47,024 nucleotides of DNA. It comes from Terriglobia bacterium (lineage in GTDB: Bacteria > Acidobacteriota > Terriglobia > 20CM-2-55-15). Location: contig DASXLG010000198.1 in assembly GCA_036496425.1 (NCBI GenBank), forward strand, positions 1-47,024, read 5' to 3'. Each line of letters starts with the position of its first letter. The first letter of the stretch is position 1. A program made the translations under genes and the position numbers. Positions 1 through 47,024 of this stretch are shown here, one piece after another. The notes beneath the pieces are model-generated. The model was not told the DNA's origin. It did not search any database and saw only the letters and a program-made list of their open reading frames with translations.

Positions 1-1147
1 CGCCGCTCTGCTGAATGATCCCGTAAGCCGTGGATAGCCCCAGCCCGGTGCCTTTCGACCTGTCTTTCGTTGTGAAGAACGGTTCGAAAATGTGAGACAG
101 AGTCTCCGCGTCCATTCCACGCCCCGTATCCTGGACCGCAAGCATTACATAGTTGCCGCCTTCGAACTCTGCGCTGCTCCCAGGCGGTGTCGTAAGATTG
201 ATGTTTGCCGTTTCTATGCGAAGCGTGCCGCCACCCGTCATGGCGTCGAGCGCATTGACGACAAGATTCATCAGGACCTGTTCGATTTGTCCTTTATCGG
301 CCTCGACGCTCCACAGGTCATCCGCAAGATCCCACTTCAGTTCGATGTTATCGCTGATGAGAGATCGAAGCATCTGGTCCATGTTCTTGACAACGCGGTT
401 GAGATTGAGGATTTTCGGCTGCAGTACCTGTTTGCGTCCGAAGGCCAGGAGTTGTCGGGTGACCGATGCGGCTTTTTGCGCCGCATCATAGATCAACAGC
501 AGGTCCGGCCGCATCGGATGGGTGTTACTGACGCGGCCGAGCAAGACCTCGCAGCGACCGCTGATGACCGTCAGAAGGTTGTTGAAATCGTGCGCTACGC
601 CACCGGCCAGCCGTCCCACGGCTTCCATTTTGTACACCGCCTGGACTTCTTCTTCAAGGCGCCTGCGCGCGTCTTCAGAGCGGTTTCGTTCGGCAATTTC
701 GTCGCGCAGGATGTCGTTGGCCCGGGCCAGCGCCGCCGTCCGGTTTTGTACCCGCAGTTCGAGTTCGTCATTGGAGCGGCGGAGCTCTTCTTCGAACCTC
801 TTGCGCTCGGTGATGTCCCGGACGTGCAGGAGCATCGCCGGTTGGCCAAGATACTCAATGCGGCTGGTGCGGATCGAAACCGGAACAGACCGGCCGTCGA
901 CCGTGAAACTGAATCCTTCGAAGTCGGCCTTCGGCTGGGTGCTGAGCGTGATGATTTCGTTGCGCCGCTCGGGAGGGACTAATTCGGAGACGTTTTTCCC
1001 GATGATGTCTTCGCGCGTTATTCCGTGCAGCGCGGCCGCGGCCGGATTACAGTCGAGCACATTCCCGGCCATGTCCTCGATAAAGATGGCGTCGGGAGAA
1101 CTCTCGAAAAACGTGCGAAAAAGCAGCTCGCGGTCCTGCGCCTTCAT
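1..1147 (-). CDS. PAS-domain sensor histidine kinase (3' end outside window)
   Basis: Reading the minus strand from the ATG at 1147 gives about 382 codons with no stop before the window edge, so the C-terminus is missing. Residues about 8-115 look like a PAS sensor domain (SSPDAIFIEDMAGNVLDCN), followed by a helical linker. The HisKA motif AHDFNNLL puts the phospho-acceptor histidine near residue 186. The N box (LMNLVVNALDAM, near 295), the G1 box (DTGRGM, near 340) and FEPFFTTK with GTGLGLST mark the HATPase domain. No membrane segment is seen, so this is probably a cytoplasmic kinase. This domain style often carries a C-terminal receiver, which could lie beyond base 1. The signal sensed is unknown. 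Confidence 0.9.
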   Translation of the reverse strand, partial: MKAQDRELLFRTFFESSPDAIFIEDMAGNVLDCNPAAAALHGITREDIIGKNVSELVPPERRNEIITLSTQPKADFEGFSFTVDGRSVPVSIRTSRIEYLGQPAMLLHVRDITERKRFEEELRRSNDELELRVQNRTAALARANDILRDEIAERNRSEDARRRLEEEVQAVYKMEAVGRLAGGVAHDFNNLLTVISGRCEVLLGRVSNTHPMRPDLLLIYDAAQKAASVTRQLLAFGRKQVLQPKILNLNRVVKNMDQMLRSLISDNIELKWDLADDLWSVEADKGQIEQVLMNLVVNALDAMTGGGTLRIETANINLTTPPGSSAEFEGGNYVMLAVQDTGRGMDAETLSHIFEPFFTTKDRSKGTGLGLSTAYGIIQQSG

Positions 1148-1172
1148 TCAGGGGCATTGTAGCAAACGGACG

Positions 1173-2078
1173 TTATTTCCTTTTTTCAAAGTGGCTGTCC
1201 CATTCATCCAGGCTGCGCGGCCAGTCTTCCTTCAACAGGCGGGAGAGTGCGCGGTCGGCGAGAAGGCGGCCTTCAGTCTGGCAGGTGGCGCAGTAGTTGC
1301 ATTCGTTTTCTGCGTAGACGATGCGCTGGATGGGGGAGCCGCACACGGGGCACGGCTTTCCGTAGCGCCCGTGGACGGCCATTTCCGGCCGGAACGCCGT
1401 GACTTTGGCTGGAAATCCGTTGCCGGCCTCAAGCCTCAGTCTTTCGATCCATTCCGATAGTGTCGTTTGCACCGCACTGTGCAGCCGCGTGATTTCCTCG
1501 CCGCTCAATTTCTGTGTCAGCTTCATGGGCGAGAGGCGGGCGCGATGCAGGATTTCGTCGGAGTATGCATTGCCGATACCGGAGAACAGGCGCGGATCGG
1601 TCAGAGCCCGCTTCAATGTATGGTTCTCGCGAGTCAGCGGCTCCTGGAAAGCCTCGAGTGGGGAACCGAGCACCTCGAGAGCGCCGCGATTGAACGCATC
1701 GAGGTGCTTTTCGCCTTCGACGAGATAAAGCGACGCTCTTTTCTTCGATCCGGCCTCCGTCAGCAGAAGGGTACCGGAAGGGAAGTCGAATGACGCCAGT
1801 CCCAGTTTCCCAGGGATCTTCGCGCCGCGATCTTTCCATTGAAATCGCCCCGCGATCATGAGGTGAATCACAAGGAACAGATTTCCATCGAACTCCAGGA
1901 CAATCTGTTTTCCCAGGCGGCGGATGCCCGCGACAGTCCTGTTGTGTAGAACGGAAATCGGCGGCGTGACAGACCTCACCACGAAGGGACTGGCCAGCCG
2001 GACGCCTTCCAGCGTCTGATGGAGTATTCGAGGCTTCAGGGCGTCGATATAAAGCAGCACATCCGGCAGTTCAGGCAT
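1173..2078 (-). CDS. Fpg/Nei-family DNA glycosylase (MutM-like)
   Basis: This 301-residue protein begins MPELPDV. It therefore keeps the N-terminal proline nucleophile and the following glutamate of the Fpg/Nei base-excision repair family. A lysine in RRLGKQIVLEF matches the conserved strand-binding lysine, and FSGIGNAYSDEIL matches the helix-two-turn-helix asparagine motif. The C-terminus has a CPVC...CATC zinc finger. The loop just before the second CxxC reads ENECNYC, where classical Fpg has a conserved arginine, so the enzyme is an atypical member and its lesion preference cannot be assigned. It lies 25 bp from the kinase start on the same strand. Family membership is secure; the symbol mutM is not. 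Confidence 0.9.
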   Translation of the reverse strand: MPELPDVLLYIDALKPRILHQTLEGVRLASPFVVRSVTPPISVLHNRTVAGIRRLGKQIVLEFDGNLFLVIHLMIAGRFQWKDRGAKIPGKLGLASFDFPSGTLLLTEAGSKKRASLYLVEGEKHLDAFNRGALEVLGSPLEAFQEPLTRENHTLKRALTDPRLFSGIGNAYSDEILHRARLSPMKLTQKLSGEEITRLHSAVQTTLSEWIERLRLEAGNGFPAKVTAFRPEMAVHGRYGKPCPVCGSPIQRIVYAENECNYCATCQTEGRLLADRALSRLLKEDWPRSLDEWDSHFEKRK

Positions 2079-2102
2079 AGACAGCGAGGTTCGCGCCGAA
2101 GG

Positions 2103-3062
2103 CTAAGATGTCGTGAGCCTGTCGAGGTAATCGGTTTCGTGGTTCTGCAGGAACCGGGGCCGGAGTACGCGATTCCACCACATTACGGCGCCGGTAATGA
2201 AAAGCAGCAGCGGTATCAGGCCGAGCACTGTCCAGAGGGCTTTGATCGGCCATCCGCCGAAGCGGCCGAAATGGAGCCGCGCCAGCCACTGCAGGACGGC
2301 ATCCCCCGAGCGGGTTGCCGCGGGTCTGGACTCATCGATAGGTTGAAAGTGATCGACAACGTTTTGAAACGGATTCGGAAAAGCGAGATAGATTCCGGAT
2401 ACCGCCCACATGAAGACCAAAAGGAAAGTCCAGAAACCGGCGGCACTATGCAGATGCCAGTTGAACAATTTCCAGTTCGACTGCAAATCCACCGTCAGGC
2501 TGCGGCGCCAGCTCGCGATACCGGGCCACCAGATGATCATCCCCGTTACACACAGCAAGGCAAGTGCGATCGCGCCGATTCCATTTGCGCTCCGGCCTGT
2601 GTCGCCGTACAAAAGTTCATCATGCAACGATGCGAGCCATACAATGAAACGCACCATGGCCGGGTCCGGATACCCGAGGTACTTGCCGGTGTACGGATCG
2701 AAGATGCGGTGCAACGAACCCGGTACGCCGTCGCGCTCCAGCCAGATTTCGACCGCGAGTTTCGGATCCTTCTGCGGCCAGACGTGCGAAACCGAATACC
2801 CGGGAAAGAATCGCATCGCCGCTTGCTTCAACTGATCGTCGGTCATTCTCTCGCCGGCGATAGTCACAGGCGCCTGCGGATGGTTGAACATGTTGTGCAG
2901 TTCGATGCGGAATACAAGCAGGCTGCCGCTGACGCTGCTGACCAGAAGATAGATACCGACAGCTATACCGCTCCATAAATGAATCTGGAATAAAGCGCGC
3001 CGCGCCCATATATTTTGCGGACGGCTCCACAGCCTTCCGATAAGAGAAGGGGATTCGCTCAC
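2103..3062 (-). CDS. PepSY-associated transmembrane protein
   Basis: A 319-residue membrane protein. A hydrophobic segment near residues 28-50 follows the FQIHLWSGIAVGIYLL motif typical of PepSY_TM proteins. A periplasmic PepSY-like region comes next, then further membrane segments near 165-185, 208-232 and 285-305. Relatives include PiuB-like proteins linked to siderophore or iron use. It starts with GTG at 3062, overlapping the TGA of the upstream OPT gene (GTGA), so the two are probably translationally coupled. The C-terminus is arginine-rich and presumably cytoplasmic. The role in metal-chelate reduction or transport is inferred from family and neighbour. Confidence 0.82.
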   Translation of the reverse strand: MSESPSLIGRLWSRPQNIWARRALFQIHLWSGIAVGIYLLVSSVSGSLLVFRIELHNMFNHPQAPVTIAGERMTDDQLKQAAMRFFPGYSVSHVWPQKDPKLAVEIWLERDGVPGSLHRIFDPYTGKYLGYPDPAMVRFIVWLASLHDELLYGDTGRSANGIGAIALALLCVTGMIIWWPGIASWRRSLTVDLQSNWKLFNWHLHSAAGFWTFLLVFMWAVSGIYLAFPNPFQNVVDHFQPIDESRPAATRSGDAVLQWLARLHFGRFGGWPIKALWTVLGLIPLLLFITGAVMWWNRVLRPRFLQNHETDYLDRLTTS

Positions 3063-5464
3063 TGTGTACCTTGAACGTAGGGCTTCGGTTTGAGGAGAAG
3101 TTCCCGTCCGACGATGTAAAGCACGACGGTCAGGATCACGAGCGGAACGAGACCCAGGAGATCCGAGTAGCGTCCTTCAAAAAACGGATTATTCTTCGTC
3201 GCCCAGTCTTCGAAGCCGTTCAGCCTTACAGTGACGCCTTCACTGAGGTTCAGAAAGCTGTAAATGACACCGGCGAGCGTCGCGCCGGCGATATATCCGG
3301 AAGCAAGGAGCACACCCGGACTCTGGTCGGTCTTCGCGGCCATTTCCTCTTCGGTCAGCGCCAGATTCTCAGGTTTCTTGCGCAGATACCGGTCCACGCC
3401 CCAGCGGACCATGCCGCCGACGAAGATCGGCGTCGAGGTGGAGAGCGGCAGATACATGCCCACTGCAAATGCCAGCGAAGGTATCCCGCTCAATTCGAGG
3501 ACAACCGACGTCATCACTCCCAGCAATACCAGTCCCCATGGCAGTTCGCCGCTCAGGATGCCCTTGATGATGTAAGACATCAGGGTCGCTTTGGGCGCCG
3601 TGAATTTGGGAACGCTTTGATTGCTGCCCGGAAGCTTGTCGTAGATTCCGTTGATGCCCGGATCGGCGAGATAAACCGGAACACCTTGATCGTTGACGAG
3701 GTAACGGCCGGAGGGACCATATTCCGGCGTGGTTTTATGAACCACGTAGTATGAATTACCGTCGGCCCTGGCTTGCGACCCTTTGACTGTGTCCCGCTTC
3801 GGCTGGTCCCCATTCTTCAGGTATTGGTCTGGATTGAAGTGGAAGCCTGCAGGAAACGTGAAGTCTCTGTTTTGTGAGACCGGCACGTAGACCGTGCCGG
3901 ATTGATTCATTGCAAGCAGGATCGGTCCCAGCACCACGGCGGAGGCAAGCGCTCCGACCAGGATGGCGATCTGCTGGAATTTCGGTGTCGAGCCGACCAG
4001 GAATCCTGTTTTCAAGTCCTGCGATGTCGTTCCGCCGTTCGAGGCCGCGATGCAGACGATGCCGCCGATCGAGAGCGCCGTAACGAAATAGGGGGGCGCG
4101 GTCCAGCCGATGATCAGGAACACCAGACATGTCAGCAGCAGCGTCGCGACCGTCATGCCGGAAATGGGATTCGATGAAGAACCGATTTCCCCGGTCAGCC
4201 GCGACGATACAGTCACAAACAGGAACCCGAAAGCCACGATGAGCAGGGCGCCGACCAGGTTGCCGCGCAGATTGAGTTGCGGCGCAATCATGATGGCGAG
4301 CAGCAGCGCGATGATGCCGCCTAGAACGAACTTCATCGAAAGATCGTGGTCCGTGCGCGGCGCGCCGGCCGCCGCAGCCGATCTTGTCCGTCTGAGATCC
4401 GCGAGCCCGCCCATGAGTCCGCTCCAGATCACCGGCAGCGAGCGGATCAGGCTGATAATTCCGCCGGCAGCCACGGCGCCGGCTCCGATGTAGAGCACGT
4501 AGGCTTTCTGGATCTGCGAAACTGACATGTCTTTGATCAGGTGCGCGGTTTCCGGCGCCAGCGGTATGTTCCAGCCGCTGCCGAAGAATTTGATGGCCGG
4601 AATCAGTACGAGATACGACAGCACGCCGCCGGCGGTCATGATGCAGGAAATGCGCGGACCGATGATGTATCCGACGCCGAGGAGGGCCGGGTTGTTTTCG
4701 ATCGAAATCGACGCCGCCTCGAAGGGTTTGCCGAAAACCTTCGTCGGGTATTCCTTCCAGGTCTTCCAGATTTCCTGGATGCCGTAATACAGGAATCCGA
4801 TACCGAAGCCAGCCATGATGGTCTTTCCGCCCGTTGTCGCTTCGTCGATAATTCCTGTGTGCCGTGCGCCTTCAGCCGCTGCCGCCCGCGACTCGGCGGA
4901 AGCGCCGGCCTTCAGAACTTCGGCGCAGGCCGTGCCTTCGGGATATTTCAAAACCCCATGCTGCGCCACTATCAGGGCGCGCCGCAAAGGAATCATCATC
5001 AGAATTCCAAGCAGGCCGCCTAGAATCGCGACCAGCATCACGCGCGTCAATTCGAGATCGAAACCGAGGATGAGGATGGCCGGCATCGTCACGCCGATGC
5101 CGAACGCAATGGATTCGCCTGCGGAACCCGCGGTCTGAACGATGTTATTTTCTAAAATGGTCGCATCGCGGAGGCCGAGTTTGGAAAGAACACGGAATAT
5201 CGTGATCGAGATGACGGCGACCGGGATCGAGGCGCTGACCGTGAGCCCCACCTTCAGGACAAGATAGAGCGACGAAGCGCCGAAGACCACTCCGAGAATC
5301 GTTCCCATGATCAGAGGCAGAATACCCAGTTCCCGCAAATGCGCTTCTGCGGGAATGAACGGCCTGAACCCTGCAAGGTGAGCGTTTTCATTGACAATGC
5401 CCACCCGGTCCAGGTTTTCCTTTCCGACCGGTATTCCGTTTATTCCACCGACATCAGATGACAT
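3059..5464 (-). CDS. OPT-family oligopeptide/metal-chelate transporter
   Basis: About 801 residues with many membrane segments. The N-terminal LRELGILPLIMGTILGVVFG and the repeated hydrophobic blocks are typical of bacterial OPT (oligopeptide transporter / yellow-stripe-like) proteins. Known members move small peptides or metal chelates by proton symport. An open reading frame reaches a TTG at 5467, but the ATG at 5464 is preferred because AAGGAAG lies 6-12 bases upstream. A soluble insertion near residues 535-620 separates the two membrane halves. The last codon overlaps the PepSY gene start. The substrate cannot be read from sequence. The pairing with a PepSY membrane protein suggests a metal complex rather than a nutrient peptide. 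Confidence 0.88.
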   Translation of the reverse strand: MSSDVGGINGIPVGKENLDRVGIVNENAHLAGFRPFIPAEAHLRELGILPLIMGTILGVVFGASSLYLVLKVGLTVSASIPVAVISITIFRVLSKLGLRDATILENNIVQTAGSAGESIAFGIGVTMPAILILGFDLELTRVMLVAILGGLLGILMMIPLRRALIVAQHGVLKYPEGTACAEVLKAGASAESRAAAAEGARHTGIIDEATTGGKTIMAGFGIGFLYYGIQEIWKTWKEYPTKVFGKPFEAASISIENNPALLGVGYIIGPRISCIMTAGGVLSYLVLIPAIKFFGSGWNIPLAPETAHLIKDMSVSQIQKAYVLYIGAGAVAAGGIISLIRSLPVIWSGLMGGLADLRRTRSAAAAGAPRTDHDLSMKFVLGGIIALLLAIMIAPQLNLRGNLVGALLIVAFGFLFVTVSSRLTGEIGSSSNPISGMTVATLLLTCLVFLIIGWTAPPYFVTALSIGGIVCIAASNGGTTSQDLKTGFLVGSTPKFQQIAILVGALASAVVLGPILLAMNQSGTVYVPVSQNRDFTFPAGFHFNPDQYLKNGDQPKRDTVKGSQARADGNSYYVVHKTTPEYGPSGRYLVNDQGVPVYLADPGINGIYDKLPGSNQSVPKFTAPKATLMSYIIKGILSGELPWGLVLLGVMTSVVLELSGIPSLAFAVGMYLPLSTSTPIFVGGMVRWGVDRYLRKKPENLALTEEEMAAKTDQSPGVLLASGYIAGATLAGVIYSFLNLSEGVTVRLNGFEDWATKNNPFFEGRYSDLLGLVPLVILTVVLYIVGRELLLKPKPYVQGTQ

Positions 5465-5549
5465 CAAACGCTTCCTTTTTGCCTTTTAACGTGAATCGTA
5501 ACAGTTATTCTATAAAAATTGGCTACATCTCATACGAGGAGAAGATGCA

Positions 5550-6593
5550 ATGCAATATACACGCCTTGGGAATACGGGATTAGTGGTTTCGCGCCTGGCG
5601 TTCGGGGCCATGACTTTCGGCTCGGGCAAGGGCACGATGTTCGAAGCTATATCTAAGGTCGACCAGCCTCTGGCGAGTGAGCTTGTGGCGAAGGCGCTCG
5701 ATGCGGGTATCAATCATTTCAATACGGCGGATGTCTATACGGCAGGCCAGTCGGAAGAGTTTCTCGGTAAAGCCCTCGGCGCCCGCCGCAAAGACGTCGT
5801 GATCTCCACGAAAGTGGGCTTTCGAAGCGGCGACGCCCTGGTTCATCAGGGGTTGTCGCGCCATCATATTCTCGAGTCCGCCGAAGGCAGCCTGAAGCGG
5901 TTGAATACGGATTACATTGATGTGTACCTCGTGCATCGGCTTGATCCTTACACCCCGGTCGAGGAGACGGTGGATGCGCTCGATAGCCTCGTGAGATCCG
6001 GCAAGGTCCGGTATGTCGGTTTCTCCAATTGGAATGCCTGGATCGCGGGAAAAGGGCTCGGGATCCAACGTCAACACGGCTGGGCGGAGTTCAAGGCAGC
6101 GGAACTGTATTACTCGCTCGTCGGCCGCGATCTGGAACACGAACTGGCTGCGTTTGTTCAGGATTCCGGGATCGGCGTTTTTGTATGGAGTCCGCTTGCG
6201 GGCGGCTTTCTCAGCGGGAAATACACCAGGGAGAATCCGAAGGGCGACGGCGGCCGGCTGACGGCTTTCGACATGCTTCCGTACGACAAGGAGAAGGGCT
6301 ACCAGATTGTCGATCGCCTGCGGTCCATCGGCAAGGCTCACAACTCCAGTCCGGCGCAGGTGGCGCTGGCCTGGGTTCTCGGCAAGCCGTTCGTGAGTTC
6401 GATCCTGCTTGGAGCGAACAAGTTCTCGCAACTGGAGGAGAACCTCGGCGCCGCGGATCTGAGGATTGCGAAGGAAGATCTGGCGGCGCTCGATGAGATG
6501 ACGGCTCCCGCGCAGGTCTATCCGAACTTCTTCAGCGCGCGCGTCGTGGATGAGCCGTTGCGTCAGGCCCTCAGCCGGACCTCGCATGGTTGA
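5550..6593 (+). CDS. Aldo/keto reductase
   Basis: This 347-residue protein has the AKR (beta/alpha)8 pattern. It starts MQYTRLGNTGLVVSRLAFG, and the catalytic tetrad is recognisable as Asp and Tyr in FNTADVYTAG, Lys in VVISTKVGF and His in VYLVHRLDP. The NAD(P)H-binding end includes SSILLGANKFSQLEENLGA. A strong GAGGAG Shine-Dalgarno sits 8 bases before the ATG. It is divergent from the OPT gene and converges on the gene ending at 6732, with a hairpin-forming repeat between them. Closest in style to the YajO/Tas-like branch. The physiological substrate is unknown. Confidence 0.92.
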   Translation: MQYTRLGNTGLVVSRLAFGAMTFGSGKGTMFEAISKVDQPLASELVAKALDAGINHFNTADVYTAGQSEEFLGKALGARRKDVVISTKVGFRSGDALVHQGLSRHHILESAEGSLKRLNTDYIDVYLVHRLDPYTPVEETVDALDSLVRSGKVRYVGFSNWNAWIAGKGLGIQRQHGWAEFKAAELYYSLVGRDLEHELAAFVQDSGIGVFVWSPLAGGFLSGKYTRENPKGDGGRLTAFDMLPYDKEKGYQIVDRLRSIGKAHNSSPAQVALAWVLGKPFVSSILLGANKFSQLEENLGAADLRIAKEDLAALDEMTAPAQVYPNFFSARVVDEPLRQALSRTSHG

Positions 6594-6627
6594 CGTCATC
6601 GGTTATGACGCACGGGTGAGTCGGGTT

Positions 6628-6716
6628 AGCCGCAGATTAGGCGGATGACGCAGATTTTTGTTTGCAAGTCAGCAGCGGCATCTGCGGCATCTGCGGCATC
6701 TGCGGCATCTGCGGCT
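6628..6716. repeat. Imperfect hairpin repeat with 9-bp iterated arm
   Basis: The left arm (6628-6655) starts AGCCGCAGAT and contains GCGGATGACGCAGAT. The right arm (6679-6716) is four exact copies of CATCTGCGG followed by CT, so the outer ends pair as AGCCGCAGAT/ATCTGCGGCT. It lies between the convergent ends of the aldo/keto reductase and the hypothetical gene at 6732. A related and perfect version is at 25371-25449. It probably acts as a bidirectional transcription end or is a dispersed repeat. Confidence 0.8.
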
Positions 6717-6731
6717 GGAAATTCTCCACCT

Positions 6732-7169
6732 TCACTGCTCCCACCATGGCCCAAACGTATTGATCATCATGACACCCAGCACGTGCGGCGCCGACTGTTC
6801 GCCTTCGGATAACTGCACGTTCCTCACGATCCATTCGCCGATCAGATCCGCCATGTCCGTCGCCCCCGCCGCTCTCGATGTGACGAAGTTGATGAATTCG
6901 GCCAGCCGTTGAACCGCATCCACGTCCCATTCCTGGAGGCTGAGGAGAACCTCGGCCGTCAGTTGCTTCTGTTCTTCGGCGTCATAGCGCTTGGGCATCA
7001 TCAGAAGTGCGGTTCCCGAACCGGCGACGGCGAGAAGAGAATCCCACTCATCCACCGAAACCGACGCCAGCGCCGGGTATTGAGCCATAAACCCGTCCCG
7101 CGAATTCGCGGCAAAGATCCGCGAGCCGGTCAGCAGCTTTCTGGCACTGTCCTTTTCCCTCTCCGTCAC
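6732..7169 (-). CDS. Hypothetical protein, 145 aa
   Basis: The reading frame extends further upstream, but the likely start is the GTG at 7169, preceded by GGGAGGG four bases away. Starting there avoids overlap with the divergent secreted-protein gene. The product begins VTEREKDSARKLLTGSRIF and is soluble, mixed alpha/beta in character and without a signal peptide. No family was recognised. It converges on the aldo/keto reductase across a hairpin repeat. Coding potential is supported by the well-placed ribosome site and the clean gene boundaries; the function is unknown. Confidence 0.62.
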   Translation of the reverse strand: MTEREKDSARKLLTGSRIFAANSRDGFMAQYPALASVSVDEWDSLLAVAGSGTALLMMPKRYDAEEQKQLTAEVLLSLQEWDVDAVQRLAEFINFVTSRAAGATDMADLIGEWIVRNVQLSEGEQSAPHVLGVMMINTFGPWWEQ

Positions 7170-7242
7170 AAACCCTCCCGAGTAATGTTGACTTAAATGT
7201 CTCACGCAACTACGATTCCCGGAAACACCTTGGAGGATTACG

Positions 7243-8058
7243 ATGATCAAGGCACGAAACGGTCGAACTGGAATGGCGGCGCTGGTTGTTTTAAGCATGT
7301 TGATTGCCGCATCGGATCTGCTGGCGCAGTTCCAGCCTCCAGGATCGCTCGCCGCGCTGGCGCCTGCGAACATCGCCAAGCCGCGGCCGAAGCCTCCCTT
7401 CGATCTGACGGGGGCCTGGCTGCACAACGGAAACGCCCGGACCGGGGGTGAAACCGAACGCTTCGATCCTCCCGCAGGCTTCAAGCTCACGCCGCTGGCT
7501 CAAAAGGATTTCGATGGCGCGGCTCTGGCGACGAAAGAAGGCAAGCTCTACAAAAACGACATCGGCCTGTGCTGGCCGGCCGGCATGCCGATCATGATGA
7601 CGCGCGTTTGGCCGGTCGCCATGATCCAGCTGCCGACGGCCATCTATATGATCAGTGAGCTGATGAACAGCATGCGCGTGGTCTACCTCGACGGACGGCA
7701 GCACACCGATCCCGACATCGCCGTGCGCAGCTTCAACGGCGAATCCATCGGACACTGGGAAGGCGACACGCTCGTTGTCGATACGACCAACTTCGTGCCG
7801 GACCATCATTGGCTTCACGACAAGCTCGGAATTCCGGCCAGCGATGAGCTTCACATTGTCGAACGTTACAAAATGATCAAAGGCGGAAAGACGCTTGAAA
7901 TTGAATTCACGTTGAGCGATCCGAAGATGTGGGTCGGCGACTGGAAAATGACGAAACATTGGGACCGAGCCGATGATCGCGACATCGCAGAAGTCGAGTG
8001 CCTGCCCGATCTGAACGAGCACATGCCGACCGTGCACTCGTCCGACAACATCCGTTAG
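7243..8058 (+). CDS. Secreted protein of a GDTLVVDT-motif family
   Basis: This 271-residue product has a signal peptide (residues about 1-29, ending SDLLAQ) and a GGAGG ribosome site before the ATG. The conserved core includes FDLTGAWLHN, IGHWEGDTLVVDTTNFVPD and ELHIVERYKM. The protein at 38835-39647 has the same order of motifs, so the two are paralogs. These proteins are common as uncharacterised exported proteins in Acidobacteriota. A DUF6152 gene follows 28 bp downstream, so they are likely co-transcribed. A beta-rich substrate-binding role is possible but not demonstrated. Confidence 0.8.
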   Translation: MIKARNGRTGMAALVVLSMLIAASDLLAQFQPPGSLAALAPANIAKPRPKPPFDLTGAWLHNGNARTGGETERFDPPAGFKLTPLAQKDFDGAALATKEGKLYKNDIGLCWPAGMPIMMTRVWPVAMIQLPTAIYMISELMNSMRVVYLDGRQHTDPDIAVRSFNGESIGHWEGDTLVVDTTNFVPDHHWLHDKLGIPASDELHIVERYKMIKGGKTLEIEFTLSDPKMWVGDWKMTKHWDRADDRDIAEVECLPDLNEHMPTVHSSDNIR

Positions 8059-8086
8059 GGAATTACAAAATACAGGAGGCAGAGAA

Positions 8087-8506
8087 ATGAAGAGTTTGCG
8101 GATTGGAATCCTACTGGTGATCGCCACTTGCTGCGTCGCCGCCTCGGCCTATGCGCACCATTCCGCCGCCGGAATCGATCAGACCAAAACCGTATCGCTG
8201 GAAGGGCTCGTCAAGGAGTTCAAGTGGGCGAATCCCCATTCCTGGATTGAACTCGAGGTCAAAAATGCCAAGGGCGATAACGAAATCTGGAACCTCGAAA
8301 TGAATCCGCCGACCTATCTGGTTCGCGCCGGCTGGAAGTCCACGACGATCAAACCCGGCGATAAGATCAAATTCAGCGCGCATCCTTTCAAGAATGGAGA
8401 TCCGGGCGGAATCTTCATGTCGGTTACTCTGCCGGACGGCCGCACTCTCACGCAAAACGCTCCGCGTGGCAACGCTCCACCGGCTCCTGCCTACGAGCAG
8501 AAGTAA
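8087..8506 (+). CDS. DUF6152-type periplasmic protein
   Basis: A 139-residue protein with a clear signal peptide (cleavage after ASAYA) and mature start HHSAAGIDQTKTVSLEG. The pattern of an AHHS start, a short beta strand, then FKWANPHSWIELEV matches DUF6152. The histidine-rich mature N-terminus could bind a metal, which is inference. A good GGAGG site (8072-8076) precedes the ATG. It follows the secreted gene at 7243 on the same strand and ends at a strong hairpin. Confidence 0.82.
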   Translation: MKSLRIGILLVIATCCVAASAYAHHSAAGIDQTKTVSLEGLVKEFKWANPHSWIELEVKNAKGDNEIWNLEMNPPTYLVRAGWKSTTIKPGDKIKFSAHPFKNGDPGGIFMSVTLPDGRTLTQNAPRGNAPPAPAYEQK

Positions 8507-8510
8507 ATAA

Positions 8511-8548
8511 AGGGGAACACAGGAGCCAGCCGGCTCTTGTGTTCCCCT
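8511..8548. terminator. Hairpin between convergent genes
   Basis: The arm AGGGGAACACAGGAGCC (8511-8527) pairs with 8532-8548 at 16 of 17 positions, leaving a 4-base loop. It lies 5 bases after the DUF6152 stop and 17 bases before the stop of the convergent dioxygenase gene. There is no long T run, so termination in either direction is inferred. Confidence 0.7.
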
Positions 8549-8564
8549 CAGATACGGAGCAACT

Positions 8565-9851
8565 TCAGCGCTTCTGATCCCAGTTGGTCCTGCCTTCGTC
8601 CCGGCCCGCGACGGAGTAGAGGACCTGCGCATTGCGCGTCTTCTGGAAATCTTCCAGTGACTGACCCCGCATTGCGGCATAGATGTGCAGGTTCGATGTT
8701 CCAACGACAGCGCCAAGTTTTTCGAGCATGAAAAAGATGACGCCGTAATGGATCATCTCCCGCCACTCGCGGTTTCGCACCATCGCGCGCTCTTTTTCCG
8801 CCAGTCCGGCCTCTTCGAACGTGGCTTCCGGATCCGCAAGAAACTTGCGGCGGTGTTCAGGAATGATCAGGTCGTGGAGAAAACGATTGAGCCGGTAGGC
8901 GCGAACGCTGGTCTCGAGCGTGAACGGGTAGGTTCCTTCGATCGTTTCAACGCCTTTCGTTTCGTGGTGGATCCGTTCGAGGTATGCCGAAGGCGTCTCG
9001 TCGAGCACGTCGCTGTTGTCTTCCTCGTAGATCGCCGTGCCGATCGCCGTCATCGAAGGCAGGTAATATGATTGATGGAGCTTGCGGACTTTAGGTCCCA
9101 TCGCGCCGCGCATCACCAGCCACATGATGATTTCGCCGCCTTCCCACCCGCCGAGACGCGCGTATTCGGCCGCGGTAATGTTGGTGAGGCTCTCGGGATC
9201 CTTTTCGAGCAGGTCCATGAACTTCATGTCCCATTCGGTATTGTTGAAGCCGGCGCGCTCACCGTGTACCTGATGCGACAGCCCGCCGGTCGCCACGATT
9301 GCGACCTTCAGATTCTCCGGATACGTCAAGATCGCTTTCCGCAACGACTTGCCGAGTTTGTAACAGCGGCGCGCCGTTGGAGTCGGCGTCAGCAGCACAC
9401 CGATCTGAAGCGGAACGATGGCGCCCGGCCACTCCGGCTCGTGGGGCCAGAGCACCGATAACGGCGAGAAGCAGCCATGATCGAGCCCCTTGCCCTGAAA
9501 GAACGACAAATCGAATTCATCGGCCACAAGCCCGGATGCGATGTGCGCGGCGAGCTTCGGATGGCCTTTTACCGGAGGAAGTCTTCGGGCTCCCCCGCCT
9601 TCGTCCGCGACCGGATACGAATCCCCGACGCCGAGAGCGAAGTGGGAGTAGTGGTCGAAGAAAAACGACGTCATGTGGTCGTTGAATATGAAGAAGAGAA
9701 CATCCGGCTTCTTCGCGGCAAGCCACTGCCGTACAGGCTCGTAACCTTCGAAGATCGGCGCCCAATTCGGATCCGACTGTTTTTTTGTGTCGAGTGCAAA
9801 CCCAATGGTTGGCGTGTGTGAACTGGCGACTGCGCCGACAATCGTGGCCAT
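8565..9851 (-). CDS. Gallate-type extradiol dioxygenase (fused LigB-LigA domains)
   Basis: About 428 residues. The N-terminal 290 residues are a class III extradiol dioxygenase (LigB type). Candidate Fe(II) histidines lie in ASSHTPTIG and FIFNDHMTSF, and ATGGLSHQVHGE is conserved. The C-terminal part, from about 310, resembles the small LigA subunit (LNRFLHDLIIPEHRRKF). This order and length match gallate dioxygenase (DesB/GalA), which opens gallate to 4-oxalomesaconate. The ATG at 9851 is preferred over the one at 9872 because AAGGAG lies just upstream of it. No other genes of the pathway are nearby. Protocatechuate or methylgallate are alternative substrates. Confidence 0.85.
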   Translation of the reverse strand: MATIVGAVASSHTPTIGFALDTKKQSDPNWAPIFEGYEPVRQWLAAKKPDVLFFIFNDHMTSFFFDHYSHFALGVGDSYPVADEGGGARRLPPVKGHPKLAAHIASGLVADEFDLSFFQGKGLDHGCFSPLSVLWPHEPEWPGAIVPLQIGVLLTPTPTARRCYKLGKSLRKAILTYPENLKVAIVATGGLSHQVHGERAGFNNTEWDMKFMDLLEKDPESLTNITAAEYARLGGWEGGEIIMWLVMRGAMGPKVRKLHQSYYLPSMTAIGTAIYEEDNSDVLDETPSAYLERIHHETKGVETIEGTYPFTLETSVRAYRLNRFLHDLIIPEHRRKFLADPEATFEEAGLAEKERAMVRNREWREMIHYGVIFFMLEKLGAVVGTSNLHIYAAMRGQSLEDFQKTRNAQVLYSVAGRDEGRTNWDQKR

Positions 9852-9886
9852 AAATAACTCCTTGGCGGACAATCATACTACCCCGA

Positions 9887-9914
9887 TTGACACACTCTCC
9901 GGGCACCTTGTAAA
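9887..9914 (+). promoter_or_regulatory. Sigma-70-like promoter for the sucC run
   Basis: A perfect -35 hexamer TTGACA (9887-9892) is followed after 16 bases by TGTAAA (9909-9914), which matches the -10 consensus at four positions. The sucC ATG is 47 bases further on, with GAGGAAAAG in front of it. No alternative strong promoter is seen between the divergent dioxygenase and sucC. Confidence 0.5.
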
Positions 9915-9961
9915 GTCTCAGGTTTGCACTCATTGAAGGATTTATCATTGTTGAGGAAAAG

Positions 9962-11122
9962 ATGAAGATACATGAGTACCAGGCGAAGCAGATTCTCGCC
10001 CGATACAACGTGCGGATTCCCCGCGGAGAAGTTGCCTATACAAAGGAAGAAGCGCGGGAAATTGCCGAGCGTATCGGTGGAACGGTCGTTGTAAAGGCCC
10101 AGATTCATGCCGGCGGCCGCGGCAAGGGTGGCGGCGTAAAGGTTGTGAAATCCGCGGATGAAGCGGTTGAAGTCGCCGGCCGCATGATCGGAATGAACCT
10201 GGTCACGGCGCAGACGGGCCCGGAAGGCCGCCGCGTTCAGAAGGTCCTGATCGAAGAGGGCCTGGACATCCGGAAGGAACTCTATCTCGGCATCGTGATC
10301 GACCGGCAGACCGGGAAGCCCGTCTTCATGGCGTCCGCATCCGGCGGCATGGACATCGAAGAAGTTGCGGCAAAGACCCCTGAGCTCATCTTGCGCGAGT
10401 ACATCGAGCCCGGCCTCGGGTTGCAGGCATTCCAGGCCCGCCGGCTGGCATTCGGCCTCGGTATGGCGCCGGAGCTGATCAACGACGCCGTCCAGTTCAT
10501 GATCGCGCTTTACAAGGCGTTTGAAGACACGGACGCATCGCTTGCCGAAATCAATCCCTTCCTGGTGACCGGTGACAACAAGGTCTATGCGCTCGATGCG
10601 AAAATGAATTTCGATGACAACGCCCTCTATCGTCACAAGGACATCAAAGAGCTCCGCGATCTGAATGAAGAAGATCCGCTTGAAATCGAGGCCAGCAAAT
10701 TCGGCCTGAACTACATCAAGCTCGACGGCACAGTTGCGTGCATGGTGAATGGCGCCGGTCTCGCGATGGGCACCATGGACATCATCAAACTGGCCGGCGG
10801 CAGCCCCGCCAACTTCCTCGATGTCGGAGGCGGCGCCTCGGCCGAACAAGTGAAGAATGCCTTCCGGATTCTTCTGTCCGACAAGAATGTGAAGGCCGTC
10901 CTGATTAATATCTTCGGCGGTATCATGCGCTGCGATGTCGTCGCGGCGGGCGTGGTCGACGCGGCCAAGGCCATCGGAGTCAAAGTGCCCATCGTGGTTC
11001 GGCTCGAAGGAACCAATGTCGAACAGGGTCAGGAGATTCTCCGGACCTCCGGTTTGAATTTTATTGTTGCGGATGGAATGAAGGACGCGGCTGAAAAGGT
11101 CGTGGCGGCTACAAGAAAATGA
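9962..11122 (+). CDS. sucC: Succinyl-CoA ligase (ADP-forming), beta subunit
   Basis: A 386-residue protein of standard SucC length. It begins [17 protein letters not shown] and has the ATP-grasp domain ([18 protein letters not shown]), then the C-terminal ligase-CoA domain with [16 protein letters not shown]. With SucD it interconverts succinyl-CoA and succinate, coupled to nucleoside triphosphate formation in the citric acid cycle. Its stop overlaps the sucD start (ATGA at 11119), as expected for equimolar subunits. It is first in the plus-strand run sucC-sucD-ndk-DUF2905-aldolase. Confidence 0.97.
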
Positions 11123-11988
11123 GTGTACTGGTAGATAAAAACACGCGGTTGATTGTGCAGGGTTTTACCGGGCGCGAGGGAACGTTCCATGCGCTTCAGG
11201 CGATCAAATACGGCACCCAGGTTGTGGGCGGCGTCACCCCCGGCAAAGGCGGAACGAAACATGAAGGCCTCGACGTTTTCAACACCGTCGAGGAAGCACG
11301 CCGCAAGACCGGCGCGAATGCTTCCGTCATTTTCGTGCCTCCGCCGTTCGCAGCGGACGCGATCATGGAAGCGGCGGCAGCCGGAATCGAACTCGTGGTG
11401 TGCATCACCGAAGGCATTCCGACCTTCGACATGATTCGCGCCAGCACCTTCCTCACAGGAAAGAAGACGCGCCTCATCGGACCGAACTGTCCGGGAATCA
11501 TTTCGCCGGGCAAGTGCAAGATTGGAATTATGCCGGGTCATATCCATCTCGAAGGTCCCGTCGGTGTCGTCTCACGCAGTGGGACCTTGACCTATGAGGC
11601 GGTCGGACAACTGACGAAGCGGAAAATCGGCCAATCGACCTGCATCGGCATCGGCGGCGATCCCATCATCGGAACCAACTTCATCGATGCGATCAAGCTC
11701 TTCAATGAAGATCCGGAAACCAAGGGGATCGTGATGATCGGTGAAATCGGCGGGAACGCCGAGGAAGACGCCGCCGCTTATATCAAAGCAAATGTCAAGA
11801 AGCCGGTGGTCGGCTTCATCTGCGGCCAGACGGCGCCTCCGGGCCGCCGGATGGGCCATGCCGGCGCCATCGTGGCGGGCGGCAAGGGCACCGCGAAGGA
11901 GAAAATGGCGGCCATGGAAGCCGCGGGAATTCGCGTCGTCAAAAGTCCGGCGGATATCGGCGACGCGATGCAGGCGAGTCTTAAATAA
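11119..11988 (+). CDS. sucD: Succinyl-CoA ligase, alpha subunit
   Basis: This 289-residue protein has the CoA-binding Rossmann domain at its N-terminus ([19 protein letters not shown]). The phospho-histidine loop [20 protein letters not shown] lies near residues 237-256. The length is standard. It overlaps sucC by four bases, and ndk follows seven bases after the stop, which suggests one transcript. Confidence 0.97.
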
Positions 11989-11995
11989 TTTAACT

Positions 11996-12409
11996 ATGCA
12001 GAAAACATTTACGATCTTGAAACCAGATACCGTCAAGGCCGGAAAAGCCGGCGCCGTCATCAGCGAACTCGAAAAGGCGGGCTTCCGCGTCCGCGCCGTG
12101 AAAATGCTTCAGCTCAGCGAAGCCCAGGCCAAGGGGTTCTATCACGTCCACAAAGAGAGGCCGTTTTTCGGCAGCCTCGTGAAATTCATGACGGAAGGGC
12201 CGATTGTCGCGATGGTGCTCGAGGCGGACAACGCCATCGAGAAGCTGCGCAAGGTGATGGGCGCGACCGATCCCGGTAAAGCCGAATCCGGTACCATTCG
12301 CAAACAATTCGGCACGGATATTGAGCGGAACGCCATCCACGGCTCCGACGGCCCGGACACGGCGGCTTTCGAGATCGGCTACTTTTTCAATCAACTGGAA
12401 ATCGTTTAG
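11996..12409 (+). CDS. ndk: Nucleoside diphosphate kinase
   Basis: A 137-residue protein starting [19 protein letters not shown]. The active-site histidine lies in [18 protein letters not shown]. It transfers the gamma phosphate between nucleoside triphosphates and diphosphates, a natural companion of succinyl-CoA ligase, which makes GTP or ATP. The ATG at 11996 is correct for the family; a longer open frame overlapping sucD is ignored. No obvious ribosome site is present, so translational coupling to sucD seven bases upstream is likely. Confidence 0.96.
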
Positions 12410-12428
12410 GATCACCTATAATGATGCC

Positions 12429-12647
12429 ATGGAGCAATTAGGCCGGTTGCTCGTGGTGACGGGCGGCGTGCTGGCGCTGCTGGGGGTGGCTTTTATGCTC
12501 GGTCCGCGGCTGCCGTTCCGGCTCGGGCGTCTTCCACTCGATATCCACTATCAGCGTGACAATTTTTCATTTTATTTTCCGCTGGGCACGTCGATTCTCG
12601 TCAGCGTGGTGCTCAGTTTGATTTTCGGTTTGTTGCATCGCAGGTAA
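12429..12647 (+). CDS. DUF2905 small membrane protein
   Basis: A 72-residue protein with two membrane segments (about 5-25 and 50-68). The linker carries the DUF2905 signature FRLGRLPLDIHYQRDNFSFY followed by FPLGTS. The start is the ATG at 12429; the longer frame upstream overlaps ndk. It sits between ndk and the aldolase gene with short gaps, so it is probably co-transcribed. Function unknown. Confidence 0.85.
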   Translation: MEQLGRLLVVTGGVLALLGVAFMLGPRLPFRLGRLPLDIHYQRDNFSFYFPLGTSILVSVVLSLIFGLLHRR

Positions 12648-12656
12648 GGAGGAATC

Positions 12657-13712
12657 ATGATCGGCAGAATTCAGGAAATACTCGGGCCGGATGCCCAGGG
12701 GCTGCTTTCGCATCAATGCAAAACCATATCGAAAGACAAACTGCATCTGCCGGGACCGGATTTCATCGACCGCATCTTCGTGGGCTCGGACCGGCCCACG
12801 CGAGTGCTCGTCAGCCTGCAACAGCTCTTCGGTTCCGGGCGGCTGGCCAATACCGGCTATGTGTCCATCCTTCCAGTCGACCAGGGTATTGAACACTCCG
12901 CGGGCGCATCGTTTGCGCCGAATCCCATCTACTTCGATTCGGAAAACATTGTGAAGCTTGCGATCGAAGGCGGCTGCAATGCCGTTGCTTCGACGCTGGG
13001 TGTTCTCGGTTCAGTGGCGCGCAAGTATGCCCACAGGATTCCGTTCCTCCTGAAGTTCAATCACAACGAATTTCTGTCGTATCCGAACAGCTACGACCAG
13101 ATCCTGTTTGCCAACATCAAGCAGGCCTTCGATATGGGCTGCACCGGAGTCGGCGCCACGATTTATTTTGGTTCGGAAGAATCGAAGCGGCAGCTGCAGG
13201 AAGTCACGGAGATGTTCAACCAGGCGCACGATCTCGGCATGTACACGGTGCTGTGGTGCTACCTCCGGAATCCGGCTTTCAAGACAAAAGAGAAGGATTA
13301 TCACGTCTCTGCGGATCTCACCGGCCAGGCCAATCACCTTGGAGTGACGATCCAGGCCGACATCATCAAACAGAAGATGCCGGAAAATAATGGCGGATTC
13401 ACTGCACTGAACTTCGGCAAAACGGACAAAAGAGTCTATTCGGAATTGACGACGGATCACCCGATCGACCTCACGAGATACCAGGTCGCGAACTGCTACA
13501 TGGGCCGTGCAGGCCTGATTAACTCTGGCGGCGCGGCATCAGGCGAAAGCGACATGAAGGAGGCCGTCAAAACGGCGGTCATCAATAAGCGCGCGGGCGG
13601 CACCGGATTGATCTCGGGGCGCAAAGCGTTCCAACGGCCGATGCAGGAAGGCGTGGGCTTGTTGAATGCGATCCAGGATGTGTACCTCACTAAAGAAATC
13701 ACCGTAGCCTAG
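12657..13712 (+). CDS. Class I fructose-bisphosphate aldolase (FbaB/DhnA type)
   Basis: A 351-residue protein with a GGAGG ribosome site before the ATG. Features of the archaeal/FbaB-type class I aldolase include [34 protein letters not shown] and [20 protein letters not shown]. The last contains the lysine region used for Schiff-base chemistry in this family. It cleaves fructose-1,6-bisphosphate to triose phosphates, or does the reverse in gluconeogenesis. It closes the sucC run. Its last four bases overlap the 3' end of the convergent gene at 13709. Confidence 0.93.
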
Positions 13713-14296
13713 ATCCCATTTGTAGCTGATGTTTTTCCCCCGGCCAGGAGCCATATCTTCTCCAGGTCGTCAATCGCCCAGCCGATATCTGTGCCTGTTT
13801 TCTCCGCGAGTGTAGTGATCTTCGTCAGCAGTTCGCCCGGGATTAGTTCTAGCGGTTGCTCGCGTTCGATAATTCTGGCCGTGCCGTCCACATGACGAAT
13901 CATCTTTCGTTGTTTGGGAGCGAGAACGGCAACACCATTCGAATACGTATCCGGGTCCAGGAGCATCATGCCTTCGTTTGCGGTGATCGTCAGGCTGCTT
14001 CCGTGCCATTGTGCTTTTCCGCACCACATCGAGTGAACCATCCGCTGGACCAGGACCGGCGCATCGGGAGACTCGGAACATAGCCGGCGTAGTGTGTGAA
14101 CGAGCGGGTCCGGGCCGATAACGTTCAATACGGCGTGCGTGGGTCCGCGAACGGCGACAAAGTGTGTCTTCTCGCGAATTTTTAATTCTTCGTAAGCCGA
14201 GCGCACGTTCGCTTCGGGAGTTGATCGGTACACAATAAATCCAGGCGGAACAGGCAGTCCGCCGTCCTCCGGCAGCCACTTGAGCGGTTGATCCAT
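13709..14296 (-). CDS. Short PEP-synthase/PPDK-like ATP-binding domain protein
   Basis: A 195-residue protein whose pattern resembles the N-terminal ATP-grasp domain of PEP synthase and pyruvate phosphate dikinase. It has [13 protein letters not shown] at the start, [17 protein letters not shown] in the middle, and [19 protein letters not shown] in place of the usual IEWA...LWLLQSRP end. The swivelling phospho-histidine domain and the PEP/pyruvate barrel are absent. It is therefore either a stand-alone diverged nucleotide-binding protein or a shortened remnant. It overlaps the aldolase gene tail to tail and its start codon overlaps the possible early xseA start. The similarity was judged by eye. 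Confidence 0.6.
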
Positions 14297-14309
14297 GACG
14301 GGGATAGAC

Positions 14310-14315
14310 TATACT
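14310..14315 (+). promoter_or_regulatory. -10 box immediately upstream of the likely xseA start
   Basis: TATACT matches the -10 consensus at five of six positions and lies seven bases before the ATG at 14322. A transcript from it would have almost no leader. No convincing -35 was identified. Confidence 0.35.
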
Positions 14316-14321
14316 CCCGAA

Positions 14322-15608
14322 ATGCGAAACACCGAATTCCAGAGAAAGATCTATTCGGTTTCCGAACTCAGTTCCGAGATCCGGGACTTGTTGGAACGGC
14401 GCTTCACCGATGTCTGGGTCGAGGGCGAACTTTCCAACTGCAAGACGTCCACGGCAGGTCACCTTTACTTCACGCTGAAAGACGACCGCGCTCAATTACC
14501 TGCAGTCTGTTTCCGTAATGCTGCACGATTGCTGCGGTTCCGCCCTGAAAACGGGAAGCTCTTTCGTGCGCGCGGCCGCGTCAGCACTTATGAGGGGCGT
14601 GGTGACTACCAATTGATTGTTGAAGTGCTGGAGCCGGCGGGGCTCGGCGCGTTGCAGCTCGCTTTCGAGCAGCTCAAGGAGAAGCTCGGGAATGAAGGGC
14701 TGTTCAAGCCCGAACGGAAGCGTCCGCTTCCCGCGTTTCCACGTAAGCTCGGCATCGTCACGTCGCCCAAGAGCGCGGCGCTGCGGGACATTCTCGCAGT
14801 ATTGAAGCGCCGGCATAACGCGGTCGACGTTCTGATTTTTCCCGCCGAAGTGCAGGGAGACGGTGCTTCGATTCAGGTCATGGAAGGAATCGACTACCTG
14901 AGCCGGTCGACGGATGTGGACATCATCATCGTGGCCCGCGGCGGAGGATCTATGGAAGACCTCTGGCCCTTCAACGAAGAGCGCATCGCCCGTGCGATCG
15001 TCCGATCCCGGAAGCCGGTGATTTCGGCTGTGGGGCACGAAGTGGATTTCACGATTTGCGACTTTGTTGCCGATCTCCGCGCTCCCACACCGAGCGCGGC
15101 GGCTGAGATCGTGATCAAGTCGAAGGCGGAGATTGTGGAGCGCGTCCGGCAACTGGAAGGCAAGCTGGAATCGATTGTGAAGTATCGCTTGAGCAGGCTG
15201 CGAAACTTTCTCGCTTCCAAGGTGGGAAGCCGCGGCTTTGTGGTCGCTGAGACTCGGATCCGGCGCTTGTCGCAGCGTGTCGATGATCTTGCGTTTCGTC
15301 TGGAACAGGCTGGGCGTCCCGGCTCATTTCTGCACGCCCGTGCCCACCGTGTCGAGCTCTCGGAGCAGCGGCTGTCGGCGGCGATCCATCAGCGATTGAA
15401 GAAATGGCGCCAGGCATTCGCCGGTGCTGCGCACACGCTGGATGCCCTGAGTCCGCTTGCCGTGCTGGAGCGCGGCTATGCGATCTGCTTAACGCCGGAC
15501 AGCCGCGTTGTGCGATCTGCGGAATCGGTGGAGATCAACTCGGAAATCGAAGTACGGCTCCACGAAGGCCGGTTGTCCGCGAAGGTAACGGATAAATCAA
15601 ACCTGTAG
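14322..15608 (+). CDS. xseA: Exodeoxyribonuclease VII large subunit
   Basis: About 428 residues. The N-terminal OB fold (VWVEGELSNCKTSTAGHLYF) is followed by the catalytic domain with IIVARGGGSMEDLWPFNEE and SAVGHEVDFTICDFVADLRA. A long coiled-coil region comes next, then the C-terminal LSPLAVLERGYAI motif. It degrades single-stranded DNA into short oligonucleotides with XseB. The frame is open to an ATG at 14295, but family alignment favours the ATG at 14322 (MRNTEF). The small subunit gene xseB, often adjacent, is not seen. Confidence 0.94.
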   Translation: MRNTEFQRKIYSVSELSSEIRDLLERRFTDVWVEGELSNCKTSTAGHLYFTLKDDRAQLPAVCFRNAARLLRFRPENGKLFRARGRVSTYEGRGDYQLIVEVLEPAGLGALQLAFEQLKEKLGNEGLFKPERKRPLPAFPRKLGIVTSPKSAALRDILAVLKRRHNAVDVLIFPAEVQGDGASIQVMEGIDYLSRSTDVDIIIVARGGGSMEDLWPFNEERIARAIVRSRKPVISAVGHEVDFTICDFVADLRAPTPSAAAEIVIKSKAEIVERVRQLEGKLESIVKYRLSRLRNFLASKVGSRGFVVAETRIRRLSQRVDDLAFRLEQAGRPGSFLHARAHRVELSEQRLSAAIHQRLKKWRQAFAGAAHTLDALSPLAVLERGYAICLTPDSRVVRSAESVEINSEIEVRLHEGRLSAKVTDKSNL

Positions 15609-15614
15609 CCGCAC

Positions 15615-16598
15615 CTACAGCGCCGAGATCAATACTTTTCCCATCGGGCCCTTGGCGAGCTTTTCAAAAGCTGCCGGCAGCTTCTCGAACGGAAAAATCT
15701 CATCAACCAGGGGGCGGGCTTCGGTCTTGTTGAGCAAGTCAACGCACGCCGTCCATGCGTGCCGGCTCTCTTCGTTCGTGTAGGCGCCGACTGCAACGCC
15801 ACCAATACGCAGCCGCCGGAAAAACAGACTGGCCGTATTGAATTGCGGTACTTCACCCGCCAGCCGTCCGACAACGCTGATTCTCCCGTGATCACCAAGT
15901 GTGGCGACCAGTTGTTGGAACAGCGTGCCGCCAACGCTGTCGACCGCGAGATCGACCTTGCGCTTGCCAAGGAAATCGGCGAGCTTCTTCCGCCATTGAG
16001 CGTCGGCCGGGTCGAGCGCCAGCTGCATTCCCATGGACTCGAGCGTCGCCCGCTTCTCCACGCCACGGGAGAGGCCTATGACCGTATGTCCCATCGCAAT
16101 TCCAAGCTGAGCGCTGGCCACACCGACGCCGCCGGAAGCGCCGCTGATCAGCACCACCGCCTGCTTCGGCAGGTTTTCCCACATCGTCAGAGCCTGGAAC
16201 GCCGTTACGTAGACAAGTGGTGCGCATCCGGCCTGGACGTCGGTCCAGCCTTCCGGAATTTCGATCACGGATTCGGCCGGAACGGCGACGAGTTCTGCGA
16301 ACGTTCCCCACCTCGTCACACCCGTTTCGCCGCGCAGGATCGCGCGCGTCGCACCCATGGGATGGTCTTTCACTCCATCCGTGATACCTGCAACAGTACC
16401 GGTCCCATCGCGGCCCAGGATGTGCGGCAACGATGGTTTGGCCGGATATTGTCCTTCCGCAAGGTAGCGGTCGGCAGGATTCAGCGCCGCATACCGAACC
16501 CGGAGCAGGACCTCGCCCGGAGCGGGAACCGGATCGGCAACTTCGGTGAGCTGCATCTTGTTAATGCCTTCAAAGCGGTCGATAATCCATGCTCGCAT
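15615..16598 (-). CDS. MDR-family NADPH:quinone-type oxidoreductase
   Basis: A 327-residue medium-chain dehydrogenase/reductase. The GroES-like N-domain includes VRYAALNPADRYLAEGQYP, and the nucleotide-binding motif is VLISGASGGVGVASAQLG. The catalytic zinc ligands of alcohol dehydrogenases are absent, pointing to the quinone-oxidoreductase/enoyl-reductase branch. It uses NADPH to reduce quinone- or enone-like carbonyls. It is divergent from the GlcG-like gene, with 36 bases between starts. The substrate is unknown. Confidence 0.88.
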   Translation of the reverse strand: MRAWIIDRFEGINKMQLTEVADPVPAPGEVLLRVRYAALNPADRYLAEGQYPAKPSLPHILGRDGTGTVAGITDGVKDHPMGATRAILRGETGVTRWGTFAELVAVPAESVIEIPEGWTDVQAGCAPLVYVTAFQALTMWENLPKQAVVLISGASGGVGVASAQLGIAMGHTVIGLSRGVEKRATLESMGMQLALDPADAQWRKKLADFLGKRKVDLAVDSVGGTLFQQLVATLGDHGRISVVGRLAGEVPQFNTASLFFRRLRIGGVAVGAYTNEESRHAWTACVDLLNKTEARPLVDEIFPFEKLPAAFEKLAKGPMGKVLISAL

Positions 16599-16634
16599 TT
16601 AAATGATTGTCGCACACCGTTGGAGGAAACTGTC

Positions 16635-17036
16635 ATGTTAGGAACAACGAAGTACATCACATTGGAAGCTGCGAAAGCGATGATGGCCGCCGGAGAAGCG
16701 GAAGCACGCAAAAGCGGCTGGAACGTCGCCATCACGATCGTCGACGCGAACGGCGCTCTCATCATGTTTCAGAAACTCGACGACACGCAGAACGGAAGCA
16801 TTGCGGTCTCGCAGGGCAAGGCCCGCGCTGCGGCGCTCTTCAAGCGGCCGTCAAGAGTGCTCGAGGAGATGATCACAGGAGGAAAGACCGCATTTCTCTC
16901 GGTGGAAGGCATTGTGCCGCTGCAGGGCGCTGTACCGGTCATTGCGGATGGAAAGGTGATTGGAGCGGTCGGTGTAAGCGGCGTGACGTCGGCGCAGGAC
17001 GAGCAGGTTGCGATGGCCGCCGTGGGAGTGCTGTAG
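16635..17036 (+). CDS. GlcG/HbpS-family protein
   Basis: A 133-residue protein starting MLGTTKYITLEAAKAMMAAG with a GGAGG site upstream. The pattern of VAITIVDANGALIMFQKLDD, KARAAALFKRPS and GAVPVIADGKVIGAVGVSG is the GlcG/HbpS-like domain. Members occur in glycolate-use operons or bind haem or cobalamin-like ligands. It faces the ketopantoate-reductase-like gene, with a strong hairpin between them. A longer frame that includes it is a shadow of the MDR gene. Confidence 0.87.
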   Translation: MLGTTKYITLEAAKAMMAAGEAEARKSGWNVAITIVDANGALIMFQKLDDTQNGSIAVSQGKARAAALFKRPSRVLEEMITGGKTAFLSVEGIVPLQGAVPVIADGKVIGAVGVSGVTSAQDEQVAMAAVGVL

Positions 17037-17095
17037 CGCCGGCTTCGCACACAAAACACGATTTCAATATGGTGTGTGAACGACCCCCTGCCGGA

Positions 17096-17165
17096 GCTTC
17101 GCGTCGGCTGTCCCCCTGTATCAGGGGGACAGTCGACCCCCTTGGTCAATACAGCTTGGCGAAGC
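17096..17165. terminator. Nested hairpin between convergent genes
   Basis: An 11-bp perfect stem CTGTCCCCCTG/CAGGGGGACAG (17108-17118 and 17122-17132, loop TAT) is enclosed by GCTTCGC (17096-17102) and GCGAAGC (17159-17165). It lies between the GlcG-like and ketopantoate-reductase-like stops. It could terminate both transcripts or be a dispersed repeat of the REP kind. Confidence 0.6.
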
Positions 17166-17178
17166 GCTGACTTTGTAA

Positions 17179-18258
17179 TCAAGCAAGGTTACGATTCGTC
17201 TTCAGCCGCTGGTCGACGAGCGTCACGATCTCGTTCAGTGTCTCCAACTGCAGCCCCTGCTGCCGGGCGATCCGCCTAACGAGGCAATCGACGCGCTCGA
17301 TGTGCGCCGCGCCTCCAAAAAGAGCGCGCGCGGCCGAAGACGGTTTGCCGAGGCCTTCGGCTGCCTTGGCGTACTTTTCGAACGGCACCATGTCGGAGTC
17401 GTCCGCGCCCAGGCCGTTACAGAGCTTCCAGACCCAGTTGTAGACTTCCCTCGACCTGTCTATTTCCGAGTGCACCGCGTCTTTGATGGAGACCATGTCC
17501 TCCGCGCGAATGCACCGATAGTTGCCGGCCATCAGCATCGGCCATTTTGCCAGCGGAACGAAAATCGAATCGTGCACCTTGAGCTTCACCGGAATCTCGA
17601 TCGGGCCATTGGCCCCATCGCCCCCATCGCCCGGATCGAACTTCGCCGCTTCGATATCCGCTTCGAGATTGCGCAGCATCTGCGTCGGCGCTTCTCCATC
17701 GAATCGTGCGGCTTTGAAGTTCGTCGGCAGGCCGACCTGCAGAATGTTCTTCGGCTGATCCGGCGGACGAAATGCCTGGGGATCAGGGCTGGCAAGAGTC
17801 GTCAATGCCGGATCGAAACCATCCCACACGGCCGGGTCCGCGTAGCATTCCACCAGCGAATCCGTCGAGAGTCCGGGGATCCGCTTGAGGTACGGCAACG
17901 GCGGCATGTTCATGATCGCCAGGCAGGGCACACGCGCCTGTGCGATACGGCCCATCAATTCCTTGACTCCCGGTGATCCGTACTGCGCTTCCTGCATTCC
18001 CAGTACGACGAGATCGAACTTGGACGGATCGATATCGTCTGGAGTTTTAGCGGAAAGCGTTCCCGGCAGTTTCTTCGACCGGATATCGAGCAGCGACTCG
18101 CGGCCCTTGATCGGGAACCGCACCACCGTACCTTCGCGATTGATCAGGTCGGCCGTGGGTTTAGTGCAAACCAGGGACACCTGGTGTCCCGCCATCAACA
18201 ATTTTGTGCCGAACAAGGAGCCATAAGAGGCTCCCAGGATGAGTACGTTATATTTCAC
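17179..18258 (-). CDS. Ketopantoate reductase-like (ApbA/PanE) NAD(P)-binding protein
   Basis: A 359-residue protein with the N-terminal Rossmann motif LILGASYGSLFGTKLLMAGH and the PanE/ApbA layout (nucleotide-binding domain, then a helical C-terminal domain). A glycine- and aspartate-rich insert near residues 205-215 is unusual. It starts with GTG at 18258, sharing one base with the stop of the CoA-transferase gene upstream, so the two are likely coupled. Whether it reduces ketopantoate or another 2-oxoacid is open; the coupling to a CoA-transferase argues for a specialised substrate. Confidence 0.8.
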   Translation of the reverse strand: MKYNVLILGASYGSLFGTKLLMAGHQVSLVCTKPTADLINREGTVVRFPIKGRESLLDIRSKKLPGTLSAKTPDDIDPSKFDLVVLGMQEAQYGSPGVKELMGRIAQARVPCLAIMNMPPLPYLKRIPGLSTDSLVECYADPAVWDGFDPALTTLASPDPQAFRPPDQPKNILQVGLPTNFKAARFDGEAPTQMLRNLEADIEAAKFDPGDGGDGANGPIEIPVKLKVHDSIFVPLAKWPMLMAGNYRCIRAEDMVSIKDAVHSEIDRSREVYNWVWKLCNGLGADDSDMVPFEKYAKAAEGLGKPSSAARALFGGAAHIERVDCLVRRIARQQGLQLETLNEIVTLVDQRLKTNRNLA

Positions 18259-19505
18259 TAGATCGCACCCTGCGCGCGCGCCGCGCTGATCTCGTCGTCG
18301 TTCATCTCGAGGACGGACTTGAGCACTTCGTCGGTATGCTCGCCCAGCAGGGGAGAGCGCCGCACGTCCGAAGGCGAATCCGACAGCTTGATCGGGTTGC
18401 CGACCGTCAGATACTTTCCGCGTTTGGGATGATCCACCTCAACCACGGTGCCCGTCGCCCGCAGCGATTTCTCTTCCGCCAATTCCTTCATCGAGAGCAC
18501 GGGTCCGCAGGGCACGTTCAGCGGATTGAGGGTGTCCATGACCTCCATTTTGGCCATCGTCATCGTCCACTTTTCAATTTCGGAGAAGACAAAATCGAGT
18601 TTCGGAAGACGCGCTTCCGGGGTGTTGAATTCCGGATCCTCGAGCCAATCGGCATGGCCGATGACTTTCGCGAGAGCAGGGAAGGCCTGAGCCTGCGTGA
18701 TCACATAGATGTAAGCGTCGGGATCGCTCTCCCAGCCTTTACACTTCACAATCCAGCCCGGATGACCGCCCCCCGAAGCATTGCCGGCGCGCGGCACGGC
18801 CGCGCCGAACGTGCCGTTGGGGTACTGCGGGTATTCCTTCAATGGACCGGCGGCGAGCCGCTGCTGGTCGCGCAATTTGACGCGGCAGAGATTGAGCACG
18901 GCGTCCTGCATGGCAACGGTAACGCGCTGGCCTTTTCCACTCTTCTCGCGATGGAGTAAAGCGGCGAGAATGCCGGTCGCCAGATGGATACCGGTTCCCG
19001 AATCGCCGATCTGCGCGCCGGTCACCAGCGGAACGCGGTCGATTTCACCGGTGGTCGAGGCCGATCCGCCCGTACACTGGGCCACGTTTTCGTAGACCTT
19101 GCAGTCTTCGTAGGGACCCGGACCGAACCCTTTCACGGAGGCATAAATCATCCGCGGATTGATCTGCTGGATCTTCTCCCAGGGAAAACCCATGCGGTCG
19201 ATGGCGCCGGGAGCGTAGTTTTCGACCATGACGTCGCATTTCTCGATCAGCCTGGTGAAGATCTTTTTGCCCGCTTCCGTCTTTGGATTCAAAGTGATGC
19301 CACGCTTGTTGGCGTTCAACATCGTGAAATAGAGACTGTCGACGCCGGGCTTGTCGCGCAACTGTCCGCGCGTCGGATCGCCTTCGCCGGGCCTTTCGAC
19401 TTTGATCACATCCGCGCCGAACCAGGCAAGAATCTGGGTGCACGTCGGTCCCGACTGCACGTGGGTCATATCCAGGATCCGAACACCTTCCAAAGCTTTT
19501 CCCAT
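18258..19505 (-). CDS. frc: Formyl-CoA:oxalate CoA-transferase (class III)
   Basis: A 415-residue class III (CaiB/BaiF) CoA-transferase, almost exactly the length of Escherichia coli Frc. Distinctive motifs include [50 protein letters not shown] and [14 protein letters not shown], all recalled as Frc-specific. The catalytic aspartate should be the one in MQDAVLN. It swaps CoA from formyl-CoA to oxalate, the first step of oxalate breakdown. The ATG at 19505 is preferred because AAAGGTGA precedes it; an in-frame start at 19535 is less likely. Oxalyl-CoA decarboxylase, the usual partner, is not in the window. Confidence 0.9.
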
Positions 19506-19753
19506 GGTCACCTTTCTACTTCTCGATAAAGGCATCGGCGCCGTTAGCTCGCGCTGCGCCTTATGTCAAAGACGCGACAATTCTAACCTTTATGGGAGCT
19601 TTTTGAGAACAGTGCGCTCCGTCGCGCGGTTGCGATTGTCCGTTATCGTCCGCGTCAGGGAGTCGACGGCTCGCAGTTCCGTCCATCCGTGGCCTTTTCC
19701 ACGCACCTTTTTGCTTCACAGCGTTCGAGGAAGGGGATAACTTCTCCGTTATT

Positions 19754-21487
19754 ATGAAGAACCCAACAAAGCTCTTCTTAGTCTTGATGTTGTTTCTCGT
19801 GTCTTTGGTTATTTTTGCGCAGACGCCACGACCGGCGGCCCAGCGGCCATTCACTCCGGTAACCCAGAAGATGCTGGAGAACCCCAGTCCGGATGATTGG
19901 CTGATGTTCAGCCGCACCTACGATGCGCAGCGCTACAGCCCGCTGAAGCAAATCAACAAACAGAATGTCGGGCAGCTCAAGATCAGCTTTACTTTCGACC
20001 TGCCCGCTGGAACAACGGAAACGATTCCGCTCGTTCACGACGGCGTGATGTACCTCACTCTCCCGTCGGGCGCCGTGCGCGCACTTGACGCGGCAACGGG
20101 CACCACGATCTGGGAATACAAGCGGCCGGGGAACGGCGGGCGTTCCAAGACTCTCGGGATCTTTCAGGATTTGATTTTATACACCGCGCCCGACAGTTAT
20201 GTTGTCGGCATTGACGCGCGCACCGGTGAGATGCGCTGGCAGTCGAAGGTTGAAACGCGCGGCAATTCGTCCGGGCCGCTCGTGGTCGACGGCAAGGTGA
20301 TCTCCGGCGGTTCCTGCAGCGGGAATCGCAACAACTGCTTCATCTCGGCGCACGACGCGATGAGCGGCAAGGAACTGTGGCGGTTTTACACCACTCCCGC
20401 GCCGGGCGAACCCGGGGATGAAAGCTGGGGAGGCGCGGATGTAAAAAACCGGCAGGCTTCGACCTGGGGATTGCCCGGCACCTACGATCCCGTCCGCAAG
20501 ATGCTCTACTGGGGCGTCGCCAACCCGATGCCCGACCAGCGCACGGCACGGCACGACGGCAACCCTGACGCCGTTTCCCGGTCCGCCCCTGCAGATCTTT
20601 ACAGCAATTCGACCATCGCGCTGAATCCGGAGACGGGGAAACTGGCCTGGTACTACCAGCATTTGCCCGGCGACGACTGGGACTCCGACTTCACGCATGA
20701 GCGCACCCTGTTGCGCACACGCGTCGCCCCCGATCCGAAGTACGTGAAGTGGATCAATCCCACAGTCACGTCCGGCCAGCAGCACGATGTTGTCGTCGCT
20801 ATTGGTGAAGCCGGCGGAATCTTCATGCTTGATCGCAACGACGGAAAATTCCTCTGGGCCACGCCATTTCCGGCAGACGATCCGAAGTTTGTCCTCTCCG
20901 GCATCGATGTGAAGACCGGTAAGACGTCCATCAACTGGGATAACGTCTTTAAGAAACCCGGTGAAAACCACATCATCTGTTTCTGGAACACGCGCAGCTA
21001 CTGGCCCACGGCGTACAGCCCGGCAACGAACTCGCTCTACACGTCGTATATCGACAACTGCCGTGACCTGACCGTCGGCGGACCCGCGGCGCGCGGCGGA
21101 CAATTGAACGTCATCCCCAGGCCGGGTTCCAACCCTGATGAACTCACCGGTCTCGCGAAAATCGATCTCACGACAGGCAAGATCCTGAAGTTTGACGTCG
21201 GCCGGGCTCCCGGCAATGGTGCGATGCTGGCGACGGCGGGCGGACTGATTTTCCACGGAGACCTCAGTGAGAAGTTCAAGGCTTTTGACGCCGAAACCGG
21301 AAAGGAACTTTGGCAAACGAAGCTGGTCGGCAACATTTCCGTCAGCACCATCACTTATGCGGTAAAAGAAAAACAATACGTTGCCGTCATGACGGGCGAC
21401 AACCCGAAGGTTCCGGAATTGTCAAAAGAGGTTCCCGAACTCCATACCCCCAAACACAACGCGGTCTACGTCTTTGCCCTGCCGTAG
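19754..21487 (+). CDS. PQQ-dependent dehydrogenase (beta-propeller, periplasmic)
   Basis: A 577-residue protein with a signal peptide (residues about 1-23, ending IFA). The PQQ-enzyme W-motifs include GAVRALDAATGTTIWEYKR, TGEMRWQSKV and TGKELWQTKL, and the catalytic region is HLPGDDWDSDFTHER. No adjacent Cys-Cys pair, seen in many methanol and ethanol dehydrogenases, is evident. There is also no C-terminal haem motif (CxxCH), so it is a single-domain quinoprotein that would pass electrons to an external acceptor. Likely an alcohol or sugar dehydrogenase; substrate unknown. Confidence 0.88.
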   Translation: MKNPTKLFLVLMLFLVSLVIFAQTPRPAAQRPFTPVTQKMLENPSPDDWLMFSRTYDAQRYSPLKQINKQNVGQLKISFTFDLPAGTTETIPLVHDGVMYLTLPSGAVRALDAATGTTIWEYKRPGNGGRSKTLGIFQDLILYTAPDSYVVGIDARTGEMRWQSKVETRGNSSGPLVVDGKVISGGSCSGNRNNCFISAHDAMSGKELWRFYTTPAPGEPGDESWGGADVKNRQASTWGLPGTYDPVRKMLYWGVANPMPDQRTARHDGNPDAVSRSAPADLYSNSTIALNPETGKLAWYYQHLPGDDWDSDFTHERTLLRTRVAPDPKYVKWINPTVTSGQQHDVVVAIGEAGGIFMLDRNDGKFLWATPFPADDPKFVLSGIDVKTGKTSINWDNVFKKPGENHIICFWNTRSYWPTAYSPATNSLYTSYIDNCRDLTVGGPAARGGQLNVIPRPGSNPDELTGLAKIDLTTGKILKFDVGRAPGNGAMLATAGGLIFHGDLSEKFKAFDAETGKELWQTKLVGNISVSTITYAVKEKQYVAVMTGDNPKVPELSKEVPELHTPKHNAVYVFALP

Positions 21488-21497
21488 ATTTTCGGGC

Positions 21498-22124
21498 TTA
21501 AATCCTCAGAATTCCCCGTTTGATGGCCGCCACAACCGATTCGGTGCGGCCGCTGACGCCGAGTTTTTCATGAATGCTGATGACGTGTGTTTTCACGGTG
21601 CCTTCACTGATGAAGAGGAGCGATGCGATCTCCTTATTGCTCCTGCCGCCGGCGATCAGTTTCAGGACTTCAAGTTCCCGTGGCGACAGAACAGCGCCCT
21701 TCATCGTCCGTTCTGCCAGTTGGGCTGCTGCGCGCTCGGATACATGCGTTCCGCCGGCATGTATCTTCCGGACGGCAGTCAGCAGGTCGGCAGTCGAGCA
21801 GTCTTTCAGTAGGTATCCCTTCGCTCCGGCTTCCAAGGCGCGAAACACGTTTTCGTCCCCGTCATAAGTGGTTAACACAAGGATGCGGGCTTCGGGGAAC
21901 TCTCCCCGGATTGCGGAGATGGCTTGAACGCCGTCGACTTCCGGCATGGCCAGGTCCATCAGAGTCACATCCGGTCTGAACTCGCGAAAGCGCTCGATCG
22001 CTTCGCGGCCGTTCCTGGCATGCGCGATGACCTTCATGTCGCGTTCGAACTCGAGTACCGAAGCCAGGCCGTCGCGCACGACGGCGTGATCTTCAGTGAT
22101 GAGAATGCGAATAGCTTCAGGCAT
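21498..22124 (-). CDS. NarL/FixJ-family response regulator
   Basis: A 208-residue protein with a receiver domain (ILITEDHAVVRDGLASVLE, phospho-acceptor Asp in DVTLMDLAMPEVDG, Lys in GYLLKDCST). A LuxR-type helix-turn-helix follows (LSPRELEVLKLIAGGRSNKE). It overlaps the kinase gene upstream by eight bases, so they form a two-component pair. The target genes are unknown. Confidence 0.95.
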   Translation of the reverse strand: MPEAIRILITEDHAVVRDGLASVLEFERDMKVIAHARNGREAIERFREFRPDVTLMDLAMPEVDGVQAISAIRGEFPEARILVLTTYDGDENVFRALEAGAKGYLLKDCSTADLLTAVRKIHAGGTHVSERAAAQLAERTMKGAVLSPRELEVLKLIAGGRSNKEIASLLFISEGTVKTHVISIHEKLGVSGRTESVVAAIKRGILRI

Positions 22125-23310
22125 TGGGAACGGTCACCAGGATACGAGTGCCGCGTCCCGGGTCACTCAGGATTTTGATTTCGCCGCCCATCTGGCGGGC
22201 CCGCTCGCGCATGCCGTCCACTCCAAAGCCCGCAGGCTCACCGCCGCTCATGCCCCGGCCGCTGTCGCCGATCTCCAGATGAACCGAGCCGGTACGGTAT
22301 GCCAGGAAAATAAAAATACTCGAAGCCTCCGCATGCCGCACGGCATTCGTAAGGGCTTCCTGTGCGATCCGTAGAAGATTGTTTTCACAGGATTCCGCTA
22401 GGGAATACGGCTGACCTTCGAGCCTCGTTTCCAGTTTGACGCTCGAATCCGCAAGCAGCTTGTTGCCGATCTGCGCAATGGCATCCAACAGTGTTCCATT
22501 TCCAAGGGCGCCTGCGCGCAATGCCGAGACCGAGCGCCGGGCTTCCTCCAGGCTTTCGGTTGCGAGTTGCCGTGCCTTTTCGATACAGCTGCGAACCGAT
22601 CCGGAACTCTCTTCCATGCGCTGTTCGGCGGCGTTCAACTGCATCATGATGCCGGTGAGACCCTGAGCCAGCGTGTCATGGATATCTCGGGCAAACCGTG
22701 TGCGTTCCGCAACGATCGCGCTCCGTTGCCGTTCTTCTGCAATGCGATTGGACTCGAAAAGCGATTCCAGATGTTTGGCGAACAGCGTCACCAGCCAGCC
22801 GGCCGTCAGGTAGACGACACACCATGCCGCGTATTGATTCCAATTCCAATTCACATAGTCCATCTGCGAAAGCTGCACGCCGCAGGCAGCCAGCGTCCAT
22901 GCGATCACATACTCCCTGCTGATGAAGAGGCCCGCAAGAACAATAGTCAGGACCATAACGGCGCCGTACTGGGCATAGGGAAATCCCACCGTTGCCAGTG
23001 TAACGGTCTCGACGACTCCGACAAAAAGGTAAGCCCGGGCAGCACCCATCAATTTGGGGTTTCTGGCCGCCCGATGGCAAAGCATCGCTCCCAACAACCA
23101 GGCTGCCGGCTGCAGTGTCATAAACAGCAGGCCGCGGGGACCATGTCCGATCCACGGAATGCCGGCCAACTTGAGAAATGTTCCTTGAGCAAACAGCGTC
23201 ACCGCAGCAACGATAAGGACTTCGCGGAACAATTCAGCCCTCAGCGGCGCGGCGGGTATTTGCCGCCGTTCCTGCCAGTCTTTGAATTTCTGGATTATCG
23301 TGTTCGTCAT
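22117..23310 (-). CDS. NarX/DegS-type sensor histidine kinase
   Basis: A 397-residue membrane kinase. About five or six hydrophobic segments cover residues 30-190. The HisKA_3 motif ERTRFARDIHDTLAQGLTG holds the phospho-histidine near 220. The HATPase domain follows (AQEALTNAVRHAEAS, then IGDSGRGMSGG). There is little periplasmic loop, so it may sense a signal in the membrane. It is co-transcribed with the response regulator. The 126-bp region to the divergent gene at 23437 contains the inverted repeat GATAGA-N8-TCTATC (23370-23389), a possible regulator site. Confidence 0.93.
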   Translation of the reverse strand: MTNTIIQKFKDWQERRQIPAAPLRAELFREVLIVAAVTLFAQGTFLKLAGIPWIGHGPRGLLFMTLQPAAWLLGAMLCHRAARNPKLMGAARAYLFVGVVETVTLATVGFPYAQYGAVMVLTIVLAGLFISREYVIAWTLAACGVQLSQMDYVNWNWNQYAAWCVVYLTAGWLVTLFAKHLESLFESNRIAEERQRSAIVAERTRFARDIHDTLAQGLTGIMMQLNAAEQRMEESSGSVRSCIEKARQLATESLEEARRSVSALRAGALGNGTLLDAIAQIGNKLLADSSVKLETRLEGQPYSLAESCENNLLRIAQEALTNAVRHAEASSIFIFLAYRTGSVHLEIGDSGRGMSGGEPAGFGVDGMRERARQMGGEIKILSDPGRGTRILVTVPNA

Positions 23311-23436
23311 TTTCCATCCTCCGCGCCAGAGAATAGGTCTTCTCTCTTAACAGAAACTATTGACCTTTGGATAGATTTTGGAGTCTATCGAATGGTAGAT
23401 CCTCACTCTGAACCGTTTTCGTGACAAAATATCTGC

Positions 23437-23994
23437 ATGCATCCCGCGGGAATCAAATTTGGTCTGACCCACCATATGCTTCAACTGCGCGGCTCCGATG
23501 TCGTGCTCTCGGATAAACTCCTCGAGTACATGTCGGCCGCTGCGCGGCGGCAGTTGAACGGCAAGCGGATTGACGGCAGCGAACTGCTGGACAATGTGAT
23601 CAACCGCGGCCTGGGCAGGATGAAACTGGTTGCCACGAGCGAGGCGAGGGGCGAATCGACTTCATTTTTCGTGAAAGTCGAGGTGGTTCTGTTCGAAACG
23701 ATATATCCGTATGCGGAGCGGGCCGGGATCGGGTACCGGCAGGGCCGCACGTTCTATTTCACGCGGGACTTCGCGGCCGAACTTTCGGAAAGCAAAAAGA
23801 GCATGCGCCGCGCCGCCGATGCCTACGGTTATGAAAAGGTGTTGTTCCTGGCTTGCTACGATGCCGTCATCGCCCGCTGCAAGCGCGTCATTCCCGAGGA
23901 TGCTCGCCACGCCGACCTGCTTGCGCTCTGCATGTTCAAAGCGTATGACGCGATCATCATGAATTCTTTCATGGAACGCTTCGGCACCGGATAG
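23437..23994 (+). CDS. Hypothetical protein, 185 aa
   Basis: A soluble 185-residue protein starting MHPAGIKFGLTHHMLQLRGS. No family was recognised. The C-terminal half is alpha-helical and has two cysteines spaced by hydrophobic residues (LFLACYDAVIARCKRVIPED). It diverges from the two-component kinase and converges on the methyltransferase-like gene, 13 bases between stops. The open frame with conserved-looking hydrophobic spacing supports a real gene. Function unknown. Confidence 0.6.
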   Translation: MHPAGIKFGLTHHMLQLRGSDVVLSDKLLEYMSAAARRQLNGKRIDGSELLDNVINRGLGRMKLVATSEARGESTSFFVKVEVVLFETIYPYAERAGIGYRQGRTFYFTRDFAAELSESKKSMRRAADAYGYEKVLFLACYDAVIARCKRVIPEDARHADLLALCMFKAYDAIIMNSFMERFGTG

Positions 23995-24007
23995 CGCGAG
24001 CGCATCC

Positions 24008-25441
24008 TCACGGTTCGTTGCGGCGATACCAGAAGACGTGATCGATTTTCTCGGGCGAATGTTGCACGGTCATGAAACCTACCGCTCGCAAGCGCGAAAC
24101 CGGCAATTCCACGATGGCGTTGTTTGTAATGAAGAAGCCTCCCGGCCGCAACATTGCTTTAATACCTGCAAGTGCGAGCGACTGGTCGAGCCTGTCGTAA
24201 TAGACAAAGACATTGGTCGCAATGACAAGGTCGAAGGGCGGTCCCGTCCATTTGTCGGTCACCACGTTAAAATCGACCGGCGTGACGCGGGCGGCGACTT
24301 CGGGCCGCACCGCAATCGTACGAAGTTCGAGTTCCTTGCCGTTCTCTGACGGCCGGGGGAGCGGCGTTTCCGCGCCGATTCGATCTCCGAGGTTTCTCCA
24401 ATAGGTGAGGAGGGCAGGTGTCCAATGCGGGCCGGGATCGAGCGGCAATCGGAGCAGATACGAAGCTCCGGCATTGGCGCGATTCCGCATTGCAAGGATG
24501 TGATCATTGACCCGCGGACTGATGTCGAAGGTGGTGAGTTCAATCCCGGACGGCCCCGCCGCCAGTCCAAGCCGCACGAGCGAATCGATCGACGTGAAAG
24601 GTTGCAGCGTCTGAACGGGATAAAAGTCATACCCGGTATTCTTGTCGGAGAAGTCGAGTCCAGGCCCGATTACAGCCACGCGGTGAATGTCATTCGGCGG
24701 AAGTAGTCCTTGATTCTTCATCATCCGCAGCGCTTGTTCAATTGCATAGCCCGGCAGGATGGATGTGTCGAGTGACAGGCCCCGGTCCCGAAACAGCGTA
24801 GATTCGACCATGACCTGGCCCGCGACATCGCCCGCCCGGAATTCCTCCCCGCGACGCTTGTATTTCCGCCGCTCAGCCACAACGCGTTCGACCTCGGCTT
24901 GAAGGTGCCGTTCGAGCCGCGCGCGCTCCTCAGCGGTCTTGAATCCGTATCCCTGGCTCTGAAGCAGCCGGCGGGCAAAAGCACTGCGTTCATCCGGATC
25001 CGCCGACCCAAGCACAGAAATCAGGTCTTTGGTCCGCTTCGAGATGAGCCGCGGCAAGTCCCCCGAAATTGCGGACACATCAAACGGGACTCCCGGCTGC
25101 CGGGTAAATGAAGTTCCGAACAACAGCCAGTTGACTACGGTGTCCTCGTCTCCGCGCAAGAGCCGTGCACGAATGTCACGGTCGTGCCCGATCACCCACT
25201 CCGGCCAGGCTTTGCGTTGAGCGGATACGTCGGAAGTCTTCAACTCAGGCGGCAGAAGCTCGCTCACAAACGCCAACACCTGCTGTACATCGGTGTACTC
25301 CGTGAGCGAATTCCCGGCAGACGTGCGCACTGAAAGCCAGGCCAGGCAGGCGAGGATGGTAAACGATTTCAGCCGCAGATGACGCGGATGACGCAGATGG
25401 CCCAGAGCCTGTTTGCCCTCTATCTGCGTCATCCGCGTCAT
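24008..25441 (-). CDS. Apparently exported CheR-like methyltransferase-domain protein
   Basis: The open frame has 477 codons, but roughly the first 23 lie inside the hairpin repeat at 25371-25449. The real start is therefore uncertain and probably near 25370. From there residues read as a signal peptide or anchor (SFTILACLAWLSVRTSAG). The middle is helical and charged. From about residue 235 a Rossmann methyltransferase pattern appears: HRVAVIGPGLDFSD for SAM binding, TTFDISPRVNDHIL, then FDLVIATNVFVYYDR and LRPGGFFITNNAIVEL. The last stretches resemble CheR-type enzymes. A methyltransferase beyond the membrane would be surprising, so the hydrophobic start may be an anchor. Confidence 0.65.
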   Translation of the reverse strand: MTRMTQIEGKQALGHLRHPRHLRLKSFTILACLAWLSVRTSAGNSLTEYTDVQQVLAFVSELLPPELKTSDVSAQRKAWPEWVIGHDRDIRARLLRGDEDTVVNWLLFGTSFTRQPGVPFDVSAISGDLPRLISKRTKDLISVLGSADPDERSAFARRLLQSQGYGFKTAEERARLERHLQAEVERVVAERRKYKRRGEEFRAGDVAGQVMVESTLFRDRGLSLDTSILPGYAIEQALRMMKNQGLLPPNDIHRVAVIGPGLDFSDKNTGYDFYPVQTLQPFTSIDSLVRLGLAAGPSGIELTTFDISPRVNDHILAMRNRANAGASYLLRLPLDPGPHWTPALLTYWRNLGDRIGAETPLPRPSENGKELELRTIAVRPEVAARVTPVDFNVVTDKWTGPPFDLVIATNVFVYYDRLDQSLALAGIKAMLRPGGFFITNNAIVELPVSRLRAVGFMTVQHSPEKIDHVFWYRRNEP

Positions 25442-25449
25442 CTGCGGCT
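25371..25449. repeat. Perfect 28-bp inverted repeat built of 9-bp iterations
   Basis: The left arm (25371-25398) begins AGCCGCAGATGACGCGGATG and the right arm (25422-25449) is its exact reverse complement, with a 23-base loop. The arm consists of repeated GATGACGC(G/A) units of 9 bases. It fills the gap between the TonB receptor stop and the methyltransferase gene on the minus strand. The same sequence family, less perfect, is at 6628-6716. Confidence 0.9.
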
Positions 25450-25451
25450 TT

Positions 25452-28400
25452 TCAGAAGTTCAACCGGAGTTGCGCCTTAAACATCCGATGGCTGTTATTC
25501 TTCGTCTGGATGCTCCCGAAGGGTGAAGTACTGGTGTTGGTGGACAGGTTCGGGGCTCCCATGAGGGGATGGTTAAAGACGTCGGTCGAATCCATGCGGA
25601 TTTGGAAGCTCTTCGACTCCGAGAGCCGGATGACCTTCGTCAGCGCCGCGTCGAAGTCCCAGGTTCCAGGAAGTTCCAGCGTCTTTTGACCGAGAGTACC
25701 TCGATGTCCCGGCTGAGGTTGCTGAAGTACGATGTGGCCGGTAGTGGAATCCGTGACCGCCAGCAGCGTGCAATAGGGTTGGAGCACTGCAGCGATCTGG
25801 GCGCATTGAGGATCGGCGGTATTTGCGGTGTACCTGCCGCCGAAGACATTTCCGGCGTTGCCGCTCCACTGAACGTGCCCGAAGGGCTTTGCCGAAAAGG
25901 GCCCGACGACGTCCGGCACACCGTTGCCATACAGCGTATTGCTCGCAGTGATGCTGACGGGGTTCCCGCTGCTGGCCTGGATAAGCCCGCTGGTTTGCCA
26001 TCCCCCGACGACGCGATCGATCCATTTGCCGGTATTGCCCAACAGCGTGCGACCCGTTCCAATCGGCAGTGCGTAAGTGTAGTTTGCGCGCAAATCCTGC
26101 GTCACGTGAGTCGGGGCAAGGTTATAGTCAGGGTCTCTGTTCGCAGGATTGGTGTAGCTGCTGGGGGAAAGCGCCAGCGACCGCGACCAGATATAGGTGC
26201 CCTGAAAAGTCAGGCCTTGCGCGGCCCGAATGTTGGTTTGAACCTGCAGCGAGTTGTAATTGGACTTGCCGGTGTTGGTTTCATAAAACGCGCTATTAAC
26301 CTGGGGATTGGCGTTGATCCAATTTGCGGGGAATAACCCGGCGGGGGCTACATAATTCGAGGGGATAGTGCTTCCACTGTTTCCCCCCGCCACGTTGAAT
26401 CCCAGGTTCGCGCGCTTGAGCACGGTGCCGCGTTCCCCGGAAGTACCGAAATTGACCGTTCCGCTAGCTCCGGTTCCGGTGCCGTTGAAAACATTGAGGG
26501 CGCTGGCAAGGCTATTGTAATCGCCGTTGGCCAGGGCGGTCCTGAATGTTGAACTCAACCGAAGAGCCTGAGATCCCGTCTGCGTCGTGCCATTGACGGC
26601 GCCACATAAGGCAGCCGGGTTGGAAGGATCACATCCCGCCACGCCGGGATTGAGATTCAACCCCATAAAAATCTGGTCGAACAGCGGATCGTTTCCACCC
26701 TTGCGCACCGTCTCGAAGGCATTGAACAGTGGAGCGTTGTAAAACACATTCGGAATGTTGAGGTCCCATATACCGTCCAGCTTCAGGCCGCGCGTTCCGA
26801 TGTAACGGACATCGAGACTCAGCTTCCGTGTAATTTCTCGAGTGACCGAAAGCGTCAGGTTCTGGATGTAGGGATTCGGTGTGTTGGTTTGAAAAGCGTA
26901 GAGGTTCTGAGTCGGTTTCGTAATCGGAAACGGCGCCAGCGGCTGCACCGTTGGGGCTATGGGGACCATGCTGGGGAGATTTGTCAGATCGAAGTAACTG
27001 CCATCCAGTGGCCCGCTGGTCATAGCGAGAGTGCTGAAGCCCGGATTCAGCAAATTATCGTTGACGAGGTTGCCAAGATTTCCGGGTTTGACGTAGCTGA
27101 TTTGATAACCGCCGCGAATGTTGGTCTTTCCCTTTCCCTCCCAGGGGGGCTGCCAGGAAAAGCCGACGGCCGGCCCAAGAGTCTTCCAATCGTTCTTGTA
27201 CAATCCACGGCTTGGATTCGCACTGTTTGGTCCTACCAGTTCGATTTGCGTCTGATTGGCGAGATTCACGGGGCCCACGCCCGGCTTCAACCAATCGCTG
27301 AAGCTTCGGCCCGTCACTCCGAGCAGGGCGAGCCCTCCGCCGACCGGCTGTGGTGTCAATCCATTATGGGAGTAGGGGGTTCCGTAATGCTCGTACCGCA
27401 GGCCAATGTTGAGTGTGAAGTCCGGGCGCACTTTCCAATCGTCTTTCACGAACGTGGCCCAGTCGTTCTGATTCACGTAGCTGAGCTTCCTGGCGTGGAC
27501 CGAAAAGTCCTGCCACTGCGGATTAGTCGGGCTGGAAACGTAGTAGTACATTTGCGCGCTGTTGAGGGACCCTGAAAGGAAATACAACAGGCTGTTCGCA
27601 TTGGTCGCGTTGTTGGCTGCGAAATTCGGTATAGCCGCGTTGGCCGTGAATTTCGTATTGGGATTATTTCCCGCGCCGCCCAAAGCTTTGGGGATGGGCG
27701 CCGCAGGCGTTTCATAGCCGTAGGTATAGGTATAACGCAGGTCCACGCCTACCTTGAACGCGTGCTTACCCTTCGTCCAACTGAGCGTGTCCGCCCATTG
27801 GAACAGCGGCGTGTAATTGCCTTGCTGGGCGCAACCGGTCGAGCAGGTAAAACTGACCGTGGTCAGTCCGTTGACACCGGCGGGAGAGTAGGTGATCGGG
27901 ATGCCTCCCTGTCCGTTCAGCATCAATGAGAGCGGGACCTGCCGCGCACTGACATCGGGAACTTCCCAGGGCGCCCAGACATAATGCCAGTTTGCCCGGT
28001 AACCGAAGCGGCCTTCATTGAGCAGCGCCGATGACAGCGTCGATGTCAGGTTGACCGTCAAAACACGAGGCTTCCGAAGCGTCTTCGAAAGATATCCACC
28101 GGGCCACTGCACGGTTGGACCCGAAACCGGGATGTAGTCATTCGGTATCGTCTGATAACTGCCGTTGATCGCAACTTTGTTGCGTGAATTGAAGTTGTGG
28201 TCGAGCTTAAGGTTCTCTTGATGGTTGTTGGCAACGAAGCTGACTCCGTAAGCCGTATTCAGGTCTCCCGTCCCATCCAGGGCATATTGCCATTGATATA
28301 TCGCGGTGTTGAGACCATCACCGCCGTCAAAAACATTGGCATGCGGCATGTATTGCAGATATCGCTTGCTGAATCCGGCCGGATCCATAGCCTTCCGGTT

Positions 28401-29642
28401 GGGATCCCACGAAACGCCCGGTTGGACAACGGCGTCGGAGCAGTCCGGCCTGGCCGGCGTGTTCAACAGCGGGCCGAAGACGCTGAAGTATCGAAGCTGT
28501 CCTGTATATGGAGTGCCGTTAGGATTGATGGCCGGCATCAGAGGAGCGCCGAAAGAATCCACGGAGGGACCGTAGACCGGATTGGCGGTACCGAGGGCGC
28601 TTTGCAAGGTGTTAATGTTTCCGTTCTGGTATGAGTCCCAGTACCGGAAAATCCCGTTCCTTGCGCAGTCGGTCAGCACGACAGGCCGCATCTGCGTGCG
28701 GTCGCGCTCCAATTGCTGGTCGAACAGGAAGAAGAAGAATGTTTTATTTTTCTTGATCGGTCCGCCAAGATCGAACGTGTATTCGTTCTCGTTCTGCCAA
28801 TTCGGCTGGCCCGGGGTCCACACGCCCCGAACGACTTGTTTGTTGTTCGTCCACGTGTTGGCATTGAGCGCGGAGTTGGTAAGATTCCACACGCCGGCGC
28901 CATGGAACTGGTTGGTTCCCGAACGTGTGCTGATCTGAACCTGTCCGTTGCCGCGCCCTGTTTCCGCGTCGACGGGCGCGAGGATGACACGGAACTCGCC
29001 GACCATGTCCGGGTTCAGGAGAGTCGTCGAACCCACTCCATAGGCGTAGCGTCCTTCCTGGACGCTGAGGCCGTCTCGCGTCGTGTTGACGCCGCTTTCA
29101 CCTGCGGGGATGCCGGCGAAGGTTGCTGTTGATGAATAGATACCGCCCTGGACGCCCGGCATCGTGTTGATGAGGTTGAGCACATTGGTGCTCACCAGGG
29201 GGAGGTCAGTGACCGTCTTCTGCGTCAGAACCTGGCCTATCGTCGGAGATGACTCGGCAATCAGCGCCGTTGCCTGCGCGGTGACTTCAACCGTTTCCGC
29301 CGCCGCGCCCACATCGAGCGTGAAGTTGTAACGCCCCGTGGTGTTGGCGCCGAGTTGAAGGTCGTTCAAGACTCGCGTCTTGAAGCCCGGCAGCTCTGCA
29401 GTCAACTTGTAAGTTCCCGGCAGAAGGCTGGGAATGGTGTAAGCCCCGGATTCATTGGTGATGACTGGTATCGCAACACCGGTTTGTGTGTTTGCCGCCG
29501 TCACCATCACGCCGGGAATGTAGGCGCCGCTGGCATCCTGCACGAATCCCTCAACCGTTGCATTACCGAATTGCGCAAATATGTTGGTCGACGACATACC
29601 AAGGCAAAACAGCAGGGCTGCTGCCATAAATAGACGTTTCAT
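25452..29642 (-). CDS. Large TonB-dependent receptor, Oar-like with carboxypeptidase-regulatory domain
   Basis: About 1396 residues. The ATG at 29642 (MKRLFMAAALLFCLGMS) follows GGGAG and gives a proper signal peptide to about residue 25; a frame reaching 29711 is ignored. Residues about 28-110 form a CarboxypepD_reg-like beta sandwich (VEGFVQDASGAYIPGVMV). A plug domain follows, then a long beta barrel ending in LRLNF, with the terminal aromatic residue of outer-membrane proteins. Such Oar-like receptors are abundant in Acidobacteriota and are thought to import large or polymeric substrates. No substrate-specific neighbour such as a SusD homolog or glycan hydrolase is adjacent. Confidence 0.92.
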   Translation of the reverse strand: MKRLFMAAALLFCLGMSSTNIFAQFGNATVEGFVQDASGAYIPGVMVTAANTQTGVAIPVITNESGAYTIPSLLPGTYKLTAELPGFKTRVLNDLQLGANTTGRYNFTLDVGAAAETVEVTAQATALIAESSPTIGQVLTQKTVTDLPLVSTNVLNLINTMPGVQGGIYSSTATFAGIPAGESGVNTTRDGLSVQEGRYAYGVGSTTLLNPDMVGEFRVILAPVDAETGRGNGQVQISTRSGTNQFHGAGVWNLTNSALNANTWTNNKQVVRGVWTPGQPNWQNENEYTFDLGGPIKKNKTFFFFLFDQQLERDRTQMRPVVLTDCARNGIFRYWDSYQNGNINTLQSALGTANPVYGPSVDSFGAPLMPAINPNGTPYTGQLRYFSVFGPLLNTPARPDCSDAVVQPGVSWDPNRKAMDPAGFSKRYLQYMPHANVFDGGDGLNTAIYQWQYALDGTGDLNTAYGVSFVANNHQENLKLDHNFNSRNKVAINGSYQTIPNDYIPVSGPTVQWPGGYLSKTLRKPRVLTVNLTSTLSSALLNEGRFGYRANWHYVWAPWEVPDVSARQVPLSLMLNGQGGIPITYSPAGVNGLTTVSFTCSTGCAQQGNYTPLFQWADTLSWTKGKHAFKVGVDLRYTYTYGYETPAAPIPKALGGAGNNPNTKFTANAAIPNFAANNATNANSLLYFLSGSLNSAQMYYYVSSPTNPQWQDFSVHARKLSYVNQNDWATFVKDDWKVRPDFTLNIGLRYEHYGTPYSHNGLTPQPVGGGLALLGVTGRSFSDWLKPGVGPVNLANQTQIELVGPNSANPSRGLYKNDWKTLGPAVGFSWQPPWEGKGKTNIRGGYQISYVKPGNLGNLVNDNLLNPGFSTLAMTSGPLDGSYFDLTNLPSMVPIAPTVQPLAPFPITKPTQNLYAFQTNTPNPYIQNLTLSVTREITRKLSLDVRYIGTRGLKLDGIWDLNIPNVFYNAPLFNAFETVRKGGNDPLFDQIFMGLNLNPGVAGCDPSNPAALCGAVNGTTQTGSQALRLSSTFRTALANGDYNSLASALNVFNGTGTGASGTVNFGTSGERGTVLKRANLGFNVAGGNSGSTIPSNYVAPAGLFPANWINANPQVNSAFYETNTGKSNYNSLQVQTNIRAAQGLTFQGTYIWSRSLALSPSSYTNPANRDPDYNLAPTHVTQDLRANYTYALPIGTGRTLLGNTGKWIDRVVGGWQTSGLIQASSGNPVSITASNTLYGNGVPDVVGPFSAKPFGHVQWSGNAGNVFGGRYTANTADPQCAQIAAVLQPYCTLLAVTDSTTGHIVLQQPQPGHRGTLGQKTLELPGTWDFDAALTKVIRLSESKSFQIRMDSTDVFNHPLMGAPNLSTNTSTSPFGSIQTKNNSHRMFKAQLRLNF

Positions 29643-29728
29643 AGGCGACTCCCATGTGGATACGAAGACCCACTTGAAAGCGCGTCCTGCGCCGGACCCA
29701 ATTTTGTTCAAACAGTAAAGTTGGGGCG

Positions 29729-29756
29729 ACTATACAAAAATTCGCTGGAGATCCAA
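29729..29756 (-). promoter_or_regulatory. Candidate promoter for the TonB receptor
   Basis: On the minus strand TTGGAT (29756-29751) and TATAGT (29734-29729) are separated by 16 bases. They lie about 87 bases before the receptor ATG. The surrounding sequence is AT-rich compared with its neighbours. Confidence 0.4.
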
Positions 29757-29852
29757 ACAAAAACTTTGAGAGGGACGTGCGTGAGGTAGGTCATTCGCGG
29801 CTCAGAATGGGACGCGAAGACAAACAGGGGAGGGTTTTTCGGTGCCGTAGCC

Positions 29853-31100
29853 CTAGCTCGCCGTAGTCGACTGGACGCTGAGGGCGTGTGGAGCGCTTTT
29901 TTGAGGCAGAGGAATCCTGCGGACGAGCAGCGCCATCATGGCGGATACAAGAGCGAGGGCGGCGCTGCCGTAAAAGGCATAGTTCCAGGTGCCGGTCTTT
30001 TCTAACAGCGTGGCGGCGATGCCGCTGCCGAGCAAGGCTGCAAAGCCCTTCGCGCTATACAGAAAACTGTAATTCTGGGCGGAGTTTTTGCTGCCGTAGA
30101 AATCGCCCGAGACGGCAGGGAACAGCACGTAGAGTTCTCCCCAGGTGAGAAACACGAGTACCATCAGCACGACGAACATCACGTCGCTGGTGCGCCCCAG
30201 CGTTGTGGCGGCAACCAGAAAGAAGGCCTGGAGCAGGAACGCCGTGAACATGGTGCGCTCACGGCCGAGATGATCCGATACCCAGCCCCACAGGATGCGG
30301 CTGAAGCCATTGGCGAGCGGCGTCAGTACCAGCGCCACCAGCACCGCTCCCGCGCTAATCTTGAAGTCGGTGGCTACCGGCTTGAGTTGCGCAGTCACCA
30401 TCAGCCCGCCAATTCCGATCGAAAGCATCGCCACGAAAAGAAAATAGAACTGCGGCGTGCGCAGCATCTCCGACGAAGTGAATTCGAGATCGTGACGCCG
30501 GACTTTGGGCTTCACGGCCGCCGCCGCGACTTTATACGTCGAAGGAGGGTTCACCATCACGATGCCGGCCAGCGCGATCACGACTCCGTGCGTAATACCG
30601 GTCCAGAAGAACGTGTCGGAATAGCCGATGGTCCGGATCAGCCGTTCGAACAGCGGATTGAAGGCCGCCGCGCCCATTCCATATCCGGCAGTGATGAGGC
30701 CCGAAGCCATCCCGCGCCGGTCCGGAAACCATTTCACCGCCATCGCCACTCCACAGGCGTAAACGCAGGCCACGCCGATGCCCGCCATTGCGTAGAAGGC
30801 GTAAAACGAAGTCAGAGTCTCGACGTGTCCCAGCGAACCCCAACCGATGGCACAAACGACCCCCGAGAAGACCATCAGAATCCGCGGACCGGTTTTATCG
30901 ATGAACGACGCCAGGAACGGCATGGTCCAGGTGCCTGCGGCGATGAACAGACCAAAACCCCACTGGACATCGGATAAGTGCCAGTGCTGTTGCGCATGCG
31001 CCTTGACCATCGGCTGGGCAAACAGCGTCCAGGCATACTGAAGGTTGCCGATCATCACCATCCCGACGAAGGCGGACCACAACCGTACCCATCGATTCAT
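29853..31100 (-). CDS. MFS transporter, OFA (oxalate:formate antiporter) family
   Basis: A 415-residue protein with about 12 membrane segments. The N-terminal NLQYAWTLFAQPMVKAHAQQ and the VKWFPDRRGMASGLITAGYG loop are typical of the OFA branch of the major facilitator superfamily. Characterised OFA members exchange oxalate for formate, or carry other monocarboxylates. An Frc-type CoA-transferase is 10 kb away and malate synthase is divergently adjacent (104 bp between starts). That makes a dicarboxylate or C2-acid substrate plausible but not certain. Confidence 0.85.
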   Translation of the reverse strand: MNRWVRLWSAFVGMVMIGNLQYAWTLFAQPMVKAHAQQHWHLSDVQWGFGLFIAAGTWTMPFLASFIDKTGPRILMVFSGVVCAIGWGSLGHVETLTSFYAFYAMAGIGVACVYACGVAMAVKWFPDRRGMASGLITAGYGMGAAAFNPLFERLIRTIGYSDTFFWTGITHGVVIALAGIVMVNPPSTYKVAAAAVKPKVRRHDLEFTSSEMLRTPQFYFLFVAMLSIGIGGLMVTAQLKPVATDFKISAGAVLVALVLTPLANGFSRILWGWVSDHLGRERTMFTAFLLQAFFLVAATTLGRTSDVMFVVLMVLVFLTWGELYVLFPAVSGDFYGSKNSAQNYSFLYSAKGFAALLGSGIAATLLEKTGTWNYAFYGSAALALVSAMMALLVRRIPLPQKSAPHALSVQSTTAS

Positions 31101-31204
31101 CTTGAACTCCCGCGAGGCAGATCATACCCCAGAAATCGAAATAGGCAGACGCCCTCGTTTCCGACCAATGCTAATATTCCCCTCACATTTTTGCGAGGTG
31201 ACAC

Positions 31205-33112
31205 ATGGGAAGCCGGATGTTCGAAATCAGGGCGAATCTCGAGCACGAGTACAGCGACGTTTTTACGCCGGAGGCTTTGGTGGCTCTGGACGCTCTGGCC
31301 AAATTCGACGATGAACGGAAATCCGTTCTGGCCACCCGCACCGCCCGCCGTGCGGCACGATTTCGGAACAAGGAGCGCATCGCGTTCCTCGATCCCTCAG
31401 CCACCATCGGGCGCACGAAGATAAAGGTGCAGGATGCGCGGGCCGGGAATTTCATCGGCAGCGAGATTCCAAAAGACCTGCAACGCCAGTGGACCCAGGG
31501 TACAGGCCCGGCCGCGAAGCCGAACACTCCGCTCGACAAGAGCATCCGCAATATCGCTTACGCTCTGCTTTCCGGCGCCGATGGCTGGATGTTCGACGGC
31601 GAAGACGCGCTCGGGCAGACCAACACGATGTCGCTCGACAACCAGCGGAACCTCAAGCTGGCAATCCATCGCGATGCCGCATTCATGAAACCGGCAGAGC
31701 TGGTTGCCGCGGAGATGAACCAATGGGCCAAAGGTTTCTTTGGAAAACCGATTATCAGCGACTGGGTTAAGCAACTCGATTTCACCACCAAGATCTTTCG
31801 TGCGCGCGGCCTGCACCTGGAGGACCGACACATCCGCTCCACAAAAGGCGGCGGATTTTCGGCCTCGATCGTCGATGCGACGCTGTTTCTTGTGAACAAC
31901 CACAAACGTCTCCGGCAGGACGGCTGCTCGCTTGCGCTTTACCTTCCGAAAATCCAGACCGCCGAAGAAGCGGCACTGTGGAGCGACATTCTGTCTGCGC
32001 TCGAGCAGCATCTCGGACTGCCCGACGGCGCTGTGAAGGTCTATGTCCTTGTCGAGCAAATCGAAGCCACATTCCAGTTGATGGAAATTCGAGCGGCGCT
32101 GGGAAAACACTTCATCGGATTCAATACCGGCCGCTGGGACTACATCAATAGCGTGTCGGATGCGCTGGCCTGGGATAAGGACTTCGTGAATCCCAATATC
32201 GACGCAATCATCATGACGTACGGCTACATGCGGATCTACGAAGATCGCGTCCGCCGCGCCTGCAGCACTCCGGACAAACTGGGCCAATTCGCTTTATGGC
32301 AGGGAGGCATGGAACCGAATATTCCAGTGGGCTCGGAGGCCGGCGTCTCCGCCGCCATGAAGAAGGCCGTCGCGGGTGCGGAGCGCGAGCAGCGCGAAGG
32401 GGCCTGCGGAAAGTGGGTGGCGCACTGGAAGATGGTGCACATCATCCGCCCGGTCTGGGAAAAGGCCGGAGAAGCCAATCAGATGGGACGCAAGTTCCCG
32501 CCGCTCACCTATACCAGTGCCGACGCGGACGGTCTCATTCTGCTTGAGCCGGCGCCGCGCACCGTTCGCGGCGCGCGCGATCTGCTGAGCGTTGCGGTGC
32601 AGTACGGTAACGCCTTCGGCCAGGGCTTGCAGGCCGCGGCGTTGAAGCCGGCGGACTTCTTCGGAAATGAAGACGTGCTGTATCTGATGGAAGACATGGC
32701 TACGGGTGAGATTCGCCTCAGTATTCTCTGGGAATGGCTCCACAAGAATGCGACGTTCACCGCGGACGATCCCGAAACCGGAGTCAAGGCGGGCGATCAA
32801 TTTACGGCAGACTTGTGTAAGCGCCTTCTGGCTGAAGAGTACGAGAAGCTGCGAAAGGCCACCAATCGCGACGTGCACGACGATTCCAAGAACACGACCC
32901 TGCCGATCGCGCGCGCAATTGCCGAAACCTATGTCCTGGATGACGTCAAGCTGCCGTGGTTTGTGGATCTGCTGAATATCAATCTGAACAACTACGATTT
33001 GACCGAGGCGAAACGCCGCATCCGCCTGCTCGCGGACGCGTTTCGCAAGGATGGAACCAGAATCACGGAGAATCTGGATTTCGACCGCAAGGGCAGCGCG
33101 GGCGGGGTGTAG
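31205..33112 (+). CDS. Malate synthase, long form of the A type
   Basis: A 635-residue protein with the malate synthase core: GADGWMFDGEDA, ARGLHLEDRHIRS, LALYLPKIQTAEEAALW, VLVEQIEATFQLMEI and FNTGRWDYINS. The acidic MEDMATGEIRLSILWEWL segment contains the expected catalytic aspartate. It condenses glyoxylate with acetyl-CoA to malate. At 635 residues it is about 100 longer than typical malate synthase A and shorter than the G type. GAGGTGA precedes the ATG. No isocitrate lyase is seen nearby, so its glyoxylate may come from another route or an unlinked gene. Confidence 0.87.
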   Translation: MGSRMFEIRANLEHEYSDVFTPEALVALDALAKFDDERKSVLATRTARRAARFRNKERIAFLDPSATIGRTKIKVQDARAGNFIGSEIPKDLQRQWTQGTGPAAKPNTPLDKSIRNIAYALLSGADGWMFDGEDALGQTNTMSLDNQRNLKLAIHRDAAFMKPAELVAAEMNQWAKGFFGKPIISDWVKQLDFTTKIFRARGLHLEDRHIRSTKGGGFSASIVDATLFLVNNHKRLRQDGCSLALYLPKIQTAEEAALWSDILSALEQHLGLPDGAVKVYVLVEQIEATFQLMEIRAALGKHFIGFNTGRWDYINSVSDALAWDKDFVNPNIDAIIMTYGYMRIYEDRVRRACSTPDKLGQFALWQGGMEPNIPVGSEAGVSAAMKKAVAGAEREQREGACGKWVAHWKMVHIIRPVWEKAGEANQMGRKFPPLTYTSADADGLILLEPAPRTVRGARDLLSVAVQYGNAFGQGLQAAALKPADFFGNEDVLYLMEDMATGEIRLSILWEWLHKNATFTADDPETGVKAGDQFTADLCKRLLAEEYEKLRKATNRDVHDDSKNTTLPIARAIAETYVLDDVKLPWFVDLLNINLNNYDLTEAKRRIRLLADAFRKDGTRITENLDFDRKGSAGGV

Positions 33113-33130
33113 TTCGTTCCGTTCCCGAAC

Positions 33131-33610
33131 CTAGTTCCCGATCTGCAGCCCGCCCATAAGTACGGTGCCCTCGACGATCAGCCGCTTGCTGCTGTCACCG
33201 GCCCGCGTATGGTCGTCGACGCCGCCGAGCACCGGAGTGACATGGTTGACGACGGTCCAGTTCGCGGGAACATGAAGTTCGACCGCGCCCATGACAGTGG
33301 TGATGTCGATTGTGGCTTCGCTGCCTTGCATCACCGCATCCCGCAGGTCCAGCTTTACCGCGCCGAGGAAGGCGTTCGCTTCGCCGCTGCGAAAGTTCTG
33401 CGAATCGTTCTGACGATCGACGGCGCCGAGAACCGCCGTTTCATCAAAGTTCGCATCCGTGATTTTGCCGTGCCGCTCCGATGCGTGTGAACCGGGGCCA
33501 TTTACAAAGAAAAACACGATCAGTGCGAGAATGATGATTCCGACCACCGGCTCGCTTGAACGAAACTCACGTCTCCTCGGCGGCACCGGTCGCTTTTCTT
33601 CTGTGGCCAT
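33131..33610 (-). CDS. LiaF-like C-terminal domain membrane protein
   Basis: A 159-residue protein with one N-terminal membrane segment (VVGIIILALIVFFFV, about residues 22-38). The rest is a beta-helical C-terminus with repeated glycine-turn motifs (AVLGAVDRQ, AFLGAVKLD, TVMGAVELH, PVLGGVDDH, TVLMGGLQI). This is the DUF2154/LiaF C-terminal pattern, linked to cell-envelope stress in Bacillota. It converges on the malate synthase, with 18 bases between stops. Its partners are unknown here. Confidence 0.78.
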   Translation of the reverse strand: MATEEKRPVPPRRREFRSSEPVVGIIILALIVFFFVNGPGSHASERHGKITDANFDETAVLGAVDRQNDSQNFRSGEANAFLGAVKLDLRDAVMQGSEATIDITTVMGAVELHVPANWTVVNHVTPVLGGVDDHTRAGDSSKRLIVEGTVLMGGLQIGN

Positions 33611-33724
33611 GGCTCACCTCTACGTAATGACCGAAATGTAGCGGAAACTCCTTCGAGCGGCCACTAAATATCGGCGAGTGGCGGCGGAATACCGGTAAAC
33701 CGGGGCGTCAAGTCTTTCGTGCAG

Positions 33725-33730
33725 TATAAT
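33725..33730 (+). promoter_or_regulatory. -10 box TATAAT before ttcA
   Basis: A perfect TATAAT lies 9 bases before the ttcA ATG at 33740, so a transcript started from it would have almost no leader. No good -35 is seen at the right distance. Confidence 0.4.
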
Positions 33731-33739
33731 TTTCGAAGG

Positions 33740-34510
33740 ATGCATATCGAAGACAAAGTCCTGGATGCGATGGGACGGGCGATGGGGAAGTTCTCCATGT
33801 TGCGCCCGGGCGATCGCGTCGCCGTCGGCGTCTCCGGGGGAAAAGACAGCCTCACCCTGCTTCATGCCTTGGTTGCATACAGGAAGCGCGCGCCATTTCC
33901 TTATGAAGTGATCGCAGTGACGCTGGAGCAGGGCAAGTTCAAGCTTCCGATTCTTGCCCTGGAAGAGAAGATCCGGGCTCTTGGCGTCGAGTGGATCGTT
34001 CGTGAAGATGCCGCAACGCTTCGGCTCATCGCCGACAGCGTCGAGCATGGCTGCAACGTCTGCAGCCGCAACCGGCGCTACAACCTTTATAAGATCGTTT
34101 CCGAACTTGGCTGCTCGACTCTCGCGCTCGGCCATACCGCGGATGATTGCGCGGAATCGTTGCTTCGGAACATTCTGTTCAATGGCCGCATTGCCTCATT
34201 GCCTCCTGTATCTCAATCTCAGAAGGGAAGTGTGCGGTTGATCCGTCCGCTGGTATACGTTACGGAGGATATGTCGACGGAGTATGCGAAAAGCCGCGGC
34301 TTTCTTCCGATCGCGTGCGTCTGCAGTGAAAAAGAAAGTATTCGCCGCGAGATCCGGGCGTTTCTCGACTCGATGAAGTCCCGGCACATCGGGATTTCGG
34401 ACTCTATCACTGCCGCCCTGGGGAACGTGAATTTGTACACTCTGTTTGGAGAGAAGCCGCCCGCGCTCGAAGCTTTGAGCGATGACGTATGCACGCCATC
34501 CGAGTTCTGA
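33740..34510 (+). CDS. ttcA: TtcA-family tRNA thiolation ATPase
   Basis: About 256 residues from the ATG at 33740 (MHIEDKVLDAMGRAMGKF). The PP-loop motif GVSGGKDSLTLLHAL binds ATP. Two cysteine motifs, CNVCSRNRRYNLYK and ACVCSEKESIRREI, hold the iron-sulfur cluster site of the TtcA family, which makes 2-thiocytidine at position 32 of some tRNAs. It is close to typical TtcA length but slightly short. Its 3' end overlaps the next gene by 22 bases. A relative that modifies another base cannot be excluded. Confidence 0.85.
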   Translation: MHIEDKVLDAMGRAMGKFSMLRPGDRVAVGVSGGKDSLTLLHALVAYRKRAPFPYEVIAVTLEQGKFKLPILALEEKIRALGVEWIVREDAATLRLIADSVEHGCNVCSRNRRYNLYKIVSELGCSTLALGHTADDCAESLLRNILFNGRIASLPPVSQSQKGSVRLIRPLVYVTEDMSTEYAKSRGFLPIACVCSEKESIRREIRAFLDSMKSRHIGISDSITAALGNVNLYTLFGEKPPALEALSDDVCTPSEF

Positions 34511-35160
34511 TCGCCGACGACCATCCTGTTTTCCGCCAGGGTCTGCTTGCCATTCTCAGAAACGAATCCGAGTTCAAGGTCGTCGGCGAAGCCACCGACG
34601 GCCGCCAGGCCCTCGAACTGACGAGGAAGCTGAATCCGGACATTCTTCTCCTCGACCTGGTGATGCCGCAGTTGACCGGTCTCGAGACGCTGCGCGAACT
34701 TGCCGGAACACCGGCACCGGTACGGACGATCCTGCTGACGGCATCGATCGAGAAAGAACAGATCGCGCAGGCCCTGCAACTGGGGGCCCGCGGCATTCTT
34801 TTAAAGGATGCGCCGACGGATGTTCTGCTATCGGGCATTCGCACCGTCATGAGCGGGCAGTTCTGGGTGGGACAGGACAAGGTCACCGATCTGGTCGAAA
34901 TTCTTCGCAGCTACATGCCCGCCGAGGAACAACCGAAAGCGCCGAAGAAGACATTTGGTCTGACTGCGAGGGAGTTGGACGTCGTCGCCGCCATCGTCTC
35001 CGGCTTTACGAACCGCGAAATTGCAGGGAAGTTCTCCATCAGCGAACAGACCGTGAAGCATCATCTGCGCAACATCTTCGACAAGGTGGGCGTTTCAAAC
35101 CGGCTGGAGCTTGCGCTGTTCGCCATCAACCATCAATTGGTTTCCCCCGTAAACGGATAG
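34489..35160 (+). CDS. NarL-family response regulator
   Basis: A 223-residue protein: receiver domain (VLIADDHPVFRQGLLAILRN, phospho-acceptor Asp in ILLLDLVMPQLTG, Lys in GILLKDAPTD) plus a LuxR-type helix-turn-helix (LTARELDVVAAIVSGFTNRE). It overlaps ttcA by 22 bases and precedes a PilZ gene. No kinase is adjacent, so it may be an orphan regulator or be served by the distant kinases of this window. Confidence 0.93.
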   Translation: MHAIRVLIADDHPVFRQGLLAILRNESEFKVVGEATDGRQALELTRKLNPDILLLDLVMPQLTGLETLRELAGTPAPVRTILLTASIEKEQIAQALQLGARGILLKDAPTDVLLSGIRTVMSGQFWVGQDKVTDLVEILRSYMPAEEQPKAPKKTFGLTARELDVVAAIVSGFTNREIAGKFSISEQTVKHHLRNIFDKVGVSNRLELALFAINHQLVSPVNG

Positions 35161-35193
35161 AACTTTCGGGCGATTTTCAAAGCCGGCCTCCAG

Positions 35194-35499
35194 ATGCATC
35201 CTTACGCCGTGGATTTGCGCTTTGCTTTGAAGTTACCTGTCGAGTTCCGCCGCCTTGGCTCGAAGCGATGGCTGATGGGATACACCGAAGACATGGGCTC
35301 CGCCGGCGTTCTGTTCCGCGCCGGCGAGTGGGTGCAACCCGACAGCAAAATCGAAATGGTGTTTCGAATGCCCGCCGCAGACCCGTGCGACCTGGTCTGC
35401 AGCGGAATTGTTTTGCGTGTGGACTTACCCCAGCAGGCCGGCCTGCTCCCCACCATCGCCGCAACGATCGAAGACTACAAATTCGTCCGGCACGTGTAG
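35194..35499 (+). CDS. PilZ-like protein with degenerate c-di-GMP motifs
   Basis: A 101-residue protein with the PilZ fold pattern (LRFALKLPVEFRR, then TEDMGSAGVLFRAGEWV). The usual RxxxR is RxxxK here. In the DxSxxG-like position the serine is glycine (DMGSAG), so c-di-GMP binding is doubtful. It follows the NarL regulator by 33 bases. It may act as a protein-interaction PilZ. Confidence 0.7.
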   Translation: MHPYAVDLRFALKLPVEFRRLGSKRWLMGYTEDMGSAGVLFRAGEWVQPDSKIEMVFRMPAADPCDLVCSGIVLRVDLPQQAGLLPTIAATIEDYKFVRHV

Positions 35500-35522
35500 G
35501 CGCGGCTTTATCAGGCCAGCAC

Positions 35523-36185
35523 CTACGCCACCCCGCGCTTCGCTTTGATGTCCGCGAGCAGCTTCTCGATCTCGTCGTCCTTGCCGAGCGAGGCGAGCCG
35601 TTCTTCGAGATTGTCATTCGCGATTTCCGCCATGGCCTGTCCCATGGCCTCTTCGCCGTGGACTTTGTTCTTCATCCGATCGAAAGTTCCCATCTTGCTT
35701 TCATCCGCAGCGGCAAGCCGCGCCTTACTGGCTTTCGTTAACGCCCGTGAGCGGCGGTGTTTCGCAATCAGCAGTTCGCTCTTGGCCTGAGCTTCGCCGA
35801 GCTTCTGATCGAGCTTCTTCATTGCCGACCGCAGGTGGTCGACCTGGGCCTTCTGGTGCTCGATTTCCTCTGCGAAGTTCTGCGCCAGGTCGCGATAGCC
35901 GACTGCCCGTTCGAGCGCGGCCCGCGCAAGATCTTCCTGCTTCTTGTCGATGGCGAGCTCGGCCTTTCGCATCCATTCGCCATGCTTATCGTCGTTTTCC
36001 TTCTGCTTCTTGCGAAGCAGGTGTTCGTCGGCGATTGCAATCGCGACTTGAGTCTTCACCTGGAGCATTTGATTCTGCATATCGAGAATCACCTGCTTCA
36101 GCATTTTTTGCGGATCTTCCGCGCGATCGACCAGATCGTTCAGATTCGCCCGGATCAATGCAGATACGCGTTCCAGTAATGCCAT
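35523..36185 (-). CDS. pspA: PspA/IM30-family membrane-stress protein
   Basis: A 220-residue, almost wholly alpha-helical protein starting MALLERVSALIRANLNDLVD. It has DPQKMLKQVILDMQNQM and a long coiled coil, as in PspA/IM30/Vipp1. These proteins form membrane-bound scaffolds that protect leaky membranes. It is last in the operon after XRE, NfeD and flotillin (18 bp after flotillin), a combination known from several phyla. Confidence 0.9.
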   Translation of the reverse strand: MALLERVSALIRANLNDLVDRAEDPQKMLKQVILDMQNQMLQVKTQVAIAIADEHLLRKKQKENDDKHGEWMRKAELAIDKKQEDLARAALERAVGYRDLAQNFAEEIEHQKAQVDHLRSAMKKLDQKLGEAQAKSELLIAKHRRSRALTKASKARLAAADESKMGTFDRMKNKVHGEEAMGQAMAEIANDNLEERLASLGKDDEIEKLLADIKAKRGVA

Positions 36186-36203
36186 GACATGCTCCTTTGC
36201 TTA

Positions 36204-37661
36204 TTAACTTTGTCCAGCCGCCGCGCCGGCAGCGTTCCCTGGGGCGTTGCCGTCGGGCTTGGGCGCCTCGCCGATTCCGCGAATCTTCGAAAAGAGTTCA
36301 GACATCTGCATGCCGGACAGCGTTTCGAAGAGGGCGGGGATCTGCGCCGCCATGCTGACCATATCGCCGGTGACTTTGTTCATTCCGGCCGAAGTTCCGT
36401 TTCCAGTGGAAACAATGGTGATCTTGTCGACGTTCGAAAGCGGAGCGGCAAGCGCCCTCACGATCTCGGGCAGACCGGTGATCAACTTGTCGACAACAGC
36501 CGCCTGGTTGTATTCCTGATAGGCCTCGGCCTTGACGTTCATCGCTTTCGCTTCGGCTTCACCTTTCTTGAAGATGATTTCGGCGTCCGCTTCACCCTGC
36601 TGGCGCGTCGCAGCGGCATGGCCTTCGGCTTCCATGGTCAAACGCATTTTCTCGGCCGCTGCCAGAGTCTCGATCCGTTGCCTCTCGACCTCGGCCCCCT
36701 TCAACACCTGGGCAATCAGTTCCTTTTCATGGCGGAGAATTTCGGCTTCCTGAACCTTGATCTCCTGTTCCTTTTCGATCTGCCGGATCTTCACCGATTC
36801 CGCCGTGATCCGCTGCTGCATGATGTTCGTCTGCAGTTCGTAGGCTTTGTCGGCTTGCGCCTGCTGCTTCGTGGTCATTTCTTTGAATGCGGCTTTCTGG
36901 ACGTCGAGGTCGCGCTGCGCTTCGGCCTGTTTCGCGGCCGAAAGCGTTTCCGCCAATACCCGTTCCTGGTCTGCCTGAGCTTTCGCCACGGCGGCTGCGC
37001 GTTGCGCTTCGGCGCGCTTGATTGCTGTATCGCGCTCGGCTTCGGCTGTCGCGACGTCGGCATCGCGTTTGATGCGTGCGATATCGGGCCGGCCCATGTT
37101 TGTAATGTATTCGTTTTTGTCGCGGACTTCCTTGATCGTGAACGAGATGACTTCCAGGCCCATCTTGTTCATGTCCTCCGCACAGGTGGACCGCATCCGT
37201 TCGCCAACCATCTCGGGCTGTTTGACGATCTCTTCAACCGTCAACTGGCCGATGATTCCGCGGAGGTGTCCTTCCATGACCAGGCGGATCAATCCTTCGC
37301 GTTCGGCCGGTCCCTTGGTCAGAAACTGTTCGGCCGCGGTCTGGATCGATTCCGGATCCGATTTCACCTTGATTTGCGCCACCGCTTCGACGGTGACGGC
37401 GACGCCTTGCTTCGTATAGAGGTCCTGCTGGGGCGCCACATCAAAGGACATCAGTTCCAACGACAGGCCCCGGCAGATCTGGAGCATTGGAAGGATCACG
37501 GTTCCGTGGCCTTTGATGATTCGTGTGCCGCCGAAGCCATAGACAACGAGCGCTTCATGCGGTCCGGCTTTGCGATAAAGCTTCGCCAGCATGGACATCA
37601 CAAATACCAGGGCCAGCACCATCAGAACACCGATAACCATCACGTTTGCAGTGACGTTCAT
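36204..37661 (-). CDS. Flotillin-like SPFH-domain membrane protein
   Basis: A 485-residue protein. Residues about 5-27 form a membrane segment, about 30-200 the SPFH domain (APQQDLYTKQGVAVTVEAVA), and about 200-400 a charged, alanine- and glutamate-rich coiled coil. The C-terminus is rich in glycine, alanine and proline. Flotillins organise membrane domains and act with NfeD proteins. The start overlaps the NfeD stop (ATGA). Confidence 0.92.
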   Translation of the reverse strand: MNVTANVMVIGVLMVLALVFVMSMLAKLYRKAGPHEALVVYGFGGTRIIKGHGTVILPMLQICRGLSLELMSFDVAPQQDLYTKQGVAVTVEAVAQIKVKSDPESIQTAAEQFLTKGPAEREGLIRLVMEGHLRGIIGQLTVEEIVKQPEMVGERMRSTCAEDMNKMGLEVISFTIKEVRDKNEYITNMGRPDIARIKRDADVATAEAERDTAIKRAEAQRAAAVAKAQADQERVLAETLSAAKQAEAQRDLDVQKAAFKEMTTKQQAQADKAYELQTNIMQQRITAESVKIRQIEKEQEIKVQEAEILRHEKELIAQVLKGAEVERQRIETLAAAEKMRLTMEAEGHAAATRQQGEADAEIIFKKGEAEAKAMNVKAEAYQEYNQAAVVDKLITGLPEIVRALAAPLSNVDKITIVSTGNGTSAGMNKVTGDMVSMAAQIPALFETLSGMQMSELFSKIRGIGEAPKPDGNAPGNAAGAAAGQS

Positions 37662-38230
37662 AAACTCTCCTTTGAATCAGTTAAGTCGTCCCAGCGGCGG
37701 ACGTAGGCGACGCCTTTGTCATAGCGGGTAACGATGACTTCCGCATCTTTTTCGATTGCGCTGCCGTCATCGCTTCGGGCTGCCGCACTGCGGCGGGCGC
37801 CCGCCTGCGAAAATGCAATCTCCCCTATCCCGCTTTCGCGGATGCGGAAGCTGACGCGGCCCAGAACGCCGATCATGTCGTAGTCCGCCGGATCCAGGGG
37901 CTTCTCATCGGCGAGCAGTACTTTCGCGAAAAAAACAAATACCACCGCGCCTGCCGCCAGTCCGGAGCCCACCGCGATCATCAGGGCCAGCCACAGCCAC
38001 AGCCCCGAGAATCTGGTCAGCAGGTATCCGACTCCGCCAAACCACACCAGAAATGCAGTGATGGTCGAGAGGTTGAAGGCCGATATTCCCTTCGAAGCTG
38101 CTCCGCCGCCGTGCCCGATATGCAGATGGCCATGCCCGTGCGGCAGGTGCAGGAAGCCACCGAGGACGGAAATCGCGCTCAACGCAAACCCAACGATGAA
38201 ACAGAAAAGATAAAAATCCGCCCAGTTCAT
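37658..38230 (-). CDS. NfeD-like membrane protein
   Basis: A 190-residue protein from the ATG at 38230, with AAGGAG about 9 bases before it; a longer in-frame extension overlaps the XRE gene and is rejected. Three membrane segments (about 5-27, 48-72, 78-104) follow a histidine-rich loop (LPHGHGHLHIGHGGG). A soluble C-terminal OB-like domain (YDMIGVLGRVSFRIRESGIG) completes it. NfeD proteins partner flotillins, as in YuaF-FloT of Bacillus. The histidine loop could bind metal. Confidence 0.85.
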   Translation of the reverse strand: MNWADFYLFCFIVGFALSAISVLGGFLHLPHGHGHLHIGHGGGAASKGISAFNLSTITAFLVWFGGVGYLLTRFSGLWLWLALMIAVGSGLAAGAVVFVFFAKVLLADEKPLDPADYDMIGVLGRVSFRIRESGIGEIAFSQAGARRSAAARSDDGSAIEKDAEVIVTRYDKGVAYVRRWDDLTDSKESL

Positions 38231-38700
38231 GTTGTCTGCTCCTTCAGAACCTGCAGCAGCCGGTCCGCCAGCCCCGGCGTGTCCAGGATCTCCGCCAGCA
38301 GGATGAAGCACTTCCTCGAATCGTCGTGACGCGCGATCTTCAACATCGCGTCGCACAATTCGGGATCCTCCCGGAACGTTTCCGCTCCGTTGATCAGCCA
38401 GAGATCCAGGCTCTGCTCCTCGGTCCGCAAGTCCGACATCAACTCCGTATGAAAGCCATCCGGATCATCGACCAGATATCCCGGATGCACCTTGAAGAAC
38501 GCCGACAACAGCAGCCTCGTGTCGTTCGTCAGATGCCGCCGGCTGCCGCTTTCGATCTGCGACAGATACGACTGGCTGATCGAGCCCCGCCGTTCCTGCT
38601 TGATCGCCCGAACGACTTCCTGCTGCGTCATCTCACGGTCCAGGCCGCGAAGGGTGCCCTCCATTTGCCGAAGGTAGCGAAGTTTTTCACCAAGTGTCAT
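38227..38700 (-). CDS. XRE-family transcriptional regulator
   Basis: A 157-residue protein. The N-terminal helix-turn-helix region (about 20-65) includes MTQQEVVRAIKQERRG and ISQSYLSQIESGSRR, followed by a helical C-terminal domain of unknown ligand. It is first in the XRE-NfeD-flotillin-PspA operon and ends by overlapping the NfeD start (ATGA). The palindromes just upstream (38711-38736) suggest it represses or tunes its own operon. Confidence 0.85.
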   Translation of the reverse strand: MTLGEKLRYLRQMEGTLRGLDREMTQQEVVRAIKQERRGSISQSYLSQIESGSRRHLTNDTRLLLSAFFKVHPGYLVDDPDGFHTELMSDLRTEEQSLDLWLINGAETFREDPELCDAMLKIARHDDSRKCFILLAEILDTPGLADRLLQVLKEQTT

Positions 38701-38710
38701 ATGTCAGATA

Positions 38711-38736
38711 GCAATATGTATATTGCATATTGCAAT
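38711..38736. promoter_or_regulatory. Two overlapping palindromes, candidate XRE operator
   Basis: GCAATAT-GT-ATATTGC (38711-38726) is a perfect inverted repeat with a 2-base centre. It overlaps ATTGCA-TAT-TGCAAT (38722-38736), perfect with a 3-base centre. They start 11 bases before the XRE start codon, a usual place for an autoregulatory operator. The local sequence is AT-rich in a GC-rich setting. Confidence 0.7.
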
Positions 38737-38749
38737 ACGATGCAAGAAA

Positions 38750-38834
38750 AAAAGAAAGGAACACAAGAAGCACAAGAAGCACAAGAAGAACGACTCTTTC
38801 TTGTGCCTCTTGTGCTTCTTGTGTTCCTTCTTTT
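38750..38834 (-). terminator. Long hairpin with 9-bp iterated arms and T run
   Basis: The left arm 38750-38788 and right arm 38797-38834 pair almost perfectly (one indel, one internal mismatch), with an 8-base loop. The arms are iterations of CACAAGAAG (9 bp). On the minus strand the stem is followed by a T-rich tract (CTTTTTTTCTT), directly after the stop at 38835. It should terminate the minus-strand run that ends there. Confidence 0.8.
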
Positions 38835-39647
38835 CTATTTACCTATACGGGCGGCGTCCTTTTCGTTTTCGGCGCAGATGTGTTCGAACACATCGGTATC
38901 GGGAAGGAGTCGTTCGACAAAGCTGATGGTGAATGGTTTGGTGAATACTTTCGGATCGGTAATCGTCACGGTGACTTCCAGGTGACCGAAATCGCGGCGG
39001 TGAAACCGCTCCTGGACGCGCATGTCCTCGGAGTGTCCGTGGCCTCGGGCATCCAGCCAGGTATGATCGTTGAAGCCCATGCTGTCTACAATGAGAGTGT
39101 CCCCGTCCCATTTGCCGATCGAATAGCCGAGCCAGGCAGAGGCGGGATCGTCGGGAAGTTTGCGGCCGTCCATGAAGATCTGGCGGAAGATCGTTTCCAC
39201 TTCGTACAGCATCAGGACTTCGCGCGGGGTCTGCACGATCTTGAACGGCTCGGGGAGCAGATCGGCATGAGGTACCCCATCGGGCATGCACTTCAGGCTC
39301 GGGCCGATCACTCCCGGTTGCGTGTTCCGCCGCAACATATCCGCGCCTTCCGGCGTGAGCGGCTCCTGGCCGCGTTGAAAGTCCGAAAGAATATCTCGAA
39401 AGTATTTTGAGTTTGCGGATTCGCCTAAACCGAACAGTCCGGGACCGCGGGGTTCCGCTTCGACCTGCCAGATTCCCGAAAGATCTGGCTTTCCATCGAG
39501 GCGCGGGGCGGGTCCGGTCATATTAACCTTGCCGTCTGGAGTGCGCGGAGCGTCAGGAGTGGGAAAGTCCGGCCACTGCGCTTGAGCCGACAGGCAAGCA
39601 CCCAGAATTGCGATTCCGATCGAGATAAGACGGCGCATGCTGATCAA
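38835..39647 (-). CDS. Secreted protein, paralog of 7243-8058
   Basis: A 270-residue protein with a signal peptide (MRRLISIGIAILGACLSAQA). The core resembles the 7243 product: PDLSGIWQVE, then YSIGKWDGDTLIVDSMGFND and DMRVQERFHRRDFGHLEVTV. These are the same GDTL(V/I)VD, ERYxxx/ERFHRR and D-P-K-x-x blocks in the same order. The stop directly abuts a long hairpin. It overlaps the sugar-isomerase-like gene by four bases (ATGA), so the two are coupled. Family function unknown. Confidence 0.78.
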   Translation of the reverse strand: MISMRRLISIGIAILGACLSAQAQWPDFPTPDAPRTPDGKVNMTGPAPRLDGKPDLSGIWQVEAEPRGPGLFGLGESANSKYFRDILSDFQRGQEPLTPEGADMLRRNTQPGVIGPSLKCMPDGVPHADLLPEPFKIVQTPREVLMLYEVETIFRQIFMDGRKLPDDPASAWLGYSIGKWDGDTLIVDSMGFNDHTWLDARGHGHSEDMRVQERFHRRDFGHLEVTVTITDPKVFTKPFTISFVERLLPDTDVFEHICAENEKDAARIGK

Positions 39648-40546
39648 AGAACTCCGGCCTGCCGCATTACCTTTTCACACTTCTGTTTGATCTGCGTCGC
39701 TACGTCAAAAGGATCGCCCTGCGTCAGCTCTGCGAGGAAGAGTTCGACCGATAAAGCTCCACGGTACTGCTTTTCCGAAAGCTTCTTGAGTATTGCAACG
39801 ATGGGAGCCTTGCCGTCTCCGGGGATGACTCTTCCATTGTTGTCGATGATTTCGCGCGGCGTATCCAGAATGTCTTGAAAGTGGACGTGGGCGAGTTCGC
39901 CGGGCTGGATGGTATCGAGGTCTTCGAACTTGCTCATCCCCGACCAGAAGTGGAAAAAGTCCAGCATCGGCCGCACGTTGGGATGATTGGCTTCGCGGAT
40001 CATCTTCAGCGACGTGCTGAGAGTCGCGATGTGCGTGGAGGTGCGGGCAAACTCGATCATCGCCGTGAGGTTGTACTGTTTCGCGATTTCGCCTGCTTCG
40101 CGGATGCAATCCGGGGTCGCTTTAAAATCCTCGGTGGTCACTTTCCGGTTCGTCACAGACGGGCAGTAGATCTTCTGCAAGCCGATCGTCGAGAACTGCT
40201 CGCAGCGTTTCTTCCAGGTTTCCAGAGAAGCCGCTCGCGCGGGTCCCGGTACCCATAAGTCCGGGAGGACCGCAGCCGACGAGACCGCTGTCAGCCCGAG
40301 ATCCGTCACAACCTGTTTGGCGGTAGCGAGGCTGTCCGTTTTCAGAAAGCCGTCGAGCATGGTGTCCGTCAGTTCAACGTACTTGATGCCGGCCTTTGCC
40401 CAACCCTCGAGAGACTTTCGATATCCCGCCGATCGAGACGTATTCTGGTGAATGGAGAGCAGCATTTTGCCGGAGGGCGCGGTTTGTCCCAGTGCCGCCA
40501 GCGGTATCGCAAGTGGAGCCATGAGCATTTTTCTTCTGGAAATCAT
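39644..40546 (-). CDS. Exported TIM-barrel sugar phosphate isomerase/epimerase-like protein
   Basis: About 300 residues from the ATG at 40546. The start MISRRKMLMAPLAIPLAALG carries a twin-arginine-like signal (SRRKMLM). The mature part is an AP-endonuclease-2/xylose-isomerase-like barrel with metal ligand candidates in AMIEFARTS, MLDFFHFWSG, HVHFQD and SVELFLAE. Tat export implies folding with a metal in the cytoplasm. It overlaps the 38835 gene. Substrate unknown; sugar or inositol chemistry is typical of the family. Confidence 0.83.
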   Translation of the reverse strand: MISRRKMLMAPLAIPLAALGQTAPSGKMLLSIHQNTSRSAGYRKSLEGWAKAGIKYVELTDTMLDGFLKTDSLATAKQVVTDLGLTAVSSAAVLPDLWVPGPARAASLETWKKRCEQFSTIGLQKIYCPSVTNRKVTTEDFKATPDCIREAGEIAKQYNLTAMIEFARTSTHIATLSTSLKMIREANHPNVRPMLDFFHFWSGMSKFEDLDTIQPGELAHVHFQDILDTPREIIDNNGRVIPGDGKAPIVAILKKLSEKQYRGALSVELFLAELTQGDPFDVATQIKQKCEKVMRQAGVL

Positions 40547-40575
40547 GCGCGGCAATATACCATCCTGCAAAATCT

Positions 40576-40878
40576 ATGCACATGATTATTGTTCGTCTCG
40601 AGGTAAAGACCGAACGCGTCGACGAGTTTCTGAAACTGGTGTCGTTCAACGCGGCAGAATCGAGGAAAGAGCCTGGCAATCTGCGGTTTGATGTTGTTCG
40701 TTCCGTCGACAGTCCCACGCTGTTTCGCCTCTATGAGGTGTATCGGGATGACGCCGGGGTGAAAGCTCATCAGGCCACGGCGCACTATGCGAAATGGCGC
40801 GCGGAGATCGAAGGATTGCTTGTAACGCCTCGCGTGAGTGAACGTTTTATCAGCGTTCTGCCTGAACCCTATTCCTGA
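40576..40878 (+). CDS. ABM-domain monooxygenase-like protein
   Basis: A 100-residue protein with the antibiotic-biosynthesis-monooxygenase fold: MIIVRLEVKTERVDEFLKLV, EPGNLRFDVVRSVDSPTLFR, LYEVYRDDAGVKAHQATAHY. Such small ferredoxin-like proteins include LsrG- and YgiN-type enzymes. It starts 29 bases from the divergent barrel gene. Its stop overlaps the start of the next gene by one base (TGATG), so it is coupled to the dehydrogenase. Confidence 0.85.
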   Translation: MHMIIVRLEVKTERVDEFLKLVSFNAAESRKEPGNLRFDVVRSVDSPTLFRLYEVYRDDAGVKAHQATAHYAKWRAEIEGLLVTPRVSERFISVLPEPYS

Positions 40879-41966
40879 TGGCGTTCACGCTTCGCGTTCC
40901 GCAAGAGGTTCATTTCGGCAAAGGCGAAGTCTGCAAACTGCCGGAGATCGTTGCGCGTTTCGGCAGGCGCGCATTCGTTGTGACGGGAGCCAGGCCGGCG
41001 CCTGTTGCACTTGGCGATTCGGTTCGCTGGGTGGTGCACGGCGAACCGGAAATTGCGACCGCCGACGAAGGCGCGAAGATTTGCCGCGAATCCGGTTGCG
41101 ATGTGGTGGTCGCCATCGGCGGCGGAAGTGTCCTGGACACGGCGAAGGCCGCCGCAGCTCTCGCGGCGAACGGCGGTGAGGCGTTGGATTATCTCGAAGG
41201 CGTCGGGCGCGGCCGCGTTCTCGAACGTCCGTCGCTGCCTTTCATTGCGGTTCCGACGACGGCCGGCAGCGGTTCCGAAGCGACTCGCAATGCCGTTCTT
41301 CGCGTTCCGGACCTGAAGGTGAAGCGCAGCCTGCGCAGCGAATACATGGTTCCACGCGTGGCGCTCATCGATCCGCAGCTTTCGGAAAGCTGTCCGCTTC
41401 CCGTGGCTGCTTCAGCCGGGCTGGACGCACTGACCCATTTGATCGAAGCCTATGTGTCGATCGGCGCGCAGCCGACCACCGATGCGCTGGCGCTCCAGGG
41501 AATCGTGCTGGCAGCGAAGGGGCTCACCGGTCTGTCCCGAGGGAACCCCGATGTTGAAGCGATGACCCTGGCCAGCTTCTGGGGCGGAATCGTTCTCGCC
41601 AATGCCGGCCTCGGCGCCGTACATGGTCTCGTGGCTCCGCTTGGCGGCCGCTTTTCCGTTCCGCACGGCATGGGTTGCGCGTGCCTTCTCACTGCAACGA
41701 TGCGGACAAACATCCAGGCGCTCCGCGAGCGGTTGCCCGATAGTCCCGCGCTGGCCCGTTATGACGAGATTACTGCAGCGCTGCGGGATGTCCCGGATCT
41801 GGGCCGCCTCCGCGCCGACCTCGGCGTGCCGTCACTGGCAGCCTTCGGACTCTCGCAAGATCAGTTTTCCGCTGTGATTGCCGGTTCCCGGGCGGGCAGC
41901 ATGAATTTCAATCCCATCACGCTTACCGATGCGGAGTTGGAACGGATACTGAAGGATTCGTTATAG
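40878..41966 (+). CDS. Iron-containing alcohol dehydrogenase-family protein
   Basis: A 362-residue group III (iron-dependent) alcohol dehydrogenase. The NAD-binding motif VVAIGGGSVLDTAKAAAAL and PTTAGSGSEAT are standard. Metal ligands can be placed at LDALTHLIEAYVS (Asp, His), AVHGLV (His) and VPHGMG (His). It could be a maleylacetate reductase-like or general alcohol dehydrogenase. Coupling to an ABM-type monooxygenase suggests a small oxidative pathway for an aromatic or quinone-like compound, which is inference. Confidence 0.9.
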   Translation: MAFTLRVPQEVHFGKGEVCKLPEIVARFGRRAFVVTGARPAPVALGDSVRWVVHGEPEIATADEGAKICRESGCDVVVAIGGGSVLDTAKAAAALAANGGEALDYLEGVGRGRVLERPSLPFIAVPTTAGSGSEATRNAVLRVPDLKVKRSLRSEYMVPRVALIDPQLSESCPLPVAASAGLDALTHLIEAYVSIGAQPTTDALALQGIVLAAKGLTGLSRGNPDVEAMTLASFWGGIVLANAGLGAVHGLVAPLGGRFSVPHGMGCACLLTATMRTNIQALRERLPDSPALARYDEITAALRDVPDLGRLRADLGVPSLAAFGLSQDQFSAVIAGSRAGSMNFNPITLTDAELERILKDSL

Positions 41967-41971
41967 AACTG

Positions 41972-42389
41972 GTGCTTGGACGCGTCCCAGGAGATTGTCG
42001 CGCGACGACAAAGTGCTTGGACGTGTCCCAGGAGATTGTCGCGGGGCGACAAAGTGCTTGGACGTGTCCAAGGAGATTGTCGCGGGACGACAAAGTGCTT
42101 GGACGCGTCCCAGGAGATTGTCGCGGGACGACAAAGTGCTTGGACGCGGCCCAGGAGATTGTCGCGAGACGACAAAGTGCTTGGACGCGTCCCAGGAGAT
42201 TGTCGTGAGACGACAAAGTGCTTGGACGCGGCCCAGGAGATTGTCGCGGGACGACAAAGTGCTTGGACGCGGCCCAGGAGATTGTCGCGGGACGACAAAG
42301 TGCTTGGATGCGGCCCAGGAGATTGTCGCGGGACGACAAAATGCTTGGACGCGTCCCAGGACTTTGTCGTCCCGCGACAAAGTGCTTGG
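41972..42389. repeat. 41-bp tandem repeat array, about ten units
   Basis: The unit starting GTGCTTGGACGCGTCCCAGG recurs at exact 41-base steps: 41972, 42013, 42054, 42095, 42136, 42177, 42218, 42259, 42300, 42341, and a partial unit at 42382. Each unit contains the stem-loop TTGTCG-N5-CGACAA and usually the palindrome GGACGCGTCC, with variants such as GGACGTGTCC and GGACGCGGCC. In the last unit (42361-42383) the hairpin has a longer stem, ACTTTGTCG/CGACAAAGT, and its loop is TCCCG, the reverse complement of the usual CGGGA. The array lies between the alcohol dehydrogenase and the ECF sigma gene, without spacers. Confidence 0.95.
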
Positions 42390-42467
42390 CCCTTCTGCCT
42401 TCCAAAGTCGGCTCGCCAGGTATATTTAACAATCACTTGCGGCTTTCGAAAAAAATCTTTGCCACCT

Positions 42468-42484
42468 GTGACAAACAGGGGGGT
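42468..42484 (+). promoter_or_regulatory. ECF-type promoter-like motif before the sigma gene
   Basis: GTGACAAACA followed by six G and T lies 28 bases before the sigma factor ATG. CGTTGT follows 17 bases after GTGACA, in the place of an ECF-type -10 element (CG-rich start). The same motif recurs at 43556. It may be the autoregulatory promoter of the sigma factor. Confidence 0.5.
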
Positions 42485-42512
42485 CCGAAACGTTGTACCT
42501 GATGAAGGGCAG

Positions 42513-43067
42513 ATGAGCACCGGAATGGATGGAGAGGAAACAAAGGATGGCCGTGGCGGACGAACAACCGAGGACGTGTTCGTCGAGCACTACGATTTCA
42601 TGTTTCGCGCGGCCCGGAAATCTCTCAGGAACACGGAAGATGCCCAGGATGTGATTCAAAACTTGTACTTAAAGCTCATCGATTCCAAGCTTCCGCCGGA
42701 TGTCTGGAGGGACCCGAAGGGCTACCTCTACAGGACCGTGATCAATGCGTGTCATGACTGGAGACGGACGCGGAAAAGCCGCAGGGAAAACCGGGGAGTC
42801 GAGCAGCTCGAAATCCGGGAGCCCCGCAGCGAGCAGGCGAACCAGAATGCGGTCCACGAGGTGGAGCATCTGATGGGCAATCTGGATCGAGGTGTCGCCG
42901 ATATCGTCAGGCTTCACGCGGAAGGCGGTATGAGCGACGCGGAAATTGCGGTCATGGTGGGCGGCTCCCGTTCGAAGATCGCCATGATTTTGAGCCGGGC
43001 GCGGGACAAGTTGAGAAAGTTAAGAGGCGGCAGGAAGGAGAAACATGTTCGGTTGGAAAAAGAGTAG
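42513..43067 (+). CDS. ECF sigma factor
   Basis: About 184 residues from the ATG at 42513 (GAAGGG upstream). Region 2 includes VEHYDFMFRAARKSLRNTED and AQDVIQNLYLKLID. Region 4 has LHAEGGMSDAEIAVMVGGSR, then KIAMILSRARDKLR. No anti-sigma gene is adjacent; a PadR-like gene overlaps its 3' end by 23 bases. The reading frame is open upstream through the 41-bp array, but the ATG at 42513 is the normal family start. Confidence 0.88.
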   Translation: MSTGMDGEETKDGRGGRTTEDVFVEHYDFMFRAARKSLRNTEDAQDVIQNLYLKLIDSKLPPDVWRDPKGYLYRTVINACHDWRRTRKSRRENRGVEQLEIREPRSEQANQNAVHEVEHLMGNLDRGVADIVRLHAEGGMSDAEIAVMVGGSRSKIAMILSRARDKLRKLRGGRKEKHVRLEKE

Positions 43068-43536
43068 AGAGTTCGATGAAATCCTGAGGAGATATTTTCC
43101 GCGCTCCAAGAGCGATGAAGTCGTTGCGGCGCGCGACCGTTTCCTGTTGCTGGTGAAACAGCGGCGTACCTTGCAGGAGGCTCTGGATAATTTCACCAGT
43201 TCCAAGCTCGTGCCCGACGTCACGAAGTTCGTAGCGCTCGCGCATGTCGATCAACTCGTCCTGACGGCGGTTTATCTGTTTCATGGAGAGGGCACCAGCC
43301 TGGGGATTGACGAGAAGGTCAGCGATCTGACCTCCCACGTCGTCGATACCGGAGCGGTCTTTATATCCCTCGACCGTCTGGAGCGCGGACAGCTGATTTC
43401 GTCGAGGCCGGTGCAAATGGAAGGCTATGACGAGCCCCAGTTGGTCTTCAGCATCACGGCAGAAGGCAAACGTATGCTGAGTTCAGTAAAAACCGGAGCC
43501 AGGCGCCTGGTCGAAGCACTCGCGGATTTTGAATAG
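43045..43536 (+). CDS. PadR-like winged-helix protein
   Basis: A 163-residue protein. The N-terminal half is charged and helical. The C-terminal half fits a PadR winged helix: VDTGAVFISLDRLERGQLIS, then QLVFSITAEGKRML. Strong GGAAGGAG precedes the ATG. It overlaps the sigma gene by 23 bases, so the two regulators are made together. Confidence 0.72.
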   Translation: MFGWKKSREFDEILRRYFPRSKSDEVVAARDRFLLLVKQRRTLQEALDNFTSSKLVPDVTKFVALAHVDQLVLTAVYLFHGEGTSLGIDEKVSDLTSHVVDTGAVFISLDRLERGQLISSRPVQMEGYDEPQLVFSITAEGKRMLSSVKTGARRLVEALADFE

Positions 43537-43555
43537 CAAAAAAGTTTGAAGGGCC

Positions 43556-43573
43556 GTGACAAACAGGGGGGTG
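43556..43573 (+). repeat. Second copy of the GTGACAAACAG6 motif
   Basis: GTGACAAACA followed by seven G and T repeats the motif at 42468, and CGCATG follows 16 bases after GTGACA. An A-rich run with TTT precedes both copies. It lies between the PadR-like stop and the convergent DUF3738 stop, so no sense gene follows it in the plus direction. Confidence 0.6.
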
Positions 43574-43583
43574 AAGCGCATGT

Positions 43584-44453
43584 TCAGTTCTCCGTGGGGC
43601 GCTGGACGGAGTCAATCACGATTACTTCAACGGGACCTTTGGTGGATTCCAGTCGCAAGCCCAATTGTTCCTGTATCGCTGTCGTCAGGGTTGGCCCTTC
43701 GCTGTCCGGTGCCGGGGGGCCTCCTGGTGTGGCTTGCAGGTTATCGGGTATCCATTCCAGCTTGATGTCATACAGACCCGTAAGATTGGTTTTATCAATG
43801 ATGGGTCTATTCATCATGCCGATCAGCTGGTTTATCAAGGCGGATAAAGCGATGGCCTTTCCCTCGAACTTCCTGCCACCCGGAACCGTACCAAAACCGC
43901 CAATACTGTACATGCCCCTTATCATTTCCGGTAAGCCATTCGGCTGGCGTCGAATTGGGGCTGATGGATCGCGTGGAAGAATGGGGCCTTGATTCTCCGA
44001 AAGAGTGAGCTTTGGGCCGCCCTTGGCCACTACAAGTTCATAAACTGGAAGCTGTCTTGTCTCTTGATGCAACTTCAGTTGGAAACGGTCTTCCAGGAGG
44101 GACTGGAGCATGAGATCCATCACATCCGGCTTGTTCAGGTCTCGTTGCGTGGAGCGGGCCGGAACTCTGCCCTCGGGCGCTTTTGCTTGAATCTCCCACA
44201 AGTCTGTGCCGACCCAGGCCGGTCCACCGAGCACCTGAAAACCCCTTATTCGGTGTGAAAGTGCAATCAATGCCTTCAGCGGTTGGCCCGCAGCGACATA
44301 CTCGCCGCCAGGGGACGTATTTACCGGCCCTCGCGCGGTGGTGGGCTTAATGCTTGCCACTTCAAATGACGGCTTCGGCCAGGGCGCTGGCGTCTGTGCC
44401 ACCGCCGCTATAGCGGCCATTAAGAATGCGACTATCACCGCAATCCATCTCAT
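43584..44453 (-). CDS. DUF3738 (TIGR03435-type) secreted protein
   Basis: About 289 residues from the ATG at 44453 (GGAG upstream), with signal peptide MRWIAVIVAFLMAAIAAVAQ. The pattern SFEVASIKPTTARG, QSLLEDRFQLKLHQETRQ, LPVYELVVAKGGPKL and NLTGLYDIKLEWIPD identifies the family recalled as TIGR03435/DUF3738. It is expanded in Acidobacteriota, where it is often near ECF sigma factors. Function unknown. The longer frame to 44549 is not supported. Confidence 0.9.
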   Translation of the reverse strand: MRWIAVIVAFLMAAIAAVAQTPAPWPKPSFEVASIKPTTARGPVNTSPGGEYVAAGQPLKALIALSHRIRGFQVLGGPAWVGTDLWEIQAKAPEGRVPARSTQRDLNKPDVMDLMLQSLLEDRFQLKLHQETRQLPVYELVVAKGGPKLTLSENQGPILPRDPSAPIRRQPNGLPEMIRGMYSIGGFGTVPGGRKFEGKAIALSALINQLIGMMNRPIIDKTNLTGLYDIKLEWIPDNLQATPGGPPAPDSEGPTLTTAIQEQLGLRLESTKGPVEVIVIDSVQRPTEN

Positions 44454-44497
44454 GCTGTGCTCCAACGGAATACTGACCAAGAGTCTGCCGCGGGAAG

Positions 44498-44520
44498 GCG
44501 TGTGGTGGGAAGTAAAAAGC
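44498..44520 (+). repeat. 23-bp inverted repeat, left copy
   Basis: GCGTGTGGTGGGAAGTAAAA and three further bases match the reverse complement of 45729-45751 at 22 of 23 positions. The pair brackets the IS3 remnant. Weaker similarity continues upstream (GTCTGC). It is a dispersed repeat or a relic of an inversion. Confidence 0.7.
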
Positions 44521-44546
44521 ATTCGTAGAGGAAGGTGAGATAATTT

Positions 44547-45318
44547 CACGCGTGAACCGTCACCGAAACTTCCCAGGACAGCACGTAGCGGCTGTACCAG
44601 TCGATGACCGCCACCAAGTAGACGAAGCCGCCACGCAGCCGAATATACGTTATGTCTGTGCTCCAGACCTGATTGGGCCGTTCGATTTTCACGCCACGCA
44701 ACAGGTACGGATAGATCCGGTGTCCTGGATGTGCTGTCGATACCGCGGCTTCGGATAGATCGCCTCCAAGCCCATGAGTCGCATCAGCCGTTGCACTCGC
44801 TTGCGATTGACCATCCCGCCCTGCTTGCCCAGTTCGAACGTCATCCGCCGGCTGCCGTAGAACGCGTCTTCGTATACTGCTCGTCGATCCGCCGCATCAA
44901 CTCTAAATCCTCGGCGCTTTCGCCCAAGGATTTGTAGTACAAGCTGGATCGCGCCAGCCCCGCCAAATCGCACTGCTCGACGATGCTCAATTCCTGGTGA
45001 TTTGGTTCGATCCATTGCCGCTTCTCCTCTATCGCCGCAAGATCCCCGACTTTTTTTGCAACCAAATTGCACCTGCAACTTTCCGATCTGCCGGTAGAGT
45101 TCGTCCTTCTCCTGTTCATCTGCCACGTCGCGCCGTTCGCGAGCTCCAGAAAAAAGATCCTCGGCCGCCTCCTGCAAGTGTTTCTTCCAAGTTGTAATTT
45201 GATTTGGATGAACGCCGTGAGCCGTCGCCAACTCCTGAACCGTCCGCTGACCTTTGATCGCCTCCACCGCGATCTTCGCCTTGAACGCTCCGGTGTACTG
45301 CTTCCGCTGTCTTCCCAT
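44547..45318 (-). pseudogene. Degenerate IS3-family transposase (orfA plus orfB)
   Basis: OrfA begins MGRQRKQYTGAFKAKIAVEA (helix-turn-helix) at 45318. OrfB appears in other frames: EEKRQWIEPNHQELSIVEQC, then YGSRRMTFELGKQGGMVNRK, then IERPNQVWSTDITYIRLRGG and VYLVAVIDWYSRYVLSWE. At least two shifts beyond the natural orfA/orfB one are needed, and the integrase core stops after YVLSWE. The last catalytic segment is lost, so it is inactive. Confidence 0.88.
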
Positions 45319-45377
45319 GCTCTCTCCTTAGAGCAGCGGAAATCCACCTTAGGTTCCTGTCCAGTTTTTGGGGTCCA
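44565..45377 (-). mobile_element. IS3-family remnant, 3' truncated
   Basis: The left end on the minus strand, TGGACCCCAAAAACTGGACA (from 45377), is a typical IS3-family terminus. The other end is missing: homology stops near 44565-44572, about 110 bases before the DUF3738 start. No target duplication could be identified. Confidence 0.75.
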
Positions 45378-45961
45378 CTTCATCCAGCAAGGGAAGAAAG
45401 AACCTTTCCCTCTGGATTGATTCGAATTACTGCAAACGGCGCGGGATTAGCAGGGACACGGTTGCAGATGTGGTGAAGCAGGCGTTGAGGGCGCTGCACG
45501 CTGTATAATGCGCGCGGAGTACTGCAGCCGGAAGGAATAAATATTCTGCATGAGTTGCCGAGACTTCTCTGACCTTTTCGAGCGTGTCGCAGAGAAAAGA
45601 CATCGCGGATCTTATTGAAATAATCATTCAACCCACGTTAACTCCAGTTCGCCTGAAACACTAAACGCAAGAAGGACCGAAGAAGGTCCGCCAACCAACG
45701 TTTGAGGGAGGATGTCTTTAGGGTCTTCGCTTTTTACTTCCCACCACGCGCCCTCTGGCTGCCGCAGACATTGACGTCCGCACAAAATGCAAGGTACGCT
45801 GCCTGAATTCATTAGGGCGGTCGAGATTACAGAATATATGCGTGGCGGCGGTAAGCTGAAATCACGCGGTAATTCGACGGAATGAACAGGCCCGCACCGA
45901 AGCACGTCTTGACTCGGCAACGTCCAAGCGCGCGGGAAAAAGTATAGAGGATGTTGAAGTA
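45378..45961. other. Gene-poor stretch between IS remnant and nuclease gene
   Basis: 584 bases with no convincing gene. Open frames here lack start signals and family resemblance. It contains the right copy of the 23-bp inverted repeat. No clear promoter for the downstream gene was found. Confidence 0.6.
45729..45751 (-). repeat. 23-bp inverted repeat, right copy
   Basis: GCTTTTTACTTCCCACCACG plus three bases is the reverse complement, with one mismatch, of 44498-44520. It is in the gap on the far side of the IS remnant, 1.2 kb away. Confidence 0.7.
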
Positions 45962-46858
45962 ATGAGCGAAATGCCGCAAGCTTCGGAGATTCATAGTTCC
46001 GTTGAGGCGAGTCCCGCTGCCACAGGGCCGGCCGGTCCGCTCTTCGAGGGGCAGGTCGGCGCATATTATCTTCTTTCCATGCTTGCCGGGGGGGAGCCGC
46101 GAGGGTTGCCAGGCACAACCGTGACCGGGATCGAATTCCAGCGGGCTTCCGAGCGCCCCCTTGACGACGTGATCGTCCACGCGACCGATGCACAAGCCAA
46201 TCCAGCCGTGCTTGAAGTACAAGTCAAGAGAACCATCGATTTCACCGCGAGCGACTCTGTCTTCCGGGCACTTGTCGCTCAAGTCGCAAGGGCCGCGGCC
46301 AAGCCGGAATTTGACACGCAGCATTACGAGCTTGCCGTCGCAACGGAACGGACGTCAACGAAGATCGAACGCAGCTACCAGGAAGTGCTGTCATGGGTGC
46401 GGGAACTTGGTTCAGCAGAGACGTTTTTCAAGCGTCTCAACCAGAAACGACTTGCCAACAGCGACATGCGCAAGTTCGTTGAGAATTTCCGCGCGAACCT
46501 GAAACTGGCAGGCTCGCCGCACGACGACGCAGCCGTCTGGCGCATTCTGCGACGTTTCCAAATCCTTGTGTTCGATTTCAATCAGGAAGGGTCAGCAACG
46601 GAAATTCTTGTACGCGTGCGTTGCGGCGTGTTGTTGGCTCCGGAGGAGGCCGGCAAAGCCGGCGCTTTTTGGCAGACGCTCGTCGGTTTGACTCTAGAAA
46701 GCGCCTCGAAAGGCGGCGAAAAGACAAGGACGCAGGTTCGCGAAACGCTGGTAAACGAATATCACTACGGGTTTGCCGGAGAGAGCAGCTTCACAACGCC
46801 CGCGCCGCACTTCAGGAAGCGTCCTCGGGCGCTTTGCAGGATATATCCAGCCAGGTAG
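45962..46858 (+). CDS. Mrr/Cap4-like nuclease domain, first part of a frameshifted nuclease-ATPase
   Basis: A 298-residue open frame starting MSEMPQASEIHSSVEASPAA. Residues about 28-110 look like a PD-(D/E)xK nuclease: LFEGQVGAYYLLSMLAGG, then an acidic pair in RPLDDVIVHA and LEVQVKRTIDF with the QxK form seen in Mrr and Cap4-type nucleases. A helical linker follows to about residue 275. The final 25 or so residues (TTPAPHFRKRPR) do not fit; near 46790 the homologous reading continues in the -1 frame into a Walker A motif. So the gene is either frameshifted or read with a programmed shift. Such nuclease-STAND/AAA fusions are typical of antiphage defence. The family is judged by eye. Confidence 0.65.
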   Translation: MSEMPQASEIHSSVEASPAATGPAGPLFEGQVGAYYLLSMLAGGEPRGLPGTTVTGIEFQRASERPLDDVIVHATDAQANPAVLEVQVKRTIDFTASDSVFRALVAQVARAAAKPEFDTQHYELAVATERTSTKIERSYQEVLSWVRELGSAETFFKRLNQKRLANSDMRKFVENFRANLKLAGSPHDDAAVWRILRRFQILVFDFNQEGSATEILVRVRCGVLLAPEEAGKAGAFWQTLVGLTLESASKGGEKTRTQVRETLVNEYHYGFAGESSFTTPAPHFRKRPRALCRIYPAR

Positions 46859-47024
46859 GTTCCGTCCACCTTGACCGTGCCGCATATGTTGCGAAAGTCC
46901 AAGCAGCGATGGACATGGGCCGCTACGTCGAGATCAGGGGCGCATCCGGCGTCGGCAAGTCAGCCGTGCTGAAACATGTGGTGGAACAGATCAGCAATGA
47001 GGCGCGCGCCGTCGTCCTGAGCCC
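46795..47024 (+). CDS. P-loop ATPase part of the nuclease-ATPase (runs off the window)
   Basis: In the -1 frame relative to the nuclease part, codons from 46795 read NARAALQEASSGALQDISSQ, then a linker and VEIRGASGVGKSAVLKHVVE, where GASGVGKS is a Walker A loop. The frame is open to the end of the window. This is the start of a STAND- or AAA-like NTPase. With the upstream nuclease part it would form one long polypeptide if a single base were restored near 46790. Downstream domains, such as repeats that sense a trigger, are not visible. Confidence 0.6.

Follow-up and report, generated by a model that had tools for sequence, protein, structure and literature searches.

In the 47,024-nucleotide stretch of acidobacterial DNA analysed here (hereafter the window), ten tandem 41-bp units, each holding two dyads, precede an ECF sigma factor operon, and arrays of unlike sequence with related periods lie upstream of most members of an FN3-like gene family in the same genome. 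Our preferred reading, to which we give a probability of about 0.5, is that a dimeric DNA-binding protein controls the downstream promoter from the array, which would serve it as a helically phased binding platform; we infer the binding, the binder and the effect from the recurrence, gene linkage, period and symmetry described below.

The array in the window and its copies

At positions 41972-42389, TRF reported 10.2 copies of a 41-bp period with 93% matches and zero indels, and unit-by-unit extraction gave ten units, each offset by exactly 41 bp, with an array autocorrelation of z=22 at lag 41. The first-pass annotation had described ten 41-bp units with two dyads each, which these results bear out. 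Dyad symmetry was well above that of column permutations (z=5.5, p<0.001), a control that preserves both the composition and the repetition of the units. Dyad A, CTTGGACGCGTCCCAG, centred at 12.5 of the unit, alternates with dyad B, TTGTCG-N5-CGACAA, centred at 33, giving one dyad every 20.5 bp. This half-period spacing is a mathematical consequence of the array being its own reverse complement and is therefore not extra evidence by itself; the results across loci are.

Exact matches place the first dyad B at 41995-42011, with recurrences every 41 bp up to 42323-42339, and the last one, at 42364-42380, has an inverted loop, TTGTCGTCCCGCGACAA; the final unit of the copy in contig C178 is likewise changed at dyad B. 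Over the ten units all outer stem pairs of dyad B are intact (60/60). Dyad A varies: 4/10 units have lost pair 10-15 and 2/10 have lost pair 12-13. Substitutions lie in the central five bases of dyad B and in dyad A, in line with the earlier description of kept stems and of changes mostly in the second dyad and the bases around the first loop. The stop of an Fe-ADH gene (41966) lies 5 bp ahead of the array, and about 80 bp separate the array's end from a predicted ECF promoter. An open frame crosses the array into the sigma gene, but 41 is not divisible by 3, and we ascribe no coding role to it.

The source genome is a 6.16 Mb MAG in 407 contigs, from an acidobacterium akin to group-5 (gp5) soil MAGs, and the 41-bp unit is present in it at five places only: the window, further arrays in C178 and C367, and single units in C108 and C39. 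C178 and C108 share the leader and the ECF gene of the window, the gene being degenerate in C178 and truncated by the end of the contig in C108. In C378 an ECF/163-aa operon, 78% identical, follows a 41-bp array of diverged sequence (AGTCATTGGACGAGACCCATGACTCTTTCGCGCCGCGAATC), whose dyads occupy the same positions as those of the window and show paired changes, for example C-G to A-T. Among 100 relatives, the exact array sequence gave one weak 32-bp match and was otherwise absent. Confinement to a single assembly, named in the first-pass annotation as grounds for discarding the array, thus holds for the exact sequence and fails for the class, which occurs in same-genus and other-class genomes.

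REP, BIME and REPIN elements are short extragenic palindromes that are sometimes clustered (PMC3733652, PMC3116915), and dispersal of the arrays as REP/BIME elements by a RAYT transposase would account for their palindromic, extragenic character and for the single IS200-like Y1 transposase found near the array in C15. The unit, however, occurs at the five places listed rather than as one palindrome dispersed genome-wide in high copy, the sequence differs from array to array, the GTAG or CGTC end tag is absent from the units read directly, and the recurrent neighbours include no transposase family; fixed two-turn spacing and linkage to one gene family are further differences. With tag, copy number and neighbours all failing to fit, we rejected this origin as highly improbable. 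At the C15 locus itself (L085, 11843-16063), an FN3 gene is separated from a 41-bp array by the Y1 transposase together with a double DUF3738-type gene, and GGAATTCAGGTGTGCGCCCCCTCC is present on either side, which suggests an insertion. Three other candidates were also set aside. CRISPR repeats alternate with unique spacers and accompany cas genes, whereas the units here run head-to-tail without spacers and cas genes were not seen among the flanking genes examined; a search for a phage or plasmid origin found nothing; and no Rfam family reached its gathering score, the matches being sub-threshold miRNA only.

Promoters and genes next to the arrays

Downstream of the array, all on the forward strand, a leader (42390-42466) links it to the promoter; by blast of the own-genome copies, this leader is common to C178 and C108 and partly to C367. 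The predicted ECF promoter (42467-42499) comprises a -35-like TGTGACAAAC, a spacer and a -10-like CGTTGTACC, and its assignment draws on the recurrence of ACAAACAGGGGGGTC, which occurs 7 times in the genome against 0 for the reversed control and at several loci lies upstream of an ECF or FN3 gene. An ECF-type sigma factor gene follows (42513-43067, 184 aa; Pfam Sigma70_r2 E=2e-9, TIGR02937 above cut-off), and its end is overlapped by the gene of a 163-aa protein (43045-43536), a distantly PadR-like winged helix (TIGR03433 padR_acidobact E=1.3e-4, below its cut-off) with an 82% identical paralogue in C378. Modelled alone, the 163-aa protein gave a pLDDT of 44 and no usable fold. The -35 region of the promoter recurs at 43556-43573. 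In C378 and C178 this second promoter runs into an FN3-like gene; the window instead passes abruptly into a DUF3738 region at this point, and the FN3 partner gene is missing. The DUF3738 (TIGR03435) gene past the break lies at 43571-44549 and has a paralogous stretch in C379.

Across loci, most arrays lie distal to the sigma-54 or ECF promoters predicted there. Sigma-54-like -24/-12 sites were found in 12/64 upstream regions, 11 of these 12 at -75 to -127, against a background of about 0.016 expected per region and 1/55 downstream regions, and ECF-like promoters (ACAAACAGGGGGGTC...CGTTGTAC) occur at other array loci, the window among them. Two further conserved elements were noticed. A palindrome pair resembling CGCAACCTATAGGTTGCG lies roughly -200 to -130 from FN3 genes, between the array and the sigma-54-like promoter, in C39 and C304 of this genome, in C185 of G003 and in C489 of G004. 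The element CCGCATGTCTCTC stands about 80-120 bp before FN3 genes in C203, C188, C346 and C379 of this genome (-81 to -121), is also visible at C309, and is possibly a further promoter class.

Upstream activating sequences of sigma-54 enhancer-binding proteins, such as NtrC sites, are 17-bp 6-5-6 dyads located upstream of -24/-12 promoters. The arrays share this dyad format, a -24/-12 site is predicted downstream in the 12/64 regions above, and bEBP genes lie next to arrays at several loci. The arrays differ in having far more sites and a locus-specific sequence, and in serving ECF-type promoters too, that of the window being ECF-like.

The same promoter positions bear on whether the palindromes are instead transcribed as a chain of hairpins, in a leader or a separate RNA. 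The five unpaired bases at the centre of dyad B would suit a hairpin loop, and paralogues retain the stems through paired changes, C-G to A-T at pair 5-20 being one example. Arrays distal to the predicted promoters would, however, lie outside the gene's mRNA, RNA does not need a strict two-turn spacing, and the Rfam matches were spurious as well as sub-threshold. Pairing reaches modestly into the dyad centre, a test that is weakly informative between a hairpin and a double-stranded DNA site. We consider a structured-RNA array improbable.

Recurrent neighbours of the arrays are FHA/GAF or plain sigma-54 activator genes, ECF factors and PadR-like proteins. ECF genes were present at six of the array loci clustered and sigma-54 activator genes at several; PadR-like loci had been selected for and are not independent evidence. 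The first-pass annotation had proposed that recurrence beside ECF genes would support a function. Such recurrence was found at the six loci, but the dominant link is to the FN3-like family (26/38), and after random sampling and the FN3 survey an ECF-specific element was rejected as the main link.

Recurrence of the arrays and linkage to an FN3-like gene family

The loci found via the 163-aa protein carry arrays of quite unlike sequence, with periods of 20, 21, 40-42 or 123 bp by TRF and autocorrelation, and a random sample of 498 kb of the genome added four to five more, from which about 50-60 arrays per genome are extrapolated. No array in the 20.5-bp series was found in 330 kb sampled from family and class relatives. 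The flanking genes of the arrays led to the uncharacterised family, whose product of about 211 aa has a helical N-terminus and a fibronectin-III domain. By profile search this genome has about 50 near-full members; G004 gave 28 matches when fragments are counted, G001-G003 gave fewer, and a small number came from two genomes belonging to other classes. In the structural model an N-terminal helical region precedes the FN3 domain and Foldseek matched FN3 domains only; with no recognisable DNA-binding fold in either, the protein was rejected as a DNA binder.

Of the FN3-like genes in this genome, 38 had sufficient flank for the test; an upstream array precedes 26 of these, and the other 12 have no detectable one. 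The lags of the 26 arrays are only 20, 21, 40, 41, 63, 80, 82, 123 and 124, a 20-21 bp series. Repeats of mixed lags were found in 19 of 311 random 1500-bp genome blocks (Fisher p=2.6e-18 against the FN3 upstream regions), and the downstream control flanks exceeded z=5 in 0/51 cases. Upstream arrays also occur in the genomes of four related species of the same genus and in two from other classes of the phylum; arrays without a nearby FN3 gene were seen in C65, C345, C135 and C367. In two same-genus genomes, arrays with a lag of 21, 41, 42 or 83 bp also lie near genes of a second protein family, of about 240-280 aa and lacking any Pfam match above cut-off (L155 957-1694, L080 3138-3857, L082 3800-4645 and L228); at L082 the array is downstream of the gene.

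Grouped by sequence, the 52 arrays analysed make up 40 families. By unit-column permutation, 38/52 are dyad-symmetric at p<=0.01 and 45/52 at p<=0.05; the strongest stretch per region was chosen, which makes array z and p values descriptive rather than a discovery test, and the independent evidence is the gene-linkage test with its controls. The long-unit arrays (63-124 bp, n=11) contain several unlike dyads, and a 20-21 bp dyad lattice was best or tied in 7/11. A common GC profile around the dyads was not decisive. Taken across loci, dyads and spacing argue that symmetry and helical phase are under selection, over and above what simple duplication would produce. The first-pass annotation had suggested selection on structure or protein binding, naming as options a protein-binding array, a nucleoid or segregation site, structured RNA and a recombining minisatellite; the dyads at fixed two-turn spacing support selection across loci, and of these options a protein-binding role at the DNA level is therefore the one favoured.

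Like bacterial minisatellites (VNTR), the arrays are tandem with homogenised units, and a neutral or selfish palindromic repeat, expanded by slippage or template switching and functionless, would explain the locus-specific sequences (40 families in 52 arrays) and the variable copy number, reduced to one unit in the C108 paralogue. We think this unlikely: the arrays are set apart by dyad symmetry, by a quantised period common to unrelated sequences, by a strong link to a single gene family on one side only, and by conservation in other classes of the phylum. Somewhat less likely still is a nucleoid-organising or segregation site, or an insulator, outside gene-specific control. Such a role would fit the extrapolated number of arrays per genome, and parC and iteron arrays, which are bound by ParR-type proteins, are likewise phased direct repeats of about 20 bp; the linkage here, however, is upstream only and specific to a gene family, tens of loci per genome each have a private sequence, and partition genes were not recognised among the recurrent neighbours. 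Comparable arrays were not found in limited open-access literature searches, mostly demanding many terms together.

A proposed phased platform upstream of an expanded family

In the platform reading that we prefer, the array would be a cis-acting upstream element presenting dyad sites every 20.5 bp, two turns of DNA, on a single face of the helix. Most likely these sites would be filled cooperatively by a dimeric DNA-binding protein that governs the downstream promoter, which in the window is predicted to drive the ECF sigma/PadR-like operon, its usual partner being the FN3-like gene; an equivalent architecture precedes most FN3-like family members and may work in the same way. Recombination would homogenise the units at each locus, yielding a private sequence per locus with symmetry and spacing retained. 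Candidate binders are a PadR-like protein, a sigma-54 activator and other factors.

Some arrays contain several unlike dyads, which counts against the platform reading, and the arrays as a whole share neither a protein nor a motif; one sequence-specific regulator therefore cannot read them all. Also against it count the 12/38 FN3-like genes with no array detected, the arrays lacking an FN3 gene nearby, the downstream array at L082, and the want of a DNA-binding fold in the FN3-like protein. A more tentative proposal, which we hold to be possible and clearly less probable than the platform, is an element class set by geometry and not by sequence, with phased dyads every two turns and a private sequence on each paralogue of the expanded family, perhaps as an individual address by which a dimeric or symmetry-reading protein would recognise each paralogue.

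Our findings suggest that the arrays represent a new kind of upstream control element. If so, the dozens of family loci would lend themselves naturally to comparison, their geometry being conserved while their sequence is free, making it directly testable how a bacterial regulator reads arrays of unlike palindromes, and why one FN3-like family, with some fifty copies in a soil genome of an uncultured lineage, has such wiring.
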